Source of the DNA: Fragilaria crotonensis
Taxonomy: Eukaryota; Bacillariophyta; Fragilariophyceae; Fragilariales; Fragilariaceae
NCBI GenBank assembly: GCA_022925895.1
Contig: JAKSYS010000047.1
Location: forward strand, 1 to 64,000
Direction of reading: 5' to 3'
Length of the DNA: 64,000 nucleotides
The notes below the pieces were generated by a model, which was not told where the DNA came from, ran no database searches, and saw nothing but the letters and a program-made list of their open reading frames with translations. The position numbers were made by a program, and so were the translations under genes. Of the stretch, positions 1-64,000 are shown one piece after another; positions within the stretch are counted from its first letter, which is position 1, and every line of letters starts with the position of its first letter.

Positions 1-451
1 TCTGTAGGTGGATGTGGCGGATGGCGATAAAAAATGAATGGTGCTCGAAGTACTGTAGTTTGATGTCGCAAAATGTGTAGATCCTACAGCACTGAATAAA
101 GGACATGAACAGAGATACTCCAGTCCACAACTTTTGTCTCGGTTCCGTGCTGTCCACAGTTCCCATTGAGGACAAGGCAGACAAAAGTGCAAGGGGCGCA
201 GTCCTGCGGGCCGCTAAATTTTGCAGTGATGGATCTGCAAGTTGAAACTGACGACTGATTTGACATTTGTACTCGACTCAGCAATTCTCCGGTTCTGTAC
301 TCTCGTTCTCTCACACTTGTGTGCTCACTGCTCATTACTCGGAGTACTTCAGTATTCATTAGTATTATTAGCGATTGCAGCGTGATAGTCCTAATACGAA
401 CTACTGGTATCACGACAGACAAAAGGACGAAGCACACTTTACGGGAGTAGC
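1..451. other. upstream region of trpAB, no gene seen
   Basis: No convincing gene. The open frames here are shadows without family resemblance. The stretch presumably holds the promoter and 5' leader of the tryptophan synthase gene that starts at 452. No clear TATA box was picked out. Confidence 0.5.
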
Positions 452-2861
452 ATGCAAGGAACGAAGTCTGCTCTATCACTATCTCTCTTCTTCCTATTGA
501 GTTGCTACAATCAGTTTCATTCGACTGCTGCCTTTTCTGTTCACAGTTTCAAGGCTTCTTCATTGACACGACCACAGACACCAGCACTTTTTGTCTCCAC
601 ATCGGACAGCTCAAGTGTATCAGTAGCAGATATGCAACGCGGAATTGGAGGTCGCATCGAAGATGCCTTTGAATCTGCCAAGGAACGTGGTGAAGCCGCG
701 TTTGTCACCTTTGTGACTGCTGGATATCCTCGAAGTGAAGGTGAGAACAAATTGATCGTGCAGGATGCTGCAGTCGGGATTTGGGTTGTCAATCGCATGA
801 AGACAATGAGAAGGGAAAGCGGAGTTTGTCCGACATCATGTTGTATGTACGGCTTCAATCTAAATTGTCCCTGACTCTCACACCCATACTCCTACTTCAG
901 ATACTCCATCGATTCTCCTCGCCATGCAAGAGGGTGGTGCCTCTGTGATTGAGCTTGGAATCCCCTACACTGATCCTCAGGCTGACGGTGCCACCATTCA
1001 GCACACCAACCAAGTGGCAATCAAGGGAGGTACATCCAAGATCTCACAATGTCTCGACATGGTCACTCAGGCTCGCGAGATGGGATTGACCATTCCAGTC
1101 GTGCTCATGGGATACTACAACCCCTTTTTGCAGTATGGTATTGACAAGCTCTGTGAGGACACCAAGGCTGCCGGTGCGGACGGTTTCATCGTGGTCGACC
1201 TTCCGCCGGAAGAAGGAATTGAGCTCAACAAATCGTGCCTCAAATTTGGACTTTCCAACATTCCACTCATTGCCCCCACCAGTTCGGACGAGCGTATTGG
1301 TTATTTGACAGACATTGCCTCCACCTTTTTGTACTGTGTCTCCGTCACGGGAGTGACCGGCGCCCGCGCCGCCTTGCCTGACGATTTGGGAGCCTTCCTC
1401 GATCGGGTCCGAGCCAAGACCAATTTGCCACTTGCCGTGGGATTTGGAATTTCCACACCCGATATGGTCCAGGACGTGGCCAACATTAGTGATGGAGTCG
1501 TTGTTGGATCGGCCATTCTCAAGGCATTGGAAGCCGCCGGAGAGGATGCCACGACCGAAGAACGTGCCGCTGCCGTCAAGAAGATTGTGGCGCACTTGAC
1601 GACTGGGTGCAAGCAGTCCGCTACTGCCACGAATCAAGCCACATCGCTGGGACAAGTTCCAAAGGAAAGTCAGGCCAATGGTGAAAAGTCGCGTTTCGGA
1701 AAGTTCGGCGGACAGTATATTCCAGAGACACTCTCCGGCGCCTTTGCGGAATTTGAAGAAGCATATGATCGACTCAAGGACGATCCTGAATTTCTGGCGG
1801 AACTCGCTGTCTATCGCAAGGACTTTGTCGGAGGCCCCACTCCGTTGCACAAGGCTGAAAGGCTTACTGAAATGGCCGGAGGAGCAACCATTTGGCTGAA
1901 GCGTGAAGACTTGGCCCATACCGGCGCACACAAGATCAATAATGCTGTCGGTCAGGCATTGATGGCGAAGCGCCTTGGGAAGCCCCGTATTATTGCCGAG
2001 ACTGGTGCTGGGCAACACGGAGTTGCCACTGCGACGATCTGCGCCAAGCTCGGTTTGGATTGTACTGTTTACATGGGAGCCGTGGATTGCGAGCGACAAA
2101 AGCTCAATGTCTTCCGTATGAACACTTTGGGTGCCAAGGTGGTTCCTGTTCAGGATGGTCAGAGGACGCTCAAGGATGCCATTAATGAGGCAATGCGTGA
2201 CTGGGTGACCAATGTCCGCGACACTCATTATTTGATTGGTTCGGCTGTTGGTCCTCATCCTTTCCCGACCGTTGTTCGTGATTTCCAATCTGTCATGGGC
2301 CGAGAGATCAAGGAGCAAATGCTTGAAAAGGCTGGCAAGCTTCCCGATGCCGTTGTTGCCTGCGTCGGAGGTGGTTCTAACGCAATTGGAGCTTTCCATC
2401 CGTTCATCAACGATGAATCGGTCGCTCTATACGGAGTTGAAGCTGCTGGACATGGCATTGAAGTCGACGAACAGCACTGTGCTACCCTGACGAAGGGCAC
2501 ACCTGGTGTTTTGCAGGGTGCACTTACGTATATCATTCAACAAGAATCGGGTCAAACCCTCAATACTCATTCAATCTCAGCTGGCTTGGATTACCCTGGT
2601 GTCGGCCCTGAGCACGCGTTTTTGAAGGATTCTGGAAGGGCCACATACGAGGCTGTGACAGACGAACAGGCGTTGGAAGGATTCAAGATGATGTGCCAAT
2701 ACGAAGGCATCATTCCTGCGCTCGAGACGAGTCATGCAATCTACTACGCCATCAACCTGGCGAAGACGCTTGGACCAGGTAAGGATCTCGTCATCAACAT
2801 GAGTGGACGCGGTGACAAGGATATGCCACAAATCGCCAGAATCATGGGCGTTGATGTTTGA
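452..2861 (+). CDS. trpAB: fused tryptophan synthase alpha-beta, plastid-targeted
   Basis: Catalyses the last two steps of tryptophan synthesis: the alpha part splits indole-3-glycerol phosphate and the PLP-dependent beta part joins indole to serine. Two exons, 452-740 and 901-2861, with an intron 741-900 (gtgaga...ctacttcag) that joins in frame and gives 749 residues. Residues 1-30 are a hydrophobic signal peptide ending STAAFS, the diatom plastid-import pattern with Phe just after the cleavage site. The alpha domain spans about residues 65-335; [13 protein letters not shown] carries the catalytic Glu (about 114) and Asp (about 125). A short linker follows, then the beta domain from [12 protein letters not shown] (about 360) to the end, with the PLP lysine in HTGAHKINN (about 441) and the phosphate-binding GGGSNA. 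The alpha-beta fusion is known in diatoms and oomycetes. The 3' end lies 68 bases from the convergent sulfotransferase stop. Confidence 0.95.
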
Positions 2862-2929
2862 GCAGAGTATAAGAGTCACGACTCTAGTACAGCACCTAAT
2901 ATTATATTCAAGAATGTTGCAGCCAACGT

Positions 2930-4174
2930 TTATTGTTTGGCATTGATCTGTTCTTGGACAAATTGATGCTGACGGAGATGCAGTTTCAAGGCGAAGGAAC
3001 ATAATATGTCCTCATACTTGACGTACTCACGGAACTCTTCCATGAATGCTGAATCTTTTTTGAGTTCCTCCAATACGGCAGCCGATGACATTTTGGACTT
3101 GTTTGCCCTATACTTCGATGATGGGGAGCCCATGCCATGCATCTCAAACAATCGTTTGATTTCGTCCTTGGAATCCATAACGTACTGCAGTAGCTCCAAA
3201 GAATCTGACATGCGTTCCACAATGCAAATGATAATGGGATACTCCATCATGTTTCGTAGGGCTTGAGTAGTGCGATCCTGGATCGTTGCCTGTCTCTCGG
3301 AGAGTTCCCTACGTTGTTGTGGAGTAATCAAGTACGTCGCGTACGTATTATGATACTTCCCTTGCTGTCGTTCTGCCGAAACTTGACTCTTGATCACGTC
3401 AACGATTGCTTGTAATGTCAATTTCTTCCTTCGATTGCCGAACTGCACCGCGCTGACATATTTGGTCATGGCATCTCGGAAAAAAGTGAAATACTGCGCT
3501 TCAACTTGCTCTCCGGCAGCATCCCGCCACCCGTGTGCACTTCCTAATGGTTGATGGCCGTACAGCATGTCAATATGATTGTGTTCCAGAAACGATGTCT
3601 TGAGAGTCCCATCACCCAATGGAAGCGGCATATGCTGTTTATCAAAAGCAGATTTTAGCTGACACTTCTTTCGATGATGAACATCAGGACCACCACCACC
3701 ACTACTGTACCATGTTGTTCGATTGTCAAGTGAATCACTGGTCAAACCAGAACAGCTAACCACCATGACGCCTGAAGCATTGCAGACAAGCCCATACTCG
3801 GACAATAATCCTCGCATGGAAGATCCTGCCGTTTTGTAAATGTGATTAAAGATTAGCTTTTTGGGTCGAACCTCGTCCGAACAGGCCCACATTGGGTCCA
3901 GTGCTCCGTAGTCTGGATCCAGTGTTGGGAAATCAATGTCATTCAGCGCAGCAGGTGGAGTGATGTGTTGCTGCCGAGAGGAAGAATCGATGAATGAGGA
4001 CTCCAGTAAGGTGTTGAAGTTTCCAATGTCACGATCTGCGCCACTCTTGAGCGATAACCCAGCACTTGGTGGATGCGACAATGCTGGCAATCGATAATTG
4101 ACAAAGGTGAAGGTGATTATCACAATCAACGATAATCGAGTCAGCAATGTTACATTTGCCATTGAAGCCGTCAT
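2930..4174 (-). CDS. Golgi-type sulfotransferase-like protein, copy 1
   Basis: 414 residues in one exon. Residues about 9-27 form one hydrophobic segment close to the N-terminus, giving a type II membrane protein. At about 106-119 KKLIFNHIYKTAGSS matches the 5'-phosphosulfate loop of PAPS-dependent sulfotransferases, and near residue 230 YFTFFRDAMTKYVSAVQF matches the 3'-phosphate element (RD...S). Family knowledge therefore suggests transfer of sulfate from PAPS to a glycan or protein in the Golgi; the acceptor cannot be told. The gene is convergent with trpAB. A close paralog with the same arrangement lies at 10405-11658, so both belong to one duplicated block. Confidence 0.75.
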   Translation of the reverse strand: MTASMANVTLLTRLSLIVIITFTFVNYRLPALSHPPSAGLSLKSGADRDIGNFNTLLESSFIDSSSRQQHITPPAALNDIDFPTLDPDYGALDPMWACSDEVRPKKLIFNHIYKTAGSSMRGLLSEYGLVCNASGVMVVSCSGLTSDSLDNRTTWYSSGGGGPDVHHRKKCQLKSAFDKQHMPLPLGDGTLKTSFLEHNHIDMLYGHQPLGSAHGWRDAAGEQVEAQYFTFFRDAMTKYVSAVQFGNRRKKLTLQAIVDVIKSQVSAERQQGKYHNTYATYLITPQQRRELSERQATIQDRTTQALRNMMEYPIIICIVERMSDSLELLQYVMDSKDEIKRLFEMHGMGSPSSKYRANKSKMSSAAVLEELKKDSAFMEEFREYVKYEDILCSFALKLHLRQHQFVQEQINAKQ

Positions 4175-5100
4175 TGTTGCAGAGCGCTACACAGCGAGGA
4201 GAGTGGCAGAAAGCTCGTAATTAAAAAAGGTTGTGGTGACAAGGGCATCTAAACTCGGAAGGGTCGATTTCGATTTGAATGGATCGCGGATAGAGGCGTA
4301 TACTGCAGGCGGCATGTCGCGTATCGCATATGGCATATCGCATATTGTACAGTGAATAGATGGCATATATCATAGTATATGTGTATTCATTGGTGGCTCT
4401 TTTAGGTGGCCGCCTTCAAAAATGGGCCATAGGCGCCTAAATTCGAATTCGACAAATAAATAGATATATACGTCTACGTGCTGATTATATGTAAAAATGT
4501 ACAGTAGACAGTACTACGATAACCAGTACATAGTGGGTACCGATTACCAATACCTCACCGATATGTCAACTATACCTGGTATTACTGTTGTGATTTCTAA
4601 CCCCAATTTAGCGGGATACCCCGCTTCCGCCAGGAGCTCCAACAGTAAACTACCGGTAGGAGGCTACTCGTCTCTCTCGTGGTCGTAGCTCGCAACGGGG
4701 CTGCGATCCACTTTGTAGACTAAGCTGGGTTGCTCTCGGAGGAAACCCAAAGAATGACTGTTGTTCTGGTTGCTGTTCAAGGCGTCGATGTTCGTAGGAG
4801 TAAGCGGTACTCGGTACGTGGGAACTCCGTCTGGCTGCCGCTCCGTCTGCTCTCCCGGCACCACTACTGGCACATAGGCACCACTGTACCGTACCCCTAA
4901 CCTCTAACCCCTGTGCTAAATCAAGTCTGACAACGCGCCTAAACTAACCTTTCTTAGGCGGTGGTAGGCGCGCCGACCACATCGCCTAAATTGCCCTCTC
5001 CTGCCATGTACTCGAGTAGACTCTAGCAAGCTAGTATTGCTTATTTCAATATACTTTGATGTGGAAATTACAAAATCATTCATAAGTTTTCCCTTTTTCA
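4175..5100. other. spacer with short inverted words, no gene
   Basis: No supported gene. It holds the upstream region of sulfotransferase copy 1, several GTAC-containing words near 4500-4560, and related words such as ggcgcctaaa (about 4431) and gcgcctaaa (about 4936) that pair with nearby tttaggtgg or ttaggcgg. These may be small foldback relics. Confidence 0.4.
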
Positions 5101-5319
5101 AAATCGTACAATGACTTACAGTTGACTTACAATGTCACTTGTTGCTTTTAGGAATAACATCATCCATTTCAATAATGTTGCCTTTGAAATCACAGAACTA
5201 CGCAACATTTTGTGCAATACTACAATGTCATGCATTATGTTTGCACTTCAGCATTATATCATCCAATGTCAAATTTCAGCACCTGCCATCTTTGTCTTCA
5301 GCGGCACTTGCTGTCGTAC

Positions 5320-5640
5320 TTGATGGTGTACAAAGCACCAACATAAAAGCAAAGCGTTGCATTGCCATGAAGTAATTCACTATCATTGCACAAGTTTTGT
5401 TGTTGTCAAAGCTGCAGGATTTCATTGTTAATGTTATGTACATTGTTGGGATTGACAGCGGTCATATCTTCAGCAAGAAGGCCTGTTTCGATCCTCCATG
5501 GCTCATCATAGGTAGCATCATTGGGTGCTGCGTCATGATTTCTTGAAAAGCATGTAAGATTCCAGTGCTGCACGTACATTGTCGTACTACACAGTACACA
5601 GAACATGTCTGTCGTGATTATCATGAAACAGACTCAAAGC
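5320..5640. repeat. left terminal inverted repeat of the MULE
   Basis: Pairs with about 9720-10040 in opposite orientation. Shared blocks run from gtgtacaaagcaccaac (about 5327) through gcattgccatgaagtaattc (5358) to tccagtgctgcacgta (about 5560). The arms differ by many substitutions and by a small tandem expansion in the right arm, so the insertion is old. Confidence 0.75.
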
Positions 5641-6204
5641 AAGAAGTCGTCATTGAGACCTCGTCATCAACAATGAGCAAATTCACCAATGAGGACAACG
5701 CCAACATCCTTGCTTAAGGGCGAGGAACATGTCCCTCACAATGGTGTTGATGATGAAGATGACGATGACATGGATGACATATTTGTCGATGAGGACAGCA
5801 GATTCAGCTTCTCTGTCCCAAGCCCTTCTTCCCAACTGCGATGAGAACCCTTTTGAGCACATGTGCACAAGGGACCACACCGGCAGAGTTGTGATTGTGG
5901 TATGTAGCTTGAAGGTACCTAAGGAACCGGTTCAGATAGCAGAAATAAGGTTCATGGTGATGTGGTTTGTTGTGAGGGCCAAATCAAAATGAAAGCAGAA
6001 GGCCACAAAGCTAGTACTGGCTGACCTTCATGCTACTGATTTAGACAATGAGAAGAAGAAGGTGACACACAACTACAACCACCGACTAGTTCATTGAACA
6101 TTGTTGTCGGCATTTAGCAGCATTGCATTTCTACATAGTGTCCTTACATTACTTACTATTTAGGGCACAGCAGACAACGACTCATTATTGCCACCTGTTG
6201 TACT

Positions 6205-8679
6205 TCATTCATCCTTTGTTCCATTGACATCCTCCTCATTTTCTTGATGGAAGGGCAGTAATTCATCTTCAAAAGCAATGGTATCAGATTGTTCGATACG
6301 TATCGGCTTGTTGTCTTTTTTTGCAGAACAAGTTCTCTTTGTTGTTTCCTGCTTGACCACAGTTTGCGTGAACATGAATTGGCAAATCCTCAGACGCTGC
6401 ATGCATACCCACTTCGTTGCCTTCTGCGTTTTGCTCTTGGCCAACCGGAAGAGCATTCGCTTCCAAGGGGCGTTTTAGTTTCACCCCCGTTGTACTATGC
6501 GATTGTATCGTCTATGCTTACCGGCTAGATGTTTTTGTGAATGTCGTTTGAAAACTCCCAAAGGTGTCGTATTCATTGATGAGGTTGGCAAGAATGTAAT
6601 TCTTGCCTGCGGACTTGGACTCATGATACACTGCACACGCATGTCGGCAAGGCAATAACGTGTCCTGCAAGACATCACACATGCACCGCATGAGCGCAGG
6701 TTTGATGATATGAGGGCTGCTGTGTTGTGAAGGAAGTCTGTCCTTTTGTTGCGACTGACTTTTTCGTTTCCTTTCATCTTCATCTTGCTCATCATCAACC
6801 CCACCATCGTTATCGCACGTGCTCGTTGTGTGAACACCACCGCTACCATCCTCCAACTCCATGATGGATATTGAAGCTGTCACTTCCCACCAAGCGTTCA
6901 TGAGGATAAGTCCAGTACTAGGTAGGATTAGAAAAGCATCATTCTGTTCATACTTTTTCCGTCATGCACACGTTTCTTATCATTACATCAATGATCTTTC
7001 CAAGTGCATGCATCCACGGCTAGTAATCTTGTGCAGCATTCTTTAACATACTGTGTACTGACTCAGCAGTATTTGATGTGACAATACCAAACCGAGGGGG
7101 AAATACTCATTTGCAGCATTCCTTTTCAAATTAGACCACAGTATTTTCTTTCTTTTATGAATTGAATGTATGATGCCGCGCTTGTCTTCCGTATCTGCTC
7201 AAAAAGCATGTCATAATGATGTACTTGGGTACAGAGTACATTTTGTCGTCGCCATTATGTCTTTTCCACACTGCCTTCCAAATTTGTAGTGACACTTGCT
7301 TTGATTTGCTTTGAACAACTCATTTCAATGTTATCTGGGAACACTCCTTTTAGGGCGGATATAAGGCCCTTGTCCCAATCCAAAATGAATGGAAATTGAC
7401 TCCGGGGATGCATATCCACATCTTCCTCTTGATTGACTGCTTGAAAGCCTTGTTTGCATATGATTGGGCATGCTTTTTTAATAGCCTGAGCATTATTGTC
7501 CACATCTTCCAATCCTTGTTGCTTCGTCCCACTAAAAACCATGAAGCCGATTGGATTTATGATGAATGTCATTGCCATCTGACAAAACCGACACAATGTC
7601 AAGCATGATGCCCTTATACTTGCTCCTAAGGTGAGCAGCATCAAGGGAGATCACCGGGTACACTGTCGCCAGTACATTACTTGCAATTGCAGCAAAGAAA
7701 TGAAGATCAATGATGTTGCAATTAGTGCCTTTGTATCACCAACAAGGGTTGAAGGATTGCACTTCTTCATTTAGTCCAAGTAAGGAATTATCAGCTTGAA
7801 GTTCATCAGGCCTGCCTTCCTTTACCAAGCACATTGTCATTGATTGCACGCCAACAAAGCAACCAGCATGGTGTACAGAAGATCATCCTTGTTGCGCTCC
7901 TTGGTGCTTGCCCTTTATGATGTCCTACGGTACTGGAAGTCCCTCTTTCATGTGCAGTACTCTCGTCACCACTTCTTGAAATTTCTGCCTGCCATCCACA
8001 GCACATTTTGGATGAATCACTCTGCTGTGCTTCGGATTCATTCGTGAAAGAACAAATTTGCCATCAGAGCGTCATCAGGAGAATCGTACCAGGAAAGGAC
8101 ACACAATGTGAGAAGAACAGTGATAGCTATACACAAAATTTAGCAACAAAAGGTTGCTGGATTCGTGGCCGATTCCACTTTATAGTTTCGTATTTTTCAT
8201 TGATAGGAAACGCATCAGCCAAATCCTTGACACAGCAGTCAATTTTTGCGTCGTGCATGATATGGTACAATGTCCTTTCCACTGTCATCTGCTTATTGTT
8301 GCTAGCATCACCATACTTCATAGACCCACCAGCATCATCACCTTCCTTCATTGATGCTGAAGTTGATATCTTCTTATTTCGTATTGCCTTGCCTTCTGCA
8401 TAATTTCATGATGCTCTCGTTTCGTTCCCGCACCATGCACAGCTTGCTTTTGGTTTGTAGTGGCCATATGAATCTTGACCTTAACGTTTCCCGACGAGAT
8501 GACTTCCTGCCCACACAGTGCGATGGCCGTCGACCTTCATAATTCATTACTACCTTCCTCATCCGACAAGAAGATTGGATTGATGGACCCAGTACTGCGA
8601 CGGTGAGAGGCTGTTGGTTTTGAAGTGCCATGACCTCCACACCCATAGCATCTACAATGCAATGGCCACCACAAAGCAA
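6205..8679 (-). pseudogene. MULE transposase remnant
   Basis: Broken transposase of a Mutator-like element, read from about 8679 down to 6205. At about 7389-7330 the frame shows ILDWDKGLISALKGVFPDN, which fits the MULE core pattern (D..kGL..A....fP) just before the usual C/H positions. At about 6685-6610 CMCDVLQDTLLPCRHACAVY fits the SWIM zinc finger C-x-C...PC-x-H of MULE transposases. The pieces lie in different frames with stops between, so no functional enzyme is made. An acidic, lysine-rich tail follows the SWIM region. Confidence 0.65.
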
Positions 8680-8743
8680 GGGTAAGTGGACTCGGAAGAC
8701 TACTTGAAGAATATAACAACGTCATTGCAAGCTGTTCCTAGCT

Positions 8744-9263
8744 TTACTTCGTAACAGGAGTTTGCGAAAACAATTTTGATGTCAACAGAATGTGTTCTTC
8801 CGCAAGATGCAAAATGGTTGTGACTGCAAAGATTCCACAATTGTGCCCATTTTCCTGTGATGAACTGTCCTTGTACTGCACTTGCCTACTACGCATCTCA
8901 GTATCTGACTGTCGTAAACACAGGCACTTCTTTTCGTGCAGAATGTAGTTGTTGAAAAACAAATTGACCATCTTCACCATCACCGCGGCAATTCTAGCAT
9001 GATGGATGCGGTTCTTTGCATGTACAAGAGAGTCGTAGAATGACATGTCAACTAAAAATTTGTGATGATGCACTGAGAAGGAAAAGCTTGCAACAAAGAA
9101 GTGCTGACGTGGCTTCAGTAGTGACATCAGCATTGGAATGATAAGTCTTTGGGAGATTGGGAGTAGCCTTTTCATCAAGGATACAGGCAAACAGCCATAT
9201 TGCAGTGCTTGGTGAGAACATATTGATGATACTTCCACTCTGATTGAGTGGCAACTTCATCAC
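8744..9263 (-). pseudogene. Ulp1/SENP-like cysteine protease remnant inside the MULE
   Basis: The frame 9238-8744 shows the C48 peptidase layout: RQHFFVASFSF with a candidate catalytic His (about 9109), FYDSL with the Asp (about 9034) and SSQENGHNCGIFAVTTIL with the Gln and Cys (about 8842). Ulp1-family enzymes cleave SUMO-like modifiers; in plant MULEs such genes are captured and carried along. Related sequence continues upstream in other frames, so this copy is broken. It lies 5' of the transposase remnant on the same strand. The spacing and catalytic residues support the family; the function within the element is unknown. Confidence 0.6.
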
Positions 9264-9719
9264 AACTCAGCAAGGGAGTTGTGTTGCAAGGCATCATCCA
9301 GGCCTCACAACCAACAAGGCTCCCAATCATTGGCAGAAATATTCCTTCAGATGCATAATCCTGTGGTAATGCCATTGACTGCAAAATGCAGTCAAGAACA
9401 GTTGTACCCAAAACTCCTCTTCCCTAAGACATGCACACTCAGCCACAGTAGCTATCAGTCTCATGGCTGTGTAATGAGGATCACCCAGGCAACAGGTGCA
9501 ACGATTACACTGAGGTGATGTCTGAGTAGACATTGTCAGGAAACCAGACGGTACTAGAAGGAGAAAGAAGGAGTGCCTTCTCTGACAGTGCAGGGGAAAA
9601 TCAATGCTGAGAAGGGTGAGTGCAGTGATGTCAATGTTGTGATCTTCTTGCATGAAAGATACGGATCTGCATGGATTGTAAGACAATATGCATGCAGCAC
9701 TGGAATGGCATGGGCCTTG

Positions 9720-10040
9720 TTTCTTATAAGCAAATCATGACAGACATGTATTGTGATACGCGCAGCACTGGAATCATGCATGCTGGTTTTTCAACAAAAG
9801 CAAAATCACAACGCACCCAATGATGTTACCAATGATGTTACCAATGATGTTACCAATGATGTTACCAATGATGAGGCATTGAGGATCCAAACAACCTCTG
9901 TCAAAAGCGATGAGATACATAACATTCTTGCCAATGACATCCTGCTGCAGCATTGACAACAACAAAACTACCATGATTATGAATTACTTCATGGCAATGC
10001 AATGCCTCATGTTCATGTTGGTGCTATGTACATCAGCAAG
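9720..10040. repeat. right terminal inverted repeat of the MULE, truncated
   Basis: Inverted counterpart of the left repeat. Homology runs outward to about 10040 (gtgctatgtacatcagcaagg) and then stops abruptly at the start of the duplicated trpB segment, although the left arm may continue outward by roughly 200 bases. Confidence 0.7.
9819..9876 (+). repeat. 12-bp minisatellite in the right MULE arm
   Basis: Four consecutive copies of aatgatgttacc followed by a partial copy. The left arm has a single related unit (ggtagcatcattggg, about 5511), so the array expanded after insertion. Confidence 0.85.
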
Positions 10041-10337
10041 GAGTACTCAATCTCGGCTGGCTTGGATTACCCTGGTGTCGGCCCTGAGCACGCGTTCTTG
10101 AAGGATTCCGGAAGAGCCACATACGAGGCTGTGACAGACGAACAGGCGTTGGAAGGATTCAAAATGATGTGCCGATACGAAGGTATTATTCCTGCCCTCG
10201 AGACGAGTCATGCAATCTACTACGCCATCAACCTGGCGAAGACGCTTGGACCAGGTAAGGATCTCGTCATCAACATGAGTGGACGCGGTGACAAGGATAT
10301 GCCACAAATCGCCAGAATCATGGGTGTTGATGTTTGA
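10041..10337 (+). pseudogene. duplicated 3' fragment of trpB
   Basis: Encodes the last ~95 residues of the tryptophan synthase beta domain, from [16 protein letters not shown] to the terminal MGVDV and stop, matching 2575-2861. By eye about ten substitutions separate the two copies over 290 bases and only one changes an amino acid (Gln to Arg in MCQYEG). It lacks the PLP lysine and everything upstream, and it begins where the transposon inverted repeat is cut. It cannot be an active enzyme. The 3' flank and the 68-base gap to the next gene are also duplicated. Confidence 0.9.
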
Positions 10338-10404
10338 GCAGAAAATGAGTCACGACTCTGAAGTACAGCACCTACCATTTTATTCAATAATGTTGCAGCC
10401 AACT

Positions 10405-11658
10405 TTATTGCTTGGCATTGTTCTGCGATTGGACAAACTGATGCTGACGGAGATGCAGCTTCAAGGCAAAGGAATACGATATGTCCTCATACTTGACGTA
10501 TTCACGGAACTCTTCCATGAATGCTGTATCGTTTTTAAGTTCCTCCAATATAGCAGCGGACGACATTTTGGACTTGTTTGCCCTATACTTCGATGATGGG
10601 GAACCCATACCATGGATCTCAAACAATCGTCTGATTTCGTCTTTCGTGTCCATCACGTACCGCAGTAGTTCCAACGAATCTGACATGCGTTCGACGATGC
10701 CAATGATAACGGGATACTTTATTAGGTTTTGCAGCGCTTGAGCGGTGCGATCCTGGGTCGTTGCCTGTCTCTCGGAGAGTTGCTTTCGTTGTTGTGGAGT
10801 AATCAGGTACGTTGTGTAAATGTTATGATACTTCCCTTGTTGTCGTTCTGTCAAAACTCTTTTCTTGATAATTCGAATAATCTCTTGAAGGTTCAAATTC
10901 TTGCTGCGCAAGCTGAACTGTACCTCGCTGACATATTTGGTCATGGCATCTCGGAAAAACGTGAAATACTGCGCGTCAACTTGCTCTCCGGCAGCATCCC
11001 GCCACCCATGTGCACTTCCCAATGGTTGATGGCCGTACAGCATGTCAATATGATTGTGTTCCAGAAATGTCGTATTGAAAGTCCCATCTCCTACTGGTAG
11101 CGGCTTGTGCTGTCGATCAAACGCAGATTTTAGTGTGCAGTTCTTTCGGTTGTTGATATCATCACGACCACTACCACCGCCATTGTACCAAGTTGTTCGA
11201 TTTTCAAGTGAATCAAACGTCAAACCAGAACAACTGACCACAATAGCACCCGAAACGTTGCAGGTCAGGCTATATCCGGTCAAGAATACTCGCATGGCAG
11301 ATCCTGCGGTTTTGTAAATGTGATTGAAGATGAGTTTTTTGGGTCGAACCTTGTCCGAGCAGGCCCACATTGGATCCAGAGTTCCGTATCCTGAATCCAG
11401 AGTTGGGAAATCAATCCCATCCGTCGTCACGTTAGGAGGAGTGATGAGTTGCGGCCGATTGGCAGAATCGTTGAATGAGGACTCCAATAGGGTGTCAAAG
11501 GTTCCAATGTCGTGATCTGCGCCACCCTTGAGCGATAACCCATTTCGTGGATATGACCATGGTGACAATCGATAAAGGGCAAGTGAAAAGAGGATTACCA
11601 CAACCAACGATAATCGAGTCAGTAATGTTACATTTCCATTTGCCATTGAAACCGTCAT
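10405..11658 (-). CDS. Golgi-type sulfotransferase-like protein, copy 2
   Basis: 417 residues in one exon, roughly four-fifths identical by eye to the protein at 2930-4174. It keeps the N-terminal membrane anchor, the PAPS loop KKLIFNHIYKTAGSAMR and the FFRDAMTKYVSEVQF element. Its frame is open throughout, so unlike the neighbouring trpB fragment it may still be functional. Differences cluster in the stem region (residues about 35-95) and around 155-175. The gene is convergent with the trpB fragment, mirroring copy 1. Confidence 0.75.
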   Translation of the reverse strand: MTVSMANGNVTLLTRLSLVVVILFSLALYRLSPWSYPRNGLSLKGGADHDIGTFDTLLESSFNDSANRPQLITPPNVTTDGIDFPTLDSGYGTLDPMWACSDKVRPKKLIFNHIYKTAGSAMRVFLTGYSLTCNVSGAIVVSCSGLTFDSLENRTTWYNGGGSGRDDINNRKNCTLKSAFDRQHKPLPVGDGTFNTTFLEHNHIDMLYGHQPLGSAHGWRDAAGEQVDAQYFTFFRDAMTKYVSEVQFSLRSKNLNLQEIIRIIKKRVLTERQQGKYHNIYTTYLITPQQRKQLSERQATTQDRTAQALQNLIKYPVIIGIVERMSDSLELLRYVMDTKDEIRRLFEIHGMGSPSSKYRANKSKMSSAAILEELKNDTAFMEEFREYVKYEDISYSFALKLHLRQHQFVQSQNNAKQ

Positions 11659-11740
11659 TGTTGCGGAGTGCTATTGCGAATGCAGAGGCAGGATGCATTC
11701 AAAAGGTAGTGGTACGATCAGGTAGTTGGGGCGCTGGAGC

Positions 11741-13813
11741 ATCTATGCACATGAAGTTCGAAGAATAGTCAATTTGAATTTTGTCGCTGATGGCGGGATG
11801 TGCTTGTTACGCAAAGGTTCCCACATGAAGAAGTTAACGTTGATATAACACTAATTATCCTAACTAAGGATTCTGTCACGATATTGGAATTCCTGGTACT
11901 ACATAGAAGTACTGTGATAGTAGTCCGTTTTTATTCCACTCTCTATACCACCCAGTGAAGCCTGCGCTACAAGTGTTCATTTATAGTCGTACTGTACCTG
12001 GACTACCGTGCTACGGCTACGAAAACATCTACAGGATCTGTAGTACATTGAAATCTACTTTAGAGTAGGGCCCCATTCTGTGAAGGGCCGACAAGGGACC
12101 AAAACGTTCGTTTTGCTTACTTCGTTGCTAGGCTGCTGATTGCTCACCATGAACACAACACCATCCAACTAAGTAGCTCTCTATGACATTACCTATACTT
12201 TTTACATGCATGCTTGCTCCAAAACTGCTGCAGCCTGTGTGCATTGTAGCTTTTTGCAACAGTGATTTCTGAGCCTGCATGAGATGAAGCCGCATTTTAT
12301 TGACGGCATCCGAATGACAACCCCCACCAGTCTGCCCGCCTAATATCCCTATGGACTAGTCCTGACACCATGTCCAAAGACAACAAACATACCATGATTC
12401 CCGGACAAAGGTACATCAGATACCTAATCACCACGACATGGCTGCCTTTGCCATCAGCAGCCTCAACGAGCTACTGCACCAACCAGCCCACCAATGGCTG
12501 TCACCCATATGGGTCACATGACAGCTGCTGCTGATTAATATCCATTATTGACTGTCTGAAGTTTGATCCGTGGGTCGGTCCTTGCCACCCACCTGCTTCT
12601 CTACTAGTAGGAGCTGGATTGGTTTACTTGTTGGTGATGCCCATTGCACACACTTCTCCTGATGACGCACCATCTAAAACCATGACGACAACAACAATCC
12701 CCGCGGTTGATAAGGAGACAGTAAAGCCCACAGTTTTCCCGACAAATCCACCGGCATGTGCGTGTTGTCCATGGGCATGGTGTCGGGACTGCATACTACC
12801 CGGTTGGGCTGCTGGTTTGCTTGTTGACCGGTTGTTGCAGCCAGCACCAAATTCAATCCCCATGCTTCATGATGATGATGCAGGAGTCATACCTTGTGAA
12901 TTTCATCGTCCTTGTTAATCGGACTACTGAAAAAAAAGCGCGTGGGATGCTGACAACCATTCCGAGTGGAATAGTGGAATTTCCGTAGGACACTCTACGA
13001 AGGAAAAAATCCACTCACAGCGCCACTTGTGCAACAAAAATTACCTAATTTATACTCACCCCAAAATTACAGTACAATAAATTTGCACGGGGACCCCCGT
13101 AACCCCCCATACATAATACCACTTCGGTGGAATTTCCGTACTTTTGTATGCGTAGAACGTAGAACTACGGTAGACCAGACCCCCTGCGAAAGTACTGGAG
13201 TACGGGAGTACGAGTACCAGCTTTTTTCGTTCATTCCACCGCGGCATGCAATCTGGTAATGCAGTATTTGCAGGATTTTGAAAATAGATCTACTGGCGGT
13301 AGTGTGTCTCGGGTCCTCGGGTCCATCCCTCGTTGATTCCGGATTCCATGACTGCACGAACCGTTGTGCTCCATTTACCAGTATACTAGCATACTAGCTA
13401 GTAGTAGGCATCCGTAGACTATAGTCTTGTTTTTGAAGACGACATGTCTCCCTCGGAGTGGCCAATCGCCCGGCTCGCTAGAATCTGAAACTGCACGAAG
13501 ATGCTGACGAAATCTTGTGACATGCCAACAAAAAGTATGCGTTTAGCCTCCAACTTTTGTTGCGAAGCTCAATGGTACTCTCATGTCATTTGGAAGTACG
13601 AAAAATCAGAGAATAAGTTGAATGCTTTGTTGTAGTTTGTAATGTTCTATGATTGTTTGTCACTTCGTATGTGATGTGGTTGAGTGATATGTTCAAAATA
13701 TAACTGTGGCATTTGAGCAGATATGCGTTTCTGCTTCCGTTTCAAAGACAATCAAGTGAGTGAGTGCCGAGTCCATATCGGACAAGAATTAGCTTTTGTT
13801 GTGGGTGTTGCTG
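11741..13813. other. 2-kb spacer without a supported gene
   Basis: Several open frames of 60-100 codons occur on both strands (for example around 12620-12920), but none resembles a family and they overlap in several frames. The text from about 13130 to 13420 is rich in GTAC and TACTAG words. A degenerate relic cannot be excluded. Confidence 0.5.
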
Positions 13814-14850
13814 CTATTGTGCGCTGGCAACCAAGGGTGCCGATGCAATGCGTGACCTGGCTCCAATGGGCGACGCGGCGATGCGCCGTGCCATGGGAGA
13901 CGGACAAAATCGGAAACTTCCGCTCTTGCTGTCAGTCGAGTTCGCTCGATTGCGGCGGAAGGACCCAGGAGAGTCAACAGATCTTGTTAGACTGCCAATC
14001 GATCCATTGGATGCAAGGGACTTGGAGTCATCATCAGTCTTGCTCGCCAGTAGCGCTGACGTGCTGTCGTGAAGGCTGGACGAAAACATGGCGGAGATTC
14101 GTTCCCGGGTTTGAACAACTGAGGGTGATCGATAGTTCAAATTAGTTTTTTCCATGAGATCTCTAAGGAACTTTTCTCGAATGCCCGCAGGAAGAAAGGT
14201 GTAGGAATATCTTCCATGACATTAAGAATTGAAGCAAATGCAATTGTAGATGCCTTTGCTTGTACCAAGGAAGAATCGCAGGCAGCCAGCTCCGACAAGT
14301 ATCGCGACAGCTCGAATAGTTCCTTTCGTACTGATGGATTAGCTTCTTGTGGAAGGAAGATGAGCAGATGAAAGATAAATGAATATGCTGTAGGAGGATG
14401 TAACTTCCATTTGAGAGCCTTGAGGATGACCCACTCCATTTCTTCAATATGATTCGCCCCGAATTGTCCACGGGAAAGGTTCGCCAACGTACTGAGTCGA
14501 ATCTTCTTGGTATCATGCAACTTGATTGCCAAGTGCAGAGTGGTCAAGCTCGTTAATAGTGCCAAATTACCGTTGCATCTGTTCCCTCTCGTCGCAAGAA
14601 AGCGATCGAACAGATTCAACGAGATGGCAACAACTTCACGGCTCAACTCAAAGTGATCCACAACATTGTAACTCCAGTGGATAATCTTCTCGCGCCACGT
14701 AACATTCAATTGTGTTTCTTCACAATCAAGTAGGTAGGATTCGTAGAGGTAGGGACCATCTTCTTGTATGCGCATTGCATTGACGCGATCGACAATGCTG
14801 TCCAATGAAACAACTGAACCATGCGTACGTGTTCCAACTCCAGGATTCAT
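13814..14850 (-). CDS. cyclin, diatom type, with Ser-rich tail after a frame change
   Basis: The ATG at 14850 opens a 237-residue frame with a cyclin box: WREKIIHWSYNVVDHF, then VVAISLNLFDRFLATR and LTTLHLAIKLHDTKKIRL, followed by MEWVILKALKWKLHPPTAY, which begins the second cyclin fold. Cyclins activate cyclin-dependent kinases; diatoms have an expanded set. The frame stops at 14137, but an overlapping frame continues to 13814 with a Ser/Arg-rich tail (RSPSVVQTRERISAMFSSS...). The two frames join if the A6 run (plus-strand T6 at 14146-14151) had one more base. The tail is therefore probably the true C-terminus and the stop an assembly error. The cyclin assignment is firm; the tail is inference. 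Confidence 0.85.
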
Positions 14851-16794
14851 TTTTGTTATTTACACTTTCACAGACACGGAAACAAAGATGAAGGACAATG
14901 ACAATAACAATACATCAACTGGTAGAGACCTCAAAAGAGACAGACAGAGTGAACAACTGAAGTATATAAACAGTTCTGAGACTAGAAAAAAAAGATCTGA
15001 GATACTGGGTTTGCAAAATGGAAGACTGCTTCACTTGTGGAAGAAGGAAGTTTGAACTCGGGTTCACTATGCACACATATAGTACTATTGCTCGTAGAGT
15101 AAGTACGATAGTTTGACGAGGACTGCTAATTTTATTCGTACACCTCTCACTGTAGGATCTTGATTTGTGGTTGGCTGTAGGCCAATTCTTTCGTTGGCTT
15201 CGAAAAAAGTGAAGAAAGTTCCCCATACACTTAAGCACACGACACCGCCAAAAATCTCGCAATTAATGGATAATTACTGACACTCTCCATTCACCACGGA
15301 GGCTTCACGTGAAAAATGTACCAGTTCCTAACCGTCTTTTTCAGTCTTTACCAAGGTGTTGTCAGTGATACGCATGTCCCAGTATGTGGTCAGGGTGAAT
15401 TCCAATTTCCAAGGCAGCATCATCGTGGGGGGCCTGACGAAAAAACAAGGAATTGACCTCATTGGACATGCTAGGAACCCCCTTCCTAAGTGACGCCTGG
15501 CTATTAAACTGATTCGGACTTACGTGTCCACCGATCCAACGCACGAAGTCGTAAATACTCCATAACAAGACAACTCGTGCTTACTAATGCAAATGCATGG
15601 ACAAGGTCCTTCTACTCCGAGGGTGGAATTCCAACACGTGGTTCCGAAAATGAACGGTGACCCCGAATTCCTTTTGTTTCGGATCTCCCCCTATAGGTCA
15701 AGCCAGATTAGACGATGATCCCCAGGATCCAGGTATGCATATGCGCATGACAACACACATGGACATTGATTGTGTGTACATATACTTCTTCCTAGGAATC
15801 AACGAGAGTCTAGAGTTTCACGACCTACAATACATACCTTTCGTGATTGGCGAAATCGTGTGGATTGATACCAGTATCATGTACAATCCCAACAGAGGTC
15901 AAAAGAAAGATGCCAATTACCAATGGGTGTGCCAACACTCGAAATGAAGTGCGTGTCGAGTGTCATGATTTGACTCCTCAGACACATGAACACAAACAGG
16001 AGGAGGAAACCCTCTGTTTGCGATGGATGGTGCAGGGCGTGCATGTCAGTCTGTCACGCAACGTTGGATGTGATGTTTGACACACGCCCGGTTCGTCATC
16101 GTTCATACTCTATGACTATGATCCATGACGATACATCGTTAAATGTTAGATAGAACCTGGGGCTGTACATTGTAAATGCTGTACAGGTACTTTTGCAATC
16201 TGAATATGCTGGAGGTTTCCACAGCATCGACGCAACTCTCTTTGTTCATTTTGCTAGTGGGAACTCCGAGAAGGAACTTTGCACGGTTTGCTCATCTACT
16301 CTAGAGATTCGCCATTGGGATCTTCATAAATCCGACTAGAAGCTACATTTTGATACTACGCCTATGCCACACGGAGATTACTACCGGTACCGTAGAGTAG
16401 ACGATACTACCGGTACGGAAGAGTAGACGACACTATATGCATAGCCATTAGCCATTACTTGTAGCCACACACAGATCACGGATCTCCGTGAACAGTAGTC
16501 AGTATGCATAGTCAGTACGCAGTTGATTGTTTTGTCTCTGAGTAACGAGTACAGTGTACAGAACTTGGTACAAGAGTGTAGTACTAAAGTCGTTGTACCA
16601 GTACAATACCGGAAGTGCGACCAACTGCGGTCGCAGCCATTGCACCGAGGACAAAGAGCCGAAATCACACCACCCTGCTTGCCATCCCATCACCTGATCA
16701 GCATCAGACGGAGAGATCACTTGTACTCCTTCACACCAGCAGGCGCTTGATATTTGATATTGTTCCCTGTGCTACTACGGGAGTTGTCGTGGAC
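14851..16794. other. spacer with a 26-bp tandem duplication, no gene
   Basis: No supported gene. At 16382-16434 two near-identical copies of taccggtacc/ggtagagtagacga lie side by side. Words based on GTAC are dense at 16500-16620, just upstream of the next gene. A 96-codon frame at 15657-15947 has no recognisable domain. Confidence 0.5.
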
Positions 16795-18218
16795 ATGGCT
16801 GGAGCATCGGAATGTGATGTCGATAATCAATCATTAAAGCCGGAGACAAGAACACATTTGGACGCCAGAGCTATTCATACAACGGCTGCTGCTAGCGACA
16901 AACCAGATGATTTACCAGATGAACTACGCAATGTCGATTTCTCCAAACGAATTGCCTGGCGACAAGAGTATGTTTTAACCAAGGAAGGAACGCTTCCGCA
17001 CTTTACTCCAGAATCGCCAGCCTTGCGTCATCACGTGAATGCGGTGTGCAGTACAAGTCGAGCTCGTGCGTGTACAATCCATCTTCCACACGGTCCGGTC
17101 GAAACGCCAGTCTTCATGCCAGTAGGAACCAAGGGGTCCTTGAAAGGACTTACCTTTCATGAAGTTTACGAGGAACCAGCACTTCAGAATCAGATTATTC
17201 TGGCAAACACATATCATATGGAACTTCAACCAACGACTGCTCTATTGAAACAAATGGGAGGGCTGCACAAATTCATGAATTGGAAATCAAACCTCCTGAC
17301 CGATTCGGGTGGTTTTCAAATGGTTTCCTTGTTACAACTTGCCGAAATTACCGAGGAAGGTGTCACCTTTGAATCCCCCTTTCAACCGGGACAACGGAAC
17401 TTGTTGAAACCGGAAGATTCCATCCAACATCAGCTCAATATAGGTTCCGACATTATGATGGCCCTCGATGATGTGGTGAGCAGTGTCGCCGACGACGACG
17501 CTCGTTTCCGCCTTGCCACCCATCGGACACTCCGATGGCTCGATCGATGTTTGGCCGTCCATACGAATCGGACCACGCAGAATCTATTTGCCATTGTACA
17601 GGGTGGGCTGGATACGAGTTTGGGAGGACTACGCGAACAGTGTCTGGCAGGCTTTCAACATCGCGATGCCGACATTCCAGGCTATGCCATTGGCGGCTTG
17701 GCGGGAGGTGAATCCAAGGATCAATTCTGGCGTGTGGTACATCAGTGCTGCCAAGCTTTGCCAGCTGACAAACCCAGGTACTGTATGGGGGTGGGATATG
17801 CTGTGGATTTGGTCGTTTGTACGGCGCTGGGGGTGGACATGTACGATTGTGTGTATCCGACGCGGACGGCACGATTCGGCGTGGCACTTGTGGACAGTGG
17901 TAGTATCAAACTGAAATCGCACGAGTGTGGAAGGATGCGACTGTGATTGATACGAACTGTGCCTGTCAGGCCTGCCGACATGGAATTTCGAGATCGCGAC
18001 TGCACGACTGGCTCAAGTCGAACAATACAATGGCTGCTCAACTTCTGACACAGCATAATTTAGTTTATATGAGACGCCTGACCAAGGAGATGCGAGAAGC
18101 AATCATTGAGGATCGGTATCCGGAATTTTGTCGAAGCTTCCTCAAAAAGCAACATCCGGATGGAAACATCCCCGAGTGGGTCAGGGATGCATTGGGTGAA
18201 GTTAACATTCAAGTTTAA
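16795..18218 (+). CDS. QTRT1: queuine tRNA-ribosyltransferase catalytic subunit (TGT)
   Basis: Exchanges guanine-34 of GUN-anticodon tRNAs for queuine. The first ATG in frame is at 16795. Family signatures: [40 protein letters not shown] with the base-recognition Asp, [25 protein letters not shown], and [14 protein letters not shown] with the nucleophile Asp. The zinc site CACQAC...H lies downstream in another frame (17925-18218). The two frames meet at about 17914-17925; one extra A in the AAA at 17914-17916 would give [19 protein letters not shown], which fits the family, for about 474 residues. No GT-AG intron explains the shift. Either the assembly lost one base or the gene is freshly broken. 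Confidence 0.9.
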
Positions 18219-18332
18219 TTTCTATTTTATCAGATTTATTCTCTTAGAATGTCCCAAGGTTGTCACATGTCAGATTTGCGCCTCTTCTTGCTTGGCGGTG
18301 GAATTGCGACTTCAGTCCCACCCCACTCATCC

Positions 18333-21300
18333 TCAGGCGTGAGTTCCTTGAGAAAGCTTGATGCGAAGCTTCTTGCGTTGCTTGGGAGGCGGCGGTTGCT
18401 CCTCCAATCCATTCTTCTTCATAACCCGCTCCAATTCTCGGAACAGCGAATCCGAATCATTTGCGACCCACGATCCTTCTCCGTTGAACTTTTTGGCATT
18501 CGCAACCAAAACCTTCCAGTCGTCCCAATACTCGGACACACTGGCATACAAATGTCCACGACACTTGCGCAAGATATCGTTGATGGCAATGGGCTTCTCG
18601 ATAACAGTGTAATAGTCAGGGTACACATTCGGATCTGGCTTTTCCAGAAAGATTTCCGAAAGACGTCTCTTGGTGGCTGGGTCTTTCAATGCAATAACTG
18701 ACTTGCAAGTATTAATAAGTTTTCGAAACGTCCATTCCGTCATTGTTCCAGGTGGTCGAGTAGGTTCAGCGGCCGAGCCGCCGCCTCCTGCATCAGCAGC
18801 AGCCGACGACGCGTCCTGCTTTAACAAAATTTTCCCAACCTTGCGCTTTCGAGCATTTGCTTCATCGTTTTGAGCCTGATTCTCCATGAGCCGAAGAAAT
18901 TGCTTCTCGGTTAGTCCATCGTCGTACGCAACCGCAGTTCTCTTTCGACCAACGTCAGGGTCAAAGGCCACGAACTCGGACGCTTCCTTGGACCCTAATG
19001 GATACTTGATCCAGTCAGGGAGGTCATTGGGATCAGTATACAGAGCAGGACAAGGAGCTGCAGCCCGCCGATCATCAATCTCAGTGTACACTTGATAGTC
19101 TTGCTCGTTGTTACTGAGAAGCTCGTTGATATCATTCGAGTTGCTCGTCGAATCCTTGTCATCGTCGTCGTCGTCACCATCTTCAGATGTGCGATCCAGC
19201 TTCTCTTGGTTCTTGTTCGCGTTGGATTCAAAGTCGGTCAACAGAACCTCCATCATCTTCTTTCGCTCCAAACTATTGTCATTCTCGACAGAATCTTGGT
19301 TGAACTTTCCTGCCTCGACGACTAGCTCAGACATGTTGAGTTTCTCGTTTGCCCTGGCAAGGATCTTTTCCTCCACTAAATGAGTAGTACGCAAGATAAA
19401 CACAACATGTGGTTAGATCAACGCGAGATAAGCAACACTAACGCACAACAAATAGCAAACCGACGAAAGAACCTTACCTGGCGAATACGTAATCAACCGA
19501 AACACGCTCACATCGCTTCGCTGACCAATTCGATGAGCACGATCCTGAGCTTGCAAGTCCATCATGGGGTTCCAGTCGGAATCAAAAATAATGACAACGT
19601 CGGCAGTGGCAAGGTTCAGGCCGAGTCCTCCCGCACGAGTGGAAAGCAAAAAGATAAAGTGCGGGCTATCGGGTGCATTGAACTTGTACATGCGGCGCTC
19701 GCGTTCGTCCGCCGGCGTTGACCCATCGAGTCGGAGGGATGTGTAGCCGCGGTACTTGAAGTAGTCCTCAAGAATGGTCATGACTGCCGTCATCTGTGTG
19801 AACATTAGTATTCTGTGGCCGGCTGCTTTCAGTTTAGGAAGCATATCGTCGAGAAGTTGAAATTTGCCGCTGCATCGAATCAAATCGTCATTCAACATGT
19901 ATCCTTGCGACGAAAAGAGGTAAGGATGATTGCAGACTTTACGAAGTTGCATCACCACATTGTTCAGTCCTCGCGAGTTGTTGTTGTTCTGTTGGTCCAT
20001 GAACGAGTCCAGCTTATTGTCAACCGCAGCCTTGTGTGAGATTTGCTTGTACAGCTCCTTCTGCCAACTACTCAACTCGCATCGCAAGACCTTCTCCACC
20101 TTTTCAGGCAGTTGATCCAAAACCTCACTCTTGACACGACGAAGCATAAACGGTCGAAGCAATTCATGAAGTCGATGGATAATTAACATGCGTTCCTCAT
20201 TGCTGAGCATCTGATCTTGTTGTTCCTCAGTCTCCTTGTTTGAAAACGTAGCAAACGGACGGTTGAACCACTGATCAAAGGATTCCACCGAGTTGAAAAT
20301 GGCTGGCAACAGAAAATTCAACAACGCCCAGAGTTCTGGCAAGTTGTTTTGAAGAGGAGTTCCAGTCAAGAGAATTCGATTGCGCGTCGTGTACACGGTC
20401 CCCAGGGTCACGGCAAATTTCGATTGCGCATTCTTCATGCGATGTCCTTCATCGACAATGGCGTACTGCCAAATAATCTTCTTGAGACTGCCCTTGTCTT
20501 TGATAATGTACTCATATGTCGTCAGTAGGACGTTGAATTGACCATTGCGAACGTCATTTTTATAGAGGTCGCGTCGCTGCGTTGGGGTTCCCTTGTAGAC
20601 GATTACCCGACATGTTGGGCACCATTTTGCAAACTCATTGACCCAATTGGAAAGTGTGGATAGCGGAACAATAACAAGATAAGGCCCTAAATTCTCCTTG
20701 ATCTCCATCAGGTATGCAATCAGAGATATCGCTTGAATTGTCTTTCCAAGGCCTGTATACATATGCAGATGATACAATGTGAGTAACATGATAGAGCGCG
20801 GTTGTAATCACAGAATGACAAAGAAGTATCGCTTACCCATCTCATCAGCCAAAATCCCATTCAATTTGTTATTGTAGAGACTAACCATCCACTGAAGACC
20901 AGCAAGCTGATATTCCTTCAATTCTCCTCCTGCCAATATGTTCGGCTGTCGAACTTCTTCTTCCCGCAAATGAGCTGCTGCATAATACGACGACGCAGCA
21001 GCCGCTGAACTACTGCCGTTCTTGTTGTTGCTGTTGACGTCATGGTCATTCCTTTGTTGCAACAAGGATGATATTTGATCCAAACATTCGTCCGTCTTTT
21101 TCCACAAGTACTGCAAACGTTCGTTCTTGGTGTCTTCCAAGAGCGATTTGTAGGCCTCCATATCGTTGGCCTTGAGGGCCGCCAAACGAGCGCGTTCGGC
21201 GGATTCGTCCTTCTTCTTTTCGGAAGTGGACTGTTTTGACAAACGATCTCGGACTGTTTTGGCCAATTTAGAGGCTTCCGATTTGATGGATTTGTGATAT

Positions 21301-23297
21301 TTATAAAAATCCGAGGAATGTGCCAGGATGCTCTTGTTAAGGTCCTTGAGTTTCTTCAAGAGAGCTTCTTGTGTCGATTGACGGGCCTTCTTCATGGAGC
21401 GTTCCAATGCTTTCGATATTCGTTTGGGTTCCATCTTGACACGCTTCATCGTTTCTGGATTGAGCAATGCCAATTTGGTAGGTTCCGAGGATCTCCGTTG
21501 GCGTTCTTGGAGCTGTATCATCTTGAGGACCTCTAGGGATGAACGTGGTATGCGTTGGGGCAGCGTTGTTGGCTTTTGCAGAATCATCGTCGTGGCCGTC
21601 GTAAGCGTTGGCGCTCGCACAATGCATGGCATGGAATGTGGTAGGCCCATGTACCGACCCTTTTGTACGACAAAGATACCTGAATGAACTCGTTTCCAAT
21701 TGTTGCGCTCTTCGATTTTGAGTTGCTGCAGTGCATTCGTTGGTCGCGATGAAGACGAAGTAGTCGCCGACGTCGATGGCGCTGTTGAGGATGTGGAGGA
21801 AGTTGGCTGTTTGGATACTGGTTTCCCCTGAACATTAAGGACAGTGGGTGTTGAGCGTGAGGAAGAAACTGCAGTGGGATCAGCAGTAGATGCAGTCTTT
21901 AGCTTTGGTGGTGGTGGCACTGCAACCGATACGGCTTTAAGCGGTGGCGGTTGCAATGATTGGACTTTGAGTTGTTGAGGAGTCGTAGTGGTAGCAGTAG
22001 TCGCAGATGCCGTCGCAGGTACTGTTGCAGTAGTTGTCGTCGATGGATTGGTGGTCAGGCCTTTTCGTTTGAGAGCTTCTCGGTCTCTTGCCACACGTGC
22101 CGCATTCAAAATGGCATGTTTTGGCAATCCTGCCTTGACAGCTTCGTCCATGGCAGTCGGGTCAACATCACCTGTTGGGGATCGAATAGCAGACCAAATC
22201 GCTTTCGCAAGGGCTTGCCGTGCTTCCGGTGATAGTACAATCTTGGGACGAGGTTGTTGTGCTTGTGTTGATGGTTGCTGCGGAGGTTGGGGTGCTACTG
22301 ACGCCGCTACCTGTTGTGGCACTGGTGCCTGAAGCAGAGGATTTGGTACAGGAACAACCCATGGTGGAGGTAGCTGCTGAGCCGTGCTGCTGCTGCCTCC
22401 AATAGTAGCGGTTGCGCCATTGTTGTTGTTCTGATATGCCGGAGGATTGGTATTGGGATGAAATTGCGGCATGGGTGGCATGGCTGGCAGTGTGGGAATC
22501 CTGGGAGCCGCCATGCTGGTCAAATGCTTGTTGTGTTGCATAGCCACGGACGTTGTTGTTGTTGTTGTTGTTGGCCTAGGGATCGCTATTGGTAAGGGAA
22601 TCGGTGTGGGAATTGGCACTGGTATGGGAGTCTTTGCCGAAGAAGCAATTGGTTGCTGTTGTTGTTCGCGATCTTGTCGTGAATTAGAATGAACATCAAA
22701 ATTTCCTTGAACCACAGAGTCCGAGACTGCGGATGTTTGTGTTGCTTGTAGCTGTGCGGGCACTGCCGGTAGAGCACTTTGACTTGGTTGCGGTTGGTGA
22801 ACATTGGCATTGAGATTCCCGAGAACGGTTCCATCCGTACGATTGCTTCCATTCACGTAATTATTGTTGCTGTTGCAATCATGATGAGAACCATCACTAC
22901 CAACACCGCCTCTGCTGTTGATGGATTCCAGCACAAGAGGAGGTTGCGATGGTCCTCCTTGTCCTCCTGCATTTGGAGTTGTAGTCACACTCGGACTTGC
23001 AGTCGCCGTGGCTGCCACAGTTCCAACAGGAATAATAGGATGTACCGGAACTACTGTTGCCAGTGCTTGTCCTGCGGGTGGAAGTGGTGGTTGTAGATTG
23101 GGATTGTGCGTCAAGTTCACTGTACCAGTTGCAACATTAGTGTCAGCAATGGAAGCAACAACAGCATTCACAGCATTCACAGCATCCACAGCTGTAGCTG
23201 TAGAACCAGTAGCAGTAGAACTTGAACCAGTAGACGGCAGAAGGTGTGTAGGACTGTTGCCGTAGTCGTCGTTGTTGTTGATGTGATTGTTACTCAT
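18333..23297 (-). CDS. SWI2/SNF2 chromatin-remodelling ATPase with bromodomain (BRM/BRG1 type)
   Basis: Three exons (23297-20837, 20752-19478, 19375-18333) with introns of 84 and 102 bases join exactly in frame and give 1592 residues. The start [14 protein letters not shown] was chosen because the open frame further upstream has no conserved character. Residues about 1-560 are low-complexity Gln/Pro/Thr/Asn-rich. An HSA-like helical region (about 600-740, including [18 protein letters not shown]) would bind actin-related proteins. The ATPase core runs from ILADEMG|LGKT (intron inside the Walker A motif) through DEGHRMKN to [11 protein letters not shown]. An acidic SnAC-like stretch follows, and residues about 1480-1575 form a bromodomain ([17 protein letters not shown]). 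This is the domain order of the catalytic subunit of the SWI/SNF complex. Confidence 0.92.
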
Positions 23298-23861
23298 GAC
23301 CAAGCAGAACCAACAAGACACAAGCCCAGACGCGGCCTTGGCGAGGGGAAGAGGAACAAAAAGCCAGAGACACAGGAGATACGAAGGGACAGAGGCTCGA
23401 GCCCAGAAACAGAAAATCATAGGAAACCGGCGCAACAGACAACTTTCAAGAGCCAGACGCACTCGCCGAGACTGGTAGAGTCAAACGCAGCAGAACGTTA
23501 CAGAATTTAGTGTACTTGGAAACTCCTGTCATAGTAAAGTTAGTACTCCGCCTACGTACGCACTCTCTACTGCCGGTAGTGGAAAATGAGACGTCAGCCA
23601 TGACCACACAATCTACCCAACTCGCTCAGATCCGGCAGCATCGTGCGTACTCGTACGCCAGAGTACACTGAAAAAATGCTCTCGACGATGGTGATAGTAC
23701 TTGTACCGTAGTATGTTTTGGTACTGTAGCGCCGGAAGTACGGTTAGCCACATATCATGCTACCCAGGCACGACTCGGAGCAATGGCATCATGCTATAGA
23801 CTTGTGTTTGTCTCTAAACTGCACCTCTGGTTTCCTCATCAACCCCACTCGTACCAAGACG
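23298..23861. other. spacer between SNF2 start and MCM4 end
   Basis: Contains the SNF2 5' region and the 3' flank of MCM4. No gene was seen. GTAC words are dense at 23640-23750. Confidence 0.5.
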
Positions 23862-26691
23862 TCAATTCGTCAACACTCCCCCGGTACGAACAAATACAGT
23901 TTGTGCTCGTTCATTAAACTGGAGGATTCCATCGGCTTCCATCGTTCGGAGGAGATGAATCGTATCCTCCTGAGAAACTTCAAGGTTGCTAATCTCGGAA
24001 AGTTCCCGGAGGACGTCCCTGACCGACATTCGCTTTCCTCGGCGCTGCTCCCAAGAAAGACAAAGCAAAGCACGATTGATGTCAGTCAACAGACACCAAA
24101 TATAGCTCAAGTACAAACATGGATACTCACCGCAGCAAAGATTTCCTTGAGTCCCACACTGAGACTCTCTTCCATCTGGCGATCCGCTGAACTCCGCCCG
24201 GTTGTAATCATGTCCATATCAATCCGACCCGTGCGTGGATCCGTCGCAGCCGTTTGTGTCGCCACCTTCATCAATCGAGCCGCTTCTCTGGCATCGTTCT
24301 TCGTCACAACCTTGCTGTATCGCATTTTGGCGAGTGCTTCACTCAGACGAATCAGTGATTCCAGTTGACGAGGAGTCGCCGAAATTGTCTTGGTACCATT
24401 CGAGTTTCCGCTGTTGCGCATTTCCAGATACACCGATACGAGTTCGCGAGTTGCCTCGTCGCTGAGTTCGGGGTGAATGCTTTCGCGAGCATAATCAATG
24501 TAGTCACGCAACAGATTCTGATCGAGCGGGGGCTTGACCACATCGGGGGTTTCGTAATACAATCCGACCAAATGCTGTGCCAATCGACGGTCGTGCTCCA
24601 CATTGGGAGTATCCAGAATCAAATAAATCAAATCAAACCGACTGAGCAACGTCGGTGGAAGTTTAATGTTCTCCACCACACTCAAAGTGGGATTGTACCG
24701 CGATTCAATAGGGTTGGCCGATGCCAAGACCGAAGTCCTCGCATTGAGAGTCGCAATAATGCCGGCCTTGGCAATGGAAACAGTCTGCTGTTCCATGGCC
24801 TCATGTAAAATAGCTCGCGTCGTGTCGGACATTTTGTCAAACTCATCAATGCAACAAATTCCCAAGTCACTGAGAACCAGAGCACCACTTTCCAAGACAA
24901 GTTCCCTGGTTTCAGGATCGCGTACGACAGACGCCGTCAGACCGACCGCAGACGATCCCTTTCCGGATGTGTAAACCCCACGCGTCGACAATTTGTTGAC
25001 ATAGCTCAATAGTTGCGATTTCGAGGTTCCTGGATCACCACATAGCAAAATGTTGATATCGCCGCGTTTATGGAGTTTTGATTTGCCGTTAGCGGGTTGT
25101 TGTTCAACTTGCTCATCGTCACTCCACCCGTCAGCGTCTTCGTCTTGTCCACGCGCGGACGCCTGGTTAGCCGCCGCAGTCCCCTTCTTGATTCGCACAT
25201 GATTTCCCCCAAAGAGCATGGCCAGAACCCCCTTCTTCACATCATCGAGTTCCCAAATAGACGGTGCCAAGGAAGCGGTGAGTTGATTGTAAATATCGGG
25301 AGTTTGGGAAAGGGCAACGAGCTCTTGAATCCGACTTGGTGTGAATCGCACCGTCATGCCAGTCCTACCTCCTTCGACCACGGCTTTTTCGTTGGTGACG
25401 CCATCGGCGTTCGGGTTGGAAGCGTTGCCTCCGTCTGTCATTCCTGAAATTCGTCGAAAGTGCAAGACATCAACGTATGTTTTGTACACGCTTTTCAATT
25501 TCGAGATTTTGGGATTGACTCTGCGCGGTTGCGCTCGCAATACACCGGTGACTTCAACACGATCACCTGGCTGGATGGTATCGACCAAATCATCGAAACA
25601 AAACGTAACAACGGACGCAGGAGTCTGTCCTGCTGGAACTTCATCCGGCGTTTCTTGAAGTCGTACGAGTTGCTTGTCGGCAAAAATGCAGCGATTGTGC
25701 TGCAAGGCGTAGGAATCTCGGCAATGACATTGTGGACACGTATTCGGTTCTGCAATTCGACCTCGATCGATGGTGACTTGAACATCGTGACCACAAATGC
25801 AACATGAAAAGTGTGCCACCTTCAGGTCTGGAATGATTGGCGACAAACGGACAATCATGCCTCGAATACAGAGGAGGGAATCCATCTTGACAGGATCCAA
25901 ACACCGCAGGTTCGAAACTTGGCGTAGATTGTAGGGTCTGACTTGAAGTGGAGGAATGTATTGATCGTCTGCCGTTGCAAGGCGTGCTAACTCACGTTTG
26001 ACGACAATATCAAGCAGCGGTATGAGCTCGGCAGGATAGGCTTCCAATTGATGGTATAGTTTCTGACAGTCGTTGTTGTGATAGAAAAGATGCATGACGT
26101 CAACGTCAAGAGATTGTGTTTGTTGATTGTCTGAAATGGCAGTACCGGCTGCCAAAATAGCTTGAAGCTTGGCAAGATAAAATGGTGGACGAGTTGAAAC
26201 GTCGGAGAGGATTGAATCGTCGTCACTGTCGTTGTCGCTGTCTCTTTCACGATTTCTTGAATTTGAGGCAAGGGATTGAAAGGTCCTCAAAAAGTGTGTA
26301 AACGCCGCCGCTGCCGTTGGAACATGAACGTCTGTGCCTCGAATGAGCGTCTGTCCAGCTTCAGCTCCGAGTGGTTCGTCCAACATTGGTTGTTCAATGG
26401 CATTATTTCTACCTCTGCCATTGATGTTATTGTTGACCGACGGGTCTGGAAGATCCGAAAGGGAGTCAACGGAGTCCCAGGAGAGCGAGGTGATCCACTG
26501 AGTGGTGAGTCGTAGTTCCTTGGTGTTGCAGGAACTGAATCGGCTGGAGTAGGAGGAACTTGCGGTGTCAATGCCATGCGAGGTCGACCACTACTGCTTG
26601 TGCTTTTGGCAGGAGTGGATAGGACCACATTTGTTGCTCTTTCGACTTGAGAAGATTCAGAATCAGAGTCTTCAATGATGGAGGAGCTCAT
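23862..26691 (-). CDS. MCM4: DNA replication licensing factor MCM4
   Basis: Subunit of the hexameric MCM2-7 helicase. Signatures: IIPDLKVAHFSCCICGHD...RGRIAEPNTCPQC (C4 zinc finger, MCM4-type), Walker A GDPGTSKSQLL, Walker B CIDEFDKM and arginine finger SRFDL. The Ser/Thr-Pro-rich N-terminus (for example SGSPRSPGTPLTP) is typical of a CDK/DDK-regulated MCM4 tail. The C-terminal winged helix is on a second exon, 24047-23862; the intron 24130-24048 has tandem acceptors GAG|CAG|. The N-terminal frame (from 26691) and the main frame (open to 26386 and upstream) differ by one base; they meet near the AAA at 26458-26460, or a 56-base intron could link them. Ends: start ATG 26691, stop at 23862. Confidence 0.92.
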
Positions 26692-27147
26692 GTTTTAATC
26701 GTCGTTGTTGTCCTTGTTGTCGCTGCCGTCACACACCTCGGTGCTTTGTGGATGGAAAATGAGCATGGAATGAATCCAGATCGACGAGTTTCATCCGATC
26801 ATCATACTGCGCTCAAGTTCGAATTTTGGCGCGCAATTTCGAAGCCGAACCATACCACACACTACCCATAACCCTTAACCTTAAACAGGGTACAGTACAG
26901 GAGTGCTTAAGTTCCTGCCCGACGTCCGTCGGATCGTCGAAGGACTTCGCTCCACCTTCCACCATGTCATTGGTTCGTCCGTCGTCCGCCACACGTATAT
27001 CATACTGTGATACAGTACTAATCCCATGTCACATGTACACATGTATGATATCTGCATACATACAACGGTACAAGTACCTGGTAGGCGTATCCATCACACA
27101 CTCTCGTGTAAAACGACTGCCTCACTCACAATAATATTAAGCGAACC
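26692..27147. promoter_or_regulatory. divergent intergenic region between MCM4 and the GET2-like gene
   Basis: A 456-base region between two diverging start codons, so it probably carries both promoters. GTAC words are clustered at 26885-27085 (gggtacagtacagg, tacaagtacctgg). No gene is present. Confidence 0.5.
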
Positions 27148-28627
27148 ATGACAAACGACAAGGACGAAAGCAGCAGCAGCAGCAAAGCGGCTGCTGCCGA
27201 CGAGGCTCGTGCCAAGGCAGAAGCCCGTCGCAAGCGTATTCTTGAAAAATCTCGTGATCGCATGGGAATTGTTTCGGGCGAACAACTACGAGTACCAACC
27301 ACTGCAGCCGAAGATGCTGCTGCGGCAGCGGCTGCTGTGGATACGACGAGTACTACTGATGCTACCGGTAGTAATACTGTTTCGGATGGAGATGCCGAGG
27401 ATACTCATGTGGAACCCACCAACACGGAAAGTCACGAGGATACAGATGTGACTGCGTCCAAGTCACAGCCATCGGGTTCGGCACGTATGAATGCTATGAG
27501 ACGTCGCAGATTTGCCAAAAAGAAGGAAGAAGACAAAGATGAGGACCAAACTGAACCAACGGATGTAGCCTCGACGACGCCCGTCTCGGCATCTGTCGAA
27601 GACGTTGCGGAATCTGCTGAAAATCTTGTTACCAACGACGACGACAATGTTGATGATGACAACGACGACGATGATCACAAAGCTCCAGCGGTGACTCCAG
27701 TTGTGGACAAGAAAAAATACAAGGGTGTGGCTGCCACACGACGCCAAATGTTGAAGGAAAAGGCTGCCGCTCAGGAACAATCCGCCAAAGATGAGCTGCG
27801 AACTGCCAAACCATTGCTTGCCATCAAGAAGAAAGTACCCACCTTGCCCATCTATATGCACCTCTTTACCATTTTGCTTTTCTTTGGTGCAGGATTGATT
27901 CTGGGCACTCGTCATGTTGTCGATGAACGTGTGACAGTTCATCGACATCGATTGGCTCGAACGAACATGGAGTGGGCATCCTTCGTCTCTATACGACTGA
28001 CTACGAGACATCGACCAAGGCAGGTCTACAGAAAAAACTGGATTGGGACACCAGCAGGGGTGACGACAACAGCTTGGGTGCTGGCGATGAATTCGCTTTT
28101 GACAATGATGACGATGCCGCTTACGTCCCCAACATTGATCCTCTCTTTCAACTGGATTTGGACAAGTTCACTGAAGGTGATTCTCTCTTCATGGTGGGAG
28201 CTCGCATGGCAGTCGCCATGCACCGTCTCAATCTATACTTTTTCTACTACCTCCCACTGTCGATTTTCAACACTTTGACGCGAGTTCCACTCAAGTTGTT
28301 ACAGACCCCGCCGTTGCTCTGTATTTTTGCACTCATCCTTCGTCAATTTGCAAAACGAGTATTGGGGGCCACGTTACCAGAGAATCCTAATTCTCCCAAG
28401 AACCATGTCAGTGCCTCTGGCGGCAAGGATATCTTGGCCATGATCAAACAGGGGTCATGTCATTCTTGTCCTCCAGCTTCCCCACCCTTGTGGAAGTCTT
28501 TGATGCCTTTGGCCATCTCAGGTCCGACATGTTTATCATCTTGTGTGGTATGTTTGTCGGATTGGCATACAATCATCATTATTTGGATGCCACAACGTCG
28601 TCATTACCAGACCATGATGAGTTGTAG
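27148..28627 (+). CDS. GET2/CAML-like tail-anchored protein receptor
   Basis: Near the N-terminus RAKAEARRKRILEKSRDRMG matches the basic GET2/CAML motif that binds the GET3 ATPase. A long acidic, low-complexity cytosolic stretch follows, then hydrophobic segments: PIYMHLFTILLFFGAGLIL, LNLYFFYYLPLSIFNTL with PPLLCIFALILRQF, and DMFIILCGMFVGLAY near the end. With GET1 such proteins insert tail-anchored proteins into the ER membrane. Three frames are needed. The first change fits one missing G at GGG 27974-27976 and the second one missing G at GGGG 28451-28454; the last frame then runs to the stop at 28627. Low overall conservation makes the assignment moderate. Confidence 0.6.
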
Positions 28628-28790
28628 TGTGCGTGCAGAGGATGACGTGCCGATGATGCACCGATAACGTACTACTTTTGATGCTGACAATTAAGTTAGG
28701 TTTATATTCTCCATCGATGTTTTTCGTTATTACATTGCATGGATGATGATGACCCTACTACGTCTCCTACTCTAATGGAAATGCAATCAA

Positions 28791-30323
28791 CTACCCACCC
28801 ACAGATAGCAGTGAAACTGTAAACACAATTGTCGCATTCGGTGGAATCCGATTTCCACTGCCCTTTTCTCCATATCCAAGATGGGGTGGAATGACTAGGA
28901 CTCGTTCCCCGGCAACCCGCATCCCAACCATCCCCTCGTCCAATCCACGCACTACTTGTCCTGTTCCATGACGGAATTGCAATGGTTTGTTGATGGCGGA
29001 TGCGTCAAATACTGTCCCATCTTGAAAGGTACCAGTGTAATGAATCGATACCTTGCGACCGGGTTGGATCAAGGGACCAGTACCGAGACAAATATCCTTG
29101 ACCACAATGCCACTCTTTAGTCGACGTTCCTTAATGAGACTCGTAGGTAGGGTCGACTTTGATGTTACTGAACCACCGTTTGTTGTAAGTGCAGTCGTTG
29201 TAGTACTAGCTGTCGGTTGTCGAGTGAGTGCCAAGGCTTGCTCGAGTTCCTTGGCCTTTTCTTTTGCCAATTTCTTGCGCTCCTTTCGACTAAGGACTTG
29301 CGGTTTGTCACCTTGTTGTTGTTGTTCTTCTTGTTGTTGTGATGAATCTGACGAGCGATCGGCTGCCACCTGTTGCGTCGTTATTGTTTCTTGACTACCA
29401 TTGAGATTTTGTCGTCCCTCCACTGAGTCTAGTGTTTTTGTCGACACTGTCGTTGATGATTTGTCATCGACCTTTGTCCTCTTGGAACTATTTGGTGGAA
29501 CCTGTTCCTTGATAGGAAGTTCCTCTCTTTGCATTTCGGCAAGCTCATCAATAAGAGCCTGGGCATCAGGTTTTCGTTTCCGAATTTTCGATGTTGTTGC
29601 TGGTGTTTTCGCAATCGAATTGTTGTCGTTTGACACTTGTGGTAGCAATTTCTGAGTAGTGACGTGCTCATGCGGCACATCGTGAGGTTGTTGAGGTTGT
29701 GGTGTCTGATGACCAACATTCCCACATACGGTGACGGATCCCCACGGAGAGACTGCCGTGAATGTAATAATCTGAGATCCTTCCCAAACAAGTCCAAGAC
29801 CAGTTATTGTTGGTTGTCCTGGAACAAATCTCACAATGGTAATGTCATTACAATCTGTCCCCTCGCACGAATATCGAAGTTCTGCTGTTTTTTCCTTCTT
29901 GTTGTTGTCAGCATCGGAATCCAAATCATCGGAATGAGGAACTTCACGATCGAACGACGCCGTTGCCACCGACAAGGTCAGTTTAGCACCTGCTGAGATT
30001 CTCACTCGTGTCCACGACGATGAGTCGTTCGATGGCACTTGAATGGCCAAAACAGAGCCTGGAGTGTAGAGCAAATACTTTTCTTCAACGTTTGGGATAT
30101 GATGACAGGTTGATACGCCAAGGTAGTCGCCGTATTCAAGGTCTTTGTTGGAAGAATCAGACGACATCGGTAATTGTCGCTTTGTCGATTTGTTGTTATC
30201 GTTTGCCAGATGTATATAATGTGTGTATGAAATATACATGGAAACGAAATAATGACTGATTACGATCGTCGGACAGTCCATCGGCACAGTGCGCATAAGT
30301 TGAATGGTCACAGATTTCCGCAT
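28791..30323 (-). CDS. nuclear FKBP-type peptidyl-prolyl isomerase with nucleoplasmin-like domain
   Basis: The C-terminal ~110 residues are a complete FKBP domain: GPLIQPGRKVSIHYTG, GTVFDAS, FRHGTGQVVRGLDEG, PHLGYGEKG and the final ATIVFTVSLLSV. The middle is a charged, Lys- and Gln-rich linker with nuclear-localisation-like runs (KIRKRKPD, SRKERKKLAKEKAKEL). The N-terminal ~170 residues look like the nucleoplasmin-like beta domain of Fpr3/Fpr4 and FKBP39/46 proteins, which act as histone chaperones and proline isomerases. The first ATG in frame is 30323; another is at 30167. An 84-base segment 30263-30180 has GT..AG ends and is a multiple of three, so it could be spliced or retained without changing frame. 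Confidence 0.85.
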   Translation of the reverse strand: MRKSVTIQLMRTVPMDCPTIVISHYFVSMYISYTHYIHLANDNNKSTKRQLPMSSDSSNKDLEYGDYLGVSTCHHIPNVEEKYLLYTPGSVLAIQVPSNDSSSWTRVRISAGAKLTLSVATASFDREVPHSDDLDSDADNNKKEKTAELRYSCEGTDCNDITIVRFVPGQPTITGLGLVWEGSQIITFTAVSPWGSVTVCGNVGHQTPQPQQPHDVPHEHVTTQKLLPQVSNDNNSIAKTPATTSKIRKRKPDAQALIDELAEMQREELPIKEQVPPNSSKRTKVDDKSSTTVSTKTLDSVEGRQNLNGSQETITTQQVAADRSSDSSQQQEEQQQQGDKPQVLSRKERKKLAKEKAKELEQALALTRQPTASTTTTALTTNGGSVTSKSTLPTSLIKERRLKSGIVVKDICLGTGPLIQPGRKVSIHYTGTFQDGTVFDASAINKPLQFRHGTGQVVRGLDEGMVGMRVAGERVLVIPPHLGYGEKGSGNRIPPNATIVFTVSLLSVGG

Positions 30324-30639
30324 TAGCGTTATGGGTTTTTGCTGTGGACCCGTCCATGTGCTCTCCTCTATGAAATCTACACGCTCCACTGGTAGTCCCG
30401 CGCCATAATTTTGAACACGATTTTTCAGTATTCGTTCTCTGTACCAGTACTTTCGTCTATTCTGTGTAGATTAGCACGGGTTCTTTGTACAAAGGTGTTC
30501 TTAAATACTCCAGTATACGTAGAGTCTACTGAGTAGAAAATGTACGAGCAACACCTTGTATGCATTGGTGACACGTCCGAGCGTAGTCTCATAACTTCCT
30601 CGTTCATCACAATCCTACTGTTGAGCAGCATCAGAGAAA
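30324..30639. promoter_or_regulatory. divergent promoter region FKBP/NASP
   Basis: The two histone-chaperone-like genes diverge from this ~316-base spacer, so it probably holds both promoters. It contains GTACCAGTACT near 30439. Confidence 0.45.
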
Positions 30640-32154
30640 ATGGCGGCTCCTTCTCAAACTTCCCCCAACCAAGCGTCCAAGCCAAATTCGGATCATGCCC
30701 CTGATGACGGTAGCTTGAAACCTCCTCCTTGTCCTCCAGAAGCCCATTCTGAGGACAATGCTCAATCGCAATTGCCTCAGTCGCCTCTGGAAACACAACC
30801 AACACCGACGTATGAATCCACAGAAGCATCAGATACCTATCTTCTCGCCAAATCGTTAATGCAAGCTGGTGATTTTGATTCTGCTCTTGAAACGATTGGA
30901 ATGGCCATGGGAGAGGTCACCAGTCAATTGGCGGCACGCGACGGCATTGACGAAGAAGATGCGGCCATTCACCCGGCTCTGGCTCCTCTTTATTACCTCT
31001 ACGGAACAACGCTGTTGTACACGATTGAAGAATCCTCCGATACTCTACAAGCTCCAGACCCGCTGACCAACAATGACAATGACAACGAGGATGAGGATGG
31101 CGACAACAACGGCGCTGATGATACTCAAATTGCCTGGGAGAATTTAGAAACGGCTCGCATGATTATCTCCACCAAAATGATCCACACGACGGACATGGCC
31201 AACAGTGACAATGACGATAACAAGAACAACAACAAACTCAAACTCGACTTGGCACAGATTCATTTACGCCTTGGCGATCTCCAACGCGCCAATGGACGAT
31301 ACCAGGATTCCGTTACCGACTACCTTTCCTGCTTGGCACTACGTTTGCCACTCTTGGGACCGTACGATCGAAAGGTGGCCGACACACAATACAATCTCGG
31401 ACTCGTCTACATGTTGTTGGCAGCCGAAGGGGATCGTCAACAACCTCAACCACAGTACCCATCATCTCACGATCCAGAGAATGAACAGCCCATTGTCATT
31501 TCGCCGAAACTTCGCGAGGAATACCGTGCCAAGGCATTGGTCCATTACTTGGGAGCCGCCAAGGCCTTTGCTGGTCAAATTGCATTCTTGACTGGTCGCG
31601 ATCCGGATGAGATTGTCAATATTTCCAGTACGGAATTGTCTGGCAAGACGACAGGAATGGACCCACAAGAATTGAATGCGACCGCCATGAGTGCAACTCT
31701 GGCAGCGATTCGCACACGTGTGGCGCAACAACTTGGCAGTGTGGACGTTGTGGGCGGCGACTATCAAACTATGGAGACGATTCAAGAATTGAAGGAAATT
31801 CTGGATGAAATCCAAGAAACCATGGATGAGGCCGAATCGGCCAAAGTGGCCATTGAGCAAGTGTCGGAACTCAAGCTCAAGGCACAAGCGGCTGCAGAAG
31901 GCGATGGTGGTGAAGTGATCAATATGGACGGATCCACCACCACAATTGGGTTCGGGACTTCGAATGCATCCGTCGCTGCAGCAGCAGTCCTGACAATAAG
32001 CACACAAGTAGATGCGTCCGCAGCAGCTGGTGGAGGTGGAGGTCAACCAATGATGGTGGTTCGAAAGAAGAAGAAGCGCGATGATGAAGATTCGAAATTG
32101 CCCGCAACAGAGAATGATCAAATCCTGAAGAAGACAAAGTCGAATGATCCTTGA
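30640..32154 (+). CDS. NASP/SHNi-TPR family histone chaperone
   Basis: 504 residues in one exon. A Pro/Gln-rich N-terminus is followed by tetratricopeptide-like helices: TYLLAKSLMQAGDFDSALET, PALAPLYYLYGTTLLYTI, then after an acidic insert (NDNDNEDEDGDN) LAQIHLRLGDLQRANGRYQDS and KVADTQYNLGLVYMLL. The TPR interrupted by an acidic loop, a late coiled coil (METIQELKEILDEIQETMDEA) and a basic C-terminal tail (VRKKKKRDDED) are the layout of NASP/Hif1/Sim3 proteins. These bind H3-H4 (and H1) and feed histones to assembly factors in the nucleus. Confidence 0.82.
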   Translation: MAAPSQTSPNQASKPNSDHAPDDGSLKPPPCPPEAHSEDNAQSQLPQSPLETQPTPTYESTEASDTYLLAKSLMQAGDFDSALETIGMAMGEVTSQLAARDGIDEEDAAIHPALAPLYYLYGTTLLYTIEESSDTLQAPDPLTNNDNDNEDEDGDNNGADDTQIAWENLETARMIISTKMIHTTDMANSDNDDNKNNNKLKLDLAQIHLRLGDLQRANGRYQDSVTDYLSCLALRLPLLGPYDRKVADTQYNLGLVYMLLAAEGDRQQPQPQYPSSHDPENEQPIVISPKLREEYRAKALVHYLGAAKAFAGQIAFLTGRDPDEIVNISSTELSGKTTGMDPQELNATAMSATLAAIRTRVAQQLGSVDVVGGDYQTMETIQELKEILDEIQETMDEAESAKVAIEQVSELKLKAQAAAEGDGGEVINMDGSTTTIGFGTSNASVAAAAVLTISTQVDASAAAGGGGGQPMMVVRKKKKRDDEDSKLPATENDQILKKTKSNDP

Positions 32155-32378
32155 GCCACCATTGTCCAAGAAATACCCGTGTTGGTGTTAGATGGTGTCA
32201 CTTCTTTCTAGATACATGCGTTCGGGGACTCGAGTCTGTGTGCTCTCAAAACAGTACACAGTAGTGATGACATGATACATGATTGTTTTTTTTTATCAAC
32301 TTTATTCCTTTTCCTATGGAAGTTGGGTGAGGCCAAGCGTCATTGACGGGATAGTACTTCATTCTCACTACTTCTGCT
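32155..32378. terminator. short convergent spacer NASP/SET
   Basis: The 3' ends of two convergent genes face each other over 224 bases. A T9 run at 32286-32294 may serve 3'-end formation of one of them, but no canonical polyadenylation signal was identified. Confidence 0.3.
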
Positions 32379-33716
32379 TCATTCAGCCTTTCGTGAAAGT
32401 ATATTGTTTGCCACAAGAACAGCCATCTGAATGGCCTTTTTGACATTAATGCGGTAACGAATCGCACAAATTCTATCCATGAGAGTTGTCACCACAACAG
32501 TAGTGCTGGTATCATCGTCACGACTCTGACCGCCACCGTCATGAATGTCAGATTTTTCCATAGATTTCAATTCTTGTTCCAGATTGTATAAAACAATGAC
32601 ATCATCTTCCACAGATGACAACGTTTCCAAACGTGCGATTGCAGAATCTCGGAATTGCTCGAGTTCCGTCGTCGGTAGGAGCATGTTGTGACGATCGACT
32701 TGATCCTCCAATTCCTCCAAGGTTGGTGGTGTCATGGTTGTGGAACCAATCCAAAGTGTCATGCTTTCTGAAGGATGGATTGCCACTGCTCCACTGGGTA
32801 ATACAAGGATCCGATGATCCATGTTGTTCATCATCAAGGACAATGGCGACGGTGCCTGTCCATCCTCCATCGCTGTTGTTCCCTCTTCCGTCCATGACCA
32901 CTGCTGGGGCCACGCCTCGACGAATCCATACCGTAAAAAGATATCCGAGGACGTGGATCGTTGACCACGATACGAAAGGTACAGTTCCGAACCCTTGGGA
33001 ATGTCCACAAGTGCGAACAAATGATTGCCGTGTTTCGTGGCATCAGATCTCGTGTTCAATTTACCATTGTGGTGGTTGAGTAGATCAAAAATGGGAAGGA
33101 ATCTCATTCCTGCCGACCGTGTAATGGCCGCCAATAAGGAATGTCGTGATGCATCATCCAATTGATCATAGGGAGTGCCTCCGGCACAGGTGTTGGAGAA
33201 CCAGTCTGTGAGACTGGGACCATTATCTTGGGTGTTGCTGTAGGGAGGAAGACCTTGGAGTTCCTGCAGGGCAGCGTGGCTCCAAACTGTTGGAATGCGG
33301 GTGGCAAGACTCTCGTCCATTGAAAGATACGGATGCCAGAAGCTTTCGGTTCCAAGTCTAACTTGATCTGCATAGGTTTGTAGAACATGACAACGGTCGG
33401 GAGAGACCTTGGATGTATCACCTTCCGTTCCCAACACCAAGTTCCATGGACAAAAGAGCAATTCTGTGCCCGCTGCTATATCCTCCAACGCAACACAGCC
33501 TCGAGGTGCTCCATCCATGGCATCCACCATTCCTAACCGATCATCAACTCGTCCCCCGTTGTCCTTGACCCAGTTAACAAGCTTGGTAAAGCCAGTTGTT
33601 CCATAACCTTCGCTGCCCTTTATAGCGGTAACAGTTGATCGATTGGATGCACACACAAGCACCACGGCGTATAACAATATCCACCATGACCACTTTTGTT
33701 CAATCTTCAACACCAT
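32379..33716 (-). CDS. SET-domain protein methyltransferase (RLSMT/SETD3-like) with signal peptide
   Basis: 445 residues in one exon. Residues about 10-32 are hydrophobic (WWILLYAVVLVCASNRST), giving an N-terminal signal or anchor. The SET core is split as in the Rubisco large-subunit methyltransferase and SETD3 group: GCVALEDIAAGTELLFCPWN at the start, FLPIFDLLNHHNG as the SAM-binding RFxxDLxNH-type motif, and GSELYLSYRGQRSTSSDIFLRYGF at its end; a helical substrate-binding domain follows. These enzymes methylate lysine or histidine on non-histone proteins. The signal peptide suggests secretory pathway or plastid location, but no clear ASAFAP motif was seen. Confidence 0.82.
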   Translation of the reverse strand: MVLKIEQKWSWWILLYAVVLVCASNRSTVTAIKGSEGYGTTGFTKLVNWVKDNGGRVDDRLGMVDAMDGAPRGCVALEDIAAGTELLFCPWNLVLGTEGDTSKVSPDRCHVLQTYADQVRLGTESFWHPYLSMDESLATRIPTVWSHAALQELQGLPPYSNTQDNGPSLTDWFSNTCAGGTPYDQLDDASRHSLLAAITRSAGMRFLPIFDLLNHHNGKLNTRSDATKHGNHLFALVDIPKGSELYLSYRGQRSTSSDIFLRYGFVEAWPQQWSWTEEGTTAMEDGQAPSPLSLMMNNMDHRILVLPSGAVAIHPSESMTLWIGSTTMTPPTLEELEDQVDRHNMLLPTTELEQFRDSAIARLETLSSVEDDVIVLYNLEQELKSMEKSDIHDGGGQSRDDDTSTTVVVTTLMDRICAIRYRINVKKAIQMAVLVANNILSRKAE

Positions 33717-34210
33717 ATTCGTCTTTCGAATAATGCGTCACAGCAACGGTGTACGCTCACACATCGAATGCATGTATCAATTATCAACACATTCAACATT
33801 CAACATTGAATCCCAGGAGTCGATCTGCAAATCTGTACACCATCTGAGATCAAAAATGGAGAAATGGAGGGTAAGAAGTGCGTGCCAAATAAGATGTTGA
33901 AAAAGACGACCGAACGTTCCGGATGGCGGAAGCACACTCATGAATCACTTTGACGCGATTTACGCTGTAGAACCGTTTTTCTTCTTACCAATTCCCTACT
34001 CAATTCATGAGCGTTGACATGCGTTCTGGTGGCGAGAATCCTTCGCCTACATGGTCAAAGTCCAGTTTTGTCTCTCTATGAAGCTCCACTGATGAACTTC
34101 AAGTTACATACACAATACTCATCGTGTCAAGTCTCTGACAAAAAGCTTCAGCCTACAAAATTATGGGCATCATTGTAATAAGGACTCATTTACTACTGCT
34201 ACCAGGTAGT
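33717..34210. other. spacer without a gene
   Basis: Upstream region of the SET gene and downstream region of the J-protein gene. No supported coding sequence. A small direct repeat (acattcaacattcaacattga, about 33790) is visible. Confidence 0.5.
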
Positions 34211-35390
34211 CTAGTTAAATACATACGAAATGACAATGTACCCCAATATCATGAGGTAAAATCCCATATTGCTGGACGATCCTTCCGACTTGAGGTTCTT
34301 CACGGCTTGTGCCACATTGGTGTTGGATGCTTGCAATCGATCTTGCAATTCACGAATCTTTCCAGTTGGAGTCGCACGTGGCATGGCACCACCATATGCC
34401 ACATCCTCTCCAACAATTCGGGGACCACCACCACCGTGACCACCGCCACCACCGCTGGCTTGCATCGATTGAACACCAATTTGAACATCGCGAAGGACCA
34501 AAGAATGTCCTTACCTTGCTCTTGCAGGGCCAATAGGAGTTGTCTCTGTTGAGCATCAAAATCAACGTACAGATAGGAACCGAGGGAACGACAACCATTC
34601 ATAAATGCAGGAAACAGGGCATGCAACAACCAAATGAGTTCGTGTTCGGTCCAGGTGGGGAAGAGCCACACCGGGAGTGGATTCCCTGTCGACGTCATTA
34701 TCGTAAGTTCCAACACCATCATGACGACCAAACCAGTAAACGTCCAATTGCGCGCTTCTCCACTCTTTTTTCCCAATGTCAGCATAAAGGCCATGAGGCC
34801 CCACGTGACATAAAAGACTGCTGCTTCCAACAAGAATTGGGTTTCATCGTATCGTTTGTTGTTCTCGACACCCTCTTTTCCAAATTTGTTATAAACTTCA
34901 CGCAATTCCATGTCCATCAAGACATCGTATGCCTTTTTGATTTGATCAAACTGATCGGATGCATTGGGGGATGGGTTCTTGTCGGGGTGCAGTTCCAACG
35001 ACATGCGTTTGTAGGCACGCTTGATTTCGAGAGGATTGGAATTTCGAGTGACCGACAGTTTGGTGTAAAAATTTGGGTCCACGTTGTTGCATTTCAAAGC
35101 CTTTTTGTTAATGTATAGAGTGTTTGTGTGAATGTGTCGGGGTTAGTTTTGTATGTTCGTGAAGTTACAGTCACATCACAGACACACATCACAAGCAACA
35201 ACTACAACGTACCAGACTTGATGGCTGCAACTCCAGCCAAGAATGCAATGGCATACATGATGCTCTTCTTGCGTGGAAAGCGACCTGGTCGAAGGATCCA
35301 TGCCGTGCAAGGATGAATGATGAAGACATAAAAGAAGAATCCTCCAAGACCATTCAGGTCGTTCGATGCGTCGTTGCTGCTTTCGCTCAT
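34211..35390 (-). CDS. membrane DnaJ (Hsp40) protein
   Basis: A probable first exon 35390-35213 encodes a short segment with two hydrophobic stretches (GGFFFYVFIIHPCTAW and SIMYAIAFLAGVAA). The next exon starts at about 35100 and holds a J domain: FYTKLSVTRNSNPLEIKRAY, SLELHPDKNP with the HPD triplet that stimulates Hsp70, and YDVLMDMELREVYNKFG. Two or more membrane segments follow (FYVTWGLMAFMLTLG, WTFTGLVVMMVLELTIM), then a Gly-rich linker and a C-terminal anchor (MGFYLMILGYIVISYVF). This resembles ER J-proteins of the Sec63/ERdj type, though no Sec63 domain was identified. The exon 1-exon 2 join is one base out of phase as read. The last part needs either the 56-base intron 34514-34459 (gtaagg...gcaag) or one extra base in the AAA at 34500-34502. 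Confidence 0.75.
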
Positions 35391-36383
35391 CCTTATAATA
35401 CACGCTATGTGTGATCTTGTATTACAGTACTAATAGTCACCTCTAGTCTCAAGTCTCCGTGGTACAAGCACTCGAGAGTTGTAAAGAAGGAGAGAGTGCA
35501 ATTGCTACCAAACTTCCGGATGTGAAAGGGTGTAGAAGTTAATATATTTTTGACTACTAGTGGGTACCTCCTAATTGGTCGGACTTTTGGAATACGTGTA
35601 CGGTATGGGTTGTGCACGGTTGTGTGTACTGTTTGTACAGTTCAGTACTATACGCAAGTAGTGCAGTACCCCAGGAGTGGTCATACTCCGTAACAGACGC
35701 ACGCACTGACGCAACTACGTATATGCAAATCTTACCGACATCGCTTACGGAGTACGTACTCCAGTATGCATGTATGACATATATCATACTCCGAGTAAGA
35801 CAGTATTCATTTGATCCAGTACCCCAGAGTGGTCATACTCCGTAACAGACGGACGCACGCACGCACACACGCACACAATTAATTTATAATATAGTAGGAT
35901 GTCGGCTCCATTGGGTCTGTGATGTTTCGTGTTCAGTGTGGAGCTCCAGCTGGCATTTGTACACACGCAAATGATGGCTGTGTATATATGGGATATACTA
36001 TATGAATATATTGGATAGAGGCAGAGGGAGACGGACAACGGACAGGAACGCATGACTCAGAATATCTCTCTTTGCGGGAGTACAGTGGTATTACAGTACG
36101 GAGTAGCGGTACTGTACTCACCGATCAAATACCGTGTTACATGGCTACTGGCTACCGTAGTTGTAAGAGGGCCTTACCGCGGCTTCAGACCTAATAGAGC
36201 AAATGCTATGTACATGCTATGTGTGATCCCAAGAGATACACGCTCATGATTGCACATCGCCGATTTTCATATGCAAGAAGCCATTGATTTTAAGTGCTTG
36301 TGCCCAAAACGTGGAGTATTAACTAGCGTACTACTTTTATGAAACGAAATCTAGAATGGGATTCCTGCCAGATCTCGGGCGGC
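35391..36383. other. spacer with direct repeats and CA/GCAC microsatellite
   Basis: No gene. Contains the 44-base direct repeat pair described separately, a CGCACGCACACA run at 35850-35877 and many GTAC words. Confidence 0.6.
35664..35860 (+). repeat. pair of 44-bp direct repeats
   Basis: Copies at 35664-35707 and 35816-35859 share cagtaccccag(g)agtgg and tcatactccgtaacagacg followed by acgcac, about 150 bases apart, with only two or three differences. Confidence 0.85.
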
Positions 36384-37353
36384 TCAACCGTAGCAACGAA
36401 TCGGGTCTGTGGCACCCTTTTCTGCTGACTGTGGTCGACCTCCACGACCGCCTCTGTATAGACCAGGAGGGAAGTAGGGCACAAATAGAACAATTGATGA
36501 GACGCATGTATGAATTAAGGAAAAACTCGACCACACGATAAACTTACTTTTCCAAGTACTGTTGATGATACTTTTCGGCTGGCCAGAAGGGTTGCGCTGA
36601 CTTGAGTTCTGACGCAATAGGACGTCGATACTTCTTCGCCTCTTCTTCGAATCGTGCCTTGGCCGCAGCTTCTTGTTCGGGAGTGTGATAATACACGCCG
36701 GTTCGATACTGCTTCCCAAAGTCATTGCCTTGTCCATTCACTGTCGTCGGATCCACGCGACCAAAGTACACATCCAAAAGATTCTCATACGAACATTCTT
36801 CGGGATCGTAATAGACAACGACTGCTTCAGTATGGCCCGTCGTTCCGGAACAGACTTGTTCGTAATTTGGTCCTTCTTCTGGCCCTTGTGTGTACCCGAC
36901 AGCCGTGTAGACGACACCGGGAACACGTTGGTAGGCCAATTCGAGACCCCAAAAGCAACCACCGGCAAAGGTGGCGAGCTTCAAATTGGGATTTCGGATG
37001 GACGTTGTCAGAACACGTCCCTCCTTGGCCGCGGATGCCAATTCGGGACCTGGAAAGTCCAAGTTGTCGTAGGCGATGGAGCTGCCATACGCACCACCGC
37101 CTCCAAACAAGTTCCCAAACAACATGGTCAACGGGCTATTCATTTGATTCGAGGTACTGCGGTGAAGTGCTCGGCTCGATTGTTTTTGAATTCTGGAACT
37201 GAGCAAGAGTCTCGAAGAAGCTGAGGTGAAGGATGATCTCGATGAGGCTGTGACAAAGGTTCGGCCAACAGCCGTGGGACCAAATGCTGAGGCTGTCATG
37301 CTGCTAGCTGCCGCCATCAAGAGCATCGTACAAGCACGGCCAGTAACTTTCAT
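36384..37353 (-). CDS. MSRA: peptide methionine sulfoxide reductase A, plastid-targeted
   Basis: Reduces methionine-S-sulfoxide in proteins with thioredoxin. Two exons: 37353-36548 and 36453-36384; the intron 36547-36454 (gtaagt...tacag) joins in frame, giving 291 residues. The start MKVTGRACTM was chosen because it opens a signal peptide ending ASAFGP, the diatom plastid motif, at residues about 22-27; a Ser/Arg-rich transit stretch follows. The active site is GCFWGLELAYQRVPGV with the catalytic Cys, then YEQVCSGTTGHTEAV and LLDVYFGRVDPTT. The second exon supplies QSAEKGATDPIRCYG, the conserved plant-type MsrA C-terminus with the resolving Cys. Without the splice the protein would end prematurely at LEK. 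Confidence 0.93.
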
Positions 37354-37502
37354 GATTGCGGGCACAGAGTATTTGAGTTGTCTGTAGATGTTGTTTCTTT
37401 TATATGATAGAGTATTTGAAGATTGATTCTTCTTCCTCAGTTTCACTCCAACCCTTTCGTTTTTCGTTCATGAGTTTATTGATGATTCAGTCATGGTGTG
37501 GC

Positions 37503-37890
37503 TGTTGGAGAAATACGAATGGACCCACTTAATGGCGCGACTACGGGCGGCATAAGCACTGGCACTGGTTCACTGAAGAGTCAAGACACGGGCATCAAGA
37601 CCACGGTGCAGCAAGCAGAGCCACAGAAGCTAGAACGACAAGAAACGCAGAATGCCACATGGGCTGACGTTGTGCGTCGTGTACCAGAGTCCACGAAAAC
37701 GACGCAGAGAAGGGTCTCTAGAGCCCAGTTTAATAAGATTGTTTTGGGATCATTATCTCGAAACAATCCCGTTAGTAAAGTCTAAGTTTGATTGACCGCG
37801 ACGCTATCAATTTGGTTCAAGTATACGCAACAAGAAAAGTACTCGGTTCATTGCCTACAGTATAGTTGCGCTATATCGTTCCTTACAACA
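37503..37890 (+). repeat. 5' LTR of the copia element
   Basis: 388 bases, nearly identical to 40437-40821. Confidence 0.95.
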
Positions 37891-40436
37891 TTGTTTCGAG
37901 ATAAAAGGAATTGTTTCTGACGTTTTTGTCTTTTGCCGCATAAGTCGATGAAAACAGAGGACATCGACCAATTGACAACAGAACTACGAGACCTGAAGAT
38001 CAGAGTAGCGCAGCTTGAGGCCGCTATCACCGATCGCGAGACAGACGAACGCAGCGCCAGCACGGCAGCAGCAACAGTGTTTCAGCGCGGAGACCGAGTA
38101 AAGGTCAAGAACAAGTTGAAGAAGCCCGCTACGTGGCCTGTTACCGCCAAGTGGGATCAGGAGGCAGCACAGCTAGCCACGGTCACCCACAACTACAAGG
38201 ACCAAGTGCACTTCATAACTGACAACGGAGTCAAGACGTGGCGAGCACACAACAACCTTGCCAGACTAGCAAAATGAGCCAGCCCACATCTGATACCGCG
38301 ACGAGCAGCAGCGCTACCAGTGTCCGAAGCTCCGGCAACAGAAGTGGCACCAACAGAGCAGTACGTGGTAACCGTGCTGGACGCACACGAAGTGGTGGAA
38401 CAACGGTGACCAGCCGCCCCATTTTCAAGGGCGACACAGAAGACATGAACGGAAACGTTTTTCAGTGTTACGAAGAACAAGCTGACAGACGACAGTACGC
38501 AACGCACAGACGAGGATGCCGTTCTGAACGACGCCACCGAAGGCGACGCGGCGGCAGAACGACCATACAATCTCCGCCAACGGCTTCCTGCGGCCAGCAC
38601 TTTCAAGCAAGCCATGGACACGCCACACGACGGCAAATCCTATTTTCCCCCGACCCAACTGCTGCAGCAACATGGCCACAGTTTCGCCCAACTCATGAAC
38701 CAACTCGCCGGGTCTGGGAACATACGTGAACAAATCAAGCGACACGGAAAAACAGCCGAGACGACCCTTATGAAGCACGTTTTTGGTTTCATCATGAACC
38801 AAATGAGCGCAAAGGCTGGCATCCGAAAGCACGGGAAGGCCGCCGAGGCTGCTCTAATGAACGAGTTCGCACAACTCGAGGACCTCAGCGCATACGAATC
38901 CATTGATCCGAGAACACTTACAAAGAAGCAACGCAAAGAGGCCCTCCGAGCCATCAACTTACTCAAGGAGAAGCGCGACGGATCACTGAGGGCACGGACC
39001 GTCGCAGACGGCAGACCACAGCGCAGCATGTACGACAAGTCACAGACGGCATCACCCACGGTGTCTACGGATGCACTGATGCTATCCATCATGATAGATG
39101 CAAAGGAAGCCCGCGACGTTGCCACAGCTGACGTTGTCGCAGCCTATCTGAAGGCATTCATGGACGATTTTGTCATAATGAAGTTCACTGGGGAGTCCGT
39201 CGATATTCTATGCAAAATGAACCCGGACCACACCAAACACGTCACCATCGAGGGAGGAACGAAGGTGCTCTACGTAAGATTAGTGAAGGCACTCTACGGG
39301 TGCGTAAAATCCGCCCTGCTGTGGTACGAACTGTTCAGTGGCACACTGAAGAAAATGGGTTTCGAACTGAACCCATACGACTCATGCATCGCGAACAGCA
39401 CCATCAACGGCAAGCAATGTACCATCGCTTGGTACGTTGACGACACGAAGATATCGCATGCCGACCCGGATGTGGTGACATCAATCATCGAAAAAATTGA
39501 GGCTACGTTCGGAAAGATGACCGTGAAAAGGGGCATGGAACATGTGTTCCTAGGCATGCTCATCAAATACACAGGAAAGGGTACCGCCGTCATCACTATG
39601 AAAGAATACTTGAAAGAGGCGCTGACCGAATCGGGAATGAATATCACGCGATCAGTCGCAACGCCCGCTTTGAGAGACCTGTTTGACGTTGACGAGAACT
39701 CACCACCGCTCGAACGAGGCGAAGCCGAGTCCTTCCACAGCGTCACGGCCAAGCTGCTGTATGTGTCCACCAGGGCGCGTGTGGACCTACTACTAGCGAT
39801 CGCGTTCCTCTGCACCCGGGTGTCAAAAAGCACGACGCAGGACCGAGAGAAACTTAAGCGAGTACTTGAATACATCCATGGCAGCATGGACCGCGAGTAC
39901 ACAATCGGCGCAGACGACATGGGTAGAATGATGACCTGGGTTGACGCCGCTTTCGCCGTGCACCCGGATATGAAAAGTCATACAGGCGGTGTCATCTCGT
40001 TCGGACGGGGTGGAATCGTATGCAAGTCCACGAAACAGAAACTGAACACGAAGAGTTCAACGGAGGCCGAGTTCGTCGGCGCCAGCGATTACCTACCGAA
40101 CACGGTTTGGGTAAAGTTTTTCTTGGAGGCCCAAGGTTACACCATGGAGTCCAATGTTCTGGCGCAAGATAACGAAAGCGCCATCAAGCTTGAAAGGAAC
40201 GGACGCATGTCGGCAGGACCGAAGTCCCGCCACATTGACATCAGATACTTTTGGATCAAGGATCGTTTGAAGACGGGCGCCGTTACCGTGGAACATTGCC
40301 CTACTCTGGAAATGCTCGCGGATTTTTTTACTAAGCCACTACAGGGTCGCCTTTTCAAAAGGTTCAGAGATGTACTACTCGGTAATCTACATGTTAACGC
40401 CCTTGCCGCTCCCTTATCGGACCCCATCGAGGAGCG

Positions 40437-40821
40437 TGTTGGAGAAATACGAATGGACCCACTTAATGGCGCGACTACGGGCGTCATAAGCACTGGCACT
40501 GGTTCACTGAAGAGTCAAGACACGGGCATCAAGACCACGGTGCAAGCAGAGCCACAGAAGCTAGAACGACAAGAAACGCAGAATGCCACATGGGCTGACG
40601 TTGTGCGTCGTGTACCAGAGTCCACGAAAACGACGCAGAGAAGGGTCTCTAGAGCCCAGTTTAATAAGATTGTTTTGGGATCATTATCTCGAAACAATCC
40701 CGTTAGTAAAGTCTAAGTTTGATTGACCGCGACGCTATCAATTTGGTTCAAGTATACGCAACAAGAAAAGTACTCGGTTCATTGCCTACAGTATAGTTGC
40801 GCTATATCGTTCCTTACAACA
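40437..40821 (+). repeat. 3' LTR of the copia element
   Basis: 385 bases, nearly identical to 37503-37890 and followed directly by the second copy of the gtggc target duplication. Confidence 0.95.
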
Positions 40822-40826
40822 GTGGC

Positions 40827-41816
40827 GTATGCTTCGCGTGTACATGTACTTGGAGTCTAGATACTTGTAGCATGGATATATAAATATGTATACCTTACCT
40901 CCTATGTGTTATGTGCGACGGTTAAAGATAGGCGTCTGACTGACGTGGTGCCATTGTTAACAAATGCAGGCGCGGTGTTGGAGTAGTATGTACTCCAGTA
41001 CAAGTATGACATACAGCAAATGATGTACTCCGTATCAAGTATGATATCAACACTTGAGCGCCTCGTAGCCTCCAGTACTTGTACCTGGTAGTGGCGTACA
41101 TACTTGGAGTAAGGGATACGCCGTTTGTGCAAACACGTATTCTATGGGATCCGATTAGAATGCAAGGAAATGACGTCGTACTGGAGTACTGTATGACCGT
41201 AGGTAGCACGTGAAAGGGTCAGTACTGTGACGTCATCCTTGACGTCCTTGCATTCTAATCGAAACCTGTCACCATCTTGTTCTCAGTCCCCACCTTCGTG
41301 ACTTACTGTAGACTATGTACGGTATTTTGTACATAACGTCTCTTGCTTGGGAGTTCAATTCACATGTTGAATCTCCTAACGCAGCCAGTCATAGATCGAG
41401 TTCTAAATAAGGTAATATTTGTCGTCATGGGAGAGATTCTTACCTTTTTGACGAGACGTAAGACGTAACCCTCAGCAGGTGGCGTATGTACGTATATTAA
41501 AGAATTTGGAGGACAAAATGATAAAAAGGCCTGATGCATGTGGGCAATTTTCACATATGTCATACTGGTTTGTTTCATACAGTACAATGAGAAATCACCA
41601 TCCGAAAAACAGCACTGGTACAATAAAGGATTAGTAAAGGATTAGTCGACTAAACTTGAATTCTGAATTGTCAGAAGGGGCAGTCTACGGGTAATCTTGT
41701 TCTTCTCCAAATGCACCGGTACTTCGTGTAATTGCCATTTTTCGCCATGACGTTGGAGTGCGATGTGCCGCAGGTGCTGGGGGGAGATGAGATAGGTTCG
41801 AATAACGTTAGCAGTG
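40827..41816. other. spacer with foldback, no gene
   Basis: No supported gene. Rich in GTAC/AGTACT words at 40985-41200. Contains the inverted repeat at 41152-41261. A frame opening at 41732 overlaps the next gene in another register and might hold part of its N-terminus. Confidence 0.5.
41152..41261. repeat. 110-bp foldback with 17-bp perfect arms
   Basis: cgattagaatgcaagga at 41152-41168 is the perfect reverse complement of 41245-41261. Inner arms also pair imperfectly (tgacgtcgtact... with agtactgtgacgtca). TGACGTCA at 41228-41235 is a full palindromic bZIP-type site. MITE-like or a regulatory hairpin. Confidence 0.85.
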
Positions 41817-44800
41817 ATGGGATCGTCCACGCCCCTTCACCCTCTCCAGAGGGATGCCGTAAATACGTTGAACGCGAACACTTACGACCACTTCACCTCC
41901 GACGAGATCGAGGAGTTGAAACAACTACTGAATGAACGACGCAATCAGTCGTCAGCGATAGCGATGCCTATTGCACGCACAACGGTAAATGGGGCCTTCA
42001 TGAACGAGACCGATGCGACGAGAGCGGATGAATCCTCTCATTTGTTGAGGGATACGTTTTCGTTCATTATTGCAGCTCGTACTTGGTCCTTGCCTTTCTT
42101 CACAGGAGTGACTGTTGTTGTCACCAAGATTGGTATATATTGCTTGATTCTTGCCGACATGGCATCCACCGGATCGCCGGGCAATCCCCTTGGAATTTCC
42201 GCAACGCTGGAATGGCCTGTCGCATTTTGTCAGACTATAGCAGTCGCCGGTAGGTTGAACGTGCATTCAGTGTGACCCGTGTATGCAAGGTACCATGACG
42301 CTTGCCTTACCCTTACGTTCTGCCTCTCGATCACAGTCGCTGTTATTTCGCAAAATGATTTGATATCTGCTCTTACATCAATGAGTAATGGTTATGGCGG
42401 AATTGGTGAGGCCTTTGAGCACGCCAGGTTCTCGAAATGGTTCGCTTCAGTGTCTTTCGTATTCATCGCTGGGGTGTATGGTTTGCTCGTGACATTTCTT
42501 TTAGTCGTCACCTCTTCGGACGTCGTTACTCTCATATTGAACTTCACGGCCATAGAATTCATCAGTTTGCTTGGTGAGTGTCCCGTACAATGCGCACCGC
42601 GTGGTGTCGCCTTCCCGACGAGGACGATCATCTCATTTTCGCACATTTTTTTTATTGCTTGCAGATGACTTTGTCTTTCATTTTTGCAGTTTTGGATTCT
42701 TTGGTAAAGCGAATCGATTGATGGCAAAAATTGTACAACAAACCAAGTATCACCAGGTGGGAGGACAAGAAAGGATACCATGGCTCCATACATGCTTGTT
42801 GTTTTTCTCCTTCGCGAGCATGATCGGAGGACTCGTCTATGTCTTCGTCCTGCAGTTGACTGGCCAGTTTCTGCCTTCATCAATTGTTGTTCAATTTGAC
42901 GATGACATCACTCCTGCTCTCAGCACCTTTAGCGGGCCCTTCGTCTTGAATTTAACTGACGGTAGTATTTTTGACGAGGGTCGAGTGCGCTATTATAACA
43001 GAATTGGAGAAGGAACGATCGGATACTGCGACGACCAAAAAGCCTGGACTTTTGGACATTCACGGTCTGATCATTGCGACGGCATCATGGCATTGTCACA
43101 GAATCCTACATCGCGCGATATTTCCCTAATTCTGGGGAAGACCTGGTATGTCCCTGTCAATGGTGACCCGAGTAGGGTGTTACCGATGGAGAATGCCGTA
43201 GGTGTCGCATCGTGTTCCGACGATGACGACTGTGGTGGTTCTGGTCGAGGAATTTGTGAATCGTCAGGCTGCCGTTGTCATGAAGGATATTTCGGTATTT
43301 GGTGTAACTATGGTCATCATGAAGTCTGCGATACGATACGGCTTGATAAATCCGAATCCTTCGCGCGACTTGAGCACAAAGAAACCAACGAATTCGTTGT
43401 CCTCCGGGATCACGAAGGAAAGCTTGTGACGGCATACTTCCATCCAGTTTACATGAGTTCTGTGGCTGACCTCAACGATACGTCCAAGGCAGTCGATCTG
43501 ATTTTCTTCTCTGGACTTCGATGGATGCTTAGCTCAGTTTTCCCTCCGGAATCTGGATTGCACTCTTACTTCAATTCATCATTTCATGCTTCACACTCGT
43601 TGCTCGGTCCGATTGAAGCGACCACAGAGGTAGTCAAATTCAACACAGCAAGCGACGAGAGGCCAGATCCTTCAGATCATTCATGGTTCCATCCTGGAAG
43701 CCCCGACATCACAGAAATTAAGCCCGTTCTGAGCGTCGATACCTTTTTCACCTGTTCCAAGTGCGGTACCTTTTATCCGTGTGCATTCGGCAATGCGTGT
43801 GACCGCGATGGGAAGTGTATCTGCGAAAACGGAGAGACAGGCTCGTTTTGTCAAGTACTTCCAGTTGGCGACGGGCAGTGCAATGAATTCTTCAACAGTC
43901 GGGTGTTTGGATATGATGGCGGAGATTGTTGTGAAGGTTCTTGTTCTTCCGGTGCCCATCGATGCGGCACTATGGAAGAAGGCGGATTGGACGGCATTTT
44001 AGTAGGATTCCCGTTTTGTATTGATCCACATCAAAACTGTGGCGCTGACATGAAGGAATGTTGGTCCCATACGAGCAACATTGTGACCCTTCATAGCAAA
44101 GGCAGCTCAGGTGCTTTTGTGACGGTATCAAGCAATGGGAGGACACTGGTAGTGTCGGAACCTGGGCTGAACACGATCCGGGTGTTTGACCAGGTCGACG
44201 CTGCGTGGGTGCAAAGGGGTCAGACTTTGGTGGGTGCAGCTAAAAGCAGGTTCGGAGCTTTTGTGTCGATTTCGACTCTTCCTGGCAATGTTGAGCGACG
44301 AAGGATGGGCCATTTGCCGGTTGTTCTCGCTGTTGGCGCAGTGGGAAACACCACTAACTATGTCGAAGTCTATGTGTTTAAAGAGCATGGAGACGCATGG
44401 TCGTTAGAAGGACAAAAACTGATTTTCAATGAAACGATTGACTCCCTTTCCGTTGGAAGTACAGGACACCTGCTTTCCCTCGCCGTTGGACTGAGAAGCA
44501 GCAATTCCGGGTATGTCTACAAGCAAGACAGGGAATCGCAATGGCAGCTTGTCTTTAATACAAGTGGGTCAATGGTCGGACTCTCGGGCAATGGGCAAAC
44601 GGTCGTTTGCCTGTCTACAAGTCCGGTAGAAGAAGAGTTACAGGAATCGGGAATTTTTTCACTTTCAGAGCTTGCAATTCCCGATGCTTATGACTCTAGT
44701 AGAGCGGTCAACGCTACACTACCCAATCTGCTCCCTATTGATATGCGCAATCTCACCGTCCAGTCGAGACCAGTGGCTCTGCAGGTGGATTATGCCGGAA

Positions 44801-45555
44801 CTTCTTGTGTCATATTTGGCCCCGTTCTGTCTGAAGTATATGGGATCAATGGATTTGCGATGATCGGGCTGCAAAGAAACGGAACGGCCTTTGTAACGGA
44901 TCGCTTAGCTGTGGTCGATGGCAACGTTTCCAATGCATCGCCAGAGTCGGAGAGACCTGTCGTTAGTTTGTCGTCGGATACTAGTTTCTTGGCTCTCAAT
45001 TTACAGACAACCCAAGTCGAGGTGTTCGATATCACTGAAGCATCTCTTTTCCCCGAATCGTTTAAGTTTCTCCCAAATGCAAGCGATATTCCATCGTTCA
45101 AAGTCAATGCTCTGGAAGATAGCTTCGCAATATCGGATGGTGGCACTGCCATTGCAGTTGTCATGAATGACGAAGTTGCTGTTGCGCATCGCACTCCGTT
45201 CTGCAATGGAACGAGAATACGACTTGCAATCAGTCTTGACGACGAACCTGGCTCAGTTTCCTGGTCCCTTGACTATGCGCGACGCGTCGACGGAGATTTA
45301 TCGGGTGGACTCATGGACAATATTGCGTCGTGTGTTGGCTGTTACGGAGGCGATGTCCGGTACAGCCGAGTTGTTGTTGTCGAAGATGTGTGTATCCCAA
45401 CGAACAAAGTAGGCTGTGTGGAGCTGACCTTTTCAGTTTCAGGGAGACGTCTGGGAGAGGGCGCTGGTTTCATGGCATTTGCAGATGGATATCCGTTTGC
45501 TAAATACGATGGCAAACTCGACACCCAAGTGTTTGCTCCTGGGGAGTGTACGTAG
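41817..45555 (+). CDS. large membrane protein with EGF-like and LNR (Notch) modules and propeller-like ectodomain
   Basis: Three exons (41817-42249, 42337-42573, 42665-45555; introns 87 and 91 bases) join in frame for 1186 residues. The first ~300 residues carry four likely membrane helices (for example SLPFFTGVTVVVTKIGIYCL, SVSFVFIAGVYGLLVTFLLV, ACLLFFSFASMIGGLVYVFV-like at about 255). The ectodomain has Cys-rich EGF-like patches (CRCHEGYFGIWC and CICENGETGSFC), then a Lin12/Notch-like repeat QCNEFFNSRVFGYDGGDCC, which usually binds calcium. About 350 residues of repeated beta-strand pattern follow (SSNGRTLVVSEPGLNTIRVF, STGHLLSLAVGL, SGNGQTVVCLS), like a WD/Kelch-type propeller. Diatoms have many such proteins; no ligand or function can be assigned. 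The start could lie upstream. Confidence 0.75.
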
Positions 45556-46869
45556 TGTTATGTATAGGAGTCCGACGATGCCCCCTCATCATGTCGTCCT
45601 CTTGTCGACGTCTCAAGAAGGGCCACCTTCAGACATGCTGCCGACTCCAAATAGTCAGGGATCATGACATGGAAGGTCTTTCCAGGCATAGGGCGGTGGC
45701 AGGTAGTTTGGTTAAGAAGTGGAGGATTGTGCGGTTCAAACAGGTTGGCTCGCCTTGCGCTCCCCTTGGAAGGTGGATGACATTTTTTGGTGAGAAGGTG
45801 CTCCTTGTTTGTGAGTGTCACTATGATATTCATACGCACCAAGAGATTCACGGAATTCAGGATGCAGCAATAATGTCACTTTTAGTGCTTCATGTCATAG
45901 TGTTCATCACTTTTCAGGCCGAGCGACGAACACGGCACGAGGAAGATATATGTATTCGTATATATTGTAGTACTCCAACGAAATGATTTTGTATATTAAA
46001 TTATTAATGCGTATCCGATGCTGACATTCTCCTCGAATCTCGAAATAATGCGGGACACACCTCTTTTGTACAACAATTGAACCATTCCTTTTGGGGGGAA
46101 CTGTCACAAATATGTCGAGTAGTATAATCAACACGTATTCCAACATGGGGTTCTTTCAGACAGTGCCACATTGCAGATTTACGTCGTCACCTACTTAACG
46201 AAAAGGAGACGTTGGGTTTTCTTCGAATGATTTTTTTCTCCTTGTCGCATTTAGGCGAATGTGATTGTTGAGACGTATGGCAGGTTTCATGCTCAACCCT
46301 CCTAGCGTATAGTTCGGTATATTTTATACACTCCATACAAAATCCTAGAGTAGAATTCCGCCAAATAATTCTGCAATCTTTCCGCAAATCGTATCCATAA
46401 TCATTCATGGTTGATCATTGCACTCCTCAACTCAGAATGCACAAAGCCATTGTCAAAGTCAAGGACACATCTGTGCCCTTTGAAGGCTTTACTCACCCTC
46501 TCAATATCGGGTATGACAGGAGCTCCTGCTTTATGTGTGAAGGCATTCTGGCAGCAGGAGATGTTCTGTCGGCGTTGGAAGCTGAATTCGAATCTTCATG
46601 TTCTGCTGCTGCTCGCTTCTGCTGCTCCTGATGAAGGTGGTGGTAAGTACAAATATATGCACGTGCACGCGAAGCAAACTTCTGAATCCTTTGCTTTGTC
46701 AGCACATTCAAAGGGCAGGTGCAGTCTTTTACCAGTTGTTTAAAATTGTCGCGTCTCGCTTCCGAGACAGCGGCATGCGTCGATAATATGCTTTCGAATG
46801 TGCCCAGCTGTATTCGATACCTTCGCCGGCAAGCTCAGCGTGAAACTTGGGTGTCAGAAGTACCGTTAC
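45556..46869. other. spacer without a supported gene
   Basis: 3' flank of the LNR protein and of the transposase relic. Short frames at 46407-46743 on both strands show no family resemblance. Confidence 0.45.
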
Positions 46870-49591
46870 TCAAGCTGTGTTCGAGATACTGCAGCGCCGT
46901 TTCCTCTTCTTTGAAATCTCTGCAGTTGCCAAGTAGGCTGCGAAGTGAGTAATGTAAGTCAACTTCGCCCGTGATTGAATCCTTTCGCCCTTCAAAGTGT
47001 ATTTTTCTAACGATGCTCGTTCTATTAGCCCTCGCTCTCCGAGGACTTGCAAAGACCTTTGGGTTTCCCTCCCATCCAGGTGTGACTTGTTCCTTGCGAT
47101 CATGTAACTCAATTTGGTTGTTGCGAGCAAAATCTTGAAGTTCTTTTTGGAATAGCCTCGTTGCTGCTGAAGAGTAACACCTTTAGCATGCAATGCTTCA
47201 AGCAGCTTTTGGATCTCTCGACAAGTCTGATCTTGCCTGTTGGTCGGTCATGTCGTTGCATGGCTTGTTGCTCTGGAGACAGGTACCATGGCCCTTTATC
47301 TTTGGCTGCGAACGTCATTGATTGAATGTCCGCAACACGCAGCTCAGGTAAGTGTGGACCAAGATATCCTTCTTCTGCCATAATTGTCGTGTCTCTCATC
47401 AATGGCTGTGCTCCTCCGTAGGATTTTGACATATGCTGCGCGCTGAGGGCTTGATCGCGTTTGCGAGCATGACCTTGACTGTGATCGAAGAGGAAGACCA
47501 GATCGAATTCGGGATAGAGGACTTGTAAACAATCCACGACATCTTCCAGTTGGAGACTCATGTAGAAAGAATTCCAGTATCCTTCATTGTTGGCCCCGAT
47601 GAAAAGGTATTTAACAAACGGTGATTCTGTCAATGCCACTTTGTTGATTGTGCCTAGTATTTCCATGGCTGCGTGCGTATCAGTGTAAGTAGCTCTGCTT
47701 TGTTGTCGATGTAAGTTAATCCTCGCTAACTCATCCTCCGTTAAAGGTCTTCCAAACCCAAACTCTCGCGAGACGAACGCAGATAACATATATCCATCGC
47801 CTTCCGACTTCGGAAGAAGGGGACGCTGTCCCTTTGGTCCTATCCAAGTCTTTGCTCCTAGGAGATATTGGGCGAATACACTTTCATCCTGGCCGACGAT
47901 CATTATCGGCCTCGCAATTGACGACACCCGAATGCTGGTTGTTGGATTGATGCTTTCCTGCTGAGTGCTACTATTCATGCTGGTGGCATCGGCACCACCG
48001 CAGTGCCGACTCCAGTAGTCAATATGGAATTCAACTAGCTCCTCGTCTCGGATAATGTCAAAATAACGATGTCCAAATCCAATGTCCAACCCTTCTATCA
48101 TCGTAGCTTTTGCAACAGGCAATTGTATCCATCGATTGCAATAGGGCTCCAATTTTGTGAGATACGTCTCGCAGAAGGTTTGTCGATTTGCAACCACATC
48201 CTCCCGTTCGTGGCCATCGACATAGAAGCTCTTCCTTCTAACATCATATTTGAAGCCTAGTAACCGCATCCAGCGCCATGTAGTTGAAAAGCTCATTGAC
48301 TGAAGTCTATGAGCTTGAAGAAAGGAATCAGTTACTGCTGCTTTGTTGCGGTCAGCATTGTCGTCAGCAGTACTTGCAGTGCTTGTTCCCGACGAGTCAA
48401 CAACAATTTTGTGTTGTTGTTCATGATTGTCATCCTGCCATACTACTACCAATCGTGGTATCACCGTGACACAATGAAGTCATGCACACCTTCTATTGTT
48501 AGGGTTGTTAAATTCCTGACACCGAATGCAACAATCTGTTCTTTTGCATCAGGAAAAGTTTCGAGCAATCGCGGCAGTGGTCGCTTCCCACACTGGACGT
48601 AGGCATTCGGGTGGGGGAAGCATTCGAGCTTCCTGTAGATTTTATTCCACTCTGCAATGGTCCTATAGAAAGTTGCTTGTTGCATTCCAAGATCATTCAA
48701 GCGGGAACAGGCTTCCTTACAACAATCCTGCCAAGTCCATTGGTTCATTTTTTGTAGTGCAAGTTGATATGCCAGACACAAAAATGATGCTCGTTGCCGA
48801 ATCTCGAAGATTTCAATCTTCGAACAGAAATTATCAGGATCTCCGCCCTTCACCACACCACGCCAGCTGTCTTCGCTCTCATGAACTGCCTGTAGTGCTG
48901 CAATGCGACGTTCAAGCGTCTCCTGAGGACTTTCGTCCAAAGTCATTGTATCAACGAGAGTAGTACTGTTGCTGCCAACGCCGACGCTGCCGATGCCAAC
49001 GCCTCTACATATTGGTCCTCTGCTGCTGAACAACTGACAAGCCTCTGGACTTGCAGGCCAATACGAGCATGAACTGCTGGCAACCGCTTCTAATCTTTGA
49101 CGCTTTTTTTGGGACTCTTCCTCATCTTCATTGGCATCACCATCAGCCCCGACACTTGTTCCAAACACTGTACTAGAATCGACGGTAGCAGGTCGTCCCC
49201 TTGTTGATGGAATTGCAAGAGCATTTGAGGCGATTTCGAGCACCCTATTCTTCCAAGCTCCATTCAGTGGAGATGGATACATCACCTGCTTCAACTCTTG
49301 AGTTAAATAGTAGTAGTGACGGTGCTGGAAGGTGACTCGGAACATGCCAGTAAGGTTTGACCCATCAAACCTCAACATTGCCGATCCGTAACAGCTGGAT
49401 TTGGCAAACGCTGCATTGAATTGGCGGACACTAAAGATAAGGCCTTCATCAATGTGTCCAAGCTTCCTCAGTGCTTCCACCCAAGTTTCTGCAGGGAGCC
49501 AAGAATTCAACAATCTGGGTCCGTACGTGATGTCAGAACGAATCAACATGACAGCCCTGATAACAACAGCATAAATTCTCGTGTCAGCCAT
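46870..49591 (-). pseudogene. DDE-superfamily transposase/endonuclease of a DNA transposon, frame-broken
   Basis: Read from the ATG at 49591. The N-terminal ~380 residues include a helical DNA-binding-like part (WQDCCKEACSRLNDLGMQQATF). The next frame (48464-47109) has IMIVGQDESVFAQYLLGAKT (first acidic residue), an EGYWNSFYMSLQL stretch, LVFLFDHSQGHARK (second) and QALSAQHM; the last frame (47193-46870) has LQVLGERGLI with KYTLKG. This order matches a DDE endonuclease family frequent in fungal and protist genomes. Both frame changes are of the -1 type; the first sits at CC 48464-48465 and the second near 47226-47240. Terminal inverted repeats were not found, so element borders are unknown. 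It is either recently dead or intact with assembly errors. Confidence 0.6.
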
Positions 49592-50026
49592 CGAGATAAA
49601 CAACCCAGCCAACACAGCTCGTTACTTGGGAGTATTTTGAAGGCTTCTGTGTGTGCTGGGTAGTTTAAAAAGAGTGCATCTGTTGCAAACAACGGCATGC
49701 AATATCATTGTGGAAACCTCGCTTTCAGCACGAGAGTTTTTTCTAAACGTGACGTCACAGGCGCAATAATTCTTCCATTATGTAGAATCTATACTACGGC
49801 CTGCGCTAGGTTTCTCAGTTGCGAAACCTGCCATACCAGGTGCACTATAGGTATAGTATACATATGTACTTCTGTCATAAGGGAATGCTCATCGTTTGTG
49901 TTGACTGATTCCATTCATACATATGTTGTAAGTGTAACGTCGCCGTCGCCGTTGCAATTGAAAAAAGTCCGCATCAGCATCCCAAAAAGTCTACTTCTTG
50001 TGATTGTAGTTCCATCGTGATTCACC
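49592..50026. other. spacer, no gene
   Basis: Upstream regions of the transposase relic and of the gene at 50027. GTATAC/ACATATGTAC words occur at 49850-49870. No coding sequence was recognised. Confidence 0.4.
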
Positions 50027-50736
50027 ATGTCGAAAACTGGCGAGGCATCAATCCTTGAACATCGATCTGTTCTCTACGTGAACGTTGTTATTGAAGACGC
50101 TTCAGAAGCTATCAAAGCTGGCGTCTCCGAGAAGCTTGAAGAGTCGAACTTACCCCTGGACTCAAAAGGCGTATCGCCAAGTATGTTGGCAAGCTGGCAG
50201 CTGATCGAGTGTCTGCCAGCCAAATTGTAGATGCCATGGCCCCAAAAATGGTCGCAACCATGCCTGTCAAGATGCGAAAGAAAGGACTGACTGTTCACGC
50301 TGAAGAAGTTTTTCGCGATGGACCATATTTTGTCATCATGATGCAGGTTCAGCATGTTGATGCCGCTGTCATGATAGAAGCCAAACAATTAGCACAGAAG
50401 GACGAACTACCCAACGATGAGTCGTGGACTGTTAGGTTCGTCAAGTGGTTATTGAGTATCTTGGGAATGAACATCGTTGATAGTGTCCAGACGGATTACC
50501 TTCCTGCATTCATTCAATCCATGATGCAGCCGCATATGGGTGAGCAAATGCAGGCGGAGCTGGCCGACAAGAAGATGATGGCATCAGTGGAGGTGTTGTC
50601 TGAAGAGAAACAGGCTAGGTTTTTTTACGTCCTGCTCCAACAAGTTCGAGATTCAGAGGCCGCCAAGAAAGAAGCAAGAAAGAAGGGTCCTCCTCCAAAT
50701 CCATTCTCGAGAATCGCACCTAAGAAAGACGACTGA
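50027..50736 (+). CDS. conserved-looking protein of unknown function, about 236 residues
   Basis: I do not recognise the family. The N-terminal frame (from ATG 50027) and the main frame (to 50736) join if the AAAA at 50164-50167 had one more A, giving ...LPLDSKRRIAKYVGKLAADR..., which reads as normal coding sequence. The protein has an amphipathic N-terminal half (IAKYVGKLAADRVSASQIVD, APKMVATMPVKMRKKGLTVH), a hydrophobic segment WTVRFVKWLLSILGMNIV (about residues 135-155), an acidic helical part and a basic Pro-containing tail (KKGPPPNPFSRIAPKKDD). A membrane-associated protein is possible. A gene is supported by the long consistent frames; the role is open. Confidence 0.6.
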
Positions 50737-51881
50737 ATATTTTTTCATTATGAGCACGAGGTACACCGAACAACTCCCCGCCTACCACAACTGTAGTGTA
50801 TCAGTTACATCAACGCTTCGTTATCAGCATCATACGTAGTATGCGGTTGCTGGCTGCCATGGTGATGACTCATTTTAGGAAAAAGCATCCCGACTTCGCT
50901 ATTGAGCCACGTTACTTTCCTCATGATGATGAAGATGTTGCTACTGTATGTAAGGCGGTTGCGTGGTTACTGCGCACTGACGATACAAATCAACAAGAAT
51001 CTCTTTCATTCAGTTGAATACTGGTACTACCGGTATACTTGTAGTACTACTACTAGTCTTGAGTCTTGAGGAGGATGTTGCGTACTCGTACTGGAGTATT
51101 AGGCGCTACAAATACTCGAGCTACAACGCTACCAGTAGCTACTCTGAATAGTAGCATGATGTCTGTATAACGTTGATGGGAACTGGGAACTTCGGTCAGA
51201 CGCACGGAATGATGGGTAGATCCTTCATTCGTTAAAAAAGAGGGTAATTTTGGCAAGCACAGTACATACATTCATGAAGTTAGGTGTTTGGATGAACACG
51301 ACGTATTCTCGGTGGGAGCAACGCGATGAATAGTTTCGAACTCCAAAAACTGCATACCATGTGTATTCCGAACTCAGTACCGGTTTCTACAATACTGCTA
51401 CATGAACGTCGAATTACTATCAACAGTGTACAGTGGTATCGACCTCGTCATCGATGACACACACACACATATATATGATCAATGACACCCTTCACATATA
51501 ACTAACAAGGAAAAAAGCGGAACTAACGCACTTCGGTGTCAACAACTGCAAGATTTCTATTTCGTTATTACGGGTGTCATCTGTCATCGATGCTCGAGAC
51601 CCTACTAGCACCCAACACTAACTACCACGAACGAATAGGAACGGAGACTCGGATACATACTTCTTTACTGCCTTGGTTGAGAAGGGCATCTTTGCAGTCG
51701 AGATAATCCATCAATTCGAGATCGATTGAGATACTGTCTGCGCCATTTAGCTTGTCCAACTGTCCGACCGCATCGAGCACTGGAGTGATACATTGCTGGC
51801 TGGAACGATATCAAAGGATTGTCTTCCGAATCGAAAAGGAATCGGTGAAAGCTACTGGAATTGAGGAGAACGACAGAGACC
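50737..51881. other. spacer with CA/TA microsatellite, no gene
   Basis: Contains (AC)n(AT)n at about 51460-51477 and GTAC/TACTAG-rich text at 51018-51070. Short frames at 50796-51017 and elsewhere lack support. Confidence 0.5.
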
Positions 51882-54800
51882 ATGGCATCCCAAAGTGTTG
51901 ACCCAGCCCTTGATGTATTGGATCGTGCATTGCGCGGGGACCACGGAGCCCTCGCCTTTCTCGAACGCACCACGTCCATTTACGTCATAGATGCCACGGA
52001 TCCATCAAAACTGAAGACGTATGGGGGTTGGAATTTCATTCATCAAGCCATGAACGAAGTCGAGCGCAATGAAGCCGATCACTTTAGGAAGGGCATGGAC
52101 CCGGGGCTTAGGGGACACGTGCAGCTTCTGGCAACCATGGCTCAGCGCGTAGCCCGGAGGTCGCCAGCCACGGATCGCAGGTTGATTGCGACGTGCGTCG
52201 CCAACGCAGCTCAATACAGCGCAAACGAAGCCGACGCGCAATCGTTAATCGATCTCAACTCGGAAATTCGGGAAATTGTAATGGGGAGAATCGCTGCCAT
52301 GGCCTTTGACTTCTCATTCCACCGGAATACAAGTCAATCAGCCTTTTCGGATCCAGTAGCCATGGAGAAGTTGTGCTCTGTTTTGGCCGCAAATGCGGTA
52401 ACCACTGGACCAACTTCTGTAAATCATTTCATGCGAGAATGGATCATACCAACCGTTTCATCGTTGCCCCCATATGCTGTGGCTTGTGTTACTTACCAAT
52501 TGGCAATTGAAGCCTTGTCGAAAGCCTCGCCTGCTGGAACGAAAGACACCTTGCAACATCTTTCACATCCTGTTGTCGGAGCAGTACTGATCCCTGTCCT
52601 CGCCGAGGCCATTGCAGAGTCAGCGGAATCCCCAAATCATTCTTGGAATTGTAGAGTTGCTGCCACGTGCATTCGTGCGCTCGATAGATGGTGCGCTGCA
52701 ACAGGTCTCAGTCTTCCGCAGGTCAATCACATCTGCACCAAGTACAAGGTGAGTGCCATGCCTTGAACAGTAGTGCCGACGGCAATGAGTACTAACCTTT
52801 CGGATTCAGATGAAATTTGTGTCCATCATTAGTGATGCGCTTTACTCAGACTCGGACCTTGTCGTTGAGGGAATGGCTGAATTAATTGACAATTGCGTTC
52901 AGAGCAATGATGAGTGCCGCGTGTCTGATGAAAGGATGACTCAGGCCCGTTACATTATGGAGGTTGAAGAAGAGATTTTTCGCACGATTACGGCCGAAGA
53001 TCTGTATCGTATCGAGGTGAAAGAGATGCAAGAGGTACTAGGAGAGCTTGTTTCAGCGGTTGGTCTGCAACGATTCCGTTTCAGCGAGAGACAGGCAAAA
53101 GGTAAGAATTATTGCGTTAGCGGTGTCGGTTTAGAGTTGTAATGCAAACTCAAAACGTCTTAATCAGGAGATCACGGCATTTGTCGAAACTTGACAAGAA
53201 TCGCTGCCAAAGTTGGTGCTGCGGCGATACCAGGATTCGCCACCGGGCAGATCCCGGGTGGTGGCTCTGGACTCTTGGAACTGCTGATGAAAGCGGCAGC
53301 TCATCCAAACGTGCACATATCGTCTCGAGCCATTGAAGTTCTGTCCGCATTTCTCCCACTGGATCCATCCTTTCCATCGAGAATGCTTCCCTTGCTGCAG
53401 CATCGAGCTATCATTCCATACGTTTTGCTTGGGTCTGTTCCGTCTCTAGCTGCAAGTGCATCAGCTGGTGTCGATTTCTCCGAATTCGAGAACTTCCGAC
53501 AAAATGTCCTGGCCGAAGCGCTTGTGGCTTGCTATGTCCGAAATCCGAAGTACTACATGGATTCATGCACTTCTGCAGTTGAAGAATTCTGCTCGTCATC
53601 TGCTACTGTTGAGGTATCATTTCAGCTTGAAGCTGCTCTCTTTTGTTTGACAACTGTAGCTATGGCGGTTACTGGTCCATCCAAAAGGAAAGGACAAGGA
53701 TCTGAAAGTCATTACGATCAAATATCGCGCTGCACTATAGCACTGTCAACAAAGCCAACGTTTCTTCCAGCCAATCCGTTGGCATTGGGACAGCTGAATC
53801 GTTTTATTGGTATGGTAAGTCAGCCGAAAGCATATTCTTGGCTGCTGTGATTGTTTGCTTACAGTGTTCGCAACAAGTATGGTAGCTGGTATACGAGTGA
53901 GGCTTCCCCAAGTATGCTGGAAGTTGCCTTCGAACTCTCAGTGTCCACTGTCAAAATGGCAGGGACAGCCTTCTCAGATGCAGAACCAGCTAGCGACATG
54001 TTGAAGGAGATGGACGTCTCGCCATTCTCTGAAGCTGCAAAAGCGCTGCGAATCATTTTGAGTCGATCACCCGCTCACTTCACCACGCCGGGCGCTGTCT
54101 CATTACTTGGCTGTAAGTGTGGCAAGTCTTCTCTTTAACGAATCGTCCTTTCTCTCAAACAATATGTTCGTGGCACAGCCGCTTGGGAAACCACGTACGT
54201 CGCATGCAATCGCGGTATGCTGACAATTGAAGATAGGGAAGAGATTTGCATGGGGATTTGCGCTGTTGTCGCTGCATTCCCTGATATCCAACGCGGAAAG
54301 TTTTACCATGCGTTTGCACTTCCAATTGTACAATGCGTGCATAGGATGGCGCAAGAATCCGACGACGCAAGGAACGTTGGCGACCAGAAGTTAGCTGCGG
54401 TGATTCCCCGGCTTGCGGATGAGCTTCGCTTGCTTTCAACCATGGTCAATGCTTTCACTGTTGCTATCCGCAAGGGTGAGAAAAAAGTGCACAATGGAGA
54501 TTTGCGACGTAGGTCTATGCCCTCGTTGATGCTGTTGAAGGAACTCTGGCCCTGTCTGAGTCACATTGCGACAAACTATGCTTCAGATCAGGTACGTGCT
54601 GGAAAGAAGTGAACGCCACTTTCTGATTTGCACCACTAACCTGTCGAACATGCAGCACCTTGCCTCGTCGCTAAGCTATCTTCTCGTCAGCTGCATCCCC
54701 CAGGATCTGGACTCCGAGGAAAGCGTTGGTTTGATAATGGAGCTCTTCAAGTTATCTACTTCTATGCTAAGGGAAAGCTCCATGACAAATGGGTCACTTT

Positions 54801-55959
54801 TGGCTGCTTGCGAATTTGTCGAACGGGTCATTGATGTTCATGGTACTGCGATTGAGGATGCGGTTCGCCTCACCATGGACAATACTTCTGTTGCTGCTTC
54901 TGTCAAGGGAATTCCTACGGACGTTAGGCGATTGGTCGAAAACCTTCTTCTGGATGTTATTGAGACCTCGAAAGGCTCGCTTGGGTCCGCGTGGACACGT
55001 GACAAAGAGCAAATGCCCAGACAGCAGTCTTTTGAATCCAGACCGAAGGCGAAAGCCGATGCGGAAGAGAAGCCCTCATCGCCCGAAGTTCTCGCTGCTA
55101 TATTTGCAGTGCTGATTACGTGTGCCAAGAAATGCCCAACTATGCTTGTGTGCTTGCCAGCGACACATGATGGCGACGCTGAACACGACCGACTGTTATC
55201 TCGGGCCGTTGACTCTTGCGTGTCAGTGCTCGTTGAATCGGACTTCGACGTCGCCAGGTCGTCAATTTTGTTTTTGAAATCCGTGGTAGGTATTTGTTTG
55301 GAAGTGAGCTGACAATGCCTCTGATGGTTTGCTCACGTTGTTGAATCATTTTTTAGATTGACCTCATGACTACTAGCGCCGAATCAGGCATGTTGAAGGC
55401 GGTCGTAGAACAATATGTTTCTCCAGTCCGTGGTGCAGTTGTGGCTCTATTAATTGCAGGTATCTGCGGTGTACTGCACCCGACGCTTTTGGATCCGGCA
55501 GCCAGTTTGCTGTACACCATTCTCCGAGCGTCGGGTGACGAAGCTCGGTGGTTTTACGACGCAGGGTTGCAACAGGAACAGTTTAAGCTTGGGACTGCGG
55601 CGCGGGTGTCCATCTCCAACTTTCTGGCCCGCTGCAGCTCTGGCGATGCTTCATCCGAGTCCCTGATGGAGATTTCAGAGGACATTTGGGTACTGCATCA
55701 ACACAGTGAAAACGACTCGGTGTCGGAGAGCGATCAAGTCGTTGAGTTCATCCAGAAGTTAGGGTAGGTATCCAGCATTGTAGAAGAACGCTAGTCCCAC
55801 TGCCTCCCATCACTCTCTCAATGGCTACCATTAGTGTGCATTCACGTAAGCGATTTCTGGGAAGCTGCACAATTTTGTTGCCATCAGAATCACATGAAGT
55901 CACTGGATTACACCCTCGAGGAAGACTTGAGTCTCGACAATGATGCAATGGAAAATTGA
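51882..55959 (+). CDS. karyopherin (importin-beta family, transportin-3/importin-13-like)
   Basis: Eight exons: 51882-52748, 52810-53101, 53168-53814, 53878-54112, 54179-54591, 54656-55285, 55357-55763, 55851-55959. All phases fit and give 1199 residues ending LEEDLSLDNDAMEN. Introns are 61-87 bases with GTRAGT-like donors; the third and last use less obvious acceptors (acaag and gtaag) chosen because they keep frame. The protein is almost entirely helical pairs typical of HEAT repeats (for example LGSVPSLAASASAGVDF, HLASSLSYLLVSCIPQDL, SPVRGAVVALLIAGICGVLH) and acidic in places. The length and C-terminal pattern (LGDFWEAAQF) suggest a nuclear transport receptor of the transportin-SR/importin-13 group; another HEAT-repeat protein remains possible. 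It is the most intron-rich gene here. Confidence 0.65.
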
Positions 55960-56424
55960 TCTTTGATTTTGTAGGTTAATGACACCTACGAGTACAAAAC
56001 CTTGGGCTTCCCGGGAAGAAAAATTTCTACATACAATTTTAGTACTACTGTACGTAACAGCGATTTGGGGGGACGAATCCTCTCAGGAGGTTCCAGAATT
56101 CCTTCTCTACTTCGTTTATCGTACTCCAAGCAGGATTCGTGGAATTTGTCAGTGCATATTGAAAATGTCTCAACCACGAAATTCTATAATTCACGAGCAG
56201 ATCTCATGTCAAAACGTGACGCACCTCAGAGACTTTTATGTATAAAACGAGAATGACTATGTATAATCTGTTTGGCTATTAACTATTTATGTCCGACCGA
56301 TATCATCTTAACCTTCGAACTATAGAGCTTGTTCTACAATATAGTGATTTCATTTTGTCCTAGTTGGCAGACTATCGTTCGGACAAATTGTTTTCGAACA
56401 AGAGTTACAGATAGGAATCTTGCG

Positions 56425-56645
56425 TTAAGTAAAGTTGAGAAAGAATGAGAAAGTTTAAGAAAATATGAGAAACTTCTTTTTTCTCACGTCCGATTGAGAA
56501 AGTTTGAGATTATTTAAGAAAATTTAAGAAGGCGCAATTTTATTACCAGGTTCACGTAGATTATTTGAGATTTTATAAGCAACTCAAATCTTCTTAAAGT
56601 TTCTTAAGAAAGTTTGAGAAAACTTAAGAAAATTTAAGAAACAGC
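56425..56645. repeat. degenerate TTTRAGAAA repeat field
   Basis: About a dozen variants of tttgagaaag or tttaagaaaa on the plus strand, interrupted at 56530-56590 where a few occur inverted (ctcaaatcttcttaaag). A 12-base palindrome tttcttaagaaa lies at 56600-56611. Confidence 0.8.
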
Positions 56646-57004
56646 TCGAAAACATATGTATCTTGACGATTCCTAATTAAGAGATTCCATTCGAATGCAT
56701 CGGAGTATCTCAAGTAATTCCATAAGAATCAAACGTGAAGAATTCATTCATCGGATTGTCATACCAGTCGTTACCAATGCATTTTTCCATTCCTTCTTTC
56801 ATTTTTTTTCGAGCCGAATTTGTCTTTCGTTCATTTCTACTATTCCATGACTACGGAGAATTTAGATAGGTGTACTCATATCAAATAAAAAAATTTAGTT
56901 CACATGTCAAATGCGAAATTCCGTTGGAAAACACTAAACTCGTCGTAATCGTTTTCACTTATTTTCATGTCGGTCGACAAAAGCGTCGAAAAGAAGATAT
57001 TCCG

Positions 57005-57093
57005 GAACCTCCAGGTTTTGTAGGCTGTTTTTAACGTACAATGACACAATGACCCAAAAAGGCAGCTTTGACGACCTACAAAACCAGGGGTTC
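57005..57093. repeat. foldback with ~21-bp arms
   Basis: Left arm 57005-57026 (core aggttttgtagg) pairs with right arm 57073-57093 (core cctacaaaacc), extended by gaacc/ggttc, around a 46-base loop. Confidence 0.85.
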
Positions 57094-57302
57094 TTATCGG
57101 ATCCCCATTTTTTCATGAATATAATCATTTTAAGGTTTCCACAAAAAACAAATTGTTTGAACCCATACATTATACAATTTCTCTTTTACACCAAAGAATT
57201 TCGAGTCTGGAAAACCGGACCAATCAAGGCCGTTACACGTGAAGTGGCGGTTTTCAAATATCCGTGTTTCATGAAGCAATCACCGGTAGGAGTACATGTT
57301 CT

Positions 57303-58722
57303 TCAGCATTTATTCCAGAGTGTTTGATGGTCAGCATTCTGGGTGAGTTTTACAATAACTCTCAATATGTACTCAATACCATTTCCTGAAAGAGCAATAG
57401 GTGCGTGCATTGTGATGACACTAGTAACCCCCATATGTTGAACACCACTGTAGCTAGGGATGCATGGCAGTGAATTACGCTTAAATGTTATTGTAAAAAA
57501 TGACAACAGCCAGGAGGAGTGATAGCTCCAGCAGTCTTCCAGAGGCCAAATTATCCATAACACAAAGGTTCTCATGCCCATCAGCAAATACGAAATCCAT
57601 CTGGAGCAGCAGTATTGCACCATGCATCATACCACAGGTAAAGCAGTGCTGTTTTCATATGCATCTGCCTGCTAAATGTTTTGTTGGACAGGAGAACTCT
57701 GCTATGACCAACTAGCAATGCAGATTCACTGAAGCAGCCTTCATGCTGGTGAGTGTGCAATGCAGCTATAGTACCATCCACCAAAAACCACCAGTAAACC
57801 CAGAGGGCAGACAATGTCATTGTCAACATGAACCACACCACAATTGACTGTGCTTCACTTCGATTGCATCTACACCATCATCCAGCTCATCTTGTCGGTC
57901 AATTGCTTACTCTCAGACTTGAAGTGAACCATCAAATGAAAAAGACCTCAAAGTCATGAAAGTACTAGCCCCGTGAGACACATTGGTGTTCATATGTTTG
58001 CTGTTATTCAGGATGGTAAGTATTGTTGCTGCTGATTTGTTGTTTGCCAGCATGAAATGAGATGCACATGGTGCATGCTGAGTAAAGTGTGTTAAAAGCC
58101 CCATCTGAAGGCAAGCAACCGACACAGGCAGGCAAGCACACAACACAATGATCACATTGTATCATTCTTGTTGAATATAATTGGCTTTGGAATGATGAAG
58201 CTTAAGCCTTTGTTCCATGAAGGCAAACAAACAGAGGAGATGGTTGCTTCGTGATGCTGGCTGGTTGTTGGGTGACGTGTCTCTTGTTGGACGCTCTGGT
58301 TATGTCCAGCATCCATCTCCTCCTCCGGGATGGAATCTTGCTGAGGATAGCATCCAAATGAAGTAGTGCTGGATTTATGCAAATTGAAAATTCTCTGTGC
58401 GCGCACGTATTTTGTGTTCATTCAGCTTTCCGGAGAAAACCGAATGTCGCACCTAAAGTCTCTGCTGCTATTGAAAAAGAGCTACTAATGCTCAAGTTAT
58501 GCGCACACCCAAAAAAACATCGCCAACTCAACCTTAAATTACCATTTTCAAGTTGTGGTTTCAGGCAAGAACCTCTATCTCTGCGCGCACGTGGATCTCC
58601 GTTGGCCGCGCCAGGAATTTCCTCGTTGGATTTACCACAAAGATACCAGAAGTACCTTAGATCTCCCGTATGATCTTGGCGGCAATCCAAAAGAGAACTG
58701 GAGGACTTTTTCCAACTGTGAC
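57303..58722. other. degenerate DNA, possible transposon relic
   Basis: Overlapping minus-strand frames (57303-57841, 57913-58421) are open for 70-110 codons without clear domains. This may be an old element, but no signature motif could be named. Confidence 0.3.
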
Positions 58723-59591
58723 TGAGTGGCACCAACAAAAATGAAGATGGAGGAATCTGCAATGCCATCATCTGCAGCTCTCAACAAGGAGAACACCAGC
58801 GTACCTGCAGGACAAACGCAAGAGATGAGTAGTAGTGAATGCAATGACAGGGTCGAGAATCTACAAGCAAGTTTAGCAACTGGCGTCCTTTTCAGAGGTA
58901 GTATATTGGTATTCGGTCCAATTCTTACCAGTTTCAGGAATCTGTTGCAAATGGGACTGCAATCACAGATGACCCCAGCAGTGAAACAATGAGCATGATT
59001 TACGGCATTGCGTATTACCATGGATTGGAAAAAGCTGATGCAAAGGATGCAGAGGTTGCCGCAAAATCGATGGCAGAGCACGATGCTACAAAGTAAGTTG
59101 AGGAAGGGCGGGCATTGCGTCTGAAGTGTGCAAGTAGCTTTGTTGCAGGTGAAGCCATTCAGGTTGGTGGACCGATGCTGGTACTTTGCAACAATGGTGA
59201 GGTAGTAGGACTTCTTGGATCCGATGAAGACTCAGCTGTAGCTCAAGTAATGATGACACTGCCAGCTGCAAAGAAGATCAACAAACGAGGAAACAGAGAT
59301 GCTGCTGGTCCCTCAAGAAATAAGGCATTGCGCCGCAACCTTAATGATTCCCTGACCAAAACTCGACATGGCAATGCTGAAATTGAGGCCGAGCGATTTG
59401 ATTTCGAAAAACAGATGGCAGAAAAACGTTGTGAGAAGGAAACGCAAGATAGCCAGCGCCAGCACGAGATCCAGCTTCGTAGTATGGACCTCCAAAAAAT
59501 GCAGTGGGAAATGCAAATGGCGGAAATGAAGATCGGGTTGGCCCAGCTTGAACAAAGAGGAGGTGACAGTAGTAAGGACAGTAGCAAGTAG
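58723..59591 (+). CDS. hypothetical coiled-coil protein, exon structure uncertain
   Basis: Coding-like stretches occur in order: ATG 58726 with a Ser/Glu-rich start (MKMEESAMPSSAALNKEN), a middle part read from about 58936 (VANGTAITDDPSSETMSMIY...) and a last part ending at 59591. The last ~70 residues are a strongly charged coiled coil (EAERFDFEKQMAEKRCEK; MQWEMQMAEMKIGLAQLEQR). Splice-like signals sit between them (gtagta...tttcag at 58898-58937; gtaagt...ttgcag at 59093-59149), but the phases do not all fit, so this may be a decaying gene. Similar charged coiled-coil tails occur in transposon-associated Myb-like proteins; the family is not identified. Confidence 0.35.
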
Positions 59592-60303
59592 CCAACGACA
59601 AAAGCTCGCTCAGCATTCATACCAGTCTGGGGAGGGGACTACTAGTATTGAACAATGGGAACAACGAGGTAGTAGAGTACTTAATCCAATAATTACTTGC
59701 TACAATAATGACAACAGCAGTCTACTATAGCACAAACTCACGTCCTTTGCTTGGTTGAAATGCCAATAGTACTAGTCGTAATGTCGTAGTATTGTTTGCT
59801 ATGTGGTAGTACTGTACAAAGTACTACCGGTAGAACCAGATAGACTGTAGACTGTAGACTGAAGACTACAAACTACAAATTAACGGTCAAAATCTTCTAG
59901 TTGAATTTCAATACAGTAAATAGTAGTCTTACTGCATACCTACTCCAGTACCCACCGATTTTTGGATTCTGTCGTACTACAGTGCGATACTCTACTAGTA
60001 GTATGACTACTACCGGTAGTAGTAGGTATTTGAACTTTGAACTATTGCAACTTGCAACAGTATATGCATACAGTTCTTTTCCGTGTCGTCTACTGGACGA
60101 TGTGGTACTGGTACAAGAACTGTACAACTACCGTAGGATTGGCATGGCATTGTCGAATCCTCATTTCGGACCCATGGTATTCATACGCAACATACAATTA
60201 CAACTACTCGCACATGGCGAAACCCAAGGATCGAGATTCGCCAAGAGTCATTTGACATTTTCTTTTGACTTTACACATCCACCATCATCCACCATCAATC
60301 ATA
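59592..60303. other. spacer rich in TACCGGTA/GTAC words
   Basis: No gene. Holds a triple tagactg tandem at 59841-59861 and clusters of agtactgtac, gtactaccggtag and tactaccggtagtag at 59800-60030. Confidence 0.55.
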
Positions 60304-61166
60304 ATGACGAGCACTGCTCCTGAGAATCCTCGCATTATCGCCCTGTTTGATGTAGATTGTGGATTTCACGTTGACGATTCCTCGTGGTGAGGTAGAACCT
60401 GCCACGATGGAGTTCATGATTGCATTGAGCAAGAAGATCACTGTTGGCGTTGTTTCCGGCTCTGATCTTCCAAAGCAAGAAGAGCAGCTTGGAGAATGTA
60501 TTGCCAGTATCTTCCCATACAACTTCAGTCAGAATGGGTTGGTCGCGTACAAGAATGGTGAACTCCAAGAAGTTCAGACGATTGCCGAATTCCTTGGAGA
60601 AGCAAGACAACGTCAAGAAGATTGTCAACAGAGTTTTGAAGGACATTGCGGAACTCGATCTTCCCATCAAGGCAAGCAAACATTGGTTGTCGGGTTTCAT
60701 TACCTTCCGCAGTTTGATAAAGCTGATGACACATATTTCGCCATCCATTTGAAGGGTGGAACATTTGTCGAGTTCAGGAGTGACATGTTCATTATTTCTC
60801 CCCTTGGGTGCAACTGTTGCAGGGACGAACGCAATGCCTATGAAACGTTTGACTTGGAAAATGACGTGAGAAAGAATATGGTGGAGGCTATGAAAAAGGA
60901 ATTCAGTTATGAACTTGACCTACAGCATTGGAGGTCAGATTTCGTTTGATGTTTTTCCTGAAGGCTGGGACAAGACCTAGCTACTGTTTGAGGTATTTGT
61001 CTCCCGATGACGTTGACGAGATCCACTTCTTTGGTTCTTTGGGAACAAGACTTTTGAGGTAGGCAACGATTTTGAGATGTTTTCCCATGAAAGGACGATT
61101 GGACGTACGGTCACTTCCCTTGACGACACCAGGGCACAATGTGAAAAGCTTTTCAACTGCCGCTAG
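60304..61166 (+). pseudogene. PMM: phosphomannomutase pseudogene
   Basis: The protein family interconverts mannose-6-phosphate and mannose-1-phosphate for GDP-mannose synthesis. Homology is nearly full length: IIALFDVD (catalytic Asp motif), TLTIPRGEVEP, VGVVSGSDLPKQEEQLGE, SQNGLVAYKNGEL, DNVKKIVNRVLKDIAELDLP, GGTFVEFRSDMFIISPLG, SIGGQISFDVFPEGWDKT, YCLRYLSPDDVDEIHFFG and TFEVGNDFEMFSHERTIG, up to a stop at 61164-61166. The frame changes at least five times: in the DVDGT motif (60358-60367), after FLGE (about 60600), near 60920, after GWDKT (about 60979) and in an 8-base tandem duplication ttctttgg (61027-61042). A GC-AG intron 60672-60754 (83 bases, gcaagc...tgaag) splits PIK and GGTF. Several independent insertions mean real decay, not one read error. 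Confidence 0.85.
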
Positions 61167-61862
61167 TAGCGACACAGCCTTTTTCATGGTGGACACGAAC
61201 CCGTTCTCAGAGTGCCGGAGCTCAGTAACAATATTGTAGGGCCACCATTGGATCTATCAGGGACGGGCTGCTGCTCATTATTACTGCGTCATTGAATTTC
61301 TAACCTACACAGTGGGCATAATGCGGCAGATGGTGACGCAGGTCTCATTACGCTATTGGTGTAGATTGCTCTCGAACTAACGGGCGTGTGCTTATTATAG
61401 TTTCTGAACCTATTTGGTAACAGAAGCAACTCGAATCCTGTGTGTTTGTCAAGCGAAGCTGGCGACGATTAGTTTCGACATCCTTGACTGTTATTTATAT
61501 TACAATGGCTCTATTATTTACTTTATACACTACGTTTACTATGGCAACACAACACACTACAACACAATACGACACAAAACACAAAACATATAATCGAAGT
61601 AATTTAGACATGAGATTGGACGACAGAATGCTTTCGAACTTGAACTCAACCGTGAAAGAGAACCATTGTCGACAAACGCAAACTCAACTCACTGTACGGG
61701 GGGCGACACCTTTGAAGTAGGTGATCCGAATTCCCCAGAATCCGGAAGGTTACTTAACGCTTAAAGTACAATGTGAGTTACGAGAGTCTGCTGTTGAAGT
61801 CAAAGGGTCAGGGTCAACACGATAGGAGTCACGAATTTGGGCATCCTGCAAAGTTTGAGAAG
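61167..61862. other. spacer, no supported gene
   Basis: A plus-strand frame 61442-61720 contains one hydrophobic stretch (SLTVIYITMALLFTLYTTFTM) but no family signal. Otherwise nothing was recognised. Confidence 0.4.
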
Positions 61863-62846
61863 TTAGTAGACGGAGTACTGGCGCACTAGGTGCTGTGGGT
61901 TGTCATACGAAGCCTGTACAGTCAAGAAACGCAACACAGGAGTTAGTGGAGCCGGGGCAAGAGAAAATCCTTGGAAAGAAGTTACCAGAAGATCCATTTC
62001 CGCTGGAGTCACGTCATCCTTGCTAATAGAAAGTGCTTCGAAATAAGGAATCAAGAGATTAACTTCTTCATCGGAAGATTCCCAATCCATGGGATCGTCG
62101 ATCTCTTCTTCAGTCTCGCCATCGAAACATGGAATCAAGAGATTAACTTCTTCATCGGAAGACTCCCAATCCAAGGGATCCACGATTTCTCTGTATCCCC
62201 GATCCATGGGAATGGGATCCTCAATTTCCGTGGGCTCCCAATCCATGGGAATGGGATCCTCGATTTCCGTGGATTCCCAATCCATGGGAATGGGATCCTC
62301 AATTTCCGTGGATTCCCAATCAATGGGAATGGGATCCTCGATTTCCGTGGATTCCCAATCCATGGGAATGGGATCCTCAATCTCCGTGGATTCCCAATCA
62401 ATGGGAATGGGATGGTCAATTTCCGTGGATTCCCAATCCATGGGAATGGCATCCTCAATGACTGGGACAAGGAGGGTCGCGGGTGTGGCGGGCCAACGTG
62501 CACTGGCATAGTTGTTTGGAGTGTTCGTGGGAAGCCATGGGAATCCAAACTGGTTCAAGTTTGAGGGGGGTGGCGGAGCATGAGCGTTGCGGGGTGCACT
62601 GGCATAGTTCGTCGGCGTGTTCAATGGGAAGCCAAACTGGTTCAAGTTCAAGGGGGTTGACTGAGCACGAGGGTTGCAACGTGAAGTCGCATAGTTGGTC
62701 GGAGTGTTCAATGGGAAGCCGAACTGATTGAAGTTCGAGGGGGGTAGAGCATGAGCTTCCGAAGGCGAACTTGCATGCTTAGGGAAGCCGAACTGATTGA
62801 AGTTCGAGGGGGGTGGAGCATTGGGGGGATCGGTAGGGGCGCACAT
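61863..62846 (-). CDS. tandem-repeat protein (NQFGFP and PIPMDWESTE repeats), function unknown
   Basis: 327 residues in one exon; not a family I recognise. Residues about 10-115 hold four copies of SN(F/L)NQFGFP, several followed by LNTPTNYA. Residues about 130-220 hold seven copies of a 13-residue unit IEDPIPMDWESTE in which Met and Ile alternate in the first copies (PIPMDWE/PIPIDWE). Two longer acidic units follow, DWESSDEEVNLLIPCF and DWESSDEEVNLLIPYF. The tail is more ordinary (AEMDLLVTSFQGFSLAPAP). There is no signal peptide or membrane segment. The composition is Pro/Asp/Glu/Trp-rich and probably disordered; the NQFGF motif recalls FG-type or short linear binding motifs, but that is speculation. 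The open frame through perfect 39-base repeats argues for a real gene. Confidence 0.65.
   Translation of the reverse strand: MCAPTDPPNAPPPSNFNQFGFPKHASSPSEAHALPPSNFNQFGFPLNTPTNYATSRCNPRAQSTPLNLNQFGFPLNTPTNYASAPRNAHAPPPPSNLNQFGFPWLPTNTPNNYASARWPATPATLLVPVIEDAIPMDWESTEIDHPIPIDWESTEIEDPIPMDWESTEIEDPIPIDWESTEIEDPIPMDWESTEIEDPIPMDWEPTEIEDPIPMDRGYREIVDPLDWESSDEEVNLLIPCFDGETEEEIDDPMDWESSDEEVNLLIPYFEALSISKDDVTPAEMDLLVTSFQGFSLAPAPLTPVLRFLTVQASYDNPQHLVRQYSVY
62218..62451. repeat. 39-bp coding minisatellite, six units
   Basis: Six consecutive 39-base units (tcctcaatttccgtgg... to ...catgggaatggga) encode the PIPMDWE repeats on the minus strand. Units with ccatggga and tcaatggga alternate, suggesting growth by doubling of a 78-base pair of units. 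Confidence 0.92.
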
Positions 62847-62977
62847 GGTGTTTAAGAGGTTGTTGATGATGATGGTGATGTTTCTTGTAATTGTGACGAT
62901 ATGAACGTGGTCAGTCGGTGTTTGTTCACGCTGTCCGCTTTTCTACAGCCCCTTGTACATGGGTCCACCGTATTGAA

Positions 62978-63091
62978 TGTCCGTTCAGTTTTGTCGATGA
63001 GACATCCACGTATTTTCACGGCACTTCCTACAAAGGTTCATCTTATATAATGTCCGTTCAGATTTCCTTGTAACACCCCTTGTCCGTTCAG
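62978..63091. promoter_or_regulatory. triple TGTCCGTTCAG element upstream of the repeat-protein gene
   Basis: The 11-base word tgtccgttcag occurs at 62978-62988, 63051-63061 and 63081-63091 (minus strand CTGAACGGACA). The last two are 30 bases apart. A minus-strand TATA-like tatataag sits at 63041-63049 between copies, about 200 bases before the start codon at 62846. This fits a promoter with repeated sites; a decayed coding repeat is the alternative. Confidence 0.5.
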
Positions 63092-63629
63092 TTTTTGTCC
63101 TCACCACGCCTGTCTGATAAGGTTGTGTCGGTTGGCCCACCCCCATGGTTCGGAGATACAGAGGTATCATTTGGGCATCCAATGACGTATGTGTCCATTC
63201 TGTCTGCTCAGTATGTAAGCCCTGTGGGTTACTTATAATAAATATTTGAGACTTAGAGCACTAAGTGTCTTGGATTCAGCAGTCATAGGGTTAATGGTTA
63301 ATGCTATATGGCGTATGGCCGTACCGGTAAATAAACATGTACTCCGTGTACCTGTACCCTTTTACTACTGTAGTGAGCTGAAGACGAGGTCGGTCGTTAA
63401 CTAATTATTACTGTACCAGGTACTCGGTGTGGTACAAGTACCTGGTATCACAGACATACCCTGCCGCCACAGGTTGTTGATTGGTACTACAGTACTAGGT
63501 ATTGTACCATCAACGTCTTCCCATAGTCCTCAATCCTCGGTCAAAGTTGTTTGGTGTCTACTGGAGACTGGCGTTGACTTTATCATCAGCTAACTCAAAC
63601 AATCGATCAGTCTAAAAAGTCCAAGAACC
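63092..63629. other. spacer, no gene
   Basis: Dense GTAC words at 63320-63520 (aagtacctggta, tgtaccaggtactc, ggtactacagtact). Presumed promoter of the gene at 63630. Confidence 0.5.
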
Positions 63630-64000
63630 ATGTCCGAGCCCATCAATCTCGAAACCCTCGCCTCAGAAATTGCTGCCTTGGCGGATAAGGTCATGACTTT
63701 GAAGACCGAAGGATCCGATGCCGATGCAATCAAAGCATGTGTCGATGCGCTTCTGGCTGCAAAGCAAACCTCAGCACTGATGCTTGTACCTGGTACTGTA
63801 TCGGAAATACCGGTACTACTAGCATCGTTCAACTTAATACATAGTGTTATGTCATAGAGTAGCACATACAACTTTCTCGCCCCACACTGCGTACTACTAG
63901 TACAAGTACCAGCCCATGTATGTATTTTTGCTGCTTGTCTCATCAGTGTCCAAATAACCAATAACCCGAACTCATTCATTTCACGATCAATATTGTCTCC
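63630..64000 (+). CDS. first exon of a probable WHEP-domain protein, partial at window edge
   Basis: The ATG at 63630 (aaccatgtcc) opens a frame whose residues about 10-45, EIAALADKVMTLKTEGSDAD then IKACVDALLAAK, fit the helix-turn-helix WHEP domain found at the ends of eukaryotic aminoacyl-tRNA synthetases (Gly, His, Met, Trp, Glu-Pro). The frame ends at 63857 after a GTAC-rich, non-coding-looking stretch, so a splice donor probably lies between 63770 and 63805 and the gene continues beyond the window. The synthetase identity cannot be told from this piece. Confidence 0.5.

Follow-up and report, generated by a model that had tools for sequence, protein, structure and literature searches.

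A tryptophan flanked by aspartate or glutamate characterizes the W-acidic class of peptides, which are bound by the TPR domains of the kinesin light chain (PMC6214655). This form of recognition is known from the animal kinesin light chains, and the W-acidic adaptors that appear in the part of that source considered here come from animals, a protein of vaccinia virus being mentioned as well (PMC6214655). In SKIP (TNLEWDDSAI) and calsyntenin-1, a hydrophobic residue precedes the Trp, which is itself flanked by Asp or Glu (PMC6214655). The LEWDDS of SKIP has its counterpart in the MDWESS and MDWEST of the protein described here, in which, by contrast, the motif is present in eight copies and the protein is an orphan.

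The locus in question lies in the window, that is, the whole 64-kb stretch of DNA of the diatom Fragilaria crotonensis that was analyzed. The initial annotation had placed a repeat protein here, and the analysis recovered it on the minus strand (62846..61863), as a single frame of 327 residues, running from ATG to TAA, with its repeats in frame. The product is probably a disordered orphan protein with multivalent motifs, to judge from its modeled structure and its composition. The favored, if still tentative, reading, which rests on the sequence, a structural model, and analogy, is that of a fast-changing gene encoding a disordered acidic protein, in which the eight DWE units would represent a repeated docking peptide.

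Organization of the Repeats

The protein is strongly acidic, with a pI of 4.05 and 59 Asp and Glu residues against only 10 Lys and Arg (2 Lys and 8 Arg). Its N-terminus (MCAPTDPPNAPPP) is followed by a region rich in Pro and Asn (aa 12–117; 62496..62813, minus strand), which contains the four NQFGFP units previously reported (aa 17, 40, 69, and 98), three of them continuing into NTP(T/N)NYA. The 39-base array follows (aa 133–223; 62178..62450, minus strand), and encodes seven 13-residue units. Tandem Repeats Finder (TRF) delimits this array at 62175–62459, with 7.3 copies and 89% matches; the array stays in frame, as described earlier, and the offsets of the DNA self-alignments are all multiples of three. 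A second, 87-base array was detected by TRF at 62537–62745 (2.4 copies, 82%). Beyond the 39-base array, there are two units of the form DP(L/M)DWESSDEEVNLLIP(C/Y)F, with a 28-residue spacing (aa 223–269; 62040..62180, minus strand; offset 84 bases), followed by a C-terminal tail with no repeats (aa 270–327; 61866..62039, minus strand), in which the AlphaFold2 model has a low-confidence helix at residues 281–291.

The DWE motif is found eight times, with six occurrences in the 13-residue array and one in each of the two DWESSDEEVNLLIP units, which are both present, as had been proposed. The claim of seven PIPMDWESTE units is borne out by the seven 39-base units, but only six of these retain DWE, as the seventh (PIPMDRGYREIVD) has undergone the replacement of W by R, and now reads DRG. 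The array is also slightly irregular at other points, with unit 1 beginning with A rather than P, and unit 6 reading DWEP. A PxDWES core, where x is M, I, or L (with the one DWEP unit), is common to the 13- and 28-residue units, and a run of 18 identical bases connects the two types in the DNA self-alignment (offsets 351, 273, and 195), so that they are best regarded as a single motif family with two spacers. The three sets of units do, then, stand in the order originally described, but they represent two families of motifs rather than three types of repeat.

Growth and Decay of the Array

The residue at the variable position of array units 1–5 alternates between Met and Ile (M I M I M), while units 6 and 7 both have Met. 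Units 3 and 5 are identical and a single base separates unit 2 from unit 4, which means that the pair formed by units 2 and 3 differs from that of units 4 and 5 at just one of 78 bases. This near-identity supports a recent duplication of a two-unit block, and the sequence thus supports the growth of the 39-base array by pairs. The alternation noted in the initial annotation holds for units 1–5, and the paired growth deduced from it is supported in this way.

At the edge of the array, unit 7 departs from the consensus in seven of its 39 bases, five of which are first or second codon positions, and has lost its Trp; for this reason, it appears to have been released from constraint. Given this decay, it is unlikely that each of the units is strictly constrained. 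No second copy of the repeat protein was found elsewhere in the 64-kb window.

Search for Relatives

The supposition that the protein belongs to no known family is consistent with the profile searches, whose scope was Pfam and NCBIfam: no Pfam family was recovered at E values of up to 10, and no NCBIfam family at up to 1, nor was there any match among the PDB sequences at up to 1. Collections of contigs were scanned with six short peptide patterns each, and are thus able to reveal close relatives only. In the viral contigs, the whole protein produced one pattern stretch and its C-terminal 85 residues 19, none of which was confirmed by tblastn; none of the 18 stretches in the prokaryotic genome contigs was confirmed, and tblastn recovered no relative among the phages and plasmids. 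As the collections searched were viral, prokaryotic, phage, and plasmid, none of them eukaryotic, this absence of relatives says little.

Evidence for a Coding Frame

The ORF is quite likely to be a real coding sequence. Codon statistics trained on 12 long ORFs, chosen by hand from a list of 28 in the window, assign this frame the highest score of the six, with a log-likelihood ratio of +29.7, the other five ranging from −39.2 to +4.1. The span of the ORF contains no stop codon in this frame, and 6–16 in each of the other five. The score corresponds to 0.091 per codon, the training ORFs, scored on themselves, varying from 0.023 to 0.172, and it is maintained when only synonymous choice is considered (+16.4, versus at most +4.3 in the other frames). 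The contribution of the different parts is unequal, with +17.3 for the array, +10.7 for the C-terminal part, and +1.6 for the N-terminal third, which is lower than the +3.5 of one plus-strand frame; in synonymous choice only, the +4.0 of this third is also lower than the +4.7 and +5.3 of two other minus-strand frames.

The repeats themselves preserve the reading frame. In the self-alignments of the DNA at an E value of 0.01, all 19 of the 19 offsets are divisible by three, and the spacings, among them 39, 69, 84, 87, 96, and 351, represent different pairs of copies, while the 19 alignments are not independent events. The bias toward third-position differences is clear at a lag of 39 bases (16 of 26, p 0.003) and weak in the 87-base array (9 of 21 at lag 87, p 0.24), both values being derived from pairwise comparisons that are not independent. 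These counts, which are defined by the DNA, are preferred to those obtained from segments chosen by protein likeness, which are 18 of 32 (p 0.006) with unit 7 and 17 of 26 without it, the latter being biased by the omission of this unit and by the way in which the segments were picked. In the NQFGFP cores, all five differences between units 1 and 4, and all five between units 2 and 4, are in the third position, one of them being a Phe/Leu change; three of the five differences between units 1 and 3 are of this type, and the single difference between units 1 and 2 is in the second position.

From stop to stop, the frame extends over 359 codons, with a maximum of 319 and a mean of 232 for the longest frames of 40 Markov-simulated sequences of 64 kb. 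This length is not decisive on its own, because it is inflated by the repeat array, across which other frames are also open. A minisatellite that expanded within a marginal open frame, giving rise to a protein of little or no function, is a rather unlikely alternative, to which this multiplicity of open frames lends weight, together with the near-identity of the array, its decayed last unit, the near-neutral codon score of the N-terminal third, and the lack of relatives in the Pfam, NCBIfam, PDB sequence, viral, prokaryotic, phage, and plasmid collections. A frame of this kind does not readily account for several separately diverged repeat copies that are spaced in frame, nor for the third-position excess of the 39-base array. 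It is also at odds with the openness of the parts outside the array, which has a joint chance of approximately 5e-4 (0.095 for the N-terminal and 0.0054 for the C-terminal part, given their own order-2 composition).

Disorder, Docking, and Other Possible Roles

The protein, modeled by AlphaFold2 from its single sequence, has a mean pLDDT of 39.6, with 56 residues at 50–70 and none at 70 or above, and the residues of 50–70 are located mostly in the 13-residue array, according to the block means. Values as low as these fit a chain that is probably disordered, but are also expected of any orphan modeled without an alignment, and provide weak evidence; the disorder is inferred from this model and from the composition of the protein. 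The multivalent short motifs of the original description are nevertheless evident, in the form of repeated NQFGFP and DWE units in a chain with no confident fold.

The pattern [LMI][DE]W[DE] occurs eight times in these 327 residues, and only once in the remaining 27 ORFs of the list from which the training set was drawn, a total of 12,018 residues that includes some antisense frames that are not genes. Eight of the 10 Trp residues of the protein fall within this pattern. The feature that marks the W-acidic adaptors bound by the kinesin light chain, a Trp flanked by Asp or Glu in a disordered segment, is thus found here, with eight matches and low pLDDT. These eight motifs are mutual copies, however, and their number is therefore a product of duplication and does not stand for eight separate origins, while the resemblance itself is based on a very short motif, and is not a demonstration of docking.

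Under the docking reading, each DWE unit would bind weakly to a basic and hydrophobic groove on a folded partner, for example a TPR domain or one built from helical repeats of another type. With the units in tandem, the avidity would rise, or several partners would be bridged. The NQFGFP block may represent another set of stickers, distinct from this one. Changes in the copy number of the array would come about through in-frame slippage or unequal exchange, one or two units at a time. The relaxed constraint at unit 7, with its seven differences in 39 bases and lost Trp, counts against docking, as do, for the favored explanation as a whole, the near-neutral codon score of the N-terminal third and the weak third-position excess of the 87-base array. 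The literature searches retrieved no paper that joins diatoms with the kinesin light chain and tetratricopeptides, or that deals with diatom orphan genes in connection with tandem repeats and intrinsic disorder.

The acidic and hydrophobic stretch of aa 217–288 (61983..62198, minus strand) raises the possibility of a co-activator-like protein, in which the C-terminal part, acidic and containing Trp, Leu, and Phe, would be an activation domain, and another factor would recruit the protein to the DNA. A published 39-residue rule, based on charge and the number of W, F, Y, and L residues, is satisfied by 18 of the 289 tiles of the protein, all within this stretch, as in the VP16 and CITED2 class, and both anchor domains of the rule derive from proteins with no DNA-binding domain (PMC10550315, in the part considered here). 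In the control ORFs, only 20 of the 10,992 tiles pass, in two of the 27 ORFs. This role is nonetheless unlikely, as the count of 18 tiles is reached by 1218 of 2000 shuffles of aa 133–327, by 1279 of 2000 of aa 223–290, and by 166 of 2000 of the whole protein, so that it is largely their composition that lets these tiles pass. The rule does not extend to the 13-residue array, which has approximately three W, F, Y, and L residues per tile, and the first of the passing tiles begins no earlier than aa 217. The protein also differs from the VP16 and CITED2 class in the lack of any DNA-binding domain found here; no Pfam domain was recovered, and a simple pattern revealed no basic NLS. The rule itself was built on human factors (PMC10550315, in the same part).

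A condensate role for the protein is possible, by analogy, and the repeated Trp and aromatic motifs recall the architecture of PYCO1, the Rubisco linker of the diatom pyrenoid, which also has tandem repeats with Trp motifs (PMC10288592, in the part considered here). A pyrenoid-linker-like scaffold of this type, with Trp stickers arranged along a disordered chain, is nevertheless improbable. The motif of PYCO1 is KWSPR, with flanking Lys (PMC10288592, in the same part), whereas the present protein has DWE, with acidic flanks and a pI of 4.05, and not a single KWSP match; in addition, no plastid targeting was recognized by eye.

The acidic repeats, which contain Ser and Trp, also invite comparison with the silica or cell-wall proteins of the diatoms, such as the cingulins, silaffins, and silacidins, which are repetitive, partly acidic, and partly Trp-containing (PMC4557024, in the part considered here). 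A protein of this kind is extremely unlikely here, as there are no matches for KxxK, only two Lys in all, and one RxL, and the N-terminus has no hydrophobic signal segment evident by eye.

The FG nucleoporins have many FxFG or GLFG repeats. A protein of this type was considered and rejected, given that the ORF contains neither, and only four FG dipeptides. Simple pattern counts, to which no chance expectation is attached, recovered four NES, three SIM, four LIR, and 14 CK2-type [ST]..[DE] matches, and a simple scan of the protein found no clathrin box. The VNLL that follows SSDEE is presumably similar to a SUMO-interacting motif.

Genomic Surroundings

Three exact copies of TGTCCGTTCAG (62978–62988, 63051–63061, and 63081–63091) are found within 114 bases on the 5′ side of the ORF, between it and a divergent ORF that starts with a WHEP-TRS-like domain (63630–63857, plus strand; 24.4 bits, against a cut-off of 32.5, E 2.9e-5). 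These copies are a possible regulatory element, as a candidate suggested by the sequence; there are no others in the window at up to one mismatch, and three or more were obtained in 16 of 100 shuffles, a comparison that refers to the count and not to the clustering. A phosphomannomutase-like ORF (60359–60949, plus strand; Pfam PF03332, E 1.6e-32) lies on the 3′ side of the repeat ORF. Both of these neighbors are indicative of eukaryotic DNA.

ARAGORN detected no tRNA in the window, and there was no Rfam match at the gathering scores. At 864–2861 (plus strand), a single frame resembles a tryptophan synthase alpha-beta fusion, and is overlapped by an antisense frame of 460 codons (1044–2426). 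The ORFs at 2930–4186 and 10405–11670 (both minus strand) are closely similar by eye, and share a HIYKTAGS-type motif, which we take to recall the sulfotransferases; the former has no Pfam match at an E value of 0.01. What is presumably an FKBP-like frame (28791–30470, minus strand) adjoins a TPR frame (30625–32154, plus strand), which is NASP-like by a SHNi-TPR match at the curated cut-off of 21 bits. Further along the plus strand, the frame at 38449–40716 resembles the final part of the polyprotein of a retrotransposon of the Copia type, and a frame of 999 codons (42556–45555) has only a weak match to DUF7949, below its cut-off, together with Cys-rich stretches that we take to be EGF-like and LNR-like.

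Implications

Disordered repeat proteins confined to a single lineage are well known, and if the present ORF lacks either expression or variation among strains, it would be just another orphan repeat ORF. A bolder idea, drawn by analogy and very improbable, is that of a natural, high-avidity W-acidic array in an alga, in which a copy number that varies among strains would tune the recruitment of a motor adaptor or another TPR protein. If this were true, tandem W-acidic recognition would extend beyond the animals, and valency would be a naturally varying trait. If the ORF is expressed and the array varies among strains, it would provide a natural series relating the number of docking motifs to the strength of binding.
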